From Spirochaetota bacterium (GTDB lineage Bacteria; Spirochaetota; UBA4802; UBA5550), in the NCBI GenBank assembly GCA_003246895.1, contig QKCL01000048.1, positions 1 to 64,000 on the forward strand: a stretch of 64,000 nucleotides of DNA, in the 5' to 3' direction. Numbering within the stretch: position 1 is the first letter of the stretch; each line of letters begins with the position of its first letter. The position numbers and the translations under genes were made by a program. The notes below the pieces were generated by a model. The model saw nothing but the letters and a program-made list of their open reading frames with translations. It did not search any database and was not told the origin of the DNA. Below, one piece after another: positions 1 through 64,000 of the stretch.

Positions 1-24
1 ACAAAATATTTCAGGAGATCAAAT

Positions 25-969
25 ATGAAAAGATATATTGCTGCCTTTCTGTTTTCTTTTGCTGTTCTATGTATTACAGAGGCCCGGGCGTCAGTCATGG
101 TTACAACTGACATGGATGCAGAGATAATTGAGGTAGTTTCTCCTCCGGCGGAGAAGGGGGATGTATATTCCTGTACCCTGAAGGTCATGGTGAAAAAAAT
201 ACACTTTGTAGGAGGGGGGCATGTTAGTGATCAGCACCATTATGATTATCTCCTGAACAGGATCACTGAAGCCTCCTTTGAGTTTGAAAATGAATCAGTT
301 AAGGGAATGGTAAAAAAAGGTAATCTGATAGTGGTAAATCTCCATCATGCTTCAGGGCCCAAAAAAAACGGATTCTATAGTTATGACAGGTGGACAATAC
401 TGAGGGAGAGTGTGGATTTTTCAAAACACAAACCTGTACTCTTTGAGAAAAACGGACACTATGGATACATGGACTACAGAGGTAATGTTATCATACGTCC
501 ATGCCTGAAGGATGCCAGAGAATTTCTTGATACCGGAATAGCTGCAGTGAATGACGGATACAGGTGGAGCTATATCAATTATTACGGCTGGTCTCTTGCC
601 GTCGCCTTTGCCGAAAACAACGGCCCCGATGGATTCAGGGAAGGCCTTGCGCGCTGTAAGAACTATGATGATCTTATCGGCTTCATGAATTTGAAGGGGG
701 AAGTTGTAATAAAGGCACGCTTTCATCATGCACTGCCCTTTTCTGAGGGGCTTGCAGCAGTATGCACCGAGTATCAGGAAAAAAGGTGCAGAGACAATGA
801 CTGGAAAATACTGAAGGGCGGAAAGTGGGGGTTCATCAACAAAAAAGGGGAAATTGTGATTGAAGCCAGGTTTTCAGAGGTTTCATCCTTCAAAGGCGGG
901 AAAGCTGTTGTCTATACCATGGATAATAAAAAGGTTGTCATTGACATGCAGGGGAGGATTGTTAAGTGA
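25..969 (+). CDS. Secreted WG-repeat protein
   Basis: A 314-residue protein with a Sec signal peptide (residues 1 to about 22, MKRYIAAFLFSFAVLC then a small-residue cleavage region). The mature part carries WG-type repeats, each an aromatic or glycine start, a turn rich in G/N/K and a short beta strand: around 143-158 (GHYGYMDYRGNVIIRP), 181-190, 217-233 (LIGFMNLKGEVVIKARF) and 267-283 (WGFINKKGEIVIEARF). WG repeats form beta structures thought to bind ligands or proteins at the envelope; no enzyme motif is visible. The start is supported by AGGAG seven bases upstream. It stands alone, with a terminator-like hairpin about 110 bases downstream. The exact role is unknown. Confidence 0.85.
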   Translation: MKRYIAAFLFSFAVLCITEARASVMVTTDMDAEIIEVVSPPAEKGDVYSCTLKVMVKKIHFVGGGHVSDQHHYDYLLNRITEASFEFENESVKGMVKKGNLIVVNLHHASGPKKNGFYSYDRWTILRESVDFSKHKPVLFEKNGHYGYMDYRGNVIIRPCLKDAREFLDTGIAAVNDGYRWSYINYYGWSLAVAFAENNGPDGFREGLARCKNYDDLIGFMNLKGEVVIKARFHHALPFSEGLAAVCTEYQEKRCRDNDWKILKGGKWGFINKKGEIVIEARFSEVSSFKGGKAVVYTMDNKKVVIDMQGRIVK

Positions 970-1409
970 CCCGGCAGGAGGGAGTGCAGTGTGCTGGCTC
1001 AATGGTAGCCCGTTAAGGTGCCATGATCTCCCGTCATATATGAAGCTGTATCTTTTATGGAAAAACTAATGTGTTTTTTAAAGGGCAGGGTATATGCAGG
1101 AGATTTTCTGACCTCTGCCTTTTTCCGGCTGTTCTTTAACAGGTTTTTTAAATTTTAATTGCATAAAGATATTCAATCCGCCATTCAGGAACTTCATTGA
1201 ACCCTGTGCCGGGTAAATGTCCCATGTCTTCTCATGAATGATCACTATTTCAGAAGGAGATCTTCGTTCGCATATTTAAACCATAATTGTAATGAATTAT
1301 TTTACCTGCAGTTAATACATGGAAGCTGCGGGGCATCAAAAAGTACTTTTTAGGAATGTTTTGGAAGTAGAATATCCTGCCTTAATATATATAAAGAAGC
1401 GGGATAATC
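970..1409. other. Intergenic region upstream of the chemoreceptor
   Basis: These 440 bases hold no convincing gene. Besides the terminator candidate at 1080-1124 they contain TGTTCTTTAACA at 1130-1141, which resembles the boxA antitermination motif of rRNA leaders, and an AT-rich stretch (TTAATATATATAAAG) close to the chemoreceptor start that could hold a -10 element. Confidence 0.4.
1080..1124 (+). terminator. Probable terminator after the WG-repeat gene
   Basis: AAAGGGCAG (1080-1088) pairs with CTGCCTTTT (1115-1123) with one G-U pair, and a run of five T ends it. The loop is long (26 bases), so this is a moderate candidate. Confidence 0.45.
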
Positions 1410-3401
1410 ATGAAACGTACATTCTCAAAGGTGCTTGCTGTAGTTTTCGCAACGACTGTTACTGCAGTAATTCTTATCATTTTAACAACAATCTATTTTT
1501 CCTTTAAAGGCTATCTGGAGGCAAACAGCAGACACAATATAGTTCTTGCCTCAAAGCTGACGAATGAAGAGGTGAGGACATGGATTAAGGGTAAGGAGTC
1601 AATTCTTGATAACATAGATTTTATGATTTCAGAAGATCTGAAAAATACTAAAAAAATCCAGAGACTCCTCAGCCAGATTACCAAAAACGACAGGGAAATT
1701 ATCGATATCTATTTTGCTGATATAACTTCTAGATCAACGGGGGGGAGATTCATTGACGGAACCAACTGGACGCCTCCTGCAGCATGGGACTGGCATACAA
1801 GGCCCTGGTGGCAGGCAGCAATAAAGACAGATGAAATTATTTATACTGAACCATACCTTGATGCAATAACCCAAAAGATCGTTATGACCATTGCAAAACG
1901 GGTTAAGGATAACGGGAAAATAATAGGTGTTGCAGGAGTCGATATATTTATTACAAAGATAAATGAAATAGTCTCTTCAAAGAAAGTGTCTGAGAATTCA
2001 AAGACTTTCCTTGTTAATAGGGATGGGTTATTTATAACAAATGATAGTCATGAAAAAATACTCAAAGACAAAATATATTCAATTCCGGAACTGAAGGAGC
2101 TTCAGACAAAGGGTGAATCCGATTTTGACATAGACAATGTTCATGGTATTTTCTATTCGCAGAAAAATGCCGGACTGAACGGATGGAAGTTTGTAAGCTA
2201 CGGCCCATTATCTGATGTTTTTCATCAGCTTTACAGTTTCATATTCATATTGCTGGTTGTAGGTGTAGCAGGAATAATAGGTTCTGTTATTATTTCCATT
2301 CTTCTTACAAGGGGTGTTGGGAAAAACCTCAAGGTATTTAAGAAATCATTTCTGAAACTTACAGAGGGAAGTCTTGGCACTATTAATGAAAAACCTAAGA
2401 CTGTAGAGTTTCATGAAATACAGGGTGCATACAACGATTTCATAGATAATATGACACAGATAATATCAACAATAAAGGATATGTCGCAGAATCTTTCAAC
2501 ATCATCGGAGGAGATGTCCTCGGCCATCTCTTCAATGTCAGACAACACCCAGAGTCAATCAGCCACTGTTGAAGAAATAACAGCGACCATTGAAGAACTG
2601 TCGGCAAATGGAGAGAGCATAGCTTCCAATGCAGATAATCAGGCATCGGACCTTGACAAGCTCAACCATATGATGGTTGGTTTTAATGAATCAATTTCGA
2701 GAATGAGCCATGTGGTCACAGAGGGGATGGTTCTTACCGACAGTATCTCGGCAATAGCAAAGGAGGGTGATGCAAACATACGATTCATGAATGACAGCAT
2801 CGGCAATATTTCAAAGAGTTCAGCCGAGATGACCGGTATAATAAACATTATTAATGATATTTCCGAGCAGATAAATCTGCTTTCTCTCAATGCTGCAATT
2901 GAAGCCGCAAGAGCCGGTGAATCCGGAAGGGGATTTGCTGTTGTGGCAGATGAAATATCGAAACTGGCGGAAGAGACAGCCTCAAGTATTAATGACATAA
3001 ACAGGCTTATAAAGCAGAATGAAGCGGAAATTCAGAAGGGTATGTCCAATGCCCATGAAACTGTTGAATCCCTGCGGGGAATTATTGAGGGGGTCACATC
3101 CATAAACATGAAGATGAGCACCATTAATAGTGAAATGAATGTCAGGCTTGAGGAAAACGGCATAGTAATAAGCCAGGTGGGTACAGTAAAAGTTGAATCG
3201 GAGAATATTAAAAACTCGACCCATCAGCAGCAGATTGCACTTTCGGAAATGGTCAATTCAGTTTCTCTGATTAATGAGCTTTCCCAGTCCAGTGCGTCCG
3301 GAGCGGAGCAGATGTCGGCGAATTCACAGATACTCAGAGAAATGGCGGAACAGCTTAATGAAAGAATAGGGTTCTTTAAAATTTCTGAAAAAAAATCATG
3401 A
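1410..3401 (+). CDS. Methyl-accepting chemotaxis protein with dCache sensor
   Basis: A 663-residue chemoreceptor. Layout: short cytoplasmic start, membrane segment about 9-31, periplasmic dCache-type sensor about 35-270 (contains the typical WYxxA-like segment [12 protein letters not shown] and [18 protein letters not shown]), second membrane segment about 275-303, HAMP-like linker, then the coiled-coil signalling domain about 360-650. The hairpin tip that binds CheA/CheW is intact ([20 protein letters not shown], about 487-506). No CheR-binding pentapeptide is visible at the C-terminus. It senses an unknown small ligand in the periplasm and passes the signal to the chemotaxis kinase, in keeping with the flagellar genes at the other end of the window. 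Confidence 0.93.
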
Positions 3402-3410
3402 GTCGAACCT

Positions 3411-3451
3411 GTAATCATGTTATCCCTTAATCAGGGGGATAACATGATTAC
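3411..3451. terminator. Perfect 16-bp hairpin after the chemoreceptor
   Basis: GTAATCATGTTATCCC (3411-3426) and its exact reverse complement (3436-3451) flank a 9-base loop, starting ten bases after the stop codon. There is no T run, so it may terminate with a helper factor or stabilise the mRNA end. Confidence 0.6.
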
Positions 3452-3699
3452 CTTCAGAATAATCCCTGCCGAATACCTTCTCCATCTTCATGAATAAAAA
3501 ACTCTGCAGCTATAATAGCTGTGTCTGAAATTATTCCGGATATCTGCTTTCCGGAACTGATAAAAATCAACAAATAACATCTTTAAATTCAGTATGTATA
3601 AAACACAATTTTATGGAAATCCCCTGGTCTGTTCATTATATTTACCACTAGCGCCTGTTTCGATAAATTCTTGGAGAAAGAACTGCCTGGAAAATAACA

Positions 3700-5493
3700 A
3701 TGAAGAATTTTACTTTAAAACAGCTTTTCTTTGTTATAGTATTATTTGAAATTTTACTGATGATATTGATTGTATTTTTTCTGATGAAAAATATATCCAT
3801 TATAAGAGAACTGGTCGTTGCCGAAAAGAACAGGTTTTACATGAACCAGGCTGCAGTAAACCTGAAACAGAGTTCAGATGATTTAACCCGTTTTGCAAGA
3901 CTCTATGTTGTCACAGGTAAAAGAGAGTATCTTGAAAATTTTTATGAAGTCCTTAATGTGCGGAACGGGAATGGACTTAGTTCAAAAAAAAATGACAAAT
4001 CACACGGGCATAATGCCGGTTCCTCCGGCAAAGGGATTGATTCTACGGAATCCCCAAAGTCATTCCTGTCCATCGTTCATTCTCTTCCATGTACAGATGA
4101 AGAGAGGAAACTTCTCTGCCTGTCTCTGAATAAATCTGATGCACTTGTAAATACCGAAGAAAGGGCATTCTCCATAATCAAAAAACTATTGAGGCGTGCC
4201 CCGTTGGAACATTCACCGGAAAAAGGTTCCGGTTTTAAATATGCACTGGGCCTTGTCCACGGCCATGAATATCTGAAGGCAAAAGAAAGAATAATGGTGC
4301 CACTAAACATGTTCACAGTGAGTATGAACAGGCGTACCCTGGATAGAATAAATAATCTGAACCGGAATCTCGTGAAATATGGGGATGTTTTCAAAACTGT
4401 TTTGGGAATCTTTATAGTCTATAATCTTTTTATTCTTATGTTGCTTCACCGGCGTGTCATAAAACCTCTTTTGAATATAACCGGGCAGATAAAGAGTATC
4501 AGTGCTTCCGATTTCGGGCATTACTGCCATATAAACTGCGGCAGATCGGACAGGAATGATGAGATAGGGATACTGGTGAATGAATTTAATCACCTGCATT
4601 CTGAAATTTCAGAAAGAACAGAGATGCTTGAACAGTCATATGAAAAGGTTATGGATCTGCACCGTGTCATAGATAATTATATAATTATCTCAGAGACCGA
4701 CATAGATGGCACAATCATTTATGCCTCTGATGCCTTCTGCAGAATTTCCGGATATTCAAAGGATGAACTGCTGGGGCAGAATCATAGAATTGTCCAGCAT
4801 TCGGATACGCCGCAGGAATTCTTTGTAAACATGTGGGAAACCATTTCCTCCGGGAAGGTCTGGAAGGGGCAGCTAAAAAACAGAAACAGGAACGGCAATG
4901 AATACTGGGTAGATGCGGTCATAGAACCTGTTCTAAACAGGAATGGGCAGATTTGCGGATACAGAAGTATACGCATAGATGTTGATGACAAGAAGAGAAT
5001 TGAATATCTTTCTGTCACTGACAAGCTGACCGGGCTTTATAACCGTTTGAAACTTGATGAGGTTTTTCAGTACGAACTCGAGAGGTCAGGCCGTTATGAA
5101 AATTCATTTTCTGTTATTCTCATTGATGTGGACAAGTTTAAATCTGTAAATGATGCCTATGGCCATCAGGCCGGTGATGTAGTTCTGTGCGGCATTGCAG
5201 ATATCATAAAACAAAATGTCCGGGTAATAGACACAGCCGGAAGATGGGGAGGGGAGGAGTTTCTGATACTCTGCCCGGAAACTGATAATGAACAGGCATT
5301 TGTCATTGCTGAAAAACTCAGGATTTTTATTGAATCATTCACCTTTGCCGGTGTCGGGAAGAGAACCGCGAGTTTCGGCATAGCATCATATACAGAAGGA
5401 GACACAAAGGAGAGTATAATGTACAGGGCTGATATGGCTCTGTACAGCTCTAAGAAGAACGGCAGGAACCGGGTCTCCTTCGCAGACCGTTAA
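3700..5493 (+). CDS. Membrane-bound PAS-GGDEF diguanylate cyclase
   Basis: A 597-residue enzyme that would make the second messenger cyclic di-GMP. Order: membrane helix about 7-29, periplasmic sensor about 30-228 with an unusual hydrophilic insert near residue 90-115 (rich in S, G, K, N), second helix about 232-253, HAMP about 253-310, PAS about 325-440, GGDEF about 443-595. The active-site signature reads RWGGEEF, so the cyclase should be active, and RVID a few residues before it fits the RxxD inhibitory site for product feedback. The HAMP joins helix 2 directly. The start has only a weak ribosome site. It appears to be a single-gene unit. Confidence 0.92.
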   Translation: MKNFTLKQLFFVIVLFEILLMILIVFFLMKNISIIRELVVAEKNRFYMNQAAVNLKQSSDDLTRFARLYVVTGKREYLENFYEVLNVRNGNGLSSKKNDKSHGHNAGSSGKGIDSTESPKSFLSIVHSLPCTDEERKLLCLSLNKSDALVNTEERAFSIIKKLLRRAPLEHSPEKGSGFKYALGLVHGHEYLKAKERIMVPLNMFTVSMNRRTLDRINNLNRNLVKYGDVFKTVLGIFIVYNLFILMLLHRRVIKPLLNITGQIKSISASDFGHYCHINCGRSDRNDEIGILVNEFNHLHSEISERTEMLEQSYEKVMDLHRVIDNYIIISETDIDGTIIYASDAFCRISGYSKDELLGQNHRIVQHSDTPQEFFVNMWETISSGKVWKGQLKNRNRNGNEYWVDAVIEPVLNRNGQICGYRSIRIDVDDKKRIEYLSVTDKLTGLYNRLKLDEVFQYELERSGRYENSFSVILIDVDKFKSVNDAYGHQAGDVVLCGIADIIKQNVRVIDTAGRWGGEEFLILCPETDNEQAFVIAEKLRIFIESFTFAGVGKRTASFGIASYTEGDTKESIMYRADMALYSSKKNGRNRVSFADR

Positions 5494-5762
5494 TGCTGTA
5501 ATTTGAAGAACAGAATAATCTTTTTGTGTCAAGGCCTGCCACATCTCCAACAAAAAAATGGAATTTTAGGGAGTTTCCTGCAGACAATACCGGCGTGCAT
5601 GAATAAATATCGGTATATCTTTATGGGGGGAGATTTGATTTATTCTTTTCCGGCGATTTTATCTGCGGCTGTAGTCCTTTCTGAATAATATTTACTTTAC
5701 ATTAAAGTTCATGGTCAGAAAAATAGTGTTATCCTGAATGATGAATATGAAAGAGGAGCCCC

Positions 5763-6236
5763 ATGAACAGTTCTGAAATCCATAAAAGTGAAACTGATAT
5801 ACGAATTACAAAATGTGACGAGATCCGCAAAACCGGAATGCTTCCATATGCCGAGAGATTCGAAAGAACCCACAAACCCGGAGAGATAGAATTTCTGCCG
5901 GAAGGAACAGCTAATATATGCACGGCAGGGAGAATAGTATCTGTCCGTTCTTTCGGCAAACTCACATTTATACGCCTTTTCGATGAGTCAGGGAACGTAC
6001 AGGTGGCTCTTCAGAAGAATGATATAGGAGAGGGACTTGAACTTTTCAGCAAACTTGCGGATAACGGAGATTTTGTCGGAGTAAAGGGGACTGTCTTTAT
6101 AACCCGGACCGGTGAAAAAAGCATCAATGCGCTTCATTGGACAATGCTCAGTAAAACCATACGTCCCCTTCCTGAAAAATTTCACGGACTCAGTGACGAG
6201 GAAAACAGGTTGAGGAACCCTACCTTGATCTCATAA
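5763..6236 (+). CDS. lysS: LysRS N-terminal fragment (tRNA-binding OB fold)
   Basis: The 157-residue upstream fragment. Residues about 55-145 form the anticodon-binding OB fold (AGRIVSVRSFGKLTFIRLFD, then VQVALQK and GDFVGVKG), as in bacterial class II LysRS. The last residues (NPTLIS) come from the shifted frame. Start: ATG preceded by GAGGAG. Alone this piece cannot charge tRNA. The presence of the OB fold also shows that the gene is LysRS rather than the EF-P modifying paralogue EpmA, which lacks it. Confidence 0.8.
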   Translation: MNSSEIHKSETDIRITKCDEIRKTGMLPYAERFERTHKPGEIEFLPEGTANICTAGRIVSVRSFGKLTFIRLFDESGNVQVALQKNDIGEGLELFSKLADNGDFVGVKGTVFITRTGEKSINALHWTMLSKTIRPLPEKFHGLSDEENRLRNPTLIS

Positions 6237-6250
6237 CTTCACAGGAGACA

Positions 6251-7243
6251 ATGGAGAGATTCAGGACCAGAAGCGGCATAATAAAAAACATAAGGTCATA
6301 TTTTGAGGATAACGGATTTACTGAAATTGATACGCCGGTTCTGACAAACAAGGCAAGCGGCGCCATGGCAAAACCTTTTGTTACCCACCATAATGCTCTT
6401 GATATCGATATCTTCATGCGGATTGCCCCGGAGACATACCTGAAAAGGGCCATAGCCGGCGGATTTGACCGTGTCTATGAATTTGCAAGATGTTTCAGAA
6501 ATGAGGGCCTTGATCCGTCCCATCTTCCTGATTTTACACTCCTTGAGTATTATGCGTCATACTGGAATTATGAAGACAACATGGATTTTACAGAGAAACT
6601 CATAAAGCATCTTCTGCAGTCGGTTAAGGGTTTACTGTCTGTTACATACTGCGGAAAAGAACTATCCTTTGACGGCAACTGGCCGAGAATCACATTCAGG
6701 GACCTTATACTAAGGGATTGCGGCATTGACATTCAGTCTGTTTCAAGTGCCGAAGAACTTCTTTCAGAGATAAAAGACAGGGGAATTACTCTTGAGGCTT
6801 CGGGGCGTATATCGGAATGCGGCCTGGGTACACTTTTTGATCTGCTATACAAAAAGGTTTCACGTCCATTGATTACGGACCCCATATTTGTCACTCAGCA
6901 CCCGGTTGAACTCTCTCCATTGGCCAGAAGAAATGATTCAGACAGCGGTGTCACAGACCGTTTTCAGCTTGTAGTAAACGGCTGGGAGATAGTGAACGCA
7001 TATTCTGAACTTGTTGATCCCCGCGAACAGGAAGCAAGGTTTGCTGAACAGATCAGGGCAAGGGAGGCGGGAGATACTGAAGCAATGGAAATTGACAATG
7101 ATTTTCTCACAGCCATGGAATACGGCATGCCTCCAATGTCCGGAGCGGGTATAGGAATTGACCGTCTCGCAGCCCTTTTGACAGATGCAGAAACCCTGAG
7201 GGATGTTGTACTTTTTCCGCTCATGAAGCCGAATTCGAATTAG
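6251..7243 (+). CDS. lysS: LysRS catalytic fragment
   Basis: The 330-residue downstream fragment carries the class II aminoacyl-tRNA synthetase core: motif 1 region (FEDNGFTEIDTPVL), motif 2 (EFARCFRNEG), the LysRS block LVVNGWEIVNAYSELVDPRE and motif 3 (GAGIGIDRLAALL), ending with the usual VLFPLMKP. The ATG at 6251 is internal to the ancestral gene and has no good ribosome site; translation would need reinitiation after the stop at 6234. Some spirochaetes (Borrelia, Treponema) use an unrelated class I LysRS, so a second enzyme elsewhere in the genome could tolerate loss of this one. Confidence 0.8.
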   Translation: MERFRTRSGIIKNIRSYFEDNGFTEIDTPVLTNKASGAMAKPFVTHHNALDIDIFMRIAPETYLKRAIAGGFDRVYEFARCFRNEGLDPSHLPDFTLLEYYASYWNYEDNMDFTEKLIKHLLQSVKGLLSVTYCGKELSFDGNWPRITFRDLILRDCGIDIQSVSSAEELLSEIKDRGITLEASGRISECGLGTLFDLLYKKVSRPLITDPIFVTQHPVELSPLARRNDSDSGVTDRFQLVVNGWEIVNAYSELVDPREQEARFAEQIRAREAGDTEAMEIDNDFLTAMEYGMPPMSGAGIGIDRLAALLTDAETLRDVVLFPLMKPNSN

Positions 7244-7264
7244 GAAGATGCTGGTTTGGGGAAT

Positions 7265-7337
7265 TGGGTTGCCCGGGGCTCGAACCCGGGACCTACTGAT
7301 TAAGAGTCAGTTGCTCTACCAGTTGAGCTAGCAACCC
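7265..7337 (-). tRNA. tRNA-Lys (anticodon CUU)
   Basis: The minus strand folds as a full cloverleaf of 73 bases: acceptor GGGTTGC/GCAACCC, D arm GCTC..GAGC, anticodon stem ACTGA/TCAGT with loop CTCTTAA (anticodon CTT), T arm CCGGG-TTCGAGC-CCCGG, discriminator A. CCA is not encoded. It lies 21 bases beyond the end of the lysyl-tRNA synthetase gene, in convergent direction, so the substrate tRNA and its enzyme are neighbours. Confidence 0.95.
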
Positions 7338-7540
7338 TGTATTGAAGCCTCGGAGAATCTTTAATGGCTTTTACACACCCATGATGACTCTGAAACTGGT
7401 ACACAAAATAATATACCTGCAGTAAAAATCAATAAAAATAATATTTATATTAAATATATTTATTCCCTAACGTTTGTTTCCTTGAAGTCATCGCGGGGAA
7501 GGTTTCAGTATGGATCTTGTGTCCGGGTTCGTACCATTTC

Positions 7541-7945
7541 TCAATAAAAGTTTAAATCGGCTTTAACTTTCATTTTTATTACTCCCTGTATGTTCATGTT
7601 CGAAATATCAACATGGATCAGGGCTTTATAACCCTTTTCGAAATATCCCAGGAGTATTTCCCTGTGAATTTTTCCATTATTATCTTTATAGTTCAGGTAC
7701 ATGGAGTTTTCGCCAAAATCTTCAGTGGGTTTTATCTTTACTTTGACTGTACTTTCAGGAGGAATGTCAGGAACTGAAATCTCTTTCGTTGTTTTTTCGT
7801 AGCTTATGGTGAGGCCGGTAATCTTATGCCCTGTCCTGTTTTTTAAGATTATTAAAAAGTCATAACCGTTCCTGTTTGCACAAGAAGAGATAAGGCATAT
7901 ACATGAAAGAAATATAATTATTGGTTTCAGTTTATTCTTCCTCAT
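7541..7945 (-). CDS. Small predicted lipoprotein
   Basis: A 134-residue protein with a lipoprotein signal peptide: basic start, hydrophobic stretch about 8-20, lipobox LISSC with Cys22 as the acylated residue. The rest alternates short polar beta-strand-like segments and has no motif I recognise. Its start overlaps the end of the small gene at 7932-8105 by 14 bases, which points to an operon read leftwards (8447 to 7541). It probably sits in the envelope. Function unknown. Confidence 0.7.
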   Translation of the reverse strand: MRKNKLKPIIIFLSCICLISSCANRNGYDFLIILKNRTGHKITGLTISYEKTTKEISVPDIPPESTVKVKIKPTEDFGENSMYLNYKDNNGKIHREILLGYFEKGYKALIHVDISNMNIQGVIKMKVKADLNFY

Positions 7946-8105
7946 CTTTCTGTTCCTCTTTCTCTTCGATATCTGAATTCAGACTTTCCCGGAATTCCCT
8001 CTTGTTGACCTGCCGGTTGCCGATGTAATAAATGAATCCTTCACCGTTGTATTTTTTACAGCCGGGACTGTTGCCGCATGTGCAGTGTTTTTTGTGTTCG
8101 TCCAT
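7932..8105 (-). CDS. Small Cys/His-rich protein (57 residues)
   Basis: An open frame of 57 residues beginning MDEHKKHCTCGNSPGCKKYN. The C-x-C-x5-C pattern with nearby histidines may bind a metal, and the C-terminus is strongly acidic (SDIEEKEEQKDEEE). It fills the gap between two genes of the same strand, overlaps the lipoprotein start by 14 bases and follows the 8127-8447 gene by 21 bases, so it fits an operon. No strong ribosome site is visible. Function unknown; the call rests on context and composition. Confidence 0.5.
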   Translation of the reverse strand: MDEHKKHCTCGNSPGCKKYNGEGFIYYIGNRQVNKREFRESLNSDIEEKEEQKDEEE

Positions 8106-8126
8106 GAACCATGGAACTTGACTGCA

Positions 8127-8447
8127 TTATTCTACATCAAAATTATCACGTTTGTCACCAATGACAATTATTGATTGATGAATAACTCTTATAAGTTCAT
8201 CTTTTTCAAGAGTGTCTTTTTTGTTTTTTTTGCAGTATTTTAAAATACATTCAATGGAATAATCACGCTGATCCTTTGCCGTTTGCCTTAATGCGCCGGC
8301 AATATCACGTTTAATATGGAAACCGCTGACGTGTATCAGTTTTACGATCCATTCCAGTCTTATCCATGTCTTTTTCTGCATTTCTGCGATTATCTTGTCA
8401 GTTTGACTTCTGTAATAATCAGGCTTCATGCTTGGTTTTTCTTCCAT
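8127..8447 (-). CDS. Hypothetical protein, first gene of a small operon
   Basis: A 106-residue soluble, helix-rich protein with mixed charge, no signal peptide and no motif I recognise. It contains the segment IRLEWIVKLIHVSGFHIKRD, and a lysine-rich stretch (CKKNKKDTLEKDE) near residue 75. It appears to lead the three-gene leftward cluster with the Cys/His protein and the lipoprotein. Function unknown. Confidence 0.6.
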   Translation of the reverse strand: MEEKPSMKPDYYRSQTDKIIAEMQKKTWIRLEWIVKLIHVSGFHIKRDIAGALRQTAKDQRDYSIECILKYCKKNKKDTLEKDELIRVIHQSIIVIGDKRDNFDVE

Positions 8448-8750
8448 GTTGCATACCTTTACTCATTATACTCAATCCAGTGGACACTCTGTTAAGCAAC
8501 TTTTATTTCAAAACCATCAGGTCTTTTTAAAAATCTGTGAATGATGAGATCCGAACTAATTATATAATACCTGTAAATATTCAAATATCAAGTTTTACTT
8601 TAATATAAATTCCGGTGTATGTGTTCTACTTTATTTTACGAATCAATATATCTATAGAGGTTTCTCCAAAACTTATGTTGCAATCCATGGTACGGATCAG
8701 AATTTATCCGGTTAAAAATTATATGTCTGTTCTCTGCAAACAGATAATCA
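8448..8750. other. Intergenic region, nothing recognised
   Basis: About 300 AT-rich bases between two leftward genes. I see no gene, no strong hairpin and no clear promoter consensus. Confidence 0.4.
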
Positions 8751-9353
8751 TTAACAGATATTTTCAAGGGCAGTCCTGATACGTAAAATCAGAGTCTGCT
8801 CCTGTTCCGGAATAATCTCAAGATATTCCTTTGCTATTGCTGCAATTTCACGTTCATAGGCCTCTTCTCGTTCCCTGTATACTTCGGCAACGAGAAGCGA
8901 ATTTTTTTTCTCCAGAATATCCAGTGCCTCCTTTATGATAACAGATGTCTTTCCCCTGAGGAATGCCAGTTCCTTTTCTACACCCTTTCTGAACCTGTCC
9001 CGAGTTTCGGAATAAAATTCAGGTTCCATCAGGGCTCTCTGATTCAGATACTCCAGGTCTATAAGAAGCAGTCTGTGGACGTCTATGTATTTCATAGGGG
9101 ATATGGAACGGTACAGGGAGGTGGACATTGCGTCGTCGCTTCCGCCAGGCTCCCACTGGCAGTATAGATAGAAAGACGCGCAGCGGGGACACTTGAGAAT
9201 TTTTCTGTCAGCACTGATTCTGTAGTAGTATTCAAGATCCTCATTGGGGGGTACGAGTTTTTCCGCAGACCCGGGAAGGGAATAGTCCGCGGTTTCAATA
9301 TATTCCTCAAGACCCGAGCATACCGGGCATTTTTCAGTACCTGCAGATTTCAT
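8751..9353 (-). CDS. Hypothetical protein with an N-terminal zinc-ribbon-like motif
   Basis: A 200-residue protein. CPVC near residue 9-12 and CPRC near residue 56-59 suggest a four-cysteine zinc site, as in rubredoxin-like or zinc-ribbon folds. The remaining two thirds are predicted helical and rich in charged residues (KKNSLLVAEVYREREEAYER), likely a coiled coil. There is no signal peptide. The gene stands alone. I do not recognise the family. Confidence 0.7.
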   Translation of the reverse strand: MKSAGTEKCPVCSGLEEYIETADYSLPGSAEKLVPPNEDLEYYYRISADRKILKCPRCASFYLYCQWEPGGSDDAMSTSLYRSISPMKYIDVHRLLLIDLEYLNQRALMEPEFYSETRDRFRKGVEKELAFLRGKTSVIIKEALDILEKKNSLLVAEVYREREEAYEREIAAIAKEYLEIIPEQEQTLILRIRTALENIC

Positions 9354-9492
9354 TTCTCTATCTCCTGCATATTAATATGCCTATAAAACATGAATAAGTT
9401 ATATTAATTTCCGCAATCAACTGCATAAGAAATCATGTCTGCCCTGTGATATTGTTTATTGAAATATTGAAAGTCTGTTATTAATCTTTATC

Positions 9493-9624
9493 ATGGCAAC
9501 AGTGAAAGGTATAACAAAAATTGCGGCATCTCCTGTAATTGCGGCGTCCGTTTTCGTTGGGGCATGCACTGTGTCAGGGGACCGACAGTTAAGTTTTGAA
9601 GGAGATTGTGAAGCAGTAATATAA
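9493..9624 (+). CDS. Doubtful small open frame with a lipobox-like start
   Basis: A 43-codon frame beginning MATVKGITKIAASPVIAASV and continuing FVGAC, which resembles a lipoprotein signal. It ends at a TAA, and the next frame (9640-9879) is in the same phase, so the two may be one gene broken by a stop. No clear ribosome site, and the opposite strand is also open here. Low confidence. Confidence 0.2.
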   Translation: MATVKGITKIAASPVIAASVFVGACTVSGDRQLSFEGDCEAVI

Positions 9625-9639
9625 GAGATTGCAGGAGTA

Positions 9640-9879
9640 GTGCCATTCGGTACTGAAATACTTTCCGTGGAAAGGATTATGTTGAAAAACGGTTTCTCCT
9701 GCCATGTGAACCTTGCCAAGGCCTTTGAAAAAAGAACTGAGGCGCATAACTTAATTGACTACCTCTACTGCAACAGGGAGGAAGGCTTTCCTGTAAGCAG
9801 GAGGTATCAGTCGGCGCTTGTGATCAGGGACGGGAAGGTCTCATGGATACTGGTGTCAAAGGGACTTGCCGGACCATGA
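9640..9879 (+). CDS. Hypothetical small protein (GTG start)
   Basis: A 79-residue frame with GTG at 9640, preceded by GCAGGAGTA. The segment SCHVNLAKAFEKRTEAHNLI looks protein-like, and the codon use resembles the neighbours. An in-phase stop at 9622 separates it from the lipobox-like frame upstream. It may be a short real gene or the 3' part of a decayed one. Function unknown. Confidence 0.35.
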   Translation: MPFGTEILSVERIMLKNGFSCHVNLAKAFEKRTEAHNLIDYLYCNREEGFPVSRRYQSALVIRDGKVSWILVSKGLAGP

Positions 9880-9908
9880 TGTCACGGGGGCCGCTCCGGT
9901 ATGTTTCT

Positions 9909-10388
9909 TTATTGAAAGTATTCATCTCTGGTCAGCCATATCTCTTCTATCCGGTACATATGCCAGTATTCGTGATAAATCATATGGTTTACCATGAGCC
10001 TGATTGTGTAGTTTATATATTCCCTATGGCTGGCGGATTTATCCAGAATACTATCCGGAAGATCTATTATCAGTAAAATTTCTTTTGCCCTGTAGTTTTT
10101 ATATTCAATGAACAGTTCCTCAAAATCAATGCCGGTGTTGGTATCATTTCTGCTTTGTTTGTCAGGGAAATAGGGTTCTATTGCCGGAGAGGGTTCGTCT
10201 ATTATTTTCTTCATTCTGGACAGAAGCATTTCCTGAACTCCAAGCAGATGGACCAGGTGTTCGCGAATGGTCCACGCCGATTCATTGCGTTTAATATCCA
10301 GTGCATTAGATGGAATCTGCCTGAAATAATTTTCTATTACTTCAGGCAGGTATTCAAAAGTTATAAGTTCCTTTTCACCCAGTGACAT
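9909..10388 (-). CDS. DinB-like metal-binding helical-bundle protein
   Basis: About 159 residues from the ATG at 10388, chosen because GAGGAG lies eight bases before it; a longer frame to 10478 lacks such a site. The sequence fits the DinB/YfiT-like four-helix bundle: an early histidine in IREHLVHLLGVQE and the pair in VNHMIYHEYWHMYRI, which together would hold a divalent metal. Members of this superfamily include thiol transferases (bacillithiol, mycothiol) and many proteins of unknown role, so the substrate cannot be told. Confidence 0.7.
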   Translation of the reverse strand: MSLGEKELITFEYLPEVIENYFRQIPSNALDIKRNESAWTIREHLVHLLGVQEMLLSRMKKIIDEPSPAIEPYFPDKQSRNDTNTGIDFEELFIEYKNYRAKEILLIIDLPDSILDKSASHREYINYTIRLMVNHMIYHEYWHMYRIEEIWLTRDEYFQ

Positions 10389-10487
10389 GTTATACTCCTC
10401 AGGAAGAATTATGATTGTACAGTGTTTGCTGCTGCCGGGCAATTGAAGGTAAAGATCGCCCTGGACCACGAGTCTCATTATGCATAT

Positions 10488-10682
10488 TCAAACATTTTTA
10501 TTTTTCGGCGTCATGAAAAGCATAACAATAAATGTTATATAACCAAATAAAATTCCAAATAATACTGATAAGATAATATTAAAGTTCTTTTTTTGGGCTT
10601 GTTTATAACAAAGAATCACCGGCAGTACAAAAACAATAAAAAACAGAAATACATATACCAACTCAAATAATCCAATGGCCAT
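10488..10682 (-). CDS. Small two-helix membrane protein
   Basis: A 64-residue protein made almost entirely of two hydrophobic helices (about 5-27 and 35-58) joined by the basic turn CYKQAQKKN, with a basic tail (TPKNKNV). This is the usual layout of small inner-membrane proteins with both ends on one side. It lies about 100 bases upstream of the DinB-like gene on the same strand. Function unknown. Confidence 0.5.
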   Translation of the reverse strand: MAIGLFELVYVFLFFIVFVLPVILCYKQAQKKNFNIILSVLFGILFGYITFIVMLFMTPKNKNV

Positions 10683-10971
10683 ATTGAAACTCCGGATTTT
10701 TATTACCGGTTATCGGCTGAAAACAGACGTGAAATAAATTTCTGTATTTTACATTCAGCTTTTTCCGTTATACTTATAATGTGAATGAAACATTTTATAT
10801 AATATTACATTGCTGCCGGAAGTCAAAATTTTCTTTGCAATGATGCCGTTCCTGGTAACTCTGTCGAAGTCCTTGTCTATTTGTAATCCTGTACTGTTCA
10901 GCATCTGAACATGAAAGCTGGTTTCCTGTTGAAAAAATGTTTCTTCCTCATTGGCATGGATGAATTATATT

Positions 10972-11409
10972 TCATGTGTTTTCGTTAAATAGAGATTGCA
11001 GAACCTGAAGACTCTCAAGCGCGGTTTGCAGTTTGCTCAGTTCAATATCTTTTGTCCAGTCTTCATTCCATTTGTACATGATTTTCTGGCATGCTTTAAC
11101 GGTCTTTTTCCCTTTTTCTGTGATGATCAACCAGGATGACCGTTTATCGTCATCAGAAGGTTTAATGTCAATTAATTCCATGCCGTGTAATTTCTTTACC
11201 ACTTTGGAAACATGAGCTTTTTCCAGAACAAGTTTATTCACCATACTCTTCTGGTTTACTTTACCACTCTCGTAGATAGAGAATAAAATTGAAAATTGCT
11301 GCTGATTCAGATCAAAGGGCTGCAGCATGTAATTCCCGTTTTTCTGCAGCATTCCGCCGATGTTGAGCAGCTTTCCTATTATTATTGGGGCAATTTCTTT
11401 TTTTGTCAT
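10972..11409 (-). CDS. MarR-family transcriptional regulator
   Basis: A 145-residue winged-helix regulator. The recognition helix region (NQKSMVNKLVLEKAHVSKVV) and the wing with DDDKRSSWLIITEKGK fit MarR proteins, which bind palindromes as dimers and release them on meeting phenolics or other small molecules. AGGAG eight bases before the ATG supports the start. It is divergent from the tautomerase gene at 11585, and a perfect inverted repeat (11454-11507) lies between them, so it probably controls itself and that gene. Confidence 0.9.
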   Translation of the reverse strand: MTKKEIAPIIIGKLLNIGGMLQKNGNYMLQPFDLNQQQFSILFSIYESGKVNQKSMVNKLVLEKAHVSKVVKKLHGMELIDIKPSDDDKRSSWLIITEKGKKTVKACQKIMYKWNEDWTKDIELSKLQTALESLQVLQSLFNENT

Positions 11410-11453
11410 TGGTCACTCCTGATCTGCAGTCCATTTGATTGCATAATTACATA

Positions 11454-11507
11454 ATATAGTTTCCAGGGCAATTATTTTTTAATAATTAGTTGACAAGGAA
11501 ACTATAT
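11454..11507. promoter_or_regulatory. Inverted repeat, likely MarR operator in a divergent promoter
   Basis: ATATAGTTTCC (11454-11464) and GGAAACTATAT (11497-11507) are exact reverse complements 32 bases apart. TTGACA at 11490-11495 adjoins the right arm and could be the -35 of the rightward tautomerase promoter. Confidence 0.5.
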
Positions 11508-11584
11508 TGTGCATGCATTGTTTCCATGGATACTATTTTACCGGCAAATGGGTCCTTACTCTATAAATAAGGAAGGTGCAGGAA

Positions 11585-11788
11585 ATGCCAAATATTGTAA
11601 TTGAGTCAGGTAATATTGCAAAAGAAAAGAAAAATGACCTTATACGAATTCTGACCAGGGCCGCATCGGAAATCACCGGTGTTCCGGAGTCATCATATAC
11701 GGTATTGATTAAAGAGTTCCCCATCGATAACTGGGGTATTGGGGGAGAACCTCTGGATGAAATTCTGAAAAGACTGAATAATGGATAG
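11585..11788 (+). CDS. 4-oxalocrotonate tautomerase family enzyme
   Basis: A 67-residue protein of the size of 4-oxalocrotonate tautomerase subunits. The ATG at 11585 was chosen because the family needs Pro directly after the initiator Met as catalytic base (MPNIVIESG), and GGAAGG lies upstream; a GTG three codons earlier would bury that proline. The segment SYTVLIKEFPIDNWGIGGEP matches the family C-terminal half. It catalyses keto-enol tautomerisation of an unknown substrate, and probably answers to the divergent MarR regulator. Confidence 0.85.
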   Translation: MPNIVIESGNIAKEKKNDLIRILTRAASEITGVPESSYTVLIKEFPIDNWGIGGEPLDEILKRLNNG

Positions 11789-11948
11789 GAGAAACCTGCT
11801 GCACTGAAAGTATCATTTTTGAATAACTCATATTAAGGTAAATTCGCAGGTGTGCTCATTTGCTTCTAAAAGCGTGTACGGCAATTTATAACTGAATCAA
11901 ATGCCGGATTTTTTTTACTCTCAAAGTTAAATCGAAAGGGGATATATC

Positions 11949-12260
11949 ATGAATTACTATAAATGCAGAATTACGGTAGTAAAAAAAGAACTCTACAGGG
12001 ACATCGCTAATGAGTTCCTGAAAGAGCCGGAGAAAATCATGGTATGTGACAAGGTCGAGGAGAACCGGGAGTATGTTGTGATCAACCCATATTATCCGCC
12101 CGAGGGATTCTGCCCTTCTGCATGGGCAGATATCCGCCCCTATTTACTTGTAGCAGCAGCGGGAGGCAGGTCCGATTCCATGAAAGAAAATAATGTAATG
12201 CTTGCTATCTGTTCAGACCCCTTCAGACCGGTAGTTTTTAAAATAGAGATAGTTGAATAA
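11949..12260 (+). CDS. TIGR04076 family protein
   Basis: A 103-residue protein matching the TIGR04076 pattern as I know it: YKCRITVVKKEL near the start, a central EGFCPSAWADIRPYLLVAAA and the ending DPFRPVVFKIE. The family is widespread in anaerobes and of unknown function; the conserved Cys and the invariant W may bind a cofactor or substrate. AAAGGGG upstream of the ATG supports the start. The DUF169 gene follows 73 bases later on the same strand, probably in the same transcript. Confidence 0.8.
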   Translation: MNYYKCRITVVKKELYRDIANEFLKEPEKIMVCDKVEENREYVVINPYYPPEGFCPSAWADIRPYLLVAAAGGRSDSMKENNVMLAICSDPFRPVVFKIEIVE

Positions 12261-12333
12261 CCCATACGAAGAGACACCGATTAACCTGAATTTCAGGCTT
12301 CTAGCCTTAACGCAAAACAAGAGGATAAAAATT

Positions 12334-13149
12334 ATGGATAAAAAGATTAATGAAGCATTGGAGAAATTTCTGGAAACATTTAGATTTGATGAGATGCCAA
12401 TGGGCACGTACTTTTCCTGTGAACATCCTGAGGAGGGGTATACTCCTGCCCGTGCAGAGCTGCCGACTCTGGAAAAAGAAATAAAGAATGAGGTAGACTG
12501 GCAGGATGTGTTTTCAGATTTTTCATGTGCAATTCAGAAAATCTGGCTTGCGCGGCGAAAACAGAAAGCGGCCTGGTTTTCAGAAGAGCAGTATGGATGT
12601 ATTGGTGCTGCCTACTATTTTGGATACCTTAACCCGTACCCTGAGACTATGGTGCGTTATATTTCCACCGGCATACCTGGTGTTATGGAAGGGGAGCTTT
12701 ATCACGAGTCGGCGGATATTGCGCGGAAGATGTTAAAAGAGTGCGGTCCGTATCCTTACCCTTTAGGTAAGTACTGTGTTTTTAAACCATTGAACAGTTT
12801 TAAAGGTGATGAAGAGCCAGAGCTTGTTACATTTTTTGTCAGAGGGGAGGCTTTGAGCGGACTGCACCGTCTGGTGACATATGTAACCAATGACCCTGAG
12901 GCCGTGGTTTCTCCATGGAGTGCCGCATGCGGTTCCATGGTAGGCATGCCTCTTCGATATAAGGCCGAAGGGCTGATGCGGGCTGTGATTGGAGGCATGG
13001 ATCCCTCTGCACGGAAGTACCTGAGGAAAGATGAACTTACCTTTACCGTGCCTTTTGAACTTTTTGTAAAGATGCTGGATAAGTATGAAGGCTCATTTCT
13101 GAAAACCGAAACATGGAAGAATGTGCAGAAAAAGATTAAAGCAATCTAG
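12334..13149 (+). CDS. DUF169 family protein
   Basis: A 271-residue cytoplasmic protein of the DUF169 family. Conserved features include PMGTYFSC, the central CIGAAYYFGY and the C-terminal block PWSAACGSMVGMPLRY followed by RKYLRKDELTFTVP. The ATG at 12334 is preferred because AGAGGA lies nine bases upstream; a longer frame from 12253 overlaps the previous gene and lacks a site. DUF169 proteins often sit near redox or iron-sulfur genes in anaerobes. Biochemical role unknown. Confidence 0.85.
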   Translation: MDKKINEALEKFLETFRFDEMPMGTYFSCEHPEEGYTPARAELPTLEKEIKNEVDWQDVFSDFSCAIQKIWLARRKQKAAWFSEEQYGCIGAAYYFGYLNPYPETMVRYISTGIPGVMEGELYHESADIARKMLKECGPYPYPLGKYCVFKPLNSFKGDEEPELVTFFVRGEALSGLHRLVTYVTNDPEAVVSPWSAACGSMVGMPLRYKAEGLMRAVIGGMDPSARKYLRKDELTFTVPFELFVKMLDKYEGSFLKTETWKNVQKKIKAI

Positions 13150-13251
13150 TTGCTTTAATCTTAGGTTCAGGCATCTCCGCAGCTGTGCAAATAATATTAG
13201 GATACACTCTGCGTATGGGGTGTGGTTTTTTTCTGTAATTGACTTTTTATA

Positions 13252-13289
13252 TTGACAACATTCAAACAATTGAGTTGATTGTTTGAATG
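13252..13289 (+). promoter_or_regulatory. TetR promoter/operator overlapping the start codon
   Basis: TTGACA (13252-13257) lies exactly 35 bases before the ATG at 13287. A 12-bp perfect inverted repeat (13259-13270 and 13278-13289; core ATTCAAACAA/TTGTTTGAAT) covers the -10 region and the start codon itself. No Shine-Dalgarno sequence is present. Best read as an autoregulatory operator on a leaderless promoter. Confidence 0.6.
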
Positions 13290-13883
13290 GATACGAAAGA
13301 GCAAATACTTGAAGCTGCCATTGAATGCTTTACCCGCTTCGGATACGGCAAAACAACAATGAGCGACATTGGTAAAAAAGTAGGTATGAATAAGGCTTCC
13401 TTATATTATCACTATAAGGATAAAGAAGCACTGTACCATGCTGTCATATCAAAACTCAGGCGTGAGCATAACTTGGTTTTGAGAAATGAGCTGCATAAAA
13501 TCAGCCCCTATGACAAAAAAATAATAGCATTTATCAAGGCAGAAGTGAATTTCACTAAAAGTATTGCCATGAATTATTTTTCTGATTTAGCAGATAATGA
13601 GGTACAGGCTGGTGAAACCAGTGCTGCATATAAACCGATTATCCGTGAGAGTATTGAATCCATAGCTGCAATCATTGATGAGGGCATAAATGACAGGTTT
13701 TTTAAAAACTGTGACAGCATGCATATTGCAGAAATGATTCTCAATGTGGGCAGAGGCTTTTTGCTTGCGAACTGCCCTCTCAACAAACCCCTTGCTGAGA
13801 GAGAGTCTGCATATGACCAGGTAAAACTTGAAATATCAGAGGCAGTACAGTTAATATTAACCGGGCTTATGAATACTAAATAG
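13287..13883 (+). CDS. TetR-family transcriptional regulator
   Basis: A 198-residue regulator with the classic N-terminal helix-turn-helix of TetR proteins: EQILEAAIECFTRFGYGKTT, then MSDIGKKVGMNKASLYYHYK and DKEALYHAVI. The C-terminal half would be the ligand-binding and dimerisation domain. The start is fixed by the usual short stretch before the first helix. The palindrome over its own start codon indicates self-repression; the downstream flavodoxin/ferredoxin gene (65 bases later) and the membrane protein gene are likely in the same regulon. Confidence 0.92.
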   Translation: MDTKEQILEAAIECFTRFGYGKTTMSDIGKKVGMNKASLYYHYKDKEALYHAVISKLRREHNLVLRNELHKISPYDKKIIAFIKAEVNFTKSIAMNYFSDLADNEVQAGETSAAYKPIIRESIESIAAIIDEGINDRFFKNCDSMHIAEMILNVGRGFLLANCPLNKPLAERESAYDQVKLEISEAVQLILTGLMNTK

Positions 13884-13948
13884 AGGTTTTTTTTTACCCT
13901 CAATTCTAACAAAAAAACAATTCGTTTGAAAAGTAAAAGGAGTTTAAA

Positions 13949-14746
13949 ATGACAAACATTTACGTTTTTTCCGCAACGGGTACATCTCTGCAGGTGGCTA
14001 AGGATATTGCAGCAAATCTTGACTCATGCAGAATTATATCCATTGCAAAGGAGATGCAGAAGGGGAAATGGGATATCTCCGCCGAAAATGCAGGTTTTGT
14101 TTTTCCCTGCTATTATGGTGATACACCTCAAATTGTTAAGGATTTCATTACAGGGGCGGGAGAGGTAAAAGCCGGCTATGTATTTGCAGTTGCCACAGCC
14201 GGGGGGAATATAGGATACAGCCTCAAAAATTTTGATAAGGCATTGCACAGCCGTAATTTAAAGCTTAATTATGGCAGAGAAATCATTATCGCAACCAGCT
14301 ATATGCCGGGCTGGTATTACAATATGATCAGCCCTTCAAAGGATAAGCTTGATGCAAACATAAACAATGCCCGTGAATATTGTAAAAAAATAGCTGATGA
14401 TGTATCACACAGAATTTATGAGCCATATACCAAAAGCTACATTGGATATAAAATTCCTCAGATAATTTCTCCTTCAAGGTATGTGAATGATACACGTCCA
14501 TGGGACAGCGAATTTTCAGTAAGCGGCAGCTGTAACGGATGTAAAATCTGCGAGTCGGTTTGCCCAGTTAAAAATATCGAGTTCAGGAATGAAAAACATC
14601 ATTTCAAAGGCAACTGCCAGCGCTGCATGGCATGCGTTCAGCATTGTCCGCAGTCGGCATTTGTCATTGCAGATAAACCAATGAATAAAAATAAATATAC
14701 TCACCCGGACATAAGTGTGAAAGAACTGAGTAATTTTAATCAATAA
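13949..14746 (+). CDS. EFR1-type flavodoxin-ferredoxin fusion protein
   Basis: A 265-residue electron carrier. The N-terminal part is flavodoxin-like, with the FMN-phosphate loop SATGTSLQVAKDIA at about 9-22; the C-terminal part holds two [4Fe-4S] motifs, CNGCKICESVCP and CQRCMACVQHCP. This layout matches the EFR1 family found in anaerobes. It should pass low-potential electrons between the flavin and the clusters; the partner is unknown. AAAGGAG nine bases before the ATG. It follows the TetR gene and probably responds to it. Confidence 0.9.
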   Translation: MTNIYVFSATGTSLQVAKDIAANLDSCRIISIAKEMQKGKWDISAENAGFVFPCYYGDTPQIVKDFITGAGEVKAGYVFAVATAGGNIGYSLKNFDKALHSRNLKLNYGREIIIATSYMPGWYYNMISPSKDKLDANINNAREYCKKIADDVSHRIYEPYTKSYIGYKIPQIISPSRYVNDTRPWDSEFSVSGSCNGCKICESVCPVKNIEFRNEKHHFKGNCQRCMACVQHCPQSAFVIADKPMNKNKYTHPDISVKELSNFNQ

Positions 14747-14814
14747 AATAGAGGTAGTAGTATGATGTATGCAGAATGATAAATCTGGAACATGAGATCT
14801 GAAAGGAAAAATCA

Positions 14815-15351
14815 ATGAGGAAAAAACTGAATACGGCACATCTTGCAGTGATTATCGTTCTGATGTTTGTTGCATTTTTTATCGCAAACAACAATCAGTT
14901 TATTAAAATAATGAATCAAAATACTGATAAAACTCTTCCAGATATAAACTTCAACAGTTCAACAGAATACATATATGGGTACCTTGATGACATCGGTCCG
15001 GCAGGACGGCAGGCATATAGAGACTTTCTGCTTGTGATAGATATGATCTTCCCGGTAGTTTACTCGACCCTGTCATTTTTTGTTTTGCTGTTCATACAGC
15101 AGAGGATAAATGACTCCGGCAGAATTACAAAAACGCTGGTTTATTTTCCTTTTCTGTGCGGATGTTTTGATATTATTGAAAACATCCATATTCTTGTTCT
15201 GTTGAGAAAGTATCCGGACATTCTTGATTTAACGGCGAGGTCGCTAAGCCTGGTTACTTCAGTTAAAGCTGTTTCCGTAATTATATTTTTTTCGATTTTT
15301 ATCTGCTTCATTATAATGGCAGTTGTGGAAAGAAATAAAGATAGTGTATAG
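14815..15351 (+). CDS. Four-helix membrane protein, unknown function
   Basis: A 178-residue integral membrane protein with hydrophobic helices at about 9-27, 76-98, 107-125 and 147-171, and an extracytoplasmic loop between the first two that contains YIYGYLDDIGPAGRQAYRDF. AAAGGAAA precedes the ATG. It lies 68 bases after the flavodoxin/ferredoxin gene on the same strand and may belong to the same TetR-controlled unit. I do not recognise the family. Confidence 0.7.
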   Translation: MRKKLNTAHLAVIIVLMFVAFFIANNNQFIKIMNQNTDKTLPDINFNSSTEYIYGYLDDIGPAGRQAYRDFLLVIDMIFPVVYSTLSFFVLLFIQQRINDSGRITKTLVYFPFLCGCFDIIENIHILVLLRKYPDILDLTARSLSLVTSVKAVSVIIFFSIFICFIIMAVVERNKDSV

Positions 15352-15601
15352 TGCATCACTGAAACGATTGTGGGCGTGACCTGCTCCCTGTTTTTGTTTT
15401 TTTCCCCTTCAGAATGCTTTCTCCTTCGAAGCCACTCCGTTGCAGGTTCGATGCAGCTTTAATACATCTAATGTTAAGGGCGGGCAGCCATGCCTCCTGC
15501 TTGACAGCGGTGGGGATGTATTCAGAATAAAGAAGGGAGTTTTGACTTGCCGTCTTTTTCGAGAGTGCATGGCCATTTCACCCATGACATGTGGAATTCA
15601 T

Positions 15602-18600
15602 TCAGTCTTTCAGTGCCTTCCCGTCAAGGACATGCCGCACAGCCTTTGCCAGGTCGTTCCTGCCTAGGGGCTTATGGAGGAATGCCCTGATACCTGCCTC
15701 TTCGGCCGTTTTTCTGTCCACCCTTGCGCTGTAGCCGGTGCAGAGAATTACCGGAATTTCCGGCCTTATTTTAAGGACCTCTCCTGCCAGCTCTATCCCA
15801 GTCAGTTCAGGCATGGTCTGGTCAGTAATTACCAGATCAAATAAATCAGGGTCATCCATGAAGAGGTTTAGTGCTTCCGGGCTTTTGTTCATTGTCTTTA
15901 CTCTGTATCCGTAGGCGGTGAGGATTTCATATACTACATCTGTAACCAGAGTTTCATCATCAATATACATGATGTGTTCATTTCCCCCCCGGGCCGTATC
16001 GTTTTTCTCAGCCGCTGCCGCCACTTCCATGTTAATTTTCGGGAAGAACAGCCTGAAGGTTGTCCCTTTTCCGGGGGCGGTCTCAACCTGTATGTTCCCG
16101 TTGTGTGTCTGCATTACTCCGTACATCACGGCAAGGCCCAGGCCTGTGCCTTCCCCCATCTTTTTTGTTGTGAAGTAGGGCTCGAAAATTTTATGGAGAA
16201 TTTCATGAGAAATGCCGGTTCCGTTATCTGAAACTTCCACTATGGAATATTCCCCCTCGGGGATTTGGCCATGGATGCCGTTTTCCGGAACATCAAGGTA
16301 TTTCTCATAAAGCACAATGTCAAGATCTCCATTCTCTTCCATTGCATGAACTGCGTTGGTTGCGAGGTTTATTATGATTTCATATATCTTTGTGGAATCT
16401 GCTGAAACAGGTTTTGTCTCCTCCTGTATTTTGCAGTGAATCATGACAGAAGAAGGGACAGTTGCCTTCAGGAGAGATACTGCCTCGTGCAGTACAGGGC
16501 TGAGAAATATTGCCGATCTGTCTTCTCCCCCCTTTCTGCTGAATGCAAGTATCTGCCTCACAAGGTCCTTTGCCCTTTCTCCGGCCTTGAGAATTCTGTC
16601 AAAATAACCGGCAAATCTGCTGTCCCGGTCAATCTGGGTCAGGGCTATATCGGCGTACCCTATTATGCCTCCAAGGACATTGTTGAAATCATGGGCGATG
16701 CCTCCTGCCAGGTGTCCGATGGCCTCCATCTTTTCAGACTGGCGAAGTCTTGCTTCCATCTCTTTTTTCTCTGTGATATCCTGTGCAATGGCCGCAATAC
16801 CCGCTGTTCCGCCATATTCATTGGTCAGCCGTGAAAGGGTGAGCAGTACCGGAATATGTGTTCCGTCCTTTTTCTGTCTGACTCCCTCTACACCGCGGAT
16901 ATGTTCTCCGGAGATGCACCGGGCCAGCAGCAGGTCAGCCTGTTCATGGTTTTCAATGGGTGTCAGCATTTTTACGGGATGCCCCACAAGTTCTTCACGG
17001 GACCATCCATAGGAGGATGCGGCCTCATCGTTCACGTCAAGGATAATGCCCCTTGGGTCCGCAATAATGGTCGGCAGGGTGCTGTCTGTAAAGACCGTTG
17101 ACAGGCGACGGAGTTCCTGTTCCGCAGTTTTCCGGGGGGTGATATCCTGTATCTGTGAGATAAAGTATAATGGTTCTTTGTTTGCTGCCCGTACTATTGA
17201 AACATCCTGCTGGGCCCAGACTGTATGGCCGTCCCTGTGAATGTATTTTTTTTCCATCCTGTAGTTGTCAGCTTCTCCGCGGATAAGTTTATTCAGATGT
17301 CTAAGATCTGTTTCCAGATCATCGGCATGTGTTATTTCCTGGAATGACATTCCCAGAAGTTCATCTTCAGGATATCCCAGTATTGTGCAGATGGATTTAT
17401 TTATTCTTGTCCATTTGCCTTCCAGTGAAAGCAGAGCCATGCCTATGCCGGCATAGTGAAATGCATTACGGAACCGCTGTTCGCTCTCCTGCAGGGCCCG
17501 TTCGTGCATCAGAATTTCATTCTGGCTTTCATAGAACTGTTCATTTGTGGCCGCAAGTTCTTCATTGGTCGCCTCAAGTTCCTCATTGGCGGCCATTAGT
17601 TCCTCGTTGGCACTTATGAGTTTCCCCTGAATCTCCTTCTCAATTGTAATGTCCTTCCCCGAAGCCCAGATGTTTACCAGTTTTCCATCCTCGACAACAC
17701 CGTATATATCTACCAGCAGGTAGAGCCAGCGTCCGTCGGGCATGATTACTGTAACTTCCTGCTTGTGTGATGTGTAGTTGTTTCTGATAAAGCCGTCCAG
17801 GACATCGTCCATTGTCCTTTCTTCGACCAGGTCTGTATACTTTCTTCCGACTGTGTCCTCTTTGCTGTTCTGCCTGAAAATATCCTGCCAGCTTCTTCTG
17901 TTGCAGTCGATTACCGTGGAATTATAAATCATTTCAGCCTGTTCTCCCACGGGCAGTGCTGCATAGAGATTCTCAGGGGCTCTTAAATAGATGATAAAAT
18001 CCCGTGATACTTCAATAAAATCTGAATAGTGAGTCTGGATGGTCTGCAGTTCCTTTTCAATGCGTATGCGGTCGGTAATGTCAGTGCTCATGCCTGCAAG
18101 AAGGACCCTTTTCCTGGCAGTGTCCCTCCGCATCATTCCCTTTGCGTTTACAGTTCGCCACATTCCGTCATTTTCTTTTATGTTTAATCTGTAGGAGATG
18201 TCGTATTTTGATCCGGATTCAATTGAGCTGCGGATTTCATTCTTTACAGCCTCCCTGTCTTCGGGGTGTATGCGCTGTTCCCATTCATCGGGGATGCCTT
18301 TGAAGGAGCCGGGTTCAAATCCGAATATCTGCTGCATGCGTCCATCCCAGATCATTCTGTCCATGTTCAGGTCCCATATCCATGAACCTGCAGTTGCTGC
18401 ATCAAGTGACAACTGAAGCCGCAGTTCATTTTCATGTAACTGTTCTTCGACCACCTTTCTCTCTGATATGTCTCTCACAAAGGAAAGAATGAATGATTCA
18501 CCGGCAAATGAATAGGAACAGAAATGGGCCTCAATTGGGAAAGTTGTGCCGTCCTTTCTTTTGTGGACGCTCTCGAGGGTTGCCGACTTTTCGCCGGTCA

Positions 18601-18667
18601 GTAGTTTGCAGATTTTTTTAACTTCATCGGGATTAATATGCATGTAATTGATATCCATGATAGTCAT
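15602..18667 (-). CDS. PAS-rich hybrid sensor histidine kinase
   Basis: A 1021-residue soluble sensor from the first ATG. Order: incomplete PAS 1 (1-80), PAS 2 (about 85-210), PAS 3 (about 215-345), a signalling helix with repeated NEEL heptads (about 347-385), PAS 4 (about 395-515), PAS 5 (about 520-640), HisKA with the phosphorylated His in GGIAHDFNN, ATPase domain with NLATNAVHAM, DNGTGIS and GTGLGLAV, and a C-terminal receiver with Asp in VITDQTMPELTG. There is no membrane segment. The first PAS clearly begins before this ATG (PDAIFLHDHEGKIHYANEKA, same frame, 18668-18838), yet no ATG, GTG or TTG exists there, so the true start is unclear. It lies head to head with the sigma-54 activator. 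Confidence 0.9.
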   Translation of the reverse strand: MTIMDINYMHINPDEVKKICKLLTGEKSATLESVHKRKDGTTFPIEAHFCSYSFAGESFILSFVRDISERKVVEEQLHENELRLQLSLDAATAGSWIWDLNMDRMIWDGRMQQIFGFEPGSFKGIPDEWEQRIHPEDREAVKNEIRSSIESGSKYDISYRLNIKENDGMWRTVNAKGMMRRDTARKRVLLAGMSTDITDRIRIEKELQTIQTHYSDFIEVSRDFIIYLRAPENLYAALPVGEQAEMIYNSTVIDCNRRSWQDIFRQNSKEDTVGRKYTDLVEERTMDDVLDGFIRNNYTSHKQEVTVIMPDGRWLYLLVDIYGVVEDGKLVNIWASGKDITIEKEIQGKLISANEELMAANEELEATNEELAATNEQFYESQNEILMHERALQESEQRFRNAFHYAGIGMALLSLEGKWTRINKSICTILGYPEDELLGMSFQEITHADDLETDLRHLNKLIRGEADNYRMEKKYIHRDGHTVWAQQDVSIVRAANKEPLYFISQIQDITPRKTAEQELRRLSTVFTDSTLPTIIADPRGIILDVNDEAASSYGWSREELVGHPVKMLTPIENHEQADLLLARCISGEHIRGVEGVRQKKDGTHIPVLLTLSRLTNEYGGTAGIAAIAQDITEKKEMEARLRQSEKMEAIGHLAGGIAHDFNNVLGGIIGYADIALTQIDRDSRFAGYFDRILKAGERAKDLVRQILAFSRKGGEDRSAIFLSPVLHEAVSLLKATVPSSVMIHCKIQEETKPVSADSTKIYEIIINLATNAVHAMEENGDLDIVLYEKYLDVPENGIHGQIPEGEYSIVEVSDNGTGISHEILHKIFEPYFTTKKMGEGTGLGLAVMYGVMQTHNGNIQVETAPGKGTTFRLFFPKINMEVAAAAEKNDTARGGNEHIMYIDDETLVTDVVYEILTAYGYRVKTMNKSPEALNLFMDDPDLFDLVITDQTMPELTGIELAGEVLKIRPEIPVILCTGYSARVDRKTAEEAGIRAFLHKPLGRNDLAKAVRHVLDGKALKD

Positions 18668-18838
18668 GGATGTTAACTCATCAAATGAATATCCGAGAGA
18701 TGCCAGGGCCTTTTCATTGGCATAGTGAATTTTGCCCTCATGGTCGTGAAGGAAAATCGCATCCGGCGCATGTGACAGTATGGATTCCAGTTGAAATTTG
18801 ATGACCCTGTCTCCCCATTGATAATCATAGATTTGTTT
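18668..18838 (-). other. In-frame upstream extension of the hybrid kinase without a start codon
   Basis: Between an in-frame TAA (18839-18841) and the first ATG of the kinase, 57 codons encode a good PAS beginning (FQLESILSHAPDAIFLHD, then YANEKALASLGYSFDEL). None is ATG, GTG or TTG. Either translation starts at a rare codon or the gene has lost its 5' end through a frameshift. Confidence 0.7.
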
Positions 18839-18841
18839 TTA

Positions 18842-19330
18842 ATCAAATAAACCGGTACTGTATCTTTTGAAAAATATTTCCATTCCGGACACTGCCGGTT
18901 TTCGGAATCTGTGTCAGGTAAAACATGATGCACTGAGTTTAATTGAGGGAGATGGAACCTGATTTTGGTGATCAGTTTTTGTTTCATCCCCCTGAACCTG
19001 CAGTTGCATTGCTGTCTTATAGTCGGAGTTTTTACATTATGGCATATAATTTCACAACTTTTTTTTAATAAAAATTTTTTCATTTATTATCTACGGCCTG
19101 GTGTCTTGCGTCAAAGTGCATTGTTAAGTGCGGTTGTGTTTTTCTGTGCTCCCGTGAGGGAATAAACAGCGGTCAGATAATGCTTCGATGGGCAGATGAT
19201 CTTCCCGGGACATGCGGTTACGGTGTGTGGAAAATTCTTTCTGTAGTGGAAAAAGTTATGGTTCGCAGACCTGCCCTTTGTTATTATATAATGGTAAAAG
19301 AACAGAACTGCAGATCCTACAGGTAACGGA
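18842..19330. other. Intergenic region between hybrid kinase and sigma-54 activator
   Basis: About 490 bases. Apart from a possible lost 5' end of the kinase gene I see no gene. AGGTAACGG just before 19331 is the ribosome site of the activator. No sigma-54 promoter is evident here. Confidence 0.4.
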
Positions 19331-20641
19331 ATGGTAAAAAACAGTAATGGAAAAGCCCTTGTAATTGCATGCGGAGCCGGGGATGAGCTTCTGTCCGGGC
19401 TTGCTGAAATCGCATCGGTAATATCACTGGGGGAAGGGGATGCCCCGGAGCAGGGAGTCTTTCCTGCTGCGGTCATTGCCGGAGCTGAGTCTGTGCCCCG
19501 GTCTCTGGCTCTGAGGGATGAGATGTTCCCCGGGGTTCCGGTAATTTTTGCAGGTTCCCTCGATGCTGCGCCTGAAGGTATAGACGATATCATTTCTCCT
19601 CCATATAACGCCTCGGCAATGAAGGTTTTTGCCCAGAGGCTTCACTATCTCAGTCTGGTGTCCAGAGAGATAGGTTCTCTCCGGAGCAGATTGCGGCACA
19701 GGGAGATATTCAGTTCCATTGTAGGTGAGAGCCGTCCCATGATGGACCTGTTTTCATCTGTGGACAGGGTTATAGATTTTGATGTCAATGTTCTCATAAC
19801 GGGTGAGAGTGGAACGGGAAAGGAACTCATAGCCCGGGCCATTCATGACGGAAGCGGCAGAAGGGGAGGGCCGTTTGTTGAAGTGAACTGTGCAGGCCTT
19901 GCCCCTGACATCGCGGACAGTCTTCTCTTCGGCCATGTGAAGGGAGCCTTTACAGGTGCAAACACCGATCACCAGGGGTTCTTTGAACAGGCCCATGGCG
20001 GCACAATATTTCTCGATGAAATAGGGGAGCTCCACAGCGAAGTGCAGTCAAAGCTTCTGCGGGTTCTTGAAAACCGAAAGGTCAGAAGGGTGGGGGGCAA
20101 TGCGGAGAAGGAGATCAGCTTCCGTGTCATATCCGCCACAAACAGGCTTCTCTTCGACGAGGCGAGCGACAGCCGTTTCAGGAGCGACCTCTACTACAGG
20201 CTTGAACAGTTCAAGCTCCATGTTCCTCCCCTGAGAGATAGAAAGGAAGATATACCTCTCCTTGCAAGGCATTTCCTGCGGGAGATCTGCTCATTTTATG
20301 ATCTGGGGGAGATGTCATTTTCGGAACAGGTAATGGACGACCTTGTGTCACGGCGCTGGCCAGGTAATGTCAGGGAACTGCGTCACCTTGTGCAGCGTCT
20401 TGCCATGCAGAGTCTTGACGATATCATAAAGGATATTGAGCCCCACAATTTTGGAAAAGAGCAGAAGTCGACATGCCCCTCTGAAGAGACAGATGAAATA
20501 ATTCCACTTGAAGAGCTGGAGCGGAGGGAGATTTCAAAGGCCTATAAAAAATTCAGCGGTGAGATAGAACGGGCTGCCGTTTCACTGGGCATAAGCCGGG
20601 CAACTCTCTACAGAAAACTGAAAATATACGGTATCATGTAG
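19331..20641 (+). CDS. Sigma-54-dependent transcriptional activator (NtrC type)
   Basis: A 436-residue enhancer-binding protein. Residues 1-105 resemble a receiver fold but lack the acidic pocket: the segment where the phosphorylated Asp should be reads AAVIAGAESV. The AAA+ domain (about 130-360) has Walker A GESGTGKE (158-165), the sigma-54 contact loop GAFTGA (205-210) and Walker B GTIFLDE (224-230). A Fis-type helix-turn-helix ends the protein (RAAVSLGISRATLYRKLK). It would remodel sigma-54 polymerase at distant promoters. The degenerate receiver suggests control other than simple phosphorylation. A sigma-54 promoter with tandem palindromes directly follows the gene. Confidence 0.93.
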   Translation: MVKNSNGKALVIACGAGDELLSGLAEIASVISLGEGDAPEQGVFPAAVIAGAESVPRSLALRDEMFPGVPVIFAGSLDAAPEGIDDIISPPYNASAMKVFAQRLHYLSLVSREIGSLRSRLRHREIFSSIVGESRPMMDLFSSVDRVIDFDVNVLITGESGTGKELIARAIHDGSGRRGGPFVEVNCAGLAPDIADSLLFGHVKGAFTGANTDHQGFFEQAHGGTIFLDEIGELHSEVQSKLLRVLENRKVRRVGGNAEKEISFRVISATNRLLFDEASDSRFRSDLYYRLEQFKLHVPPLRDRKEDIPLLARHFLREICSFYDLGEMSFSEQVMDDLVSRRWPGNVRELRHLVQRLAMQSLDDIIKDIEPHNFGKEQKSTCPSEETDEIIPLEELERREISKAYKKFSGEIERAAVSLGISRATLYRKLKIYGIM

Positions 20642-20649
20642 CAGCTTTC

Positions 20650-20698
20650 CTGTCTCAAATTGAGAATTATTCCTGAAATGAGTCTCATTCTGAGACAG
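20650..20698. promoter_or_regulatory. Two tandem palindromes, likely activator-binding sites
   Basis: TCTCAAATTGAGA (20653-20665) and GTCTCATTCTGAGAC (20682-20696) are two copies of a TCTCA-N3-TGAGA palindrome about 30 bases apart, near three helical turns. They lie some 230-275 bases before the sigma-54 promoter at 20928, the usual distance for enhancer sites. The first begins 12 bases after the activator gene ends. Confidence 0.6.
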
Positions 20699-20927
20699 AG
20701 GGTCATTTCCCGGGCTCATGCCCGGTGCTCTCCAGCCTTTTAAGAAGTTCATGAATGCCTCTGCATGTTTCATTATTCCTTTTTTATGTACAGTGCCATG
20801 CCTAATGTGAAGAATCTCCGCAGATATCTCCTGCCAATTGCTTTATTACCACTGTCATGAGCCTTCGAATCATAAATTCTTTGTCAGTTTCATTGAATAC
20901 GCAGTTTTATAACCCGTTTTATGATAC

Positions 20928-20943
20928 TGGCATGGAAGGTGCA
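20928..20943 (+). promoter_or_regulatory. Sigma-54 (-24/-12) promoter of the lipoprotein gene
   Basis: TGGCATGGAAGGTGCA matches the consensus TGGCACG-N4-TTGCA with GG and GC exactly ten bases apart. Transcription would begin near 20954, about 27 bases before the ATG at 20981, leaving room for the AAGGAGG ribosome site. Confidence 0.7.
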
Positions 20944-20980
20944 ATATGAAGAGGTAACTGAAAGTGACAAGGAGGCAACC

Positions 20981-22078
20981 ATGAAAACCATAATAACAAT
21001 GACAATAGTAGCGATGTTAACATTCTCCTGCGGCGGCGGCTCAGGAAGCGGGACAACTGAAACTGTAGTGCCCGCAGGTGTTACAGAAAACACCCTGAAC
21101 ACTGAATCAGAAGTGATTCTTTCATCTGTCGGTGATGTTTTGAGAGAAGGCGAGGCCCTGTTCTCAACATCTCTTCCTGTGGATTTTGAACTCACAGTTC
21201 TTGATTCATCCGGAAACCCCTTAAGCCTTGCAGTCATTACTCTGAAAGATGAAAACGGCAATGTGCTTACATCAGCCGCAACAGATGAAAACGGTTATGT
21301 CCGGTTTACCTTTCTTGTTGCAAGTGATGCATCAGCGGCGGTACTGTCCATAATCCGTGAAGGTTATGAAACCCTTGAAATCAGCATTGCAGACATTACT
21401 TTGCTTGAGTCTGTCATCAGGACTGTGTCCCTTGATAAGTCTGAAAATGCAGTTGCTGTTACAGACAGTGACGGTGACGGTGTTCCGGATGAACTCGACG
21501 CGTTCCCTTATGACAGTGAGCTTGCATTTACATCCCAGAATAAGATCATGATAGCATTTGACGGTGAGTACCCGGCGAAGGGTGACGGTGACTTTAATGA
21601 CTATGTGGCAAAACTCCAGATTACAGAAAACATAAACAGCAGAAACGAAGTTGTGGCAGTTGCCGTCCATATCGTGCCGGCTAAAACAGAAGCAGGACAC
21701 ATAATGGGAATAAATATAAACGGTAAACGTTATATTCTCAGCAAAGACCCGTTGATTGCTTCTGATAAACCCTTCATGCTGAATGTAACTCTTTCTGAAC
21801 CTGTACCAAGGAACAAAATGCAGATGATGCCCTACGACCCGTTCCTTATCCCTGCAAATGATGCATCAAGGGGCGAGATTCACCTTCCATGGGTTGAAAC
21901 AGTCTACGAGGGAGCAAGATCAGATGGAAACGGCAGGCCATGGGTAATAGTAGTTACAGACGGCTGGAAGTGGCCTGATGAAGGTGTTTCAATAGAATCT
22001 GTTTATCCTGACTTTGATGACTGGTACCTTTCCGGCGGGACAGAGTTCTCAGACTGGTACCTTAACCCTGCCATATAG
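20981..22078 (+). CDS. LruC-domain lipoprotein
   Basis: A 365-residue lipoprotein. The signal peptide ends in lipobox LTFSC (Cys17), followed by a flexible GGGSGSG linker. Residues about 50-130 form an Ig-like or carboxypeptidase-regulatory-like domain (FELTVLDSSGNPLSLAVI). A calcium-type loop DSDGDGVPDELDAFP follows, then the LruC domain with GDGDFNDYVAKLQ and VVAVAVHIVPAKTEAGH. LruC proteins are outer-membrane or surface lipoproteins in Leptospira and Bacteroidetes. AAGGAGG seven bases before the ATG at 20981 fixes the start; a longer frame from 20921 would spoil the signal peptide. Expression probably depends on sigma-54 and the adjacent activator. Confidence 0.88.
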   Translation: MKTIITMTIVAMLTFSCGGGSGSGTTETVVPAGVTENTLNTESEVILSSVGDVLREGEALFSTSLPVDFELTVLDSSGNPLSLAVITLKDENGNVLTSAATDENGYVRFTFLVASDASAAVLSIIREGYETLEISIADITLLESVIRTVSLDKSENAVAVTDSDGDGVPDELDAFPYDSELAFTSQNKIMIAFDGEYPAKGDGDFNDYVAKLQITENINSRNEVVAVAVHIVPAKTEAGHIMGININGKRYILSKDPLIASDKPFMLNVTLSEPVPRNKMQMMPYDPFLIPANDASRGEIHLPWVETVYEGARSDGNGRPWVIVVTDGWKWPDEGVSIESVYPDFDDWYLSGGTEFSDWYLNPAI

Positions 22079-22088
22079 ACCGGCCTTT

Positions 22089-22122
22089 CTGCCCCCTGCT
22101 GTTCAGAGACAGCAGGGGGCAG
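22089..22122 (+). terminator. Terminator hairpin after the LruC gene
   Basis: A 13-bp perfect stem, CTGCCCCCTGCTG (22089-22101) with 22110-22122, and an 8-base loop, starting ten bases after the stop codon. The T run is weak (TTCCTT). Confidence 0.75.
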
Positions 22123-22316
22123 TTCCTTCCGGACATGACTTCAGAATGTGTAAATTTTAAACGTGATGGGATTACATTGATGCTTTAAAATAGTGTTTGA
22201 CATAACAGTGTTATTTTGCAGTATGTTGGTTCCTCGTAGCTGTGATGTTCTGCAGTCATGGTGAAACATATATATTAATATGAGATACGTTCTGAATATT
22301 TAACTAGTGGCGGTGA

Positions 22317-22898
22317 ATGGCAATGGATTACTGGATACTTCTCTCCGAGCGGTCAGATGAATACGAACTTACCATTGATGGTCTGCCTGAATGCATGGAA
22401 GAGTATGATCTGAAATTTTCACGTGGACGGAAAATAGAATCGCTGCCCTGCGATACAATCGTTCTCCCATATACTCAGGCTGAAGATGAATTTAAATCGG
22501 ATAATATTGTATGTGCTCCGTCCCTTGGCCTTGTGATAAACAGGAGGCTGAGATTATTATTCGAATCTCTCGGCCTTGATAATATTCAGTATTTCCCTCT
22601 TGTCCTTCAAAGGGATAATCCTCCCTTTGAAGAGCATGATTACTGCATTGCAAATATAACCGGCGTTCACGGATGTGTGGATTTTGAAAACTCCAGTCTC
22701 ACTCTGTTCAATGACGGGACTATTATGTTTATAGATTCACTGCATCTGAAATTTAATGAGGACACTGACTATGGAGACATCTTCAGGCTCTCGGAATACA
22801 CACAGCTAATTGTTATCAGTTCAAGAGTCAGGGAGGCGCTTGAGAAGGAGAAAATAACCGGGCTGAAAATTTATGCCCCTGAAGATCTCATACTGTGA
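22317..22898 (+). CDS. Imm11-like (DUF1629) protein, copy 1
   Basis: A 193-residue soluble protein, first of eight related genes. It shows the pattern I associate with the Imm11/DUF1629 immunity family: a start MDYWILL, a central GLDNIQYFPLVL, then NITGVHGCVDFENSSL, a beta-rich segment with a conserved D, and a C-terminal strand ending in KITGLKIYAPED. Proteins of this family are predicted to neutralise polymorphic toxins, often in clusters. TTGACA at 22197-22202 may belong to the island promoter. ATG at 22317 or 22323 are both possible. Confidence 0.65.
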   Translation: MAMDYWILLSERSDEYELTIDGLPECMEEYDLKFSRGRKIESLPCDTIVLPYTQAEDEFKSDNIVCAPSLGLVINRRLRLLFESLGLDNIQYFPLVLQRDNPPFEEHDYCIANITGVHGCVDFENSSLTLFNDGTIMFIDSLHLKFNEDTDYGDIFRLSEYTQLIVISSRVREALEKEKITGLKIYAPEDLIL

Positions 22899-22949
22899 CA
22901 CGTTCCTGGGAGATTCATTGCCTTGATGATGAAGTTTCGTGAGGATACA

Positions 22950-23498
22950 ATGTATTTTATTTTCACCCATGACAAAGACTATGAGTTCAGTATTACAACG
23001 CCCCAGATTGCCTTTGAGGGGTTTTCATTTATGGACGGTATAAGGCTCCCGGACAGTCTCAGCGAAGAGCCTTTTCAGTATGCAACCGGAGCAAAATCCG
23101 GGGATTCGCTACCTGATTTTCGGGATTCTAATATCCCACTTGTCTCGGATAAACTTCTCTCCCTTTTCAGGGGAGCAGGTGTCGATAGTATTCAGACATA
23201 CAGGGCTGAAGTCGCGAGCCGTTTTGACGGGACGGTATGGAAGAATTATTCAGCCCTGAATATAACAGAAATGATCTCATGTGCAGATCTTTCCCGATCA
23301 GTGTACAGGGAACTTTTTCCTGGTTACTATGAGTTTGATAGTCTTTCCATTGATGTGTCAAAAACAGGTGGCTCCCTCATGTTCAGGCTGGAAGAGTCAC
23401 CGGGAGTAATCCTTATACATAAAAGTGTGGGTAAATATATCGGAGAAAATGACCCGGCAAAGACACTGAGGGGAATCAGACCTGTAAGGGTTCTTTGA
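22950..23498 (+). CDS. Imm11-like (DUF1629) protein, copy 2
   Basis: A 182-residue member. The ATG at 22950 is preferred over one at 22923 because GAGGAT lies just upstream and the other copies also start MYF or similar. Family blocks: GVDSIQTYRAEV, NITEMISCADLSRSVY, and LMFRLEESPGVILIHKSVG, the last nearly the same as in copies 4 and 6. The gap to the next copy is only 36 bases, so copies 1-3 probably form one transcript. Confidence 0.68.
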   Translation: MYFIFTHDKDYEFSITTPQIAFEGFSFMDGIRLPDSLSEEPFQYATGAKSGDSLPDFRDSNIPLVSDKLLSLFRGAGVDSIQTYRAEVASRFDGTVWKNYSALNITEMISCADLSRSVYRELFPGYYEFDSLSIDVSKTGGSLMFRLEESPGVILIHKSVGKYIGENDPAKTLRGIRPVRVL

Positions 23499-23534
23499 TG
23501 CTGCAGTAAGTTTATTAAACGTGAGGTAACTGAT

Positions 23535-24083
23535 ATGTACCATGTGCTGGAAGGCATACCATTTGATATACCGGGAGGTGTACATTTTGAAGGAAGTTCG
23601 GGCTACAGCGGTGTTTTTTTTGAAGGCTCCCCTGTTAATTCCTGTGAAATCTTTGTCAAACTTGAGAGTGGAAAGATTGATCTGCCGGACTATTTTGAAT
23701 TGTTCTGCACGCCAGTTGTGAGTGCAGATTTCGTTGAGCTGCTTTCGGCCATCTGCCATGGAAGCTTCCAGTCAATCCCTGCCGAGGTGAGGTTTGAAAA
23801 TTTAAGGGTTCAGGGGTATCATGTCCTTAATGTTCTGAGAAAAGTTGAGGTACTGAATATGGAGAATACCAGAGGGAACGTATTTAAAAATAAGATAGTA
23901 CGCATGAAGCAGATGAAGATCTCTGAACAGGTGCTGCAGATGAACTTTCCAATGTTCCGTGTCTCGGAGTTTCCAACTGTAATTATAATCAATGAAGAAG
24001 TTGTGAAGCGGATTGAAAGCAGCGGATTCACCGGATGCGTTATGATGGCTGCAGATGGATGGGGAGATTCACACAGATTCTGA
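23535..24083 (+). CDS. Imm11-like (DUF1629) protein, copy 3 (divergent)
   Basis: A 182-residue member and the most divergent copy. The N-terminal half lacks the usual charged loop, while the later part keeps the layout: YHVLNVLRKVEVLNMENTRG in place of the NIIG-ECAD block and FRVSEFPTVIIINEEVVKRI in place of FRLKE. GAGGTAACTGAT before the ATG gives a ribosome site. The change of the otherwise constant C-x-D motif suggests another target or loss of function. Confidence 0.5.
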   Translation: MYHVLEGIPFDIPGGVHFEGSSGYSGVFFEGSPVNSCEIFVKLESGKIDLPDYFELFCTPVVSADFVELLSAICHGSFQSIPAEVRFENLRVQGYHVLNVLRKVEVLNMENTRGNVFKNKIVRMKQMKISEQVLQMNFPMFRVSEFPTVIIINEEVVKRIESSGFTGCVMMAADGWGDSHRF

Positions 24084-24304
24084 TGTTTACCTGCGTGTTT
24101 ACGGCTGAAGATCCGACACCGCCCGTCAGTAATGGATAAGGGAATGTCAATATTAAATGAACCTCCATTGGGTGTGAAACAGTTATTGCTGTTTCAGGTG
24201 GAAAGCCGGTTCAGATCCAAGGGGGCAGGTAAACTATGGGGAATTCACCGAGAGGCGTAGCAGGAAAGTTATGTTGAATTTTTAGCGGGGTAACCAGGGA
24301 GCAT

Positions 24305-25507
24305 ATGGCCAGAATACTAATTGTAGATGATTCAAAACTCATGAGGAAAAGACTTGCCGACATTCTTGAAACTGCAGGTCACACCATTGTCAGGGAATGT
24401 GAGAGAGGAGATCAGGTGCTGGATGCCTACGCGACATTTCAGCCGGACCTGGTCACAATGGATATAAACATGCCCGGTATGAGCGGGATCAACGTGCTGC
24501 GGGAACTGAAACACCATTACCCGAAGTCGGATGTAATTCTTATAAGTTCGGAGAACCATGAGCTTGTCATTCTGGAGGGTATCAGGTCAGGAGCGTCTAA
24601 TTATATTATAAAACCCTTTCAGGAGGAAAATGTGAACCGGATCGTTTCTCAGGTCATTTCAAAATCTCCGCAGAATAAAGCAAATGAAAAGAATGGTTTC
24701 TCCTCCCGGATTAAGGAAATTGATGAGAATATAACCGGCCTTATACTTCTCATTGATGATTCCAAACTGATGCTCAGGGCCACTTCGGACATGTTGAAGT
24801 CTGACGGGCACAACATGCTCACAGCACCAACGGGGAAGCTCGGCATTGACCTGGCCCTGAACGGAACTCCGGATCTCATTCTCCTTGATGTTTTAATGCC
24901 TGACATGGATGGTTATGAGGTTTTCAACAGGCTCAGGCAGAACGAAATTACAAAAAATATCCCCATAATAATATACTCTTCAATGACCCGGAAAGAGGAT
25001 ATTGTAGCAGCCATGAAAATGGGTATTAACGAATATATATCCAAAAACTGCGATGAAACCATCTTCAGAAGAAAAATAAAATCAGCCCTGCACCAGGCAC
25101 AGCTTGAGAGGCAGAGGCTTGAGGAAAAGTCGATTCAGGGTATTGTTATAACACAGATAGACAATTCCACATACATCTCCTTCAGATACAGCCTTAAATC
25201 TGAAAATTCAATGGAGGAGAGAAGAAAAATATTCAATCCTGCACTCTTAAAATCAGTTGAAGATAAGAATCTGATCTTTGATTTCAGGCAGATTACAGAC
25301 ATGGACAGTGAAGAGATCAAACATCTGAAATCACTCTATTCCCTCTTTCCGGACAAGAAGCTTCTCGTAGTCTGCGGCAGGCACTACGGATCGTTTGCAG
25401 CTGAATTTGATATGGAGGGAAAAAACGAGTATTTTATTTCAGCAGGAGATCTTGATGTTTACCTTGAACAGAACAAACACAGAAGGTTTATGGAAATTGT
25501 TAAATAA
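24305..25507 (+). CDS. Double-receiver response regulator with STAS-like C-terminus
   Basis: A 400-residue cytoplasmic regulator. Receiver 1 (about 1-120) has the acidic pair DD8-9, phosphorylated Asp53 (TMDINMPGMSG) and Lys103 (IIKPF). Receiver 2 (about 145-265) has Asp195 (LLDVLMPDMDG) and a matching Lys (EYISKNCDE). A linker helix leads to a C-terminal domain (about 285-395) whose ITQIDNSTYISFRYSL and KNLIFDFRQITDMDSEEIK resemble STAS anti-sigma-antagonist folds. It lacks a DNA-binding domain, so output would be by protein contact. It splits the Imm11 island, only 17 bases before copy 4, and may be cotranscribed with it. Confidence 0.88.
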   Translation: MARILIVDDSKLMRKRLADILETAGHTIVRECERGDQVLDAYATFQPDLVTMDINMPGMSGINVLRELKHHYPKSDVILISSENHELVILEGIRSGASNYIIKPFQEENVNRIVSQVISKSPQNKANEKNGFSSRIKEIDENITGLILLIDDSKLMLRATSDMLKSDGHNMLTAPTGKLGIDLALNGTPDLILLDVLMPDMDGYEVFNRLRQNEITKNIPIIIYSSMTRKEDIVAAMKMGINEYISKNCDETIFRRKIKSALHQAQLERQRLEEKSIQGIVITQIDNSTYISFRYSLKSENSMEERRKIFNPALLKSVEDKNLIFDFRQITDMDSEEIKHLKSLYSLFPDKKLLVVCGRHYGSFAAEFDMEGKNEYFISAGDLDVYLEQNKHRRFMEIVK

Positions 25508-25524
25508 ATGCGCCCGGTCATATT

Positions 25525-26085
25525 ATGTACTTTAAACTTATAAACGATATTGGATATGACTCCCCCTTTGTGATAAATGATCCGGAAAACCTTCCGGTTG
25601 AATTTCATCTGCTGTCCGGTAGAGAAATGAAGGTGCCTGTGAACCTTCCTCTCGTATACACAACTGATGCGAAAAAGGGTGATGAACTTCGGTCATTTCT
25701 TGATTCAAGTTTTACTCTGATGTCGGCGGATTTTCTTGATCTGTTTAAAAAAGCCGGGGTAGCAAATCTTCAGACATTTCCGGCAGTCATAAAAAGCACG
25801 GAAGACGGATATGTATGGGATAATTATTTTGGGGTTAACATTATAGGAATGATTGAATGTGCAGATCTGGAGAAATCAAAATATACGGAGATAATGCCGG
25901 GACATTATAGATTCAAAGAGCTTGCCATTAATTCTGCCAGAATACCTGACGGATTATTGATGTTCCGTTTGAAGGAACATCTTCCGACAATTGTTATTCA
26001 CCGCAGTGTGGGTCGTTTGATCAAGGACACTGATCCCGAAAGAAAAACATTTAGGGGATGGACTGTCGGAAAAATTATTCAGTAA
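25525..26085 (+). CDS. Imm11-like (DUF1629) protein, copy 4
   Basis: A 186-residue member of the closely related trio (copies 4, 5, 6). Blocks: FVINDPENLPVEFHLLSG, GVANLQTFPAVI, NIIGMIECADLEKS and MFRLKEHLPTIVIHRSVG. It starts 17 bases after the receiver gene, with only a weak ribosome site, so translation may be coupled. It shares a long run of nearly identical DNA with copy 5, from about 25780 onwards. Confidence 0.72.
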   Translation: MYFKLINDIGYDSPFVINDPENLPVEFHLLSGREMKVPVNLPLVYTTDAKKGDELRSFLDSSFTLMSADFLDLFKKAGVANLQTFPAVIKSTEDGYVWDNYFGVNIIGMIECADLEKSKYTEIMPGHYRFKELAINSARIPDGLLMFRLKEHLPTIVIHRSVGRLIKDTDPERKTFRGWTVGKIIQ

Positions 26086-26140
26086 ACTTTAGAAGGCATG
26101 CGTTGTCCAATGTATTAATCTGAATTTAGCGGGAGAATAT

Positions 26141-26698
26141 ATGTATTTAAAACTGATAAATGATATCGAATATGAATCGCCCTTTGTGATAAATGAACCG
26201 GACAATCTTCCCGTGGAATTTGATCTTATGTCAGGAAAGGAAATGAATGTTCCGGTATCTCTGCCTCTGGTATATACCACCAATGCGAAAAAGGGTGAGG
26301 GTTTGCGTGCCTTTTTAAAAGGGTCCAATACTCTGGTGTCCGCAGAGTTTCTTGATCTGTTTAAAAAAGCCGGAGCGACAAATTTACAGACATTTCCGGC
26401 AGTCATAAAAAGCACGGAAGACGGGTATGTGTGGGATAATTATTTCGGGCTTAACATTCTCGGAGTGATTGAATGTGCAGATCTGGAGAAATCAAAATAT
26501 ACGGAGATAATGCCGGGACATTATAGATTCAAAGAACTTGCAATTGATGTGACCAGAATACCGGAAAATCTGTTAATGTTCCGTCTTAAAGAACATGCTC
26601 CCACTATAATAATACACTATGACGTCGGGCAGTATCTATACGAGAATGATCCGGAAAATGAATTTACGGGATGGTCTGTGGATGATATTGTTCAGTAG
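26141..26698 (+). CDS. Imm11-like (DUF1629) protein, copy 5
   Basis: A 185-residue member, very similar to copies 4 and 6. The first half nearly equals copy 6 (FVINEPDNLPVEFDLMSG, YTTNAKKG), while the middle (KYTEIMPGHYRFKELAI) equals copy 4, so the gene reads as a mosaic of the two. The C-terminal 30 residues differ (IIHYDVGQYLYENDPENE). GGGAG lies seven bases before the ATG. Confidence 0.72.
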   Translation: MYLKLINDIEYESPFVINEPDNLPVEFDLMSGKEMNVPVSLPLVYTTNAKKGEGLRAFLKGSNTLVSAEFLDLFKKAGATNLQTFPAVIKSTEDGYVWDNYFGLNILGVIECADLEKSKYTEIMPGHYRFKELAIDVTRIPENLLMFRLKEHAPTIIIHYDVGQYLYENDPENEFTGWSVDDIVQ

Positions 26699-26797
26699 TT
26701 TCACGGGAAGTTCCGGATGTGTTTCGAGTTTCAGGTGTCAAATTAAAATCTGAAAGGATTTTGACGGACAAAATTTTCGCGGGAAGGCAGGGTGGAT

Positions 26798-27496
26798 ATG
26801 TACAAATGGACTCAGCTGAGAGATTTTCAGATGAATCCCGTTGATAACGGTGCCGGCTATGGATCAGGATTTGAAGTGAAGATGCAGGAGATAGGAGAAA
26901 TAGATGACAAAGGGCATGATGATCCGCGTCTTCTTTCTTTGTGGGAGGTTGAGACTCCGTTGGGGGAAAACACTCATATGAAGAGTGACATTACCCGTTA
27001 TCTGCACTGGCTTCTTATGTTCAGAACATTTCAGCGAGGGGCAAACCGGGCAATTGAGAAAGGTCTTTTTAACGGTGAATATAAAACTGACGACCCATGG
27101 TATTTTATTGTTGGTGAACATGACCAGATGCAGGCTCTTGTTGCAGAGTATTCACCTTCATCAGGACTTAAAAAGCCCGCTAGATTTTCCGTCAGTAAAA
27201 CGAAAAGTTCCTATGATAATATTGAAAGTCTTGTCGTAAATTCCCAGATTGAAAAACCATGTGAAGTATACTTGAAATGGGTTAAAGAACAGGATGAATT
27301 TGCGGAATATATCGATATTGTCGAAAAGATTCAATTTGATGAACTTGAGCGGAGAGTGGGAAGTGCTCTTTTTGAACAGGCGGAGTGGGCGGCTGTTAAC
27401 AGGATTACTGTCGGAGGAGTTTGTTGTGAATGGATGAATACGGATGAGTCCAGAATGTGCATGGGGTATTCGTTCAGTTATACGAAAAAGTTATAA
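26798..27496 (+). CDS. Orphan hypothetical protein inside the Imm11 island
   Basis: A 232-residue soluble protein with no signal peptide. It is acidic and contains aromatic-rich segments (TRYLHWLLMFRTFQRGAN, DPWYFIVGEHDQMQAL) and a cysteine pair near the end (GVCCEWMN). It does not show the Imm11 blocks. ATG at 26798 with GGGTGG upstream is favoured over a GTG two codons earlier. It could be another immunity type or a toxin-related protein; nothing in the sequence decides this. Confidence 0.6.
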   Translation: MYKWTQLRDFQMNPVDNGAGYGSGFEVKMQEIGEIDDKGHDDPRLLSLWEVETPLGENTHMKSDITRYLHWLLMFRTFQRGANRAIEKGLFNGEYKTDDPWYFIVGEHDQMQALVAEYSPSSGLKKPARFSVSKTKSSYDNIESLVVNSQIEKPCEVYLKWVKEQDEFAEYIDIVEKIQFDELERRVGSALFEQAEWAAVNRITVGGVCCEWMNTDESRMCMGYSFSYTKKL

Positions 27497-27609
27497 TCTC
27501 TGCTGCGGCATGATCAATGGTTAAGAACCTGACCCGTATTGGATATGGATTTTGTTGAAGTATAGATTATATCATCAATGTGTTATTCTTGTTTTGAGGT
27601 TTAAGAAGC

Positions 27610-28170
27610 ATGTATTTTACTCTGATAAATGATTTAAAGTATGCGTCTCCCTTTGTGATAAATGAACCGGACAATCTTCCCGTGGAATTTGACCTTATGT
27701 CGGGAGTGGAAATGAATGTGCCGGTATCTCTGCCTCTGGTATACACCACCAATGCGAAAAAGGGTGACGCTTTGCGTGCCTTTTTAAAAGGTTCCAATAC
27801 TCTGGTGTCCGCAGAATTTCTTGATCTGCTTAAAAAAGCCGGAGTGACAAATTTACAGACATTTCCGGCAGTCATAAAAAGCACGGAAGACGGGTATGTA
27901 TGGGATAATTATTTCGGGCTTAACATTCTCGGAGTGATTGAATGTGCAGATCTGGGGAAATCAACTTACGATGAAATAATGCCGGGTCATTATTCTTTCG
28001 ACGAGCTTGTCATTGATACTGTCAAAATACCTGACGGATTATTGATGTTCCGTTTAAAGGAGCATGTCCCGACAATTATTATTCACCGCAGTGTGGGTCG
28101 TTTGATCAAAGATTATGATCCTGAAAAGAAATCTCTGTCAGGCTGGAGTGTCGGGAAAATCATTCAGTAA
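27610..28170 (+). CDS. Imm11-like (DUF1629) protein, copy 6
   Basis: A 186-residue member. The first 120 residues match copy 5 almost exactly (including AFLKGSNTLVSAEFLDLLKK), and the last 50 match copy 4 (MFRLKEHVPTIIIHRSVGR), while SFDELVIDTVKIPDG is its own. The same frame stays open for 42 codons past the stop codon (28171-28296), though those codons do not resemble the family. Confidence 0.72.
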   Translation: MYFTLINDLKYASPFVINEPDNLPVEFDLMSGVEMNVPVSLPLVYTTNAKKGDALRAFLKGSNTLVSAEFLDLLKKAGVTNLQTFPAVIKSTEDGYVWDNYFGLNILGVIECADLGKSTYDEIMPGHYSFDELVIDTVKIPDGLLMFRLKEHVPTIIIHRSVGRLIKDYDPEKKSLSGWSVGKIIQ

Positions 28171-28330
28171 GTTTGGCGGTTCTATTTTTTCGCGGAAGCT
28201 TTGGAAAACTCAATAAAATTTGGCCATGCTCTTTTTAAACAGCAGTTTTTCAAAGTTCCCTTGGAAATATTTGAAACCGGTTTTTTGAACAACGTTTGAT
28301 ATATCGAAATCTTAAAAAAAGGTTTGTGAA

Positions 28331-28756
28331 ATGAAACAGTATAAGGATATGAAAATATGTTTCAATGAAGATAAGTATAAACTTTCCGGCGATTTGGTTT
28401 TGGAAGGTGCTTTTTCAGTCTTTGTGAACTGTGGAAGTCAATACGCGATATGGTATCAGTTTCCGAATGCAATAGTTTATACTCTCAGGGATCTTGATAC
28501 GGGGATGGTCTATGAGTCCATCAACTTTGAATTGTCAATTTCTCATTCAGGCAGCAGTGTTTATGATAAATATGCCGGACTTCCATGTGATAGAATTGTG
28601 ACTGAAAAATTCGAAACAGTGATTAGTGACATTTGTTTCGATGACCCGCCGTTTGAAGAAATTAAAAACTATGAGATTGCAGCACATTATTTAGGATGTG
28701 ATTCCAATACTTTGATTGTGATAAATAAGCCGGTTAAACTGAAAAGATGGAACTAG
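28331..28756 (+). CDS. Small orphan protein in the Imm11 island
   Basis: A 141-residue protein beginning MKQYKDMKICFNEDKYKLSG. It is beta-rich, with several aromatic residues (YAIWYQFPNAIVYTL) and cysteines but no clear metal motif. It lacks Imm11 blocks and any signal peptide. AAAAGG precedes the ATG. Size and position suit a further small immunity protein, but this is inference only. Confidence 0.5.
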   Translation: MKQYKDMKICFNEDKYKLSGDLVLEGAFSVFVNCGSQYAIWYQFPNAIVYTLRDLDTGMVYESINFELSISHSGSSVYDKYAGLPCDRIVTEKFETVISDICFDDPPFEEIKNYEIAAHYLGCDSNTLIVINKPVKLKRWN

Positions 28757-29133
28757 AGTTTAAATGATAAATATATTGGAACACAGCATTCTTCTCTTGA
28801 GATCTCGTGAACTTACGGATCGGATTTTCGCGACGGACAGTTTGAAAAACAGCCGGTTTCCTTTTCAAAACGTGAATTTTTAAAAAATCCTTGTAGTTTT
28901 CAAAGTTCGCTAATGTTGATGAAACGTTAAATCTTGTATGTGTAAAAGCCGGGGGCTATGCGGATTGTCTTGCTCTGGTTATTGATGAAGCGGCAATGTT
29001 TTTTTCTTTATATTGGAATAGAGTGTGAGATTTTATGAAAAAGAAAATATTTAAGCCATCTGTTCTCTCGCTTGAGTTTATATCTTAGTGCAAAGAAATT
29101 GCAGAATATAATCAGAGGTTTATCCTTAGTTCA
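28757..29133. other. Gene-poor gap with open-frame remnants
   Basis: No gene with a start codon is visible in these 377 bases. A protein-like frame without a start lies at 28897-29028 (contains VCVKAGGYADCLALVIDEAA), and a second overlapping frame is open before it. They look like remains of a decayed gene of the island. Confidence 0.4.
28897..29028 (+). pseudogene. Possible gene remnant in the Imm11 island
   Basis: A 43-codon stretch after an in-frame TAG, with no start codon, ending in TGA. Its translation (LNLVCVKAGGYADCLALV, then FFSLYWNRV) has natural protein composition. I cannot name the family. Confidence 0.3.
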
Positions 29134-29736
29134 ATGAAGTATTATCGTTTAATTTCCCCGGATAAGGGTGAAAATATCTATATGCAGCGAGCATCACATT
29201 CGTGCTTTTCTGACATATCGGGACAGTACCTTAATCCGGATGATGTCGAACTTCCGTTTCTTGTGAATATGCATGCAGGCGAGGAATCCGGTTGTGATCA
29301 GTTTGACATTGACTTTTATGGGGAAGCTGAATTGATGCCTGTTTCTGATCGCTTGAAGGACTTTTATACGACCTCTCCTCTAATGTCGGACGGTCTGGCT
29401 AAAACTATGCTTGAAGCCGGTGTGAAAAATCTTCAATTTTTTCCTGTTTTAATACAAGATCATGAAAGAGGGGAACTGGTGAAAAAATCGTATAAATTTT
29501 TCAATGTAGTCGGCCTGATCTCTTGTGCCGACTTGGAAGCATCCCTTTATTCTTCTGTTGGTGGAACATATTTTTTCCATGATCTGGTTATTGATGCAGC
29601 TAAAACAAACGGTGAGCTGCTTTTCAGGCTTGCAGAGGCTCCGTCGGAAATTATCGTTGCAGAGAAGGTCGCTGAAGCTATAAACAACGGTGGTTTTAGA
29701 GGAATTTTTGCTGAGTTTTTTCCGGAAACCGTTTAG
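29134..29736 (+). CDS. Imm11-like (DUF1629) protein, copy 7
   Basis: A 200-residue member, the longest, with the typical family start MKYYRLISPDKGENIYM. Blocks: GVKNLQFFPVLI, NVVGLISCADLEASLY, LLFRLAEAPSEIIVAEKVAE and a final GFRGIFAEFF, which fits the usual tG-x-x-F ending of Imm11. It is clearly related to, but not a recent copy of, the trio at 25.5-28.2 kb. The ribosome site is weak. Confidence 0.7.
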   Translation: MKYYRLISPDKGENIYMQRASHSCFSDISGQYLNPDDVELPFLVNMHAGEESGCDQFDIDFYGEAELMPVSDRLKDFYTTSPLMSDGLAKTMLEAGVKNLQFFPVLIQDHERGELVKKSYKFFNVVGLISCADLEASLYSSVGGTYFFHDLVIDAAKTNGELLFRLAEAPSEIIVAEKVAEAINNGGFRGIFAEFFPETV

Positions 29737-29951
29737 CTGTATTTTTGGAAATGAATAAAAGACTGACGCTTTGTTGAAGAATTTCTTTAGGGGAAAAGCT
29801 TTGTCTTTACATATGCTTCTAAAAAAAGTGAATTTGAGTATGTCAAAAAAATTATAATTAGAGAGTTGAAGAAAATGAAAAAACTGGTGCTATGTCCAGA
29901 TATGAACACTTCTCCTGATATGACTCTCAGGATAATGGTTCATGTAATGAA

Positions 29952-30470
29952 ATGATATGGGAGGACGGTCTGATTATTGACCATGCTAAATATGATTTAT
30001 CACGTCTTGAGTTTGTTTGTGAGAATTCCGGTGTAATGACTGATTATGCAGTAACTGATATGGGCTGTTCCCTGGTGTCGGAGCGCCTGAAAACATTTTT
30101 TGAAAGCAATGGTATTGATAATGTTCAATACTTTCCGGCAACTGTTATTGAGCGGGTTGGTGAAAAACCAAAAGGCGGATATTATGCCGCTAATTTTATC
30201 GGACTCCTGGACTGTATTGACAGGGAAGCCTCTGAGATGAATGCGGAAGAAGACGAAAATGGTGAGCTTAACATTATTTTCAGCATTGATAAACTTGTAT
30301 TGAAAGATACGGAAGATGACAGGTTTCTCAGCCGCGCCTGTTCTTTTAGCAGATTGATTCTGATAGACGATAGTTTTATTGAAAAATTTAATGGTTCCCA
30401 AATTACCGGGTTACGTCTTATCGAGCCTGAATGGTGGGACGGTATAAACGGTGATACAAGGGATTATTGA
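29952..30470 (+). CDS. Imm11-like (DUF1629) protein, copy 8, damaged 5' end
   Basis: 172 residues from the ATG at 29952, about 20-30 fewer than the other copies. Core blocks are intact: GIDNVQYFPATV, NFIGLLDCIDREASEM, FSRLILIDDSFIEKF and QITGLRLIEPE. Upstream the same frame reads MSRYEHFS, then a TGA at 29916-29918, then YDSQDNGSCNE into the gene, while another frame begins MKKLVLCPDMNTSP. A frameshift or nonsense mutation probably removed the natural start. Confidence 0.6.
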   Translation: MIWEDGLIIDHAKYDLSRLEFVCENSGVMTDYAVTDMGCSLVSERLKTFFESNGIDNVQYFPATVIERVGEKPKGGYYAANFIGLLDCIDREASEMNAEEDENGELNIIFSIDKLVLKDTEDDRFLSRACSFSRLILIDDSFIEKFNGSQITGLRLIEPEWWDGINGDTRDY

Positions 30471-30565
30471 TTTTGTATGCGGCATTAATGTGCTGTTGAA
30501 TATTGCTTTCTTCCTTGAAGCATATTATATATGTTTTGTCTTAGCAGGACTGAATTCTTGAATCA

Positions 30566-31318
30566 TCATTGTAGATTTGTAAGCTCAATACTTTTTTCCC
30601 AAAGTTTGTCTGCCAGTCTTTTGTCATATGAGATAGGCGAAGAGGATATGATTTGTTTATTGTCAAAGTATTTCCCGGAAATATCCGCAACATCATCAGA
30701 GGTGCTAAGGTATATTTGAGTTTCAGCACCCATTTCCGGGCTAATTATTCCCATGGGGAATGTAAGGTCTGAATTTCTGTCTGTAACGCTGAATCTGGTT
30801 TTGACTACTCCCGGATGCAGGGCATTAATTGTTACCTGTGTTCCCTTCAGGTTCTCGGCCATCTTGTAGGTAAACATTAAATTGGCGAGCTTTGTGTCGC
30901 AATAGGCATCAAAACCGTTATAGTCATGTTTATGCATGAGGTTGTTCATGTCTATTTTTCCGTTGAGATGTGCATCGGAAGAGACAACCACTATTCTTGC
31001 TTGCGAGTTTTCTTTTAAAGTATCGAGTAAAAGATGTGTTGTCAGAAAGTAACCCAGGTGGTTGACTGCAAACGTGAGTTCTATATCCGCTTCATTCACT
31101 ATTCTTTTATGATTCATCAAACCGGCATTATTAACGAGTATGTCAAGGCGGTCATATCTGTTCTTGAAACTGTCTGCGAAATCCCTTATGGACTTCTCTG
31201 AAGAAAAATCACAAAGAAACAGATCCACATTTTCATTTTTTGATTCTTTTTGTATTTCGTAAAGGGTTTGCTCTCCTCTGTTTTGATCTCTGGCAACGAT
31301 AATGGTAGTTGCCCCCAT
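30566..31318 (-). CDS. Short-chain dehydrogenase/reductase, N-terminus missing
   Basis: A 250-residue SDR oxidoreductase fragment. It has the NNAG motif (DILVNNAGLMN), the catalytic Ser (VVVSSDAHLNG) and the YxxxK pair (YCDTKLANLM), plus HPGVVKTRF. It begins at MGATTIIVARD, the second beta strand, and so lacks the first strand and the TGxxxGIG cofactor loop. The gap to the upstream nitroreductase gene is 78 bases, about what the missing 25-30 residues would need, and remnants are readable there out of frame. It is probably a recent pseudogene or carries sequence errors. Confidence 0.75.
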   Translation of the reverse strand: MGATTIIVARDQNRGEQTLYEIQKESKNENVDLFLCDFSSEKSIRDFADSFKNRYDRLDILVNNAGLMNHKRIVNEADIELTFAVNHLGYFLTTHLLLDTLKENSQARIVVVSSDAHLNGKIDMNNLMHKHDYNGFDAYCDTKLANLMFTYKMAENLKGTQVTINALHPGVVKTRFSVTDRNSDLTFPMGIISPEMGAETQIYLSTSDDVADISGKYFDNKQIISSSPISYDKRLADKLWEKSIELTNLQ

Positions 31319-31396
31319 TTCTGCTGCTCCTGATTTTTTTCGCTTTTGCCTTGCAGGTTTCTGTTCAGACCTGCATAGGCAAAATTATGTTTAAAA

Positions 31397-32005
31397 CTAA
31401 ATTACTTCTATAAATTCACTTCCTGTTTTCCTGTAGCCTCGAGGGTATAGTTCCTTGCTATTATCGTGGTAGCCGAGCGATACAAGCAGCACAACCTCTT
31501 CGGAGTCATTAAGTTTATATTCTTTCTTTATGGCTTCATAGTCTATTCCGCTCATAGTGTGTGAGTCTACACCAAATGCTTTCGCCGCATACATGATGCT
31601 CATTGCCAGAAGACTGCCATTTGTCAGGGCAAATCTGGTCATGCGTTCGTCTGATGTGCCGTATAATCCTTCGGCCATGCCTTTCAATTTGTCTGCTGTC
31701 TCTTTGCCGAGTCCTTCCTCCAGCTTGTTCCATATGGCGGCGTTTTCTTTAAAACCGGATTTGTCCCCTATTATTATAAGGGTGTAGGGTGCTTCTTTTA
31801 TTTTGGGCTGATTCCATGCTAAAGGTAAAAGCCTTTCTTTTTCTTTTTCACTGTGAACCGCTATTACTCTCCATGGCTGCAAATTGAACGACGATGGTGT
31901 TAATGATGCGAGATCCATTATGCTGTTGAATGTCTCTTTGTCCAGTTCCCTTGATGTATCAAAGAAATTGACGCTTCTTCTTTCGGTGAATATTTTTTTA
32001 TTCAT
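31397..32005 (-). CDS. Nitroreductase-family FMN oxidoreductase
   Basis: A 202-residue flavoprotein with the family start RRSVNFFD (FMN phosphate contacts), LTPSSFNLQPWRVIAV, and the C-terminal VSLGYHDNSKELYPRGYRKT. Such enzymes reduce nitro compounds, quinones or other electrophiles with NAD(P)H. The gene begins four bases after the MarR gene ends, so the two are cotranscribed and the enzyme is probably induced when the regulator releases its operator. Confidence 0.9.
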   Translation of the reverse strand: MNKKIFTERRSVNFFDTSRELDKETFNSIMDLASLTPSSFNLQPWRVIAVHSEKEKERLLPLAWNQPKIKEAPYTLIIIGDKSGFKENAAIWNKLEEGLGKETADKLKGMAEGLYGTSDERMTRFALTNGSLLAMSIMYAAKAFGVDSHTMSGIDYEAIKKEYKLNDSEEVVLLVSLGYHDNSKELYPRGYRKTGSEFIEVI

Positions 32006-32009
32006 GGTC

Positions 32010-32477
32010 TTAGTCTCCTTTGTTCTGGTTATTTTTTCCGCTCATCTTTTTAAGAAGCGAAACAAGTTCTTCTTTTTCTTTCTGGCTAAGCAAATTCAGT
32101 TCACTTGAGAGATTCTCAAGATGAACCGGGAAAACATCTTTTATTAAATCTAATCCTTTATCTGTTAGCGTTATGATGCTTGCTCTCTTGTCTTCAGGAT
32201 CATGGTATTTTTGAATTAATCCTCCTCTTTCAAGATTCTTTATTACGACTGTCATGTTTCCTGCTGTTGTCAGAGTCTTTTCAATTAGGGTGCATATTTT
32301 CATTTCACCAAGATGGAAAAGTGTCTCAAGAACAGAGAATTGTGTCAGGGTCAAGTCGTATCTGGAAAGCATTCTTTGTGCAGCTCTTTCCAGCGCCAGA
32401 TAATTTCTGGCGAATCCGATTACTATTCTCAGGTTTAAATCGTTGCTTTTGCCGTAGTTTCTTTTTTTTGTTTTCAT
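32010..32477 (-). CDS. MarR-family transcriptional regulator
   Basis: A 155-residue winged-helix regulator: LTLTQFSVLETLFHLGEM, recognition region TTAGNMTVVIKNLERGGLI, wing DPEDKRASIITLTDKG and a helical dimerisation tail. The ATG at 32477 has no Shine-Dalgarno sequence; TTGACA begins exactly 35 bases before it, and two palindromes lie in the promoter. It most likely represses itself together with the nitroreductase and SDR genes. Confidence 0.92.
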   Translation of the reverse strand: MKTKKRNYGKSNDLNLRIVIGFARNYLALERAAQRMLSRYDLTLTQFSVLETLFHLGEMKICTLIEKTLTTAGNMTVVIKNLERGGLIQKYHDPEDKRASIITLTDKGLDLIKDVFPVHLENLSSELNLLSQKEKEELVSLLKKMSGKNNQNKGD

Positions 32478-32483
32478 AAATGC

Positions 32484-32538
32484 AAATTACTACTAACTAG
32501 TATTATTGTCAATAAAAATTACTAGTTAGTAGTAATTT
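32484..32538. promoter_or_regulatory. Double palindromic operator and promoter of the MarR operon
   Basis: A 19-bp perfect inverted repeat (32484-32502 and 32520-32538). Each arm contains its own palindrome, TACTAACTAGTA (32491-32502) and TACTAGTTAGTA (32520-32531). On the minus strand TTGACA (32512-32507) and TAATTT (32489-32484), 17 bases apart, form a promoter between and over the arms, placing the start of transcription near the ATG. Confidence 0.75.
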
Positions 32539-32780
32539 TTTGTGGGTTATATCTTTTGAATTCCGTCAGGTTGAATTTCATTGTGTCGGTAATTACCGGG
32601 ATTGTCGTACGGCAAAAATGAGATGAGAGGTGCAAACATTTAGGCAGAATATGCAGATTTATTCTATTGGCAATTCTGAAATTGAAACTATGTCGGTAGT
32701 TGCTGCTTGTTTGGTATGGCCCTTGGGTGAGCAAAATGTAGGGGCAATCCATTTGTGCTGTTAGAGTATAGTGAAAAATA

Positions 32781-33947
32781 TCAGTTCAGGTGAAATACCT
32801 TTCTCAGGTACCCGAGAAATTCCGTGTCGTCACACATTATCTTTTCCGGGGAATCGCTTATTTTTGCCACAGGGTATCCGTTGCATCTGCTCATTTTTAT
32901 TACTATACTGAGAGGTTCTATGCCGGGAAAGTCGTTAGTCAGGTTTGTTCCTATGCCGAATGATACTTTTATTTTGTCTTTGAATTCCACTGCCAGTGCG
33001 GCGGCTTTTTTGAAGTCAAGGCTGTCGCTGAAAACTATTGTTTTGGTTCGTGGATCAATTCCCAGCTTTTTATAGTGTTCTATCATTTTATGTCCGAATT
33101 CAACCGGGTCGCCGCTGTCGTGCCTCACTCCGTCATATAGTTTTGCGAAGTAAAGGTCAAAATCGTTCAGGAATGCCTCTATGCCTATTGTATCGGTCAG
33201 GGCAATGCCAAGGTCGCCCCTGTATTCATCAGTCCATTTTTGAAGCATGTATTTCTGGCTGTTATGGAGTTTTACACCTATGGCCTGGCCGGCCATGATC
33301 CACTCGTGTGCCATTGTACCTATGGGTTTTATACCATACTTCTTGGAGAAATAAACATTGGAAGTTCCTATGAAATTTACAGGCTCAAGTTTTTCGATAA
33401 GGTGTTTGATTACCTTGTCGTGCCATGAAAATGAATGTCTTCTTCTTGTCCCGAAATCAGCGAATTTGAAAATATCCCTGTTCTCTGCGATTACATCAAT
33501 TTTTTTGTCAAGAAGATCTCTTGCTCCCCTGTAGTCCGGAACCTTGACAATATTTCTGAAGTAGACCTCATTGACTATGGCAAGGAGTGGCACTTCAAAG
33601 AGAATAGTCAGAAGCCAGCTCCCTTTTATTTTTATGTCCAGGTTTCCCCGTGGGCCCTCTGAGACATGAACATGATTTTTGTTGAGGCGGAAAAGGCTCA
33701 GGAAGTCTATGAAGTCTCTTGTGAAAAACGGGATAGTTCTGAGATAGGTGAGTTCTTCGGAATGGAATTTCAGTTCACAGAGATTTTTAAGCTCTTCATC
33801 AATCTCTTCAACATATTGAGCAATATTAATATTTTCAGTTCTGCAGTTGAAAGAGTATTCCGCATCCACATCCGGAAAGCTGTGGAGAACCGCCTGCATC
33901 ATTGTAAACTTATAAAAGTCATTATCCAGTAAACTGTTAATTATCAT
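32781..33947 (-). CDS. pncB: Nicotinate phosphoribosyltransferase
   Basis: A 388-residue enzyme that joins nicotinate and PRPP to nicotinate mononucleotide, the key step of NAD salvage. Family features: start LLDNDFYKFTMMQAVL, FEVPLLAIVNEVYF, RRRHSFSWHDKV, the phosphorylated-histidine segment GTMAHEWIMAGQA and the phosphate-binding DSLDFKKAAAL. Length is normal for the bacterial PncB type. It starts 15 bases after the nicotinamidase gene on the same strand, so both act in one operon converting nicotinamide to the NAD precursor. Confidence 0.95.
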   Translation of the reverse strand: MIINSLLDNDFYKFTMMQAVLHSFPDVDAEYSFNCRTENINIAQYVEEIDEELKNLCELKFHSEELTYLRTIPFFTRDFIDFLSLFRLNKNHVHVSEGPRGNLDIKIKGSWLLTILFEVPLLAIVNEVYFRNIVKVPDYRGARDLLDKKIDVIAENRDIFKFADFGTRRRHSFSWHDKVIKHLIEKLEPVNFIGTSNVYFSKKYGIKPIGTMAHEWIMAGQAIGVKLHNSQKYMLQKWTDEYRGDLGIALTDTIGIEAFLNDFDLYFAKLYDGVRHDSGDPVEFGHKMIEHYKKLGIDPRTKTIVFSDSLDFKKAAALAVEFKDKIKVSFGIGTNLTNDFPGIEPLSIVIKMSRCNGYPVAKISDSPEKIMCDDTEFLGYLRKVFHLN

Positions 33948-33962
33948 GCCAAGTATCCGAAA

Positions 33963-34592
33963 TTAAATTTTAGATATGTCATCAATCACATCTATTCCAA
34001 TGCTTTTCATTTCTTCTATTGCGTTCTTTACGGTGTCAACCGAAATTCCTCTGCATGCACTAAGGTTTACTATTACGTTAAAACCTGCATTTTTAAGCTG
34101 AATAGCAGTGGTCTTGACACAGTAATCAGTTGCAAGACCTCCCGTAATTACGGTATCTATTCCCTCGCTTTTAAGGTATTCAATGATACCGGTAGAGAGT
34201 TTCTCTTCAAGGTCGTGGAAACATCCTCCATATGGATGCATATCCGGTTCCATTCCCTTCCAGACAAAAAAATCGTAATCCGCAGGGTGGGGTAGTCCGT
34301 CAAGGAGTTCAGCTCCTTCCGTTCCGGAGATACAGTGAGAGTTCCATGCTATATCAACATTTTTTCCGGATATTTCTGTAAACTGGGGAGTTTTATCATC
34401 TGCAAGCCATACTGCATTGGAGGGATGCCAGTCCTTTGTGCCGATCCGCAGTTTTGCAAATTCGGCCTGTTTATTGAGGGATGATGCTATTTCATCTCCG
34501 CCGGGAACAGGCAGTTCGTCGGGGCATAGTGGGGTGAAACCTTTTTGTGCATCCACATCAATTGAGGCCGTTCTGTTTTTCTCTGGTGTCAT
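33963..34592 (-). CDS. pncA: Nicotinamidase
   Basis: A 209-residue isochorismatase-fold amidase turning nicotinamide into nicotinate plus ammonia. The catalytic triad is visible: Asp14 (IDVDAQKGF), Lys112 (FFVWKGMEPDMHPYG) and Cys158 (ATDYCVKTTA); metal ligands Asp54 and His56 lie in KDWHPSN and His86 in NSHC. The gene precedes pncB in a two-gene operon and is divergent from the PerR-like regulator gene. Confidence 0.95.
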   Translation of the reverse strand: MTPEKNRTASIDVDAQKGFTPLCPDELPVPGGDEIASSLNKQAEFAKLRIGTKDWHPSNAVWLADDKTPQFTEISGKNVDIAWNSHCISGTEGAELLDGLPHPADYDFFVWKGMEPDMHPYGGCFHDLEEKLSTGIIEYLKSEGIDTVITGGLATDYCVKTTAIQLKNAGFNVIVNLSACRGISVDTVKNAIEEMKSIGIDVIDDISKI

Positions 34593-34667
34593 TTGTAACC
34601 TCGGGGTATTGAATTTGTGATAGTTAATGTTTTTTTGTGAAAAAGGGCAATAAAATTAAAAAAATTG

Positions 34668-34700
34668 TTGACATTTAAGCAATATTCGGAATGATTCTTA
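34668..34700 (+). promoter_or_regulatory. Promoter and PerR-box-like site of the Fur-family gene
   Basis: TTGACA (34668-34673) begins exactly 35 bases before the ATG at 34703. TCGGAATGATTCTTA (34686-34700) agrees at 12 of 14 defined positions with TTAGAAT-N-ATTCTAA, a PerR-type box, with a perfect GAATGATTC core. The site covers the -10 region, which fits autorepression. Confidence 0.55.
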
Positions 34701-34702
34701 TT

Positions 34703-35095
34703 ATGGATAGCAAAATTAAATACAGAAAGAGCAGGCAGAGAGATACCATTCAGGAAATGCTTATGAACCGTAAGGATCATCCTACTGCTGATACTCTCTT
34801 CTTCGAGCTGAAAAAGGAATTTCCTGACTTGAGCCTTGGCAACGTTTACCGCAACCTGAATATACTTGTGGAGCAGGGAGTTATTCAAAGGCTTGATCTT
34901 GGAAGTACATTTAACAGATTTGACGGAAATGCTGCTCCCCATAGTCATTTTATCTGTACAATATGCAACAGCGTAAGTGATGTGGATCTGAAATTTGATC
35001 TTGATGTGTCCATAGTTAGTAATGAATCTCTTGCTGGTCACATCTCCGGATATAAATTAGACTTTTTCGGTGTATGTGAAAAATGCAGAAGATAG
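34703..35095 (+). CDS. PerR-like Fur-family peroxide regulator
   Basis: A 130-residue metalloregulator. The DNA-binding helix lies in HPTADTLFFELKKEFPDLSL and GNVYRNLNILVEQGVI. Metal residues: HSHF and the following CTIC, and a C-terminal CEKC, giving the two CxxC structural zinc site, with Asp residues (SDVDL) where PerR has its regulatory Asp. The ATG at 34703 is preferred to 34691, as it matches the promoter position and the normal N-terminus. A peroxiredoxin gene follows 99 bases later, consistent with a peroxide-sensing role. Confidence 0.88.
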   Translation: MDSKIKYRKSRQRDTIQEMLMNRKDHPTADTLFFELKKEFPDLSLGNVYRNLNILVEQGVIQRLDLGSTFNRFDGNAAPHSHFICTICNSVSDVDLKFDLDVSIVSNESLAGHISGYKLDFFGVCEKCRR

Positions 35096-35111
35096 TTTTT
35101 TATATTATATT

Positions 35112-35130
35112 ATTAGTAATCGTTACGAAT
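35112..35130. promoter_or_regulatory. Imperfect palindrome before the peroxiredoxin gene
   Basis: ATTAGTAA-TCG-TTACGAAT, two 8-base arms with one mismatch, lies 65 bases before the peroxiredoxin start. It has the length of a Fur/PerR site but differs in sequence from the box at 34686-34700, so assignment to the regulator is uncertain. Confidence 0.4.
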
Positions 35131-35194
35131 AGAAATAAGAACTTTGTTTCTTTTTCCAATACCATATTAGAACAAACACATAAGGAGGAATGAA

Positions 35195-35842
35195 ATGGAA
35201 TCAAGAATGCCGCTTATTGGAGACAAGTTTCCGGACATGGAAGTCGTAACAACAAGGGGGGTGAAGAAACTTCCCAGTGACTATAAGGGGAAATGGTTTA
35301 TACTATTCAGTCATCCGGCTGATTTTACTCCCGTCTGCACTACAGAATTTATTGCATTTCAGAAACGTTACGATGAATTCAAGGCTCTCAATACTGAACT
35401 TATCGGATTGAGTGTGGATCAGGTATTTGCACATATCAAGTGGGAGCAATGGATAAAGGAAAATATGGGTGTGGAGATCAAATTTCCCATAATAGCGGAT
35501 ACCGGAAAGGTTGCAAATGAACTTGGCCTGATTCATCCCGGGAAAGGCACCAATACCGTGAGGGCGGTGTTTTTTGTCGACCCTCAGAGTACAATCAGGG
35601 CTATGCTCTATTACCCTCAGGAGCTGGGAAGAAATTTTGATGAATTTTTAAGAATGATTAAGGGATTCCAGGTTGCAGACCGTGAAAAGGTGGCAATACC
35701 GGCAAACTGGCCCAATAGTGAAATTCCTGAACTTGAAGGTGACAGGGTTATCATTCCGCCTGCTACAGATGTTGAGGCTGCGGAAAAGAGAAAGAGTGAA
35801 TATGACTGCTTCGACTGGTGGTTCTGTCATAAAAAACTGTAA
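35195..35842 (+). CDS. Prx6-type peroxiredoxin
   Basis: A 215-residue thiol peroxidase that reduces peroxides. The peroxidatic Cys48 sits in the signature [11 protein letters not shown], and the long C-terminal arm ends with two further cysteines, Cys205 and Cys211 ([13 protein letters not shown]), as in archaeal-type Prx6 enzymes such as that of Aeropyrum. AAGGAGG precedes the ATG. It is monocistronic, ends at a strong terminator, and probably belongs to the regulon of the PerR-like protein encoded just upstream. Confidence 0.94.
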
Positions 35843-35877
35843 TTTTCAAAACTTAAGCTTGAAAACATCCAACCTTT

Positions 35878-35906
35878 GACCCGGATTCTGTCCGGGTCTT
35901 TTTTTT
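35878..35906 (+). terminator. Rho-independent terminator of the peroxiredoxin gene
   Basis: Perfect 8-bp stem GACCCGGA/TCCGGGTC (35878-35885, 35891-35898), 5-base loop, followed by eight T. Confidence 0.92.
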
Positions 35907-36373
35907 AAACCAGGGATGTGCAGATACAAAAAGAAAATTTACACGGCTGGTCCCGGCTGGGGTTATTAAATTTTATCAATTAAAGAATCTTCAATATCAG
36001 CGATGGAGCGGGGCGGAGAGACTGCATCTGGTCTCTAAAGCAGCTTGAGTTTTTAAAAGAATTTCTGAACTGCGGGTATGAAGGATCTGCACGGAATGAT
36101 GAAGAGTAATTTCCCCTTGTATCCAGAATTAATAATTTCTTTCACGGCAATAAGTTGTAAAATTTAGTGTGATTTTTTTGATTTTTCAGGCATGATTGAA
36201 ACAGCGTGTTTCGTGTCAGTAGGCAAGCGTTCCGTTTTCACTTTGTCACAAATTCTAATTACTTAATTTGTGACCGGGAATTTTCTGGAAAAAAAGAATA
36301 TCTTGTTTCCCCCAGCTTCAGCAGCTGTCACTCTCAAAATAACTATTCTCCGTGAGTATCCGATAATCAGTGC
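35907..36373. other. Intergenic region with an orphan palindrome
   Basis: About 470 bases without a visible gene. At 36245-36274 GTCACAAATT and AATTTGTGAC form a 10-bp perfect inverted repeat with a 10-base spacer, near the 3' end of the leftward acyltransferase gene. It could be a hairpin or a regulator site for a short transcript; no T run follows. Confidence 0.45.
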
Positions 36374-36982
36374 TTATTTTTTTAGTGTAATTCCTTCTTT
36401 ATTAAACTTTTCAGGGAATCTGCCTGTTTTCTGGCAGTAGAACTCTCTGATAGGTATCAGATCCTTTTCCGGATCCCCTGTTGGTGTTATGAACGGGCCG
36501 AATCCGGCTTCCTTTTTCAGATAGTCTATATAGGCACATGATATCGGTATTCCGGCTCCCAGTGCAATATGATAAAATCCGGATTTCCATGAAGAAACTC
36601 TTTTTCTCGTACCTTCAGGCGCAAGTGAAAGGATTATTTCATCTTCATTTTTCAGTATCTCTATTGCTGCATCGACCATGTTTGTTTTCTGGGATCTGTC
36701 AACAGGTATGCCTCCAAGCCACATCATCACTGTTTTAAAGGGGAATGAAAAAATGGATTCTTTCCCGAGCCAGTTCGGCTTCAGTTTCAATGCAAAGGAA
36801 AGAAAAAGGGCAATGGGGAGGTCCCAGTTGCTAGTATGGGGGGCGAGGATAACGATCATTTTTTTGTGCTCAGGAAATGTTCCGGTGAACTTCCAGCCTG
36901 AAAGTTTAAATATAGTCAGTGCAAGAAGGCGGAATATATGCCTGATAAATGGTGTATTGAATATGGTAATTTTGCTTTTCAT
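36374..36982 (-). CDS. Lysophospholipid acyltransferase family protein
   Basis: A 202-residue membrane-associated acyltransferase of the PlsC superfamily. Motif I is APHTSNWD (H-x4-D, catalytic His and Asp), motif II lies in PNWLGKESIF, and motif III is the phosphate-binding PEGTRKR. An N-terminal hydrophobic stretch would anchor it to the membrane. It probably acylates a lysophosphatidate-like acceptor in phospholipid synthesis; the exact acceptor cannot be told. It stands alone. Confidence 0.88.
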   Translation of the reverse strand: MKSKITIFNTPFIRHIFRLLALTIFKLSGWKFTGTFPEHKKMIVILAPHTSNWDLPIALFLSFALKLKPNWLGKESIFSFPFKTVMMWLGGIPVDRSQKTNMVDAAIEILKNEDEIILSLAPEGTRKRVSSWKSGFYHIALGAGIPISCAYIDYLKKEAGFGPFITPTGDPEKDLIPIREFYCQKTGRFPEKFNKEGITLKK

Positions 36983-37062
36983 TGTGATAAGTATAAAATT
37001 TTTTATAAATATTTATAGAAAAACTGTGGTGTAGAGGTCAATAAAAATAACTGATGGGAATA

Positions 37063-37114
37063 AAAAATCCATACTTCTTGATGCCAGCAACTATGCCTGA
37101 AAGTATGGATTTTT
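37063..37114 (-). terminator. Terminator of the leftward gene at 37133
   Basis: A 14-bp perfect stem (37063-37076 and 37101-37114, AAAAATCCATACTT arm) with a 24-base loop. On the minus strand the stem ends in a T run. It starts 18 bases beyond the stop codon. Confidence 0.75.
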
Positions 37115-37132
37115 ATTTATCTCTTATGCAAT

Positions 37133-37399
37133 TTATGCGGTGAGAGACTGATAAATATCAAAGAAATAGTTTCTATCTTTTCTTTTTATGATGACATGCC
37201 ATCCTTCATTATCATAGAAAGTTTTAAAGTTTCTTGCCTGTGAAAATGTCAGAACGTTTTTTGGATTGATTGTGCAGTATTTTGTATCATCCCAGTTTGT
37301 TCTTTTCATTGTGGCCCATGCATCTGTTATAAGTTTTTTGAGAATAGGTTCCTCTTCATTTGAAGCAACAGTTATATCTTTTGGACTAAAACCTGCCAT
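37133..37399 (-). CDS. Hypothetical protein, 88 residues
   Basis: A small soluble protein with the segments EEPILKKLITDAWATMKRT and GWHVIIKRKDRNYFFDIYQS, no signal peptide and no motif I recognise. GGAGATCATC before the ATG supports the start. It has its own terminator and lies in an AT-rich stretch, so it is probably a separate transcription unit. Function unknown. Confidence 0.65.
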   Translation of the reverse strand: MAGFSPKDITVASNEEEPILKKLITDAWATMKRTNWDDTKYCTINPKNVLTFSQARNFKTFYDNEGWHVIIKRKDRNYFFDIYQSLTA

Positions 37400-37529
37400 G
37401 ATGATCTCCTTATTTTATATAAAATATCGACAAAACACTACATTTAAATAATTTAAATGTCAATACATTAATTGTCCAGTTTTATTTAATTTTTATTGTA
37501 TTAATTTTTATTATTGCTAACCTGTCCAC

Positions 37530-38741
37530 GTGAAAAATTTGAAGACCATAAATCATGCACATAAAAAAATTGATAAATTGAAGAAGCGTCTTTTTCTTCC
37601 GAACTTCATGAAACAGATGCGTAAAAGAGGGATTGGGGGTATTTCGGGCGGGAACAGGGTAACCCTCATTACAGAGGGTGATGATTTTTTCAGGAGAGTT
37701 TTTGCAGCAGTTGATGGTGCGAAAACCAGTATAAACCTGGAATCTTATATTTTCAGGAGTGATGATGTTGGTCTCCTCCTTGCCGAGAAGCTTGCCCTGA
37801 AGGCTGAAAAGGGTGTCGAAGTCAATGTAATATATGATTCAGTTGGCAGCATCGGAGTCTCTCCTTCCATGTTTAAACTTATGGAAATCTCTGGTGTTGA
37901 GATTATTGAATACCACCCGTTTGTGCCGTGGAGAAAATACTGGGGCCTTAATTTAAGGGATCACAGGAAAATTTTGATTATTGACGGGGTCAAGGCCTTT
38001 GTGGGGGGCATAAATATAGGCCTTGAATATGCAGGGCCTGAATTTGAGGGCGGCCGGTGGAGAGATACTCATGTTATGGTGGAAGGGCCTGCTGTCAGGG
38101 ATATTCAGTTTTTTTTCATGGAAAACTGGTACCGGAACGGCGGTTCTGTAATGAACAGCTCAACCTATTTCCCTGATCTTAAAAAGGTCGGCAACAGGCT
38201 TGTAATGGTTCTGTGCAGCAGATCCCGGAGAAATGTCAGGCCCGTTCATGAATCATACCTTTCGGCAATATCCAATGCAAGGGAGAGAATATTTATTACA
38301 AATGCATACTTTATACCGGATGCAAAAATATACAGGGAACTTGTGAGAGCCTCGGAAAGAGGGGTGGATGTTTCGGTCCTCCTTCCTGGAAAATCTGACC
38401 TGCCCTTTGTGAAATATGCCAGCAGGTATCTGTATAAGCGCTATCTCAAGCACGGCATAAGGATTTTTGAATACAACAGGGATATTCTTCATGCCAAAAC
38501 AGCCGTAATAGATTCACTCTGGTCAACAGTGGGGTCGTCAAATCTTGACAGGAGAAGTTTCAGGAAAAATCTGGAAGTAAATGTTGTTGTTCTCGATGAA
38601 AAGTTCGGAATGCAGATGGAATCGGTTTTTATGGACGATCTTGCCGAGAGCTCTGAGGTTATTTTGAAGGATTTTGGCCGTCGGGGAGTCTCTGAATTTC
38701 TGCTTGAGTGGCTTTGCTACAGGTTCAGAAACTTTTTTTAG
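37530..38741 (+). CDS. Phospholipase D family enzyme, cardiolipin synthase-like
   Basis: A 403-residue enzyme with two HKD motifs: HRKILIID (about 146) and HAKTAVID (about 320), each followed by glycine/serine-rich segments (FVGGINIG, VGSSNLDRRSF). This is the layout of ClsB-type cardiolipin synthases, which lack the N-terminal membrane helices of ClsA and join two phosphatidyl groups; no membrane helix is seen here. GTG at 37530 is the apparent start, with a weak ribosome site. Another PLD phosphodiesterase activity cannot be excluded. Confidence 0.88.
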   Translation: MKNLKTINHAHKKIDKLKKRLFLPNFMKQMRKRGIGGISGGNRVTLITEGDDFFRRVFAAVDGAKTSINLESYIFRSDDVGLLLAEKLALKAEKGVEVNVIYDSVGSIGVSPSMFKLMEISGVEIIEYHPFVPWRKYWGLNLRDHRKILIIDGVKAFVGGINIGLEYAGPEFEGGRWRDTHVMVEGPAVRDIQFFFMENWYRNGGSVMNSSTYFPDLKKVGNRLVMVLCSRSRRNVRPVHESYLSAISNARERIFITNAYFIPDAKIYRELVRASERGVDVSVLLPGKSDLPFVKYASRYLYKRYLKHGIRIFEYNRDILHAKTAVIDSLWSTVGSSNLDRRSFRKNLEVNVVVLDEKFGMQMESVFMDDLAESSEVILKDFGRRGVSEFLLEWLCYRFRNFF

Positions 38742-38749
38742 TAAAAATC

Positions 38750-38780
38750 TTGACATTATCAAAGTACATATTCATATGAT
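38750..38780 (+). promoter_or_regulatory. Sigma-70-type promoter
   Basis: TTGACA (38750-38755) and TATGAT (38775-38780), 19 bases apart, 19 bases before the DUF4321 gene at 38799. The spacing is a little long. Confidence 0.5.
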
Positions 38781-38798
38781 TTTGAAAAAAGGTAACCC

Positions 38799-39035
38799 AT
38801 GGTTTTTGGAAAAGGCAATACAGGATTTTTTATAGCATTTTCTCTCATCGGAGCAATATGCGGTTCTGCATTGGGGAATCTTGCTGCAGGTTTTCTGCCT
38901 CAGCTTAAGTTCCTGACCACGAGCCTTACAGGGCCAATTGGGCTTAACCTTGAAATAATCACCTTTAGTATCAAATTAAATCTTGCATCTATCCTCGGCC
39001 TTGTCGCCGGGATTATAATATTCCGCAGGATTTAA
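38799..39035 (+). CDS. DUF4321 small membrane protein
   Basis: A 78-residue protein with two or three hydrophobic segments (about 10-31, and 57-75) and the glycine-rich beginning GFFIAFSLIGAICGSALGNL. Size and pattern match the DUF4321 family. AAAGGTAACC precedes the ATG. It lies between the phospholipase D-like gene and the ribosomal operon and has its own promoter candidate. Function unknown. Confidence 0.7.
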   Translation: MVFGKGNTGFFIAFSLIGAICGSALGNLAAGFLPQLKFLTTSLTGPIGLNLEIITFSIKLNLASILGLVAGIIIFRRI

Positions 39036-39251
39036 GGCCACAGCAGTGGTTATTAAAAGCCCGGATGTTTTTCGGGTGGATTTAAACCGGTATTGTTCCG
39101 GTTGCCTCATTCCATATTGATAAGAATAGGCAGAAACATAATACCTCTCGTTGAGGGGATGGGCAAATTGTCCCTTCCGTCATGAAGCTGTATGTTCAGT
39201 TTTCTGTGCGGGAAAAATCTAAATTATTTATTACAATCAGGGGGTACTGAA
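39036..39251 (+). promoter_or_regulatory. Leader region of the rpsB operon
   Basis: 216 bases without a gene, containing small inverted repeats such as AACCGG/CCGGTT around 39086-39104 and CCTC/GAGG around 39143-39157. This is where a ribosomal-protein leader for S2 autoregulation would lie; I cannot match it to a known leader class. Confidence 0.3.
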
Positions 39252-40058
39252 TTGGCAGTAGTATCAATGAAAGCGTTACTTGAATCAGGTGTTCACTTCG
39301 GACATCAGACCAGAAGATGGAATCCTAAAATGGCACAGTTTATTTTTACAGCCAGAAACGGGATACATATCATCGATTTGCAAAAGACAATGCAGAGAGT
39401 GAAAATCGCATATGATGCGATGAAGGAACTTGCTGAAAAAGGCGGAAATGTTCTTTTCGTGGGAACAAAAAAACAGGCTCAGGGAGCTATAGTTGAATAC
39501 GCCGAGAAATGTAATCAGTATTATATTGCTGAAAGATGGCTCGGAGGTCTTCTTACAAATTTCAAGACTGTGAATAATTCAATTCAGAGACTTAAGGATC
39601 TTGAAAGAATGCAGGAAACAGAATCCTGGGATGCAGAAACTAAAAAAGAGATACTTGAGCTTCAAAGAGAACTTGCAAAGAAAGATAAAATTCTTTCAGG
39701 TATCAAAAATATGAGTAAACTTCCGGACGCTCTTTTTATAATTGATCCGAAAAGAGAAGCTATTGCCGTCAGAGAGGCACAGACTCTTGGAATTCCGATT
39801 TTTGCCGTTGTTGACACGAACTGTAATCCCGATGAAATCGACTATCCAATTCCGGGAAATGATGATGCAATCAGAGCTATTGCTCTTTTCCTTGAAGTTA
39901 TGGCAAATGCAATAAATACAGCTCATGCCGGAGGACAGTCTGAGAACGGAGAAGGTCTTGCTGAAGAGGCTTTTGATCAGGATGAAATTGCAGAGATCAC
40001 AAAAGAAACTGCATCTGAAGAAGATGAAGAAGGTGAACCTGCAGGAGATGAGTGGTAA
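39252..40058 (+). CDS. rpsB: Ribosomal protein S2 (TTG start)
   Basis: 268 residues, first gene of the operon. The sequence is typical: [40 protein letters not shown], and an acidic C-terminal tail (EDEEGEP). S2 binds the 30S head-platform joint. The start is TTG at 39252: GGGGG lies about seven bases before it and it gives the usual beginning (M)[10 protein letters not shown]; an in-frame ATG at 39267 would remove five conserved residues. A TTG start may keep translation moderate or allow feedback in the leader. Confidence 0.96.
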
Positions 40059-40096
40059 AAAGTACGCAAAAAGAAATGAGTAAAGGAGATTAAAAA

Positions 40097-40693
40097 GTGG
40101 CAGAAGTAACTAGTGAAATGATAAAACAACTCAGAGATAAAACTCAGGCCGGTATGATGGACTGTAAAAAAGCTCTCACTGAAACCGGTGGGGATATGGA
40201 AAAAGCAGTTGAATTCCTACGTAAGAAAGGACTTGCATCTGCTGACAAGCAGATGGGAAGAGAAGTAACTGAAGGAATAGTTACATCATATATTCACAGC
40301 AATATGAAGCTCGGAGTTCTTCTTGAACTCAAATGCGCTACAGACTTTGTTGCAAGAAATGAAGGCTTCCAGGAACTGGGACGTGAGATAGCAATGCACG
40401 TTGCAGCTGCGGCGCCGCTTTATAAATCAGTAGAAGATGTTCCTGCGGAAGTTGTTGAGAAGGAAAAGGAAATCTACAGAGAGCAGATGGCTAATTCCGG
40501 GAAACCTGAAAACGTCATAGAAAAAATCGTTGATGGAAAGCTGCAGAAGTTTTATTCTGAAGTATGCCTCCTTGAACAGGAGTTTATCAAGGATAACAGC
40601 GTAAAAATCAGAGATCTTATTAAAGAGAAAATTTCTACATTTGGTGAAAATATAGAAGTTGGTAAGTTTTCAAGATTCCAGATAGGTATGTAA
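40097..40693 (+). CDS. tsf: Elongation factor Ts (GTG start)
   Basis: 198 residues; nucleotide exchange factor for EF-Tu. N-terminal UBA-like part LRDKTQAGMMDCKKAL, and the catalytic TDFVARN that inserts into EF-Tu. It is much shorter than the E. coli protein (about 283) and of the compact type with one core subdomain, as in Thermus. AAAGGAG nine bases before GTG fixes the start. It follows rpsB by 38 bases and precedes pyrH by four. Confidence 0.96.
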   Translation: MAEVTSEMIKQLRDKTQAGMMDCKKALTETGGDMEKAVEFLRKKGLASADKQMGREVTEGIVTSYIHSNMKLGVLLELKCATDFVARNEGFQELGREIAMHVAAAAPLYKSVEDVPAEVVEKEKEIYREQMANSGKPENVIEKIVDGKLQKFYSEVCLLEQEFIKDNSVKIRDLIKEKISTFGENIEVGKFSRFQIGM

Positions 40694-40697
40694 ATCT

Positions 40698-41420
40698 ATG
40701 GAAAGCGAAATTGCACCGCATTACAAAAGAATTTTGTTAAAACTCAGCGGTGAGGCTCTTGCCGGTCCTGATAAGACCGGCATAAATCCTGCTATTATTC
40801 AGCAGATTGCCTCTGAAGTGAAAGAGGTTGCTGATCTGGGTATTGAAATTGCCATGGTCATAGGAGCAGGCAATATTTTCAGGGGCGCAATGGCCGAGGA
40901 ACTCGGGATCAACAGGTCTACGGGGGATTTCATGGGCATGCTTGCAACGGTTATGAATTCCATGGCAGTGGAGAATACGCTTGAAAAAATGAATCAGCCC
41001 ACAAGGGTTCTTACCTCAATCGAAATGAAACACGTGGCAGAGCCTTATACAATTCAGAAGGCCAATGACCATCTGAAAAAAGGCAGAATCGTAATTGCCG
41101 CCGGTGGAACAGGGCATCCCTATTTTACAACAGATACTGCAGCAAGCTTAAGGGCCGTTGAACTTGGTGCTGATATCCTTCTAAAGGCAACAAGGGTTGA
41201 TGGTGTATACACCGGTGATCCGGAAAAAGATCCTGAAGCAAAGAAAATTACAGAGATATCCTATATAGAAATGATTCAGAAACAACTGAGGGTCATGGAC
41301 CTTACGGCAATTTCTCTCTGTATGGATAATAATCTGCCAATTGCTGTATTCAATCTTTTTGAAAAGGGTTCGCTGAAGAGAATTGTAATGGGTGAAAAAC
41401 TGGGAACTTTAATTTCCTGA
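40698..41420 (+). CDS. pyrH: UMP kinase
   Basis: 240 residues; phosphorylates UMP to UDP for nucleic acid and envelope precursor synthesis. The amino-acid-kinase family features are present: RILLKLSGEAL, GAGNIFRG, AAGGTGHPYFTTDTAA and the ATP-site ATRVDGVYTGDPEKDP. Normal length. It is the third gene of the rpsB operon, four bases after tsf and 14 bases before frr. Confidence 0.96.
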   Translation: MESEIAPHYKRILLKLSGEALAGPDKTGINPAIIQQIASEVKEVADLGIEIAMVIGAGNIFRGAMAEELGINRSTGDFMGMLATVMNSMAVENTLEKMNQPTRVLTSIEMKHVAEPYTIQKANDHLKKGRIVIAAGGTGHPYFTTDTAASLRAVELGADILLKATRVDGVYTGDPEKDPEAKKITEISYIEMIQKQLRVMDLTAISLCMDNNLPIAVFNLFEKGSLKRIVMGEKLGTLIS

Positions 41421-41434
41421 AGTGAGGTGTTGTA

Positions 41435-41992
41435 ATGTTGAATGAAATTTTGGATAATGTTAAGGATAGAATGGAGAAGAGCGTTTCCAATCTGCAGAAG
41501 GAATTCTCCGCCATACGAACAGGAAGAGCCAATCCTGCAATGTTTGAATCAATCAGGGTTGATGTCTATGGATCGGAAATGCCTATACACCAGGTTGCTA
41601 CTATATCCATTCCTGAACCGAGACTTGTGGTGATTCAGCCCTGGGATAAAACAAATCTTTCAGGTATTGAAAAGGCCATTCTCAAATCAGACCTTTCATT
41701 AAATCCGTCAAATGATGGTAATCTTATAAGGATACAGATTCCTGATCTCACAGAGGAGAGAAGGAAGGAGTATGTGAAGCATGCAAAGCATAAGGCTGAA
41801 GAATGCAAGGTTTCCATAAGAAATATAAGAAGGGACGGCAATGAAATGATTAAGTCCCTTGAAAAGGATAAGGAAATATCCGAAGATGATTCAAAAGCCA
41901 GTCAGGACAGTGTTCAGAAGATTACTGACAAGTTTGTTGATGAAGTCCAGAAGCTGACTGAGAATAAAGAAAAGGAAATCCTTAGTATATAA
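41435..41992 (+). CDS. frr: Ribosome recycling factor
   Basis: 185 residues, the standard length. It splits post-termination ribosomes together with EF-G. Conserved segments: FSAIRTGRANPAMF, IPEPRLVVIQPWDK, and LTEERRKEYVKHAKHKAEE in the long three-helix bundle. GTGAGG precedes the ATG. A UUCG-capped hairpin follows its stop codon. Confidence 0.96.
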   Translation: MLNEILDNVKDRMEKSVSNLQKEFSAIRTGRANPAMFESIRVDVYGSEMPIHQVATISIPEPRLVVIQPWDKTNLSGIEKAILKSDLSLNPSNDGNLIRIQIPDLTEERRKEYVKHAKHKAEECKVSIRNIRRDGNEMIKSLEKDKEISEDDSKASQDSVQKITDKFVDEVQKLTENKEKEILSI

Positions 41993-41999
41993 TTTATAT

Positions 42000-42015
42000 C
42001 CGCCCTTCGGGGCGG
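42000..42015 (+). other. UUCG tetraloop hairpin between frr and uppS
   Basis: CCGCCC-TTCG-GGGCGG, a 6-bp GC stem closed by the very stable C(UUCG)G loop, 8 bases after frr and 19 bases before uppS. No T run. It may block 3' exonucleases or attenuate the downstream lipid genes. Confidence 0.6.
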
Positions 42016-42033
42016 TATAATAATATTTGATAT

Positions 42034-42750
42034 ATGAAAAAAAAAGAAGATATCTTAAAGAACGGTCCGATTCCTGCACATGTGGGGATAATAATGGACG
42101 GCAACGGCAGATGGGCAGAGAAAAAAGGGCTTCCAAGAAAAGAGGGGCACCAGGCGGGTGCAGAGGTTATTGAGCCCTTGCTGGACAGCGCCATGAAGAT
42201 CGGCGTTAAAGCTGTTTCCCTCTACGCATTTTCTGTTGAAAACTGGTCCAGGCCTGTTTCTGAGATCAGAGGACTCTGGTCACTGCTTGAATATTTTTTT
42301 TCAGAGAAACTTGAACTTATAAAAAGCAAAAAAATAAGAATCATCCATTCCGGATCGTTAAGTAAACTCCCGCCAAAAACGAAAAATGTAATATTAAAAT
42401 CAATAGAAGAAACAAAGAACAATAAGGGCATAATCCTTAATTTCTGTATTAATTATGGCGGCAGGCAGGAGATCGTTCGTTCTGTTAATGAATGGATAAA
42501 AGTCAGAAAGCCTAATGAAATGATAACTGAAAAAAAAATAGGCCAGTATCTATATACAAGAGGACTGCCTGAACTTGATCTGATGATCCGTACCAGCGGA
42601 GAGTGCAGAATAAGTAATTTTTTATTATGGCAGTGCGCTTATGCTGAATTTGTCTTTACAGATACACTGTGGCCGGATTTTGATGAGGACTCATTTTATA
42701 AAGCAATTGGTGAATTCCAGAAAAGGGAAAGGAGATTTGGTGGAATATGA
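42034..42750 (+). CDS. uppS: Undecaprenyl diphosphate synthase
   Basis: 238 residues, cis-prenyltransferase that makes the C55 lipid carrier for cell wall synthesis. Signature IIMDGNGRWAEKKGL with catalytic Asp, SVENWSRP, and the C-terminal LMIRTSGECRISNFLLWQCA. The start lacks a strong Shine-Dalgarno sequence. It overlaps cdsA by four bases (ATGA). Confidence 0.96.
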   Translation: MKKKEDILKNGPIPAHVGIIMDGNGRWAEKKGLPRKEGHQAGAEVIEPLLDSAMKIGVKAVSLYAFSVENWSRPVSEIRGLWSLLEYFFSEKLELIKSKKIRIIHSGSLSKLPPKTKNVILKSIEETKNNKGIILNFCINYGGRQEIVRSVNEWIKVRKPNEMITEKKIGQYLYTRGLPELDLMIRTSGECRISNFLLWQCAYAEFVFTDTLWPDFDEDSFYKAIGEFQKRERRFGGI

Positions 42751-43634
42751 GTGTTTTTAATAAGGAGACACTGTTCAGGGTTTTGAGTGCGTTGGTGGCC
42801 CTGCCGGTACTATTTTATGTTCTTATAACAGACGATTTTAAGTGTATTCCAATTTTATTGGGATCTGTGGTTATCTCACTTGTTTCATTGTATGAATACT
42901 ACATGATTTCTGACAGAGGTGAAGGTGGGAGAGCATTCCTTAAAACCGGACTTTTTTTCGGCCTTCTGCTGAATCTTGCTGTTTATCTGCTTGGATTCGG
43001 AAAACTCTACGGCTACGGCCGGCTTCTTGGTGATAACAGCTCCAACATAATAATGAGTATTATAATTTTATTTGTTGCAGTGGTCTTTGCTGCTCAGCTT
43101 TTTACCAGGCCCCTTAAGGGCGGTACATATTCCGTAGCAGTAACCATATTTGGTGTTATATTTATAGTAATGTTTTCATCGCATCTTGTACTTCTGAAAT
43201 CCCTGAAAGATGGGGTTTTTTATATAATGATTCTCATCGTAGTTGTTATGCTCAATGATACAGGGGCCTATTTCGGCGGAAATTTTTTCGGCAAGCACAA
43301 GATTGGATTTGAGGTTTCTCCCAATAAATCATGGGAAGGCTACTTTTCCGGACTTCTTTTCAGTATTCTGGGCTTCATAATCGCGAATCAGGTAATAATG
43401 TCTTTTTTCTCCAGAGAGCTGTTTACAATGCTTGAATCTGTTTTTCTCGGCATAGGGATAAGCATTCTGGCAAATACCGGTGACCTTGTGGAATCCGCGG
43501 TCAAGAGGGATGGGGGCATAAAGGATTCCGGCTCAATTATTCCCGGACACGGTGGTATGTGGGATGTCTTTGACGCAACAATTTTCTCTCTCCCATTTTT
43601 TTACTATTATCTGATCTTTAAGGGGATACCCTAG
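42747..43634 (+). CDS. cdsA: Phosphatidate cytidylyltransferase
   Basis: 295 residues, polytopic membrane enzyme making CDP-diacylglycerol from phosphatidate and CTP. About eight hydrophobic helices; the metal and substrate motifs NDTGAYFGG, SPNKSWEGY and KDSGSIIPGHGGMWDVFD are visible. The last motif usually reads GGxLDRxD; here WDVFD replaces LDR, a change worth noting although the acidic residues remain. It overlaps uppS and is followed by dxr after five bases. Confidence 0.95.
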   Translation: MSVFNKETLFRVLSALVALPVLFYVLITDDFKCIPILLGSVVISLVSLYEYYMISDRGEGGRAFLKTGLFFGLLLNLAVYLLGFGKLYGYGRLLGDNSSNIIMSIIILFVAVVFAAQLFTRPLKGGTYSVAVTIFGVIFIVMFSSHLVLLKSLKDGVFYIMILIVVVMLNDTGAYFGGNFFGKHKIGFEVSPNKSWEGYFSGLLFSILGFIIANQVIMSFFSRELFTMLESVFLGIGISILANTGDLVESAVKRDGGIKDSGSIIPGHGGMWDVFDATIFSLPFFYYYLIFKGIP

Positions 43635-43639
43635 AATCA

Positions 43640-44806
43640 ATGGAATACGTAACTATTCTTGGGTCTACGGGTTCTATCGGGGAATCGACTCTGAGGGTTA
43701 TCAGGAGCAATCCCGATGTCTTCAGGGTTATGGGACTCACCTGTAACAAAAATCTTTCAAAAATTTCTCAACAGATTGAAGAGTTTTCTCCGTCATTTGT
43801 CGCTATTGCTGAAAGTTCTCTTGCGGAAAGCGAGGAGTTCAGACAGATGAAGGAGAAATATGCAAATGTGGAATTTTTCTTCGGTCATGAAGGAGTTCAG
43901 CAAGCCGCGTCTGTTTCGACAGATATAGTGGTTTCAGCAATTGTGGGCGGAGCAGGATTGATGCCTTCTCTTCGTGCTCTGGATTCATGCAGAAAGATAG
44001 CTCTTGCCAACAAGGAGACACTTGTTATGGCAGGTGATATATTCATGAGTCTTGTGAGGGAGAAGGGTGTGCAGCTTGTTCCGGTGGACAGTGAGCACAG
44101 TGCGATTTTTTCTATCATTGATGAGATGAATATGAGCCATATTGAGAAGTTTATTATAACTGCATCGGGAGGGAGCCTTCGGGATTGCCCTGTGGAACAT
44201 CTTGAAAAGGTAACACCTGCTGAGGCATTGAAACATCCCACATGGAATATGGGAGGAAAAATTACCATAGATTCGGCCACTCTCATGAACAAGGGCTTCG
44301 AGGTCATTGAGGCTAACAAGCTTTTCGGCATGGGATATGAAAGAATTGATGTTATTATTCATCCCGAGAGTGTGATACACTCCATGGTGGAAACAATTGA
44401 CGGTTCAGTTTATGCTCATCTTGGTGTAACGGACATGGCATTGCCCATATCAAACGCATTGTTTTATCCGGAGAAGAGAAGTAACCAGTTCGGGAGACTT
44501 AATCTCCTGAATGTGGGATCTTTGACTTTTAGAGGTGTTGATCACGATAAGTATCCGTCACTTGCTTTGTGTTATGATTCAGGAAAAGAGGGCGGAATAA
44601 TGCCTGCGGTTCTTAACGGGGCCAACGAGGTTGCTGTTTATGCCTTTCTGGAGGGGAAAATAGGATTCAATGATATTTACAGAACGACAAGAAGTGTTCT
44701 TGATAAAATTCCAAATGTTTCAAATCCGGAACTGGATGATATAATTATGGCAGATCGAAATTCCAGGGATCTGTCTTCAAGACTTATTAAGGAGATTATG
44801 CAATGA
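43640..44806 (+). CDS. dxr: 1-deoxy-D-xylulose 5-phosphate reductoisomerase
   Basis: 388 residues; the second enzyme of the MEP isoprenoid pathway, making MEP with NADPH. NADPH loop GSTGSIGEST at the start, ALANKETLVMAG, the metal and substrate segment VDSEHSAIFSI, ASGGSLRDCP, and VIIHPESVIHSMVE. Full length. It supplies precursors for the uppS product encoded two genes upstream. Its last codons overlap rseP by four bases. Confidence 0.96.
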   Translation: MEYVTILGSTGSIGESTLRVIRSNPDVFRVMGLTCNKNLSKISQQIEEFSPSFVAIAESSLAESEEFRQMKEKYANVEFFFGHEGVQQAASVSTDIVVSAIVGGAGLMPSLRALDSCRKIALANKETLVMAGDIFMSLVREKGVQLVPVDSEHSAIFSIIDEMNMSHIEKFIITASGGSLRDCPVEHLEKVTPAEALKHPTWNMGGKITIDSATLMNKGFEVIEANKLFGMGYERIDVIIHPESVIHSMVETIDGSVYAHLGVTDMALPISNALFYPEKRSNQFGRLNLLNVGSLTFRGVDHDKYPSLALCYDSGKEGGIMPAVLNGANEVAVYAFLEGKIGFNDIYRTTRSVLDKIPNVSNPELDDIIMADRNSRDLSSRLIKEIMQ

Positions 44807-46350
44807 TGACATTGACATATATTTTTGGAGCCATTGTGCTGCTGGGCCTGTGTATTTTTGTCCATGAACTTGGACATCTTTTAGGCGGCCGCATGGTTGG
44901 GATAAAGGCCAGAGTTTTTTCCATGGGGTACGGAAAAGGGGTGCTGAAGAAAAAGATAGGTGATACAACCTATCAGGTTACATTGATACCCTTTGGCGGT
45001 TACTGCAGCTTTTACGGAGAGGATCCGGGCGAAAAGAGAGAAGGGAAGGGGTATGAGTTCCTGACCGCTTCTCCATGGAGAAGGATAGTTACTGTTGTAA
45101 TGGGGCCAGTTTTTAATCTTATATTCGGTGTGCTTTTATTTTATATAATGAGCGTTGTTGGATATTCTGAGGAAACAAACAGGATTCTCATTCCGGGTGA
45201 GTATAAAATGGCAGGGTATGTTTCCCCGGCTGAAAAGGGCGGACTCAAAACAGGTGATGTTGTTGTGTCAATAAATGGAAAGAGTGTAAAATCTTTTTCC
45301 GATATCCAGGCGGCTATTCTGTTTTCTGATGGAAAGAAAATAGATGTCGATGTTCTGAGAGATGGTAATAAGGTGACTCTTTCTGTTCTTCCTAAAATGG
45401 AACCAGGTTCCGGAAGATATTCCATCGGTATTATGCCCTATACAAAGGGAATTGCTGTAACTTCTGTTGTAAGGGGAGGTGCTGCGGACAGATCGGGGCT
45501 TAAAACAGGAGATGTCATTTTTGCAATCGACAGTCTGCCGGTTCGGACTCCCCTGGATTTTTCATCTTATCTGCAGAAAAAAGAGGGTGTTCCGGCAACA
45601 ATTCATTTTTTGAGGGGTAATGATAAAATTGAGGCCTCTATTGTTCCGGGAAAGACAAAAATTTTTGTAATAACAAACGCACGCGGTGCTGTTGATACGA
45701 TTGTCGGCAATGAGCAGTTTATCGGTCAGATCAGGAGCGGAAAGGTCAGAGTGGACGGCAAACCCATTCTTGCATATGATGAATTTATAAATGATGTAAC
45801 CAGGGTAAAAAATCACGGTTTAATTCTGGATGTATCTGATAAAAGATACGAAGGTGCAGTTAAAATTATTGATAAGGCCATGGTTGGTATATCAATCGGT
45901 TTTGTCTTTGAAAATGTAGATGTCAAGTATGGCCCCGGAGAAGCTTTTGTTCAGTCAATCGCAGAACCCTGGGAATTTATTGTTATGAATGTTAAAGGTT
46001 TTGGCATGCTTTTTCAGGGGAAAATGGATGTGAGAGAGAATCTCTCCGGCCCTATTCGAATTGCAAAAATTGCTGGTGATGTTCTGTATAATAGGGGAGT
46101 GGCGGATTTTATTCTTTTAATGGCGAAAATTTCGATAATACTTATGATAATGAATCTCCTGCCGATACCTGCTGTTGATGGAAGTCATATTGTGTTTTAC
46201 CTGATAGAAGCAGTCAGGGGCAGGCCCATAAGTGAGCATGTCATGGCTCGTATTCAGGGATTCGGGGTGTTTTTCCTTATAGTGCTTGGTGCATTTGTAA
46301 TTTTAAATGACATCACCATGCTTCCTTTTGTTCAGAATCTATTTAAGTGA
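44803..46350 (+). CDS. rseP: RseP-type site-2 protease with two PDZ domains
   Basis: 515 residues, intramembrane zinc metalloprotease. The first helix carries HELGH (21-25) with the zinc-binding His pair and catalytic Glu; two PDZ domains lie at about 125-205 and 210-285; the second conserved motif LLPIPAVDGSH (about 454) supplies the zinc Asp. Such proteases cut anti-sigma factors or other membrane proteins. It is the last gene of the operon, with terminator hairpins just after. It is longer than E. coli RseP (450) because of an insert before the last helices. Confidence 0.93.
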   Translation: MMTLTYIFGAIVLLGLCIFVHELGHLLGGRMVGIKARVFSMGYGKGVLKKKIGDTTYQVTLIPFGGYCSFYGEDPGEKREGKGYEFLTASPWRRIVTVVMGPVFNLIFGVLLFYIMSVVGYSEETNRILIPGEYKMAGYVSPAEKGGLKTGDVVVSINGKSVKSFSDIQAAILFSDGKKIDVDVLRDGNKVTLSVLPKMEPGSGRYSIGIMPYTKGIAVTSVVRGGAADRSGLKTGDVIFAIDSLPVRTPLDFSSYLQKKEGVPATIHFLRGNDKIEASIVPGKTKIFVITNARGAVDTIVGNEQFIGQIRSGKVRVDGKPILAYDEFINDVTRVKNHGLILDVSDKRYEGAVKIIDKAMVGISIGFVFENVDVKYGPGEAFVQSIAEPWEFIVMNVKGFGMLFQGKMDVRENLSGPIRIAKIAGDVLYNRGVADFILLMAKISIILMIMNLLPIPAVDGSHIVFYLIEAVRGRPISEHVMARIQGFGVFFLIVLGAFVILNDITMLPFVQNLFK

Positions 46351-46362
46351 TTGTCTTATAAA

Positions 46363-46405
46363 AATGGCCCAGTCCCCCCAGACTGAGCCATTAACCTTTT
46401 TATCC
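46363..46405 (+). terminator. Terminator of the rpsB-rseP operon
   Basis: AATGGCCCAGTC (46363-46374) pairs with GACTGAGCCATT (46381-46392) apart from one mismatch, followed by CCTTTTT. Confidence 0.75.
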
Positions 46406-46445
46406 TTCACTGATATGTCTGGTATTATCCGGACATATCAGTGAA
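46406..46445. terminator. Hairpin between convergent rseP and hsp20
   Basis: TTCACTGATATGTC (46406-46419) and its exact complement (46432-46445), loop of 12. It overlaps the last codons of the leftward hsp20 gene and likely ends that transcript. Confidence 0.65.
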
Positions 46446-46797
46446 TCTCATTTACTGTAATTTTTTTTGGCTTTATATTCTCCGATTTGCTGAGTTTCAG
46501 TTCGAGAATGCCGTTTTCGAGTTTTGCCTCAATTTTATTCCTGTCAATTTCATTGCCAATCTGGAAAGTTCTTTCGTAGTCTGACTTTTTAAATTCAACA
46601 TATTTGAAATTGTCTTCGTTCTTGCCGCTTTGTATTTTTCCTGTAACTGTCAGTTTGTCATCGTTGATGATAATTTCCAGATTTTCCCTGTTAACGCCAG
46701 GTATTTCCAGCGAGATCAGGTAGTAATCTTCATTTTCTGAGATATCCGCAACTGGTATCAGGGTTCTTGTTTCTGTGTTTTGGCTGATGTTCAACAT
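46438..46797 (-). CDS. Small heat shock protein Hsp20 (second gene)
   Basis: 119 residues, alpha-crystallin domain about 15-105: DYYLISLEIPGVNRENLEI, KLTVTGKI, and the conserved ENGILELKLSKSE near the end. It lacks long flanking arms and a C-terminal I-x-I tail. Such proteins bind unfolding clients as oligomers. It starts 18 bases after the other hsp20 and shares its CIRCE-controlled promoter. Confidence 0.9.
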   Translation of the reverse strand: MLNISQNTETRTLIPVADISENEDYYLISLEIPGVNRENLEIIINDDKLTVTGKIQSGKNEDNFKYVEFKKSDYERTFQIGNEIDRNKIEAKLENGILELKLSKSENIKPKKITVNEIH

Positions 46798-46815
46798 ATT
46801 AATTCTCCTTTTCTG

Positions 46816-47217
46816 TTATCTTACTTCTATTTTTTTTGGTTTTGCATCTTCAGCCTTTGATAGTTTTACTGTGAGAATGCCATTCTTGATTTCAGCGTTT
46901 ATGTTGTCTGTATCAACCCTGTATGGCAGGTTGACTGATTTGCTGAATTTTCCGAATGTCCTTTCTCTTCTCAGAAAAGAGGTATTCTGTTCGTCATGCC
47001 TTTTTTCTCCGCTGAGAGTAAGTTTTTTTTCAACTATCTCAATTTCGATGTCGCTGGAATTTATTCCGGGAACCTGCGCCATGATTTCTATTTCATTTTC
47101 ATCTTCCCTTATGTTCAGCAATGGATAGTTTGTTCTGTGAAAACTCTTGTTTTCCAGTAAATTGTCAAAAACTGTGCTGAGTCTGAATAGATCATCAAAA
47201 TAACTTTGTGTATACAT
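46816..47217 (-). CDS. Small heat shock protein Hsp20 (first gene)
   Basis: 133 residues, alpha-crystallin domain about 35-130: EIEIMAQVPGINSSDIEIEI, KKLTLSGEKR and KNGILTVKLSKAE. It leads the two-gene operon. GGAGGAAAC before the ATG. Transcription is probably repressed by HrcA at the adjoining CIRCE element. The paired Hsp20 proteins may form mixed oligomers. Confidence 0.92.
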   Translation of the reverse strand: MYTQSYFDDLFRLSTVFDNLLENKSFHRTNYPLLNIREDENEIEIMAQVPGINSSDIEIEIVEKKLTLSGEKRHDEQNTSFLRRERTFGKFSKSVNLPYRVDTDNINAEIKNGILTVKLSKAEDAKPKKIEVR

Positions 47218-47230
47218 GTTTCCTCCATGT

Positions 47231-47285
47231 GTATCTTATTATTGTTAGCACTCAACTTTATTGAGTGCTAACAATAATAAGATAC
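47231..47285. promoter_or_regulatory. CIRCE operator inside a 23-bp inverted repeat
   Basis: Contains the exact CIRCE consensus TTAGCACTC-N9-GAGTGCTAA (47245-47271), the binding site of the heat-shock repressor HrcA. The symmetry extends perfectly outward to 23 bp per arm (47231-47253, 47263-47285), far more than the usual nine. Confidence 0.95.
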
Positions 47286-47307
47286 AATTATCACTTCTGT
47301 TCGTCAA
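47279..47307 (-). promoter_or_regulatory. Promoter of the hsp20 operon
   Basis: On the minus strand TTGACG (47307-47302) and TATCTT (47284-47279), 17 bases apart. Transcription would start at the edge of the CIRCE element, so bound HrcA would block the polymerase. Confidence 0.7.
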
Positions 47308-47330
47308 TAAAAAATTTTAGTTTTATGGAA

Positions 47331-48005
47331 TTAATTAAATGTTTTTTTTGTATGCTGCCATTCAAGAGCGAACCTGAAAAGGTCTGAACTGCTGTTGAGT
47401 TTCAGCTTGTTCCTGATTTTAAGTCTGTGGGCTTCAACAGTTTTTGAGCTAATATTGAGCTGTGTTGATATTTCTGTAGTTTTATTCCCCTGGGCAATGA
47501 GCTGGAATATCTGAAATTCCCTGTCGCTTAAAATTTTTAGAGAATCATCATAATTTTCGTGAGTTTCTTCATTGAGATTATTTATTATTCTGGTTTTCAT
47601 AATTTCACTGAGGTAAAGGTTGCCGTCTAGAATTGTTCTGATAGCTTTTATTATATTATCTGTAAGATCATTTTTCATTACATAACCGTTTGCTCCGGCT
47701 TTAATGGCCCTTTCTGCATAGATTGCCTCATCATGCATGGAAAGAACAAGGGCTTTAATGTTTTTGTAGCGTTTTTTGATGCCTTTTAGCAAATCGATGC
47801 CGTTCGCTGCTCCTTTCAGGGATATATCTATTATCATGAGATCTGGTCTTGCCTTTGCAAGTTCTGATATTGCAGTTTCGGCATCAACTACAGCCGTTGT
47901 TACCTTCAAATCCTCCTCCCTGTTTATAAGCTGTGTGATGCCGTCAGATACAATTGGGTGGTCCTCAACAATCATGATTTTAGTAATATTTTTTTTCATA
48001 CCCAA
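47331..48005 (-). CDS. NarL/FixJ-type response regulator
   Basis: 224 residues: receiver domain about 8-125 with the phosphorylated Asp in LMIIDISLKG, and a LuxR-type helix-turn-helix about 155-215 (LSDREFQIFQLIAQGNKTTE, then ISSKTVEAHRLKIRNKL). It is the partner of the kinase gene 13 bases upstream. GGGGA lies before the ATG. As last gene of the homocysteine cluster it may control those genes in response to sulfur or redox state; the 3' end lies only 24 bases from the hsp20 promoter. Confidence 0.93.
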   Translation of the reverse strand: MGMKKNITKIMIVEDHPIVSDGITQLINREEDLKVTTAVVDAETAISELAKARPDLMIIDISLKGAANGIDLLKGIKKRYKNIKALVLSMHDEAIYAERAIKAGANGYVMKNDLTDNIIKAIRTILDGNLYLSEIMKTRIINNLNEETHENYDDSLKILSDREFQIFQLIAQGNKTTEISTQLNISSKTVEAHRLKIRNKLKLNSSSDLFRFALEWQHTKKTFN

Positions 48006-48018
48006 TCCCCGTGAGTTA

Positions 48019-49350
48019 TCAGTATATTTTTTTTACGGAAAATGTGCACAGTACTGTTGTGCCGGCCCTGTCAGTTATTATTTCCAGATCTCCACCGATT
48101 GATCTGGCTCTGTACTTCATAATTTCAAATCCTATTCCGGACTCATCAGCCCCTACTGTACTGAATCCTCCGCCGTTATCAACTACTTTTAAGTAGCCCT
48201 GATTTTTTATATAACCCGCTTCGATCTGAATTTTAGTGGAGGAGGAATGCTTTGCTGAATTTGCAACTGCTTCCTCTGCAATATAATACAGTTCCTTTAT
48301 TATGGATTCATCTTCTATATGAAAGTCATCATTAATCTTGATCTCACACTGATGGTTATAATTTCTTTCAATTGTAAGGGATACTGCATCAAGCATCTCC
48401 CTGAATTCCAGGCCATAATTTTTAAATGGAATTAATCCATGTGAAAGCCTGCGTACTTCATTTATTGAATTTTTAATATCATCTTCAATTTTTCTTAATT
48501 CATCCTTCAGTGGACTGCCTGCATCGGAAAGTTTATCTCTGAGCAGCCTGGACTGTATGGCTATTGCAAGGAGATCATGGCCCAGATTGTCATGTAGACT
48601 TATTCCGACCTTTTTTCTTTCTTCATGCATTACCTCAAGGATTTTTGCTTCCATTTTGATGCTTTCGGTAATATCCCTGGCGTAGAGGATAACATCATAT
48701 TTATCATTCTTTTTTATTGGGAAAAAAATAATCTGAAGGAGGTGCATTTTTTCTTCGTTAAGATGCCATATTTCACTTGTACTTTTTATACCTGAAAAAG
48801 CATCAGCAATGGCCTGCTGAATTTTTTCGTCGCTTGCTGCAAGTCCGGTTTTATAAGTCTTAACAATGTCCCTGCATTTTCTGGTATTAAAGTTTTTGCT
48901 GTGGAAATTTTTGAAAAAAATATTGGAAGCCATGATACTCCCGTTGTTGTCAAAGTAGGCAAACATGGCTCTGGACCTGTCTATCATCTGTTTATAATAG
49001 TCATTTTGGGTTTTATTTTCGCATGATCTGTCAGTTTCAATATGTGAAACTATGATTTTATTTTTTTTTGAACCGCTGTAAAGGTATGAAACAAATTTAT
49101 GGTTAAAGACAGATTCGGTGGTATCTATTATCGCAGGTGCAGTAGCGGTTCTGTTTTTTGTGGAAAGAATTTTGGGATCAACATCGAACAGGTCTGTAAA
49201 AAAAATATTGCGGAAGTTCTGTGCAAGTTTTTTTTTGGCAGAACAGTTAAACCATAGTATTTTGCCTTTCTCATCCACCAGAAAAACCATGTCATCAATT
49301 TCATTAAAAATTTTTTTTATAGATTTTATATCTGAATAGAGCTCTTTCAT
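48019..49350 (-). CDS. PAS-containing HisKA_3 sensor histidine kinase
   Basis: 443 residues, no membrane segment. Two PAS-like regions (about 15-110 and 130-225, with the final VILYARDITESIKME), then the NarX-type dimerisation domain with phosphorylated His in SLHDNLGHDLLAIAIQ, and an ATPase domain with EEAVANSAKHS, VVDNGGGF and SGIGFEIMKYRA. It should sense a cytoplasmic signal and phosphorylate the NarL-type regulator encoded next. It starts one base after the ferredoxin gene, with its ribosome site GGAAG inside that gene, so translation is coupled. Confidence 0.93.
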   Translation of the reverse strand: MKELYSDIKSIKKIFNEIDDMVFLVDEKGKILWFNCSAKKKLAQNFRNIFFTDLFDVDPKILSTKNRTATAPAIIDTTESVFNHKFVSYLYSGSKKNKIIVSHIETDRSCENKTQNDYYKQMIDRSRAMFAYFDNNGSIMASNIFFKNFHSKNFNTRKCRDIVKTYKTGLAASDEKIQQAIADAFSGIKSTSEIWHLNEEKMHLLQIIFFPIKKNDKYDVILYARDITESIKMEAKILEVMHEERKKVGISLHDNLGHDLLAIAIQSRLLRDKLSDAGSPLKDELRKIEDDIKNSINEVRRLSHGLIPFKNYGLEFREMLDAVSLTIERNYNHQCEIKINDDFHIEDESIIKELYYIAEEAVANSAKHSSSTKIQIEAGYIKNQGYLKVVDNGGGFSTVGADESGIGFEIMKYRARSIGGDLEIITDRAGTTVLCTFSVKKIY

Positions 49351-49351
49351 T

Positions 49352-49774
49352 CTAGGCTTCCATGTCTATGACTGCGCCGCTTATGGCATTAACCGGGCAT
49401 GCTTTCATGCACAGTCCGCAGGCAACACATTTTTCTGAATCAAAAAGAACCCTCATCGTTTCACGGTCAATATAAAGAGCATCAACCCTGCATACAGCAG
49501 TACAGGCTCCGCAATGAACACAGATGTTGTCGTCTTTCCTTATCTGGTCAGAGAGTTTTCTTGCCTCCACTCCCTCAGTTTCGAAATAATTCAGAGTGTC
49601 CTGTATTTCTGCTTTTGTTCCCTTTAGTTCAAGTATAATACGCCCTTCCTGTTTGGGAAAAATTTTGGCTTCGAGTACATTAAATTCAATGTTAAAGTCT
49701 CTTGCAATTCTGTATATGATGGGTTTATACATTATCTCTTTTCTGAATATGAGCAGAACATTTAACGATTCCAT
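49352..49774 (-). CDS. NIL-domain 2x[4Fe-4S] ferredoxin (homocysteine pathway)
   Basis: 140 residues: N-terminal NIL domain (about 15-75, FNIEFNVLEAKIFPKQEGRI) and two cluster motifs, CVHCGACTAVC and CVACGLCMKACP. This layout equals the methanogen protein MA1822, which works with a COG1900 protein in making homocysteine from aspartate semialdehyde and sulfide. It would supply electrons. GAGG precedes the ATG. It sits in the operon with the two other pathway genes upstream and the two-component system downstream. Confidence 0.88.
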   Translation of the reverse strand: MESLNVLLIFRKEIMYKPIIYRIARDFNIEFNVLEAKIFPKQEGRIILELKGTKAEIQDTLNYFETEGVEARKLSDQIRKDDNICVHCGACTAVCRVDALYIDRETMRVLFDSEKCVACGLCMKACPVNAISGAVIDMEA

Positions 49775-49840
49775 GGGTACCTCGTGAGTATTATATTTCT
49801 AGTTTATCATTAATTTTATTACAAGATTTAAACATTGAAT

Positions 49841-50569
49841 TTACGGCTCCGTAAGTTCAATGTTTCCAATCGCTGCCATTTTATCGTGGTATAGCGCAAG
49901 AATGCCGTTTACACCACTAATAGTCATTCCAAATTCAAGGGCATCCATTAAATGGTTTTCTTTTTTTATACGGTTACATATCTCTGTTGCTGCAGAATCT
50001 GCCAGTGCGGCTGACTCGGAAACAACTGTTACTGAGTCAGCATTTCCGAAACTCAGGGAGTGTCCGAGTTTTGATGAGGACGTGCATATGCCGCAGGGGG
50101 TGTGCTCTGAATATACTTTAATGGCTATTCTGTCCCTGAAATAGATGTTGTTTGTATATACAGATACATTCATATTCCTGTCTGTTTTTAACCAGATATC
50201 TCCTCCATTTTCAACTATTATTTCTTTATTGTATTTTAGAAGGTGAATTCCAACAGATTGTGCAATTGCCCCTGCAACTGACGCCATGGGGCCGGTTCCG
50301 GCTGCTGCTGATGATTCTATCATGTTCCGGATAACTTCCGTGCAGTCATCAGTTTCCGCTACAGGAGTGAGGGCTGTCTGAAATTCCGGATACTTTTTTA
50401 TATGGCTTTCTATTTCATGGCGGAGAGATTTTATTTTTTCCAGTGCCTGATCGTGGCAATTTTGGTCAGACAGAATGTATAAATCTGTTGTGTCTACACA
50501 TGCCCTGTAAGGGGAGAGTCCTTCCGGTGCAAAGGTTCTGTAGAATCTTTTTGAGTGAATGCTGTGCAT
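49841..50569 (-). CDS. UPF0280 (COG2122) protein, sulfide assimilation
   Basis: 242 residues, ApbE-superfamily-like. Segments: TGPMASVAGAIAQSVG, VENGGDIWLKT, GICTSSSKLGHSLSFGNAD and VVSESAALADSAATE. The methanogen member MA1715 is known to help sulfide assimilation into homocysteine at low sulfide. Its start overlaps the COG1900 gene (TAATG), so the two are translated together. The biochemical step is not settled in the literature as I know it. Confidence 0.85.
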   Translation of the reverse strand: MHSIHSKRFYRTFAPEGLSPYRACVDTTDLYILSDQNCHDQALEKIKSLRHEIESHIKKYPEFQTALTPVAETDDCTEVIRNMIESSAAAGTGPMASVAGAIAQSVGIHLLKYNKEIIVENGGDIWLKTDRNMNVSVYTNNIYFRDRIAIKVYSEHTPCGICTSSSKLGHSLSFGNADSVTVVSESAALADSAATEICNRIKKENHLMDALEFGMTISGVNGILALYHDKMAAIGNIELTEP

Positions 50570-51741
50570 TATCTTTTTGCTGTTGGAATCTGCAGTTGAG
50601 GTACACCTACAGTAAAACCGGATTCTATCCAGTCCTTGAGTTTAAGAGAAATTTCAAGAGCCTTCGGGTAACTCGATAGAGGGGAAGTAGGTATTTTTTT
50701 ATTACCGTAGGAGATGTAACCGGATTTCATTTCCGCATAGGTATAGTGTCTCAGGATATTGTCCCTTCCCTCGGGATAATCGGCTCCGTAGTCAATGAGA
50801 GGGACCTTGATGTCATGATCGGTTAATCCTGTGAAAAAAGCCATTTCCTCATTTATGATCGGAATTGGAATACCGATGCCAACCATGAGAGATGTGCCAT
50901 ATCCTGTAATTGATGCACCCCTGATGTATTTGGTCGACATATCCTTCATGTTTCCGATTACCGAGATGGTTCCCGCTCCGCCTGTGACTATACCGTTTTC
51001 ATCCCGTTCTGTATCAGGTGAATGCTGGGTGCCGTTCCATGCAACGCTGCCCACAGCTCCTCCAAGAAATATTTTTGTTCCGGGGCCGATGGTCCAGTAG
51101 TATGGATCGTTCAGTAAGGGGCTTAACTGGCCGGCACTTGAATAGGTTGCATTTGCCATCTCCGGCCTTAATATACCCATGTACGTGTATATTACCTTTT
51201 TAGTCGTATTTATGGCGGAGTTGTAATTCTGATAGGCGTTTCTCGGGTTGAAGAGCGTGGCATCCCTTAGGTCATGTATCGTCAGATTTTTTGAAAAGTA
51301 CTTCAGTGGGTAACAGTCGGTGCCGTAACTTTCAGCCCTGAGGTTTATGGTTTTCCCGGCAATGAGGTCCTCGATAACATGCCCTCCGCCGTACCTGAAT
51401 GCACCTGGATGTACTCCGTTCAAAGGGTCATTTCTTCTTACCTGAGTTGCGCCGATATAACAGTCTACTGCAGCAATGCCCGAATAAGCCTCAACATCGT
51501 TGAGCCAGACTTTTGTGGCCCTGATTTTAGGTTTTGTATGGCCGAAGTTCAGGAAGGCGCCCGATGAACACATTACACCGAATGTTCCGGTTGTGACAAC
51601 ATCAACTTTTTTAAAGGCTTCTTTTACTCCGCTTTTTTTTACTATTTCGGGCATTTCTGCTGCAGTTACAACAACAGCCTTGCCGCTTTTGATTTTTGAG
51701 TTTATCTCTTCATATGACTTTTTTATTTCAAAGTTGCTCAT
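50569..51741 (-). CDS. COG1900/DUF39 homocysteine biosynthesis protein
   Basis: 390 residues matching the DUF39 family: TTGTFGVMCSSGAFLNFGH, YIGATQVRRNDPLNGVHPG, RYGGGHVIEDLIAGK, and GGAVGSVAWNGTQHSP. In methanogens this protein (MA1821) with a ferredoxin converts aspartate semialdehyde and sulfide to homocysteine, independent of O-acylhomoserine. Conserved Cys residues (VMCSSG) may carry sulfur. It heads the operon; CGGAG eight bases before the ATG. It has no CBS domains, unlike some archaeal relatives. Confidence 0.9.
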   Translation of the reverse strand: MSNFEIKKSYEEINSKIKSGKAVVVTAAEMPEIVKKSGVKEAFKKVDVVTTGTFGVMCSSGAFLNFGHTKPKIRATKVWLNDVEAYSGIAAVDCYIGATQVRRNDPLNGVHPGAFRYGGGHVIEDLIAGKTINLRAESYGTDCYPLKYFSKNLTIHDLRDATLFNPRNAYQNYNSAINTTKKVIYTYMGILRPEMANATYSSAGQLSPLLNDPYYWTIGPGTKIFLGGAVGSVAWNGTQHSPDTERDENGIVTGGAGTISVIGNMKDMSTKYIRGASITGYGTSLMVGIGIPIPIINEEMAFFTGLTDHDIKVPLIDYGADYPEGRDNILRHYTYAEMKSGYISYGNKKIPTSPLSSYPKALEISLKLKDWIESGFTVGVPQLQIPTAKR

Positions 51742-51866
51742 TATATGCTCCGTTGATATGCATAAATTTTGCGGTGTGAACTTAATTCTTCAACTATTTT
51801 TTGAAGTAAACTAATATTAATTGACGATATGTAGACTGGGGGATAGTAAAAAGTTCCGGAGGGGTC

Positions 51867-53402
51867 ATGAGATTTTTAACTGTTTTTTTTGTTTTTCTTT
51901 TACTTAATACTGTCCAGGCGGCTGTAAATCCGGACAGGCTTATATCGTCCTCTGCCAGGGTGTTTGTGTACAGCGCCCCCATTAAGAATTTTTTGGGTTC
52001 ATGCAATTATCTCATAGACAAGGTACTCGATGAAAATGTCAGGGGGAGTGTTCGTGCCTATGAACAGGTTTTTTCGGAAAGAACAGGTGTCGATTTTTTT
52101 GATGAATACTCTTTGAAAAAATTCGGTGTTGATACAACAAGGTCGCTTTGCCTTGCCGTATTTCCAAAATACCGTAACAACCAGATGCTGCTTATTTCCG
52201 TTCCGGTTACGAATGATAGCAGTTTCCCGCTTAAGTTCATTGAGATGATCAGAAAGAACAGGTCTGAAAATGCTAATGTCTATCCTGTAATTACACCGTA
52301 CAAGGGGCATTCAATCTATCAGATCGGAAGGGATATTTTTCTTTCGTCTGTATCTGGGAATTTCCTCATTGCCAGCGACGGTGACATCATAAGGGATTCA
52401 ATTGATAATCTTGAAAATCCTTCCTCAACTTTACTCTATGATAATCATTATCTGGCATTCAGGAATAAACAGAGAATGGTGCAGGATATTAATTTCTATA
52501 TTCATGGCCAGGGGCAGATGGGGCCCGAAGAAATAAAGTCAGCAGTTAATTTTTTTATCGGAGCCAAATCTGATACTGAAACAGGTGGTAATGCTGAAGT
52601 AATTAAAAGCCCCTTTATGTTTTTATATGGAGGATTGTCTCTGGGAAAGAAAAGTGTTTATCTGTCAGCTGAAACCATGTGTGATTCAAAATCTGAAGAT
52701 TACAAATGGCTTACGGAAATTTTCAGAAACAGAAAACTTCCCGATTTAGGGGCAGAATCTGACATGTCTTTTTTCAGTATTTCCCTTGATATGAAATCAT
52801 TTGAAGGGATCTGCAGATCCGGCAGGCCGGGCTGTGAAGGTTTTACCGCCTTTAAGACTAAATTTGAAAAAGTTACCGGGATGAGTTTTGATAAGGATCT
52901 GGTCAGTGCTTCAAACGGTATCCTTGATATATATGCCGGAATGGATGATAAAAAGAGGCTGCTTTATTCCATGAGGATTCCAGTGAAGGATGGGAAACAC
53001 TCAGTGGAGCTCTGGAAAAAAATGAAGAAAAATTTTTACCGGCTAAACAAAAAGTCCGGTGCCTATAAAGAAGAGAAATCAGGCACACTGACTTTTTTTA
53101 AGGTAGGAGATACCGGTAAGTATACTCATGTCGGTTACTCCGGAAATTGTCTGTTCATGGGCAATGATTTGAATGCAATTAAGAAGGCCATAGCCGGAGC
53201 CGGGAAAAAGAACTCAGCATCCGGTCAGGATTCCTTTATGGTATCCAGAATAAAAGGTAATTTACTTAAGCTGCTTTTTCCTGGATCTGAAACTGACCGT
53301 TCTTTTCCTGATGCATTTTTTGAGAGAATAGGTGAGCTTAATTTTTCTTCACATGTTGAAGGAAAAACGATTATACTGAAAGGAACAGCCGATTTCAGAT
53401 AG
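51867..53402 (+). CDS. Large secreted protein, unknown family
   Basis: 511 residues with a Sec signal peptide (MRFLTVFFVFLLLNTVQA, cleavage after about residue 18). The mature protein is of mixed alpha/beta composition with repeated segments such as NFLIASDGDIIRDSIDN and GNCLFMGNDLNAIKKAIAG, which resemble the paired halves of DUF3352-type proteins. A Cys pair (GICRSGRPGC) may form a disulfide. CGGAGGGG precedes the ATG. Probably periplasmic; function unknown. Confidence 0.8.
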   Translation: MRFLTVFFVFLLLNTVQAAVNPDRLISSSARVFVYSAPIKNFLGSCNYLIDKVLDENVRGSVRAYEQVFSERTGVDFFDEYSLKKFGVDTTRSLCLAVFPKYRNNQMLLISVPVTNDSSFPLKFIEMIRKNRSENANVYPVITPYKGHSIYQIGRDIFLSSVSGNFLIASDGDIIRDSIDNLENPSSTLLYDNHYLAFRNKQRMVQDINFYIHGQGQMGPEEIKSAVNFFIGAKSDTETGGNAEVIKSPFMFLYGGLSLGKKSVYLSAETMCDSKSEDYKWLTEIFRNRKLPDLGAESDMSFFSISLDMKSFEGICRSGRPGCEGFTAFKTKFEKVTGMSFDKDLVSASNGILDIYAGMDDKKRLLYSMRIPVKDGKHSVELWKKMKKNFYRLNKKSGAYKEEKSGTLTFFKVGDTGKYTHVGYSGNCLFMGNDLNAIKKAIAGAGKKNSASGQDSFMVSRIKGNLLKLLFPGSETDRSFPDAFFERIGELNFSSHVEGKTIILKGTADFR

Positions 53403-53430
53403 TATTGTTATTTTTGAGCCAACTTTGATA

Positions 53431-53456
53431 ATAGAGACCGCAAGAAGGGTCTCTAT
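53431..53456. terminator. Bidirectional terminator
   Basis: ATAGAGACC (53431-53439) and GGTCTCTAT (53448-53456), loop of eight, followed by TTTTATTTTT. It lies between two convergent genes and overlaps the stop codon of the leftward one. Confidence 0.85.
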
Positions 53457-54922
53457 TTTATTTTTAAAAATTCAACAAGACATTCGGCAGTTTCAGTTTC
53501 TCTGTGATTCAGGAGATATAAGCCGTCGTTAAGTCCGGATTCCTTTACTGATTCAATTCTCGCCGACAGAAGATTCCCGTCTATTTTGAAAACAGCATAT
53601 CCGTTGCTGTCAACTGTGAATTCATATGTATGCCAGGTTCCTGTGGGGACAGGCACTGTTCTGCCGTTCAGGGAAGATGAATCAGGTGTCAGTCTCATAG
53701 TGTATGAGCGGCCTTCATTTACTGTTTTTACTATGTCAATTGCGGTTCCTGAAACAAAGCGTGCCTTTATCTGAAGTGAAAACTGCTGGCCGGTTCTGTA
53801 GCGGCTGAAGAGCCCGGATTTCCGGCTGTTCTTTTCGTTGAAATAGAGGATTTTTGATTCGTTGTCTATTTTAAATCCAATAGATTCAGTCGCTCCGCCT
53901 TCAATATGGCTCCATTTTGAAGGAGTATTGGAATCTTTCCAGTCCGTGAAGTTTTCATCGAGTTTCAGTGTTTCGTTGGTGCCGTTATCGGCATGTAGTT
54001 TTTCTATTTCAACCGGTTTTAAAAATTTCCCGAATATCCAGCCGTTTTGTCCTCTCAATGTTGTAACTTTATACCAGTATGACCTTGTATCACCTATCTG
54101 CATGGTATCCATGGACTTATCAAGCTGAATCAGCATTTCACCATCCGCGGTTTTCCCTATTGTTTTTCCCGTGAGCCCGGGACTATTTCTCAGGTTGACG
54201 TTCTCTCCCTGTGAAATAAAAATTCTGGATACTTCCTGACTGGTGGGGTATTTGACGGCAAATTTGCTTATCAGTTCCTTGAGAAAAATTTCATTGTCAG
54301 GTGAGGATGTAACTCCCTGTGAGAAATTGCTGAAAATCATTTCAACAATCTGTGGCATATATGCGGAATTGGGAAATTTATTGTAAAAGCGTTTTACTGA
54401 ATCAATAAACCTGACCGGATTGTTGACTATATTTTTTTTCATTTCATGGAAGTCCAGTTCTTCAACGAATGTACTTCCGCTGTATTTACTGATAAATTCA
54501 TTGTAGAATTTTCCGCCTGAGATTATGGTGCTTTTTGAAGTTCCAACAGCAAGTACAAGATCACTGCCCAGTTCCCTGTTCAGATCTGAAAGTTCATCCT
54601 CAATCTCCTTTTTGGCGTTGAGAAATTTATTCTTGTCTGTATTGTTCAGCGTGGCACGGGTGATTTCATCTTTAAGGTCCGCCTCAATTTTTTCTATAAG
54701 CCTGTTCAGTGACATGTTTCTGTAGTAAAACATTTTTTCACTTTTTTCATAATCCGAAGATTTTAAAAGATGATTTATTATTTTGATTGATGCGGTGTAA
54801 TTCCCTTTTTCATATTTTGAAATGGCATTGTCAAAATCAGGTTCCGAGGTAAAGAAAAATACAGAACCTGCGATGACAGTAGCAATGAGAATTATTATGG
54901 CGATAAATGCAGATTTTTTCAT
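53453..54922 (-). CDS. Membrane-anchored SH3-domain protein with LamG-like C-terminus
   Basis: About 489 residues from the ATG at 54922, chosen because GAGGAG precedes it and a start seven codons earlier would overlap apgM. Membrane anchor about 5-25, a helical TPR-like region about 30-220 (ISKYEKGNYTASIKIINHLL), a bacterial SH3 domain about 235-305 (ENVNLRNSPGLTGKTIGK), and a beta-rich concanavalin/laminin-G-like domain to the end (GTWHTYEFTVDSNGYAVFKI). It faces the periplasm and probably binds peptidoglycan or glycans. Confidence 0.78.
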   Translation of the reverse strand: MKKSAFIAIIILIATVIAGSVFFFTSEPDFDNAISKYEKGNYTASIKIINHLLKSSDYEKSEKMFYYRNMSLNRLIEKIEADLKDEITRATLNNTDKNKFLNAKKEIEDELSDLNRELGSDLVLAVGTSKSTIISGGKFYNEFISKYSGSTFVEELDFHEMKKNIVNNPVRFIDSVKRFYNKFPNSAYMPQIVEMIFSNFSQGVTSSPDNEIFLKELISKFAVKYPTSQEVSRIFISQGENVNLRNSPGLTGKTIGKTADGEMLIQLDKSMDTMQIGDTRSYWYKVTTLRGQNGWIFGKFLKPVEIEKLHADNGTNETLKLDENFTDWKDSNTPSKWSHIEGGATESIGFKIDNESKILYFNEKNSRKSGLFSRYRTGQQFSLQIKARFVSGTAIDIVKTVNEGRSYTMRLTPDSSSLNGRTVPVPTGTWHTYEFTVDSNGYAVFKIDGNLLSARIESVKESGLNDGLYLLNHRETETAECLVEFLKIK

Positions 54923-54935
54923 GGGATATCTCCTC

Positions 54936-56162
54936 TCAGCCAATATTGCCGGTCAGAATTTCAATGAGTTTATGCGCTTCATCAATTACAAGGCCTGTTG
55001 CTTTGGCTGAATTCTCGCTGTAGCATGAGGCATAATATTTTTTTATCTCTGAATCAGGGAAAACATTTCTGCTGTATATGACGAATGGAACCGGGTCAGC
55101 GGTATGGGTTCTGAGACATATCGGTGTCGGGTGATCCGGCATTAGCAGTATTGCGAAATCCTTGAAGCGTTTCATTTCATGTATTACCGGGCCCACAACT
55201 TTCTTGTCAAAGTCCTCAATGGATTTTATTTTGTGGCTGATACTGCCTTCATGACCCGATTCGTCCGGAGCCTCAACATGAAGAAAAATAAAGTTTGCAT
55301 TATCAATATTCTTGATGAGCGCTTCGGTTTTGCCTTCATAGTTTGTGTCGATGTATCCTGTGGCACCAGGAACCTCAATGGCCTCAAGGCCTGCTGCTTT
55401 TCCGATTCCATGAATAAGGTCAACAGCTGAAATGGTAAATCCGTTTAATCCGTATCTGCTTTCAAGAGTGTTCATTGCAGGACGATGGCCTCCTCCCCAG
55501 ATCCATATTGACTGGGGATTCCCCTTGTATTTCATTTTCGCTTCTATAATTTTTTCAGAATTTTCAATAATTTCACCGGACTGCTTCATGAATTCTGTGA
55601 GTATCTGTGCTCCTTCACCCTTTGGAAGGTATTCTGAAACATTGAGATCCTGTATGTCGTGGGGTGGGGTTGTTGAGGCTATGGAACTGTACGGAAAGTT
55701 CCTCCATACCATAATGTTTCTGTAGGAAACTCCAGGGTAAAATTCAATTTCTTTTTCATTAATACCTGCAGAAAGTTCTTCCATGACAATACGTGACAGT
55801 TCGCTATCTATGTGATCAGCAGTAAAATCCTTCATTATGCCTGATTCTGCATTTACAATGTTGCACCTGAAGGCTACATCCTCGGGATTTAATTTGATGT
55901 TCATGTTGATTGCTTCAAGGGGAGCCCGTCCCGTATAATATTTCCTTGGATCATACCCGAATACTGAAAGATTTGCAGTATCGCTGCCGGGAGACATCCC
56001 TTCCGGTACGGTCCGTGTCATTCCTGTTACGCCGTTCTGTGACATGTAGTCCATGTTCGGTGTATTTGCTATTTCAAGAATTGTTCTTCCTCCATATTCT
56101 TTAAGGGGGAGATCTGCCATTCCGTCACCCAGGAGGATGACTATTTTTCTTTCAGTGTTCAT
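54936..56162 (-). CDS. apgM: ApgM-type phosphoglycerate mutase (or homoserine kinase-like)
   Basis: 408 residues of the archaeal cofactor-independent phosphoglycerate mutase family, alkaline-phosphatase fold. Metal and catalytic segments: LLGDGMADLP, SPGSDTANLSVFGYDP (nucleophile Ser), GRAPLEA, HVEAPDESGHEG and LMPDHPTP. It normally interconverts 3- and 2-phosphoglycerate in glycolysis. Some relatives (TIGR02535) are proposed homoserine kinases from gene context; the nearby homocysteine genes make that alternative worth testing. It lies 13 bases before the SH3 protein gene. Confidence 0.9.
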   Translation of the reverse strand: MNTERKIVILLGDGMADLPLKEYGGRTILEIANTPNMDYMSQNGVTGMTRTVPEGMSPGSDTANLSVFGYDPRKYYTGRAPLEAINMNIKLNPEDVAFRCNIVNAESGIMKDFTADHIDSELSRIVMEELSAGINEKEIEFYPGVSYRNIMVWRNFPYSSIASTTPPHDIQDLNVSEYLPKGEGAQILTEFMKQSGEIIENSEKIIEAKMKYKGNPQSIWIWGGGHRPAMNTLESRYGLNGFTISAVDLIHGIGKAAGLEAIEVPGATGYIDTNYEGKTEALIKNIDNANFIFLHVEAPDESGHEGSISHKIKSIEDFDKKVVGPVIHEMKRFKDFAILLMPDHPTPICLRTHTADPVPFVIYSRNVFPDSEIKKYYASCYSENSAKATGLVIDEAHKLIEILTGNIG

Positions 56163-56254
56163 ATAACTACCATTTGATGAAAATTTAAATATTGTTTGTG
56201 TAAGATTTTACAATATATTTCAGATTGTCAATAGTTATTAGGAGAAATGTAAAT

Positions 56255-56274
56255 GGCCCTGCCGAGGCAGGGCC
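56255..56274. terminator. GC-rich hairpin between YeeE pair and apgM
   Basis: GGCCCTGCC and GGCAGGGCC (56255-56263, 56266-56274) form a very stable hairpin seven bases after the stop of the leftward transporter gene. No clear T run. Confidence 0.6.
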
Positions 56275-56280
56275 TGGCTT

Positions 56281-56808
56281 TCAGAGATTTTTTTTCTCAA
56301 TTATTCTGAATAGAAGCAGGAAGATAATTATTATTACAGGAATTAGTATCCAGTGGCTGATTCCAAACATTCCCGGAAGAGTAAGTTTACCGTAGGAGCC
56401 CCATTTTAAAACTGTATCCTTGAAGAATGGATAAACTTCAGCATATAAGGCTCCTCCCGCAAGCATGCCCAGTATTCCCCAGGCAGCATCCCATCTTCCT
56501 TCTCCCAGAGCACCGCCTATTGTGCCGGGGCAGTATCCAAGTAAGCCCCATCCTATTCCGAGAATGATACCACCGGCAATATTGCCTCCCAGAACAGTTG
56601 CCTTTACAGACAGTTTTACCAGGCCGGCATCACTCAGAATGTATATTCCGATCATTCCTACCATTACAGCCGACAGCATGAACTTGATAAGTGTCATGTC
56701 CCTGAAGAGCATTGCACCAACATGTTTTTCGTAGCGAAGCATTTCCGCTTTTTGCAGGAAGAAGCCAAATAGAATGCCTGTAGTTATTCCGTAAATGAGA
56801 TTTTCCAT
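56281..56808 (-). CDS. YeeE/YedE-family transporter, second half
   Basis: 175 residues with five hydrophobic segments and the motif GYCPGTIGGALGEGRWD, whose Cys-Pro pair handles the sulfur atom in this family (DUF395, YeeE/TsuA). In YeeE proteins these cysteines pass thiosulfate through the membrane; others move sulfur or selenium compounds. It overlaps the partner gene by one base, so the two half-size proteins likely form one transporter. Sulfur import suits the nearby sulfide-using homocysteine genes. Confidence 0.85.
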   Translation of the reverse strand: MENLIYGITTGILFGFFLQKAEMLRYEKHVGAMLFRDMTLIKFMLSAVMVGMIGIYILSDAGLVKLSVKATVLGGNIAGGIILGIGWGLLGYCPGTIGGALGEGRWDAAWGILGMLAGGALYAEVYPFFKDTVLKWGSYGKLTLPGMFGISHWILIPVIIIIFLLLFRIIEKKNL

Positions 56809-57332
56809 TATCCTCTACCCCCTCTTCTGTATATTATGTTGGCCACAATGATACCACCGGCGAAGAATGAAAACAGGGCAATGTACCCGCTCACTGACAT
56901 CTGAATCATGCCGCTTAGCCCGTGTCCGCTGGGGCAGCCTCCTGCGAGCCTGGCGCCAAAAAGAACCAGTATCCCGCCGGTAAAGGCAAGCACTGCCCTG
57001 AGTTTTACGCTGGGCCCGAAGCGGTTCTCCCACATGGGGGGTATTGCCTGTTTTAAAAATGTTCCTCCCAGTTTTGAGGATATAAATCCGCCAAGAATGA
57101 CTCCGATTACAAACATCCATTGCCAGTCAATTTTTGGTGTGTATTTCTGAAAATAACTCAGTTCGGAAACATGTTGAGGAGAGAATATTTTTTCTAGCAT
57201 GCCTGCGCTTCTCGCATATGTTGTGGATGCGCCGAAAAAATGTCCGGCAATAAGGACAGAAAGTACGACGGTTAATCCGGTGAGGGCTCCTGCAATGTAG
57301 GGGCTCCATGTTTTATCTTTTGGCGAAAGCAT
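56808..57332 (-). CDS. YeeE/YedE-family transporter, first half
   Basis: 174 residues with four to five membrane helices and the sulfur-handling motif GGCPSGHGLSGM. An extra segment (about 45-70) after the first helix is typical for the first partner of split YeeE/YedE pairs. GGAGGTATCT precedes the ATG. It leads the two-gene operon. The exact substrate (thiosulfate, sulfide precursor or selenium compound) cannot be told. Confidence 0.85.
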   Translation of the reverse strand: MLSPKDKTWSPYIAGALTGLTVVLSVLIAGHFFGASTTYARSAGMLEKIFSPQHVSELSYFQKYTPKIDWQWMFVIGVILGGFISSKLGGTFLKQAIPPMWENRFGPSVKLRAVLAFTGGILVLFGARLAGGCPSGHGLSGMIQMSVSGYIALFSFFAGGIIVANIIYRRGGRG

Positions 57333-57419
57333 AGATACCTCCAGTTTTAGTTTGAGTTGATTAAGAATGTATTAAAATATTGAAGGGCTGGCAACATTTG
57401 GTGCAGAAGTAATAAAAAA

Positions 57420-57437
57420 AGTCCCCTGCGGGGGACT
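57420..57437 (-). terminator. Terminator of the acyl-CoA synthetase gene
   Basis: AGTCCCC-TGCG-GGGGACT (57420-57437); on the minus strand seven T follow. A strong rho-independent terminator. Confidence 0.9.
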
Positions 57438-59090
57438 CTATTTAAGTTCTCTTCTGAGAATTTTTCCTATATTTGTTTTGGGAAGTTCATCCCTGAAGTG
57501 CACTTCCCGCGGTATTTTGTACTTAGTGAGGCTTTTCTTGCAGAAATTAATGATTTCTTTTTCAGTTAATGATTCATCTTTTCGTACCAGAAAGAGTTTT
57601 ACGAATTCATATCCATCATCGTCTTTGCCTCCTCTTACTCCTGCTTCAAGAACCTTTGGATGTGCTGCAGCAATTTCTTCTATTTCGTTGGGATACACAT
57701 TGAAGCCCGAAACATTGATGACATCCTTTTTGCGGTCAACGATTGTTACGAATCCGTCTTCACCTACGAATCCTATATCACCGGTTTTAAGCCACCCGTT
57801 ATCCAGGACAAGTGCGGTTTCTTCAGGTTTGTTCCAGTATCCGTCCATGACCTGAGGACCTTTGGCAAGAATTTCTCCTGCCGAGCCGCTGGATTCTTCA
57901 AAGCCTTCTTCACTTAAAATTTTTATATCGGTACTGGGGAAGGGCATTCCGATGGATCCGTTTTTTTCCGTTCCGTCGATCGGGTTGCAGGTAAGTACAG
58001 GAGAGGATTCAGTGAGCCCATATCCTTCACAGATTCCTATTCCTGTAATTTTTTTCCACTGCTCTGCAACAGATTTCTGAACAGCTACTCCTCCGCCTAC
58101 AACGACCTTCAGGGTAGAGAAGTCAATTTTTTTAAAGTCCTCGTTATGGATAAGGGCATTGAACAGTGTGTTTACACCGGTAATGGCGGTGAATCTGCTC
58201 TTTTTGATTGTCTTTGTAAGATTCGGGATATCCCGGGGGTTCGCGATAAGAACATTTTTTGTTCCCTTTGTAAAGAAGGAGAAACAGTTCACCGTCAGAG
58301 AAAAAATATGGTAAAGCGGCAGTGGGGTAATTATTACTTCCTGGCCGTCTTTTATTACCGGGCCCATCCATGCCTGAATCTGCTCTATCTGTGCCAGTAT
58401 ATTTTTGTGTTTGATTATCGCTCCCTTTGGAACACCTGTTGTTCCTCCGGTATATTGAAGAAAAGCCGTATCTTCTTTTGTTGTTTTCACTTCCTGAAAC
58501 TTCATTTTTTTCCCTGCTCTGATAATTTCAGGGAAGCGAAAGTGGCCCTTTAGAGTGTAGGGCTTCACGGCACCTTTTACATATTTCAGTATGGAGTTGA
58601 TAATCGGGCCCTTCAGTCCTCCCACAAGATCACCCACACCGGTTACTATTACGGTATCAATTTCTGTTTTACATATTATTTTTTCGAGCCTGTAAGCAAA
58701 ATTAGCTACAATTACAATTGCCCTGCAGCCTGAATCTTCAAATTTTTCGAGCATCTCCCTTGATGTATAGAGGGGGTTGATGTTAACAATAATTAGTCCT
58801 GCCTTGAGGGCGCCATACATGGCAATGGGGTATTGATGAATATTAGGGAGCTGTATTGCTATTCTGTCTCCTTTTTTCATACCCCTGCTTTGTAAAAATG
58901 CTGCAAAATTGTCTGTAAGTATGTCAAGTTCACGGAATGATATCTTCTTACCGAAGCTCTCGAAAGCGGTAAGATCGCTGAATTTATTGACACATGTTTT
59001 GAACATCTCATTGATGCAGCTGTATTTGTCAGGGTTTATTTCGTGCGGTACCCATTCAGGATAACTTTTATGCCATAGTCTTTCTTCCAT
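57438..59090 (-). CDS. fadD: Long-chain fatty-acid CoA ligase
   Basis: 550 residues, adenylate-forming enzyme that activates fatty acids to acyl-CoA. Core motifs: YTGGTTGVPKGA (ATP phosphate loop), GYGLTESSP, GWLKTGDIGF, DRKKDVINVSGFNVYPNEIE and the catalytic Lys near the end (TNIGKILRREL). There is no membrane helix. It stands alone with its own terminator. The gene name is by similarity; chain length preference is not visible. Confidence 0.92.
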   Translation of the reverse strand: MEERLWHKSYPEWVPHEINPDKYSCINEMFKTCVNKFSDLTAFESFGKKISFRELDILTDNFAAFLQSRGMKKGDRIAIQLPNIHQYPIAMYGALKAGLIIVNINPLYTSREMLEKFEDSGCRAIVIVANFAYRLEKIICKTEIDTVIVTGVGDLVGGLKGPIINSILKYVKGAVKPYTLKGHFRFPEIIRAGKKMKFQEVKTTKEDTAFLQYTGGTTGVPKGAIIKHKNILAQIEQIQAWMGPVIKDGQEVIITPLPLYHIFSLTVNCFSFFTKGTKNVLIANPRDIPNLTKTIKKSRFTAITGVNTLFNALIHNEDFKKIDFSTLKVVVGGGVAVQKSVAEQWKKITGIGICEGYGLTESSPVLTCNPIDGTEKNGSIGMPFPSTDIKILSEEGFEESSGSAGEILAKGPQVMDGYWNKPEETALVLDNGWLKTGDIGFVGEDGFVTIVDRKKDVINVSGFNVYPNEIEEIAAAHPKVLEAGVRGGKDDDGYEFVKLFLVRKDESLTEKEIINFCKKSLTKYKIPREVHFRDELPKTNIGKILRRELK

Positions 59091-59574
59091 GCAGCCAAGA
59101 ACCTCGTTTCGTTAAACTTTCTATATCATTTTTGAAAAATATACATTATTAATTTATGTATTCATTTTTTGGGTAAAGTATATAATTGCAATATAATTTA
59201 AAGGAAAAAATTTTTTTTATTATTTTTTTGAAAAAAAGATGTTATGGGTCTTTTATGTTAAAAATTAAACGTATTTTTAAATAAACGACTATAAACAAGT
59301 ATATTTACTTTTAATCAAATTAAAAAGTTAAGGGGAATTGAACGAAAATACGAACAGGGACAGGTGTCCCTGTTTACTCATTGTTCTTTGAAAACTGTAA
59401 TATAGTATTTATTTTGCCTGCTCAAAGTGTGCCTGGTGCTTTTGACTAATGCTTAAGCCTCGTAATCCCGGTTGTTGCACAAACAGCCTTTACCTGGTAT
59501 TAAACACTGTTCTATTACTGCCTTTAGAACAGTTGGCAAGGAAGCCAAAACAGAAAGAAACAAAGGAGTGTACC
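59091..59574. other. AT-rich leader region of the first flagellin gene
   Basis: About 480 bases without a convincing gene. The first half is very AT-rich and may contain the flaB promoter, though I could not fix a sigma-28 consensus. The second half holds the hairpin plus boxA-like motif (59353-59395). Confidence 0.5.
59353..59395 (+). promoter_or_regulatory. boxB/boxA-like antitermination signal in the flaB leader
   Basis: A 10-bp inverted repeat, AACAGGGACA/TGTCCCTGTT (59353-59362, 59365-59374), is followed nine bases later by GTTCTTTGAAAAC (59383-59395), which matches the boxA of rRNA leaders in Bacillus. The order hairpin-boxA is that of rRNA antiterminators. Confidence 0.5.
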
Positions 59575-60429
59575 ATGATTATCAATCACAATATGAGCGC
59601 GATAAACGCTAACAGAACATTAAAGTTTACTCACTGGAATGTAAGCAAAAGCATGGAACAGCTTTCATCCGGTGAAAGAATCAATAAGGCTGGAGATGAT
59701 GCATCAGGCCTTGCTGTTTCTGAAAAAATGAGAACTCAGATTCAGGGCCTCAGACAGGCGGAAAGAAATACCGAAGACGGTATGTCTTTTGTTCAGACTG
59801 CTGAAGGATATCTTAATCAGACTTCTTCCATTATTCAGAGGGTAAGGGTTCTGGCTATTCAGTCTGCCAACGGAATTTATTCCAATAATGACAGACAGCT
59901 TATCCAGGTTGAAGTCTCGGCTCTTGTTGATGAGGTGGACAGGATCGCATCCCAGGCTGAATTTAACAAATTCAAGGTTTTAATGGGAGAATTCTCAAAG
60001 GTCGGTCCAAAAGCCAGTATGTGGTTTCATCTTGGAGCCAATTCAAATCAGAGGGAGAGGGTTTTTATCGGGACCATGACTGCAAAGGCCTTTAAGTTTA
60101 AGGACGGCACAGGCAAGGTTTCTCTTACCCTGGAATCACCCGAAGGTGCAAACAAAGCAATTGGTGTACTTGATGATGCCCTACAGAGGCTGTCAAAGCA
60201 GAGAGCAGATCTCGGCGCATACTATAACAGGCTTGATGGTGCCGCAAAGGGGCTCATGACTGCATATGAAAATATTCAGTCTGCAGAATCCCGTATCAGG
60301 GATGCTGACATGGCCGAGACCATGGTTAATTTTACCAAGGATCAGGTTCTTGTTCAGTCCGGAACATCAATGCTTGCACAGGCAAATATGGGAAATCAGT
60401 CAGTTCTAAGGCTGCTGGGTTCTCTATAG
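59575..60429 (+). CDS. flaB: Periplasmic flagellin FlaB, copy 1
   Basis: 284 residues, core filament protein of spirochaete periplasmic flagella. It keeps both conserved ends: [18 protein letters not shown] and [20 protein letters not shown] at the start, [20 protein letters not shown] and the ending [15 protein letters not shown], with only the short spirochaete-type middle ([20 protein letters not shown]). There is no signal peptide, as export is by the flagellar apparatus. AAAGGAG precedes the ATG at 59575; an upstream extension to 59449 has no family similarity. Confidence 0.96.
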
Positions 60430-60469
60430 TAGATACTAATTACAGTTAAAAGTACAAATGAGTATAACG

Positions 60470-60482
60470 GTTCTTTGAAAAC
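60470..60482 (+). promoter_or_regulatory. Second boxA-like motif, in the flaB2 leader
   Basis: GTTCTTTGAAAAC, an exact 13-base repeat of 59383-59395, lies 41 bases after the first flagellin gene and before a strongly folded leader. Confidence 0.5.
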
Positions 60483-60514
60483 GATTCTCAAGAGACCTTC
60501 CCGAAAGGGTCGGT

Positions 60515-60618
60515 ACTGCCATAATCTGTATGCTGTTTGTTCCGGCAGCTTGTGATGTCGGGAGGGCATCACTGGCTGCCGGAATTATCGGCAGTTTGTT
60601 GTACGGATTATGGGCAGT
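60515..60618 (+). other. 104-base foldback structure between the flagellin genes
   Basis: Outer stem 60515-60530 with 60602-60618 (16 pairs, one G-U and one bulge, arm ACTGCCATAATCTGTA). It encloses a second hairpin: TTCCGGCAGC/GCTGCCGGAA (60540-60549, 60575-60584) extended by GTGATG/CATCAC. No T run follows. It is a structured RNA leader candidate or a small foldback element. Confidence 0.6.
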
Positions 60619-60749
60619 CCGGCAATGAAAAAGGAGAAAACCTTCGGGCTTTAATGCTCCCTTCTGCGGCATGATGTTGCGGAGGAAAAACCTGGCCTGC
60701 CAAAAAAATTAAATGTGGCGGTTCAGTACAAAACCAAGGGAGGGTCGAT

Positions 60750-61592
60750 ATGAGAATCAATCATAACATGAGTGCCATATTCGCGAACAGGCAGATGCAG
60801 ACTGTTGCGGGGAGACTGGACAAGTCAATTGAGAAATTAGCTTCGGGAGAGCTGATTAACCGTGCCGGAGATGATGCTTCCGGGCTTGCTGTATCGGAGA
60901 AGATGAGAACCCAGATAAACGGGCTCATTAAGGCCGAAAAGAACGCTCAGAACGGGCTTTCATTTATACAGGTAGCGGAAGGGTCTTTTCAGCAGATAAA
61001 TGACTTGATGCAGCGCATACGTTCACTTGCAGTCCAGTCGGCTAACGGAATTTATTCCAATAGTGACAGGACACAGATTCAGGTTGAGGTTTCTCAGCTG
61101 ATAGATGAAGTTGACCGTATAGCAACATCTGCGGAATTCAACAGGCTGAAGATGCTTACAGGAGCTTACGCGAAAAGCAGTAAGACTGCGAGTATGTTTT
61201 TCCATGTTGGAGCCAACAGTAATCAGAGAATCAGGGTCTATATTCAGACAATGAGCGCAAAGGCCTTGAGTCTGGTCGAGAACAGCAGAAAACGTTCGAT
61301 TTCAACTGTTGGGCAGGCAAACTCCATGATAGGTTATGTCGATTCGGCTCTGGAAAGGCTGAACCGGCAAAGGGCAGACCTGGGAGCTTATTACAACAGG
61401 CTTGAGAATACATCCAAGGCTTTGGCCTTGTCATATGAGAATATGATGGCCGCTGATTCCAGGATTCGGGATGTGGATATGGCAGCAGAAATGGTTAATT
61501 TCACAAGGGACCAGATTCTTGTTCAGACTGGTACAGCGATGTTGGTTCAGGCTAACTTTAAGCCTAAACTGGTAATGAAGCTGCTTGAATAG
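60750..61592 (+). CDS. flaB: Periplasmic flagellin FlaB, copy 2
   Basis: 280 residues, clearly paralogous to copy 1 ([58 protein letters not shown]) but distinct enough to be an old duplication. The middle reads [20 protein letters not shown]. Spirochaetes usually make filaments from several FlaB types. GGGAGGG precedes the ATG, and a strong terminator follows, so copy levels may be set separately from copy 1. Confidence 0.95.
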
Positions 61593-61623
61593 GAATCAAA
61601 CATAAGGCCGGCGCAGTGCGGTC

Positions 61624-61664
61624 ATTTTCCTCTCCTGCCGGGGGGCTGGAGAGGAAAATTTTTT
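61624..61664 (+). terminator. Strong terminator after the second flagellin gene
   Basis: Perfect 12-bp stem ATTTTCCTCTCC/GGAGAGGAAAAT (61624-61635, 61648-61659), 12-base loop, then six T. Confidence 0.93.
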
Positions 61665-61699
61665 AACCAAGGAGGGCAATCTATACAAGGAGGTATAGT

Positions 61700-62056
61700 A
61701 TGAGTCTGATAAATTTAGTGGACAGTTTCAGCAGCAGAATCAGCAGCATGAAGTCATCCGGATATGAAGGCAACAGTGTCGGGAAAAATGAATCCCATGA
61801 TTCAGGCGCTGACAAAAGGGATAATCCCGGGATTGATGAGGTGAAATCTGTGGTAAAGGAACTTAACAGGATGAGTTCAATGTTTAATGACAATATCATT
61901 AGATTTACACTTGATGAAAATACGAAGAGAATTATTGTAAAGGTAATAGATTCAGAAACTGAAGAGGTTGTTAGGCAGATTCCTGCAAAACACTCAATCA
62001 GGCTTCTGGAACATTTTAAAGAGCAGATGGGTGTTCTTATAGATAAATCAATTTAG
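61700..62056 (+). CDS. flaG: FlaG flagellar protein
   Basis: 118 residues. The N-terminal half is polar and disordered; the C-terminal half holds the FlaG domain (RFTLDENTKRIIVKVIDSET, EEVVRQIPAKHSIRLLEHF). FlaG influences filament length or cap function in other bacteria. Position between flagellins and fliD is the usual one. AAGGAGG occurs twice in its leader (61669-61675 and 61687-61693); only the second has proper spacing to the ATG. Confidence 0.92.
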   Translation: MSLINLVDSFSSRISSMKSSGYEGNSVGKNESHDSGADKRDNPGIDEVKSVVKELNRMSSMFNDNIIRFTLDENTKRIIVKVIDSETEEVVRQIPAKHSIRLLEHFKEQMGVLIDKSI

Positions 62057-62076
62057 GGCTGGTTGTTCCCGGCCCT
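62055..62076 (+). terminator. Hairpin at the end of flaG
   Basis: AGGGCTGG/CCGGCCCT (62055-62062, 62069-62076) with one G-U pair and a 6-base loop, at the flaG stop codon. No T run. Confidence 0.5.
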
Positions 62077-62318
62077 GAATCCTCTCCTTCATAACCTCAA
62101 TTCACAACAGTTTTGAGAGCGTGAATACTATGCAGAAAAACCGCAATAAATACATGCTTTTACCTTTTCTTTTTAAAAAATACTTCTTCTGTTTATTTTA
62201 AAAATACCGATATTAGAAATAACAGGAATTATGTCCTTTAACAGCAATGTGCGGCAATTAATAATGTAACAGAATTCATGCAGTTAAGGACATACAGGTT
62301 AAATTATCGGAGGAAAAA

Positions 62319-64000
62319 ATGCCTGTTACAATGGGGGGACTGGCCTCGGGAATGGATACCGATGCCATAATCAAGAAACTCGTACAGGTCGAAGCCCAGC
62401 CCATGAGGCAGCTTGAGCAGAGCAAGCGTGTCTATGACATGAAAAAAAATGCTCTCAACCAGCTTAGTACAAAACTCAAGAAGCTTGAATCAAAGGCAAA
62501 GAATCTTTATGGTTTCAGGGCAGAATATGATGCAAAAAAATCCATCTCATCAGACACGTCTGTAATTGAGGCAACTGCTTCCAAAAATGCAATTATCGGA
62601 GATGTCAAGGTTGAGGTGCTTCAGGTTGCGTCAGCCCATAAAATTTCTTCCGATAAACTCAGCAGTGAAGAGAAGCTTCCTCCAGGGAAGTTTATTATAG
62701 AAGTCAAGAATGAGAAACGGGCCCTGAGATTCAAGGGGGGCAGCCTCAAGGCTCTTTCTGAACTTGTGGCAGAAGAGGCCTCCGAACTTGTTTCATCGAG
62801 CTACATAAAGACATCCGGAACAGACTACATCCTTACACTTTCCTCAAAGACATCAGGCAAACCCGGGCAGATAAGGCTCAGCGGTGATAATGATCTCCTT
62901 AAAAAAACCGGTTTCATAAAGGGAGAGAAAATCAGCAGCCGGGACGACAAGAGCATAGTCTATGACAGGAAGTATTTTTCATCATATGCGGGTAAAAACC
63001 GGCCTGAAGGAGATAACGGCTCTCTTGAAGTGACCAGCGACGGCAAGAAGCTGAAAATGACAGGTCAGCTGTGGCAGGAATATGAAATTCCACTGTCCGT
63101 TGATATAAAAGAGGACACTGTTTTAAGGTTCAATTACAGATATTTAAAGCAGGAAGAGGAGCGGATTCCGCTTAAAGTTGAGATGGGTCCCGAAGACGAG
63201 ATAAATGTAAAGGGAATCAGGCTTAAAAGTTATAATATTTCACGATTCCGCCAGCTGCCACAGGACAGGGAAAAGAAATATGATTCAATTGCAGGTATCG
63301 GTGTAATTTCAAAAAAAGGTGATAAGATTGAGGAGAAAATTTATCCCGTGGCAAAGGATTCCGCAAAGGGGCAGGAATTTCCAGTCGGGAAGGATTTTTC
63401 CGGGCAAAAGATTATAAAGATGATATATTATTGCAATACCGGTACTGCTGAGTTTTCTGATACATCTTTTTCAACTCCCGTAAAAGAGAAGAACGAGTTT
63501 GAATACAAGAATGTTATCGCTGAGGCAAGGAATACAAAACTCAAGGTGGACGGTGTTGAGGTTGAGCGGGAGAAAAGTTCTGAACTGAATGACGTAGTAA
63601 AGGGTGTATCCCTGAATGTTAAGGGAAAATCAAAAAGGCCGGTTGAACTGAAAATTTCACCCGATGTGGATAAACCCATCAAGTCCATAAAGGAATTTGT
63701 TGAGGCATATAATGATTACCTTGACTTTCACAGGAAGTTAACCAAGGCTGTCAAAAGTGACAAGCCAGACAACAAGAAGAACAAGACAGAGGAGAGCGGA
63801 ATTTTTGTAGGTGACATGACCCTTGTGAGGCTTGAGAATCATGTGAAGAGTACAGTAAATGATGCCTACAGCAGCAGGGCGGAAAAGCCGGTGAAAATGT
63901 TTTCCCAGATGGGGGTCTCAACGGGAAAGATAAATGCAAACTGGGAGTCAATCAAACAGGGAAAACTGGTGGTTGACGAAGATGAACTCAGGACCGCAAT
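62319..64000 (+). CDS. fliD: Flagellar filament cap protein FliD (partial, runs off the window)
   Basis: At least 560 residues, open at the end of the window. The N-terminal FliD domain is clear: MPVTMGGLASGMDTDAIIKK followed by LVQVEAQPMRQLEQ, with the coiled-coil segment that caps the filament and the SISSDTSVIEATASKNAIIG pattern (about 70-90). A long middle region of beta strands replaces the usual D2-D3 part, and FVEAYNDYLDFHRKLTKA marks the beginning of the C-terminal FliD domain. GGAGG six bases before the ATG. FliD caps the growing filament and guides flagellin assembly. Confidence 0.94.
   Translation, partial: MPVTMGGLASGMDTDAIIKKLVQVEAQPMRQLEQSKRVYDMKKNALNQLSTKLKKLESKAKNLYGFRAEYDAKKSISSDTSVIEATASKNAIIGDVKVEVLQVASAHKISSDKLSSEEKLPPGKFIIEVKNEKRALRFKGGSLKALSELVAEEASELVSSSYIKTSGTDYILTLSSKTSGKPGQIRLSGDNDLLKKTGFIKGEKISSRDDKSIVYDRKYFSSYAGKNRPEGDNGSLEVTSDGKKLKMTGQLWQEYEIPLSVDIKEDTVLRFNYRYLKQEEERIPLKVEMGPEDEINVKGIRLKSYNISRFRQLPQDREKKYDSIAGIGVISKKGDKIEEKIYPVAKDSAKGQEFPVGKDFSGQKIIKMIYYCNTGTAEFSDTSFSTPVKEKNEFEYKNVIAEARNTKLKVDGVEVEREKSSELNDVVKGVSLNVKGKSKRPVELKISPDVDKPIKSIKEFVEAYNDYLDFHRKLTKAVKSDKPDNKKNKTEESGIFVGDMTLVRLENHVKSTVNDAYSSRAEKPVKMFSQMGVSTGKINANWESIKQGKLVVDEDELRTA

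Follow-up and report, generated by a model that had tools for sequence, protein, structure and literature searches.

A predicted sigma-54 switch joining an enhancer-binding protein gene, tandem palindromes and an lruC-like lipoprotein gene in Spirochaetota

In the window, by which we mean the whole 64-kb stretch of Spirochaetota DNA that was analysed, profile and motif evidence identified a sigma-54 activator (bacterial enhancer-binding protein) of 436 aa encoded on the forward strand at 19331-20641, with its stop codon at 20639-20641. The protein comprises a degenerate receiver domain (approximately residues 1-125), an AAA+ domain (130-296), an AAA lid and a Fis-type HTH (393-432) containing the segment SRATLYRKLK. 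The AAA+ domain is that of an enhancer-binding protein, matching PF00158 (Sigma54_activat) with an E-value of 9.5e-64 and retaining intact GESGTGKE (Walker A), GAFTGA (205-210) and FLDEIG (Walker B) motifs, and the C-terminal HTH is matched by PF02954 over residues 393-432 (E 7.9e-10). The receiver domain has no Pfam match; AVIAGAES and ISPPYN stand at the places expected for the phospho-acceptor Asp and TKP, and the protein does not classify as an NtrC-type response regulator. In an NCBIfam search, the activator fell below the cut-off of every equivalog model displayed. A first look at the window genome found nine candidate related AAA+ activators.

Beginning 12 nt past the activator stop codon are two predicted enhancer sites, 30 bp apart from start to start: site 1, TCTCAAATTGAGA (20653-20665, extended TGTCTCA-N3-TGAGA), and site 2, TCTCATTCTGAGA (20683-20695, extended GTCTCA-N3-TGAGACA). 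The first-pass annotation had reported two TCTCA-N3-TGAGA palindromes about 30 bases apart directly after the activator gene, and our pattern search recovered both at the same positions as the sole exact matches in the window. When the 340-bp region was dinucleotide-shuffled 5000 times, a 5-N3-5 inverted repeat present in two copies appeared in 3 of the shuffled sequences. A single palindrome is not rare, with nine exact matches genome-wide vs three for the control. Five of the seven copies away from the locus are inside long ORFs, the other two are near gene ends or outside ORFs, and no -24/-12 element was found within 1.5 kb of any of them. Downstream of the palindromes, folding gave a hairpin, CCGGGC-UCAU-GCCCGG, with no T-run (20710-20725, forward strand), which was not predicted as a terminator in a terminator scan; it is possibly a weak end of the activator transcript.

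The centre of site 2 is 253 bp from the -12 element of a predicted sigma-54 promoter, TGGCATGGAAGGTGCA (20928-20943, forward strand; -24 TGG, -12 TGC), from which transcription would be expected to start near 20954. This GG-N10-GC sequence ranks first among the -24/-12 matches in the window (one mismatch), and its last base is 38 bases ahead of the ATG at 20981, exactly where the first-pass annotation had placed a -24/-12 element with correct GG/GC spacing. A GGCAYR-N5-TGCW site was present in 12 of 5000 dinucleotide shuffles of the 340-bp region. Genome-wide, the -24/-12 class numbers 23, vs 4 for the reversed control, and appears to be mostly real because it is enriched and has matches before nifH-like, ammonium-transporter-like and uptake-system genes (names judged from a look at the N-termini). 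The genome contains one rpoN gene (E 5e-57), the absence of which had been named as evidence against the circuit. The locus therefore has the GG-N10-GC spacing, the TGGCAY/TGCW elements and the rpoN gene expected for a sigma-54 promoter, and no sigma-70-like site was found on the forward strand between the activator gene and lruC. Sigma-54 enhancers are commonly approximately 80-180 bp from their promoters; the 250-280 bp seen here is longer and still workable by looping.

The promoter precedes an lruC-like lipoprotein gene of 365 aa (20981-22078, forward strand), recognised by domain and lipobox evidence. Its start was assigned to 20981 because the lipobox and an AGGAGG ribosome binding site (20970-20975, forward strand) fix it there; the mechanical ORF start at 20921 was rejected, as it is upstream of the promoter and the gene would include the promoter. 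The protein has the lipobox LTFSC (Cys17), a carboxypeptidase-regulatory-like Ig domain, a Ca-type DSDGDGVPDELDAFP motif and an LruC/DUF4842 domain that exceeds both curated cut-offs, scoring 101.4 bits against TIGR04456 (cut-off 36), which places it among the LruC-domain proteins. A single-sequence structure model was poor (mean pLDDT 36). The gene is followed by a strong 15-bp hairpin with no clear T-run (22089-22122, forward strand; fold -38.2 kcal/mol, z -6.8), and the transcription unit is therefore probably monocistronic. LruC proteins have, to our knowledge, been described chiefly as antigens, and there is little information on the timing of their production. The lruC orthologues at loci L014 and L015 lack the last approximately 70 residues of the LruC domain of the window protein, with the same ORF end in both.

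We searched 46 genomes of the order, partly draft assemblies, for the composite motif TCTCA-N3-TGAGA, 203-233 bp, GGCAY-N6-TGCW. It occurs once each in the window genome (G000), G014 and G016, and not at all in the control, and all three copies sit between the activator orthologue and lruC. G014 and G016 are 73-75% identical to the window genome in the activator and 45-49% in LruC. The tandem sites are 30, 29 and 29 bp apart in G000, G014 and G016, respectively, the first G014 site having one mismatch. Repeated upstream sites are thus conserved together with the promoter, as expected of an enhancer-dependent promoter. The upstream neighbour of the activator gene differs, being a kinase gene in the window and katG in G014 and G016. 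With the N-terminal part of the activator as query against 393 genomes of the phylum, only G014, G016 and a marginal match in G038 were found.

More distant relatives carry the same parts in other arrangements. In G004, the activator gene (53% identity) is convergent with lruC, and a palindrome and TGGCACGATACATGCT lie in front of lruC. A second tandem pair in that genome, 29 bp apart, is 113-142 bp from the -12 element of TGGCACGGAATCTGCA, before the gene of another exported protein. The G004 palindrome before lruC (L089, ~11036) lies within a long inverted repeat that is almost perfect and in which the half-site recurs every 12 bp. In G001, the activator orthologue (48%) is unlinked, and the one GTCTCA-N3-TGAGA that the genome contains stands before lruC together with AGGCATATATTATGCA. 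Behind the G001 activator orthologue (L090) are a near-palindrome and TGGCATATAAAATGCG, which would yield a non-coding transcript of approximately 110 nt ending in a GC-rich, terminator-like hairpin, a candidate LuxO-Qrr-like small RNA judging from its layout. G010 has the activator orthologue, a palindrome, TGGCATGATGCTTGCT and then a gene encoding an exported protein of 573 aa other than LruC. Between the G010 sigma-54 promoter and the exported-protein gene (L101, 2577-2989) is a structured leader of approximately 150 nt (164-nt fold, -53 kcal/mol); neither this leader, nor that of the window, nor the short transcript of G001 matched any Rfam family.

In G026, which belongs to another family, an lruC paralogue is preceded by four near-palindromes, at intervals of 28, 30 and 28 bp, and by the strong -24/-12 element TGGCACACTTATTGCT. 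Three of the four sites have one mismatch and the remaining site has two; none of 20,000 mononucleotide shuffles produced at least three sites carrying no more than one mismatch. The first lruC gene of G026 has a -24/-12 element but no palindromes. Every intergenic GTCTCA-N3-TGAGA in G001, G004, G014 and G016 has a rightly oriented -24/-12 element. Because the genes are rearranged in G004 and G001, a position after the activator gene can be told apart from one before lruC, and these two genomes are the best evidence for the predicted switch.

Among lruC genomes with an activator orthologue, palindromes and a -24/-12 element are found at an lruC gene in all six that could be assessed (G000, G014, G016, G001, G004 and G026); G038 was left out of this count, as the contig for its matching lruC paralogue ends too early. 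Neither palindromes nor -24/-12 elements were found in any of the eight lruC genomes that have enough upstream sequence and no activator orthologue (G002, G009, G012, G015, G017, G018, G019 and G020). If shared ancestry is ignored, random assignment would give a split of 6/6 vs 0/8 with a probability of 1 in 3003. All six genomes that have exact palindromes (G000, G014, G016, G001, G004 and G010) share the HTH segment SRATLYRKLK unchanged. The segment reads SRASIYRKLK in G026 and G038, and the G026 sites are slightly different too.

From the parts, their conservation and the co-occurrence of activator and sites, we infer a compact sigma-54 switch, to which we give a probability of roughly 0.9. 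Dimers of the adjacent activator would bind the two GTCTCA-N3-TGAGAC-like palindromes through the Fis-type HTH. DNA looping would then carry the AAA+ hexamer to the closed RNA polymerase-sigma54 complex at 20928-20943, approximately 250-280 bp downstream, where ATP hydrolysis would open the promoter, and lruC (20981-22078) would be transcribed as a single-gene unit. The first-pass annotation had proposed both that the palindromes are the likely DNA site of the activator and that an LruC-type lipoprotein is under sigma-54 control. The first proposal is strengthened by a layout kept in three genomes and an association that survives gene rearrangement, and the second draws support from the comparative evidence tying activator, palindromes, -24/-12 element and lruC together. 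Its description of the circuit as self-contained holds for the cis-elements plus the activator but does not extend to the input signal.

Of the alternatives, the one that survives best accepts the promoter and palindromes as real and assigns the sites to a paralogous enhancer-binding protein with an intact receiver, the adjacent activator acting elsewhere. A paralogue could use the sites because several enhancer-binding proteins, the adjacent activator among them, are encoded in the genome, Fis-type HTHs are alike, and the adjacent activator is without a phospho-acceptor. We nevertheless consider this improbable, since across genomes the presence of palindromes follows the orthologue of the adjacent activator, even in G001, where the genes are unlinked; the HTH segment does not vary among genomes with exact palindromes; and palindromes are directly behind the orthologue gene in G001 and G010. 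There is a smaller chance still that the palindromes function at the RNA level, forming hairpins or a weak terminator of the activator mRNA, rather than as DNA operators. When 20640-20760 is folded, the two copies pair with each other (-38.4 kcal/mol, z -2.8), although tandem palindromes do so by construction, and a long inverted repeat surrounds the G004 site. However, no T-run follows the palindromes, the G004 and G001 sites are upstream of lruC and away from the activator end, near-palindromes hold a 28-30 bp spacing in G026 and in C12 of G004, and the intergenic copies of the four genomes named above all have a rightly directed -24/-12 element. Chance resemblance between unrelated palindromes and -24/-12 elements has a negligible probability: a genome of this size will contain single palindromes by chance, as the genome-wide count indicates, but the shuffle results, together with conservation in seven genomes from two families, refute this explanation as far as sequence can.

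The receiver domains of the orthologues bear on how the proposed switch may be controlled. The phospho-acceptor and lysine motif are missing in the orthologues of the window genome, G014, G016 and G004, the G001 orthologue has Glu at the phospho-acceptor position, and the G010 orthologue retains Asp and Lys (LDID, TKP). This suggests that phosphorylation control was lost in the lruC-linked activator lineage. Because the receiver phosphorylation site has been lost, activity is probably set by the activator level or by a non-phosphorylation signal. The divergent kinase gene (15602-18667) was considered as a partner of the activator and rejected, given katG in its place in G014 and G016 and a divergent kinase in G010 without a BLASTP match. 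This PAS-kinase-receiver gene is on the reverse strand, and its PAS-like coding runs on upstream to approximately 18840 in the same frame with no standard start codon before an in-frame stop, which may reflect a frameshift or misassembly.

The circuit of the window genome seems to have a single target, lruC, because none of the 20 other strong sigma-54 promoters has an exact palindrome in the 400 bp upstream of it; two of these promoters have poor palindrome matches at approximately 300-340 bp. The expectation of the first-pass annotation that a genome scan would find TCTCA-N3-TGAGA pairs near other sigma-54 promoters was thus not borne out. More tentatively, and with the odds somewhat against it, there may be a possibly phosphorylation-independent sigma-54 regulon that extends across the order and is devoted in each genome to one or two exported proteins, with an enhancer-promoter cassette directly behind the activator gene that moves together with it. 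The target of the cassette would have changed from lruC to a different exported protein in G010, a second exported protein in G004 and a Qrr-like small RNA in G001.

Circuits of this kind, with an enhancer-binding protein, tandem sites, sigma-54 and an exported protein, are already known, and we class the present one with them because of parallels to SypG/LuxO, PrsR and EbpA; the activator itself is below the equivalog cut-offs. In Vibrio, the SypG UAS TTCTCANNNTGMDWN and the LuxO UAS TTGCAWWWTGCAA are 5-N3-5 half-palindromes present in more than one copy (PMC10162802). The SypG UAS, whose left half TCTCA-N3-TG (in TTCTCA-N3-TG) is the same as in the sites described here, is the closest published site (PMC10162802); our literature search for the TCTCA motif paired with enhancer-binding proteins itself returned nothing. 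The activator-adjacent promoter of G001 likewise would give a short non-coding transcript, as in LuxO-qrr. Unlike the activator here, which has a degenerate receiver and lruC as its predicted target, SypG and LuxO are response regulators that are phosphorylated and that control polysaccharide genes and Qrr RNAs (PMC10162802). The present activator scores 258.2 bits against the LuxO model (NF041946), below the cut-off of 800.

The nearest parallel to the whole circuit is the PrsK/PrsR system of PEP-CTERM genes, which has the same layout: exported proteins are encoded in single-gene operons, and the long region upstream carries an activator motif, in some cases repeated, followed by a -24/-12 element (Haft 2006, PMC1569441; PMC9850573). 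The PrsR motif is phylogenetically matched to one activator (Haft 2006, PMC1569441). The PrsR enhancer is approximately 63 bp from the promoter motif (PMC1569441), vs approximately 230 bp here; the window lipoprotein has no PEP-CTERM tail and belongs to a different target family, and the activator scores 287.1 bits against PrsR (TIGR02915), below the cut-off of 502.6. In Leptospira interrogans, EbpA-RpoN drives two putative lipoprotein genes and amtB (LIC_12503, LIC_11935 and amtB are named in a review, PMC12655853), so that sigma-54 and an enhancer-binding protein drive lipoprotein genes as proposed here. EbpA has GAF domains, unlike the receiver-derived domain of the present activator, and its lipoprotein targets were not identified as LruC in the literature searched (PMC12655853). 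The window protein shares the LruC domain, above cut-off, and a lipobox with the Leptospira LruC lipoprotein (TIGR04456, PF16130); no report of sigma-54 control of an LruC protein was found in the literature searched. With activator, site and promoter all nameable, the regulation of LruC, and its role via the inducing condition, become directly testable. The comparison also provides a candidate motif, approximately GTMTCA-N3-TGAKAC, by which a family of receiver-degenerate activators may recognise DNA, as well as an apparent case of enhancer cassettes re-targeted between relatives.

Two further features were observed. Many LruC proteins of the order (L019, g3-genus loci) end in a hydrophobic segment and then a basic tail, e.g., GALVLLNRRRARAQI, and the unrelated G010 target (L104, 7800-9521) has the same ending, which resembles a sorting/anchor signal; the window lipoprotein is without such a tail. 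In the window, 22317-28170 (forward strand) holds tandem small genes matching the Imm11/Imm43 immunity-protein families, several of them similar copies with no obvious toxin among them, and a double-receiver protein (24305-25507) is interspersed in this run.
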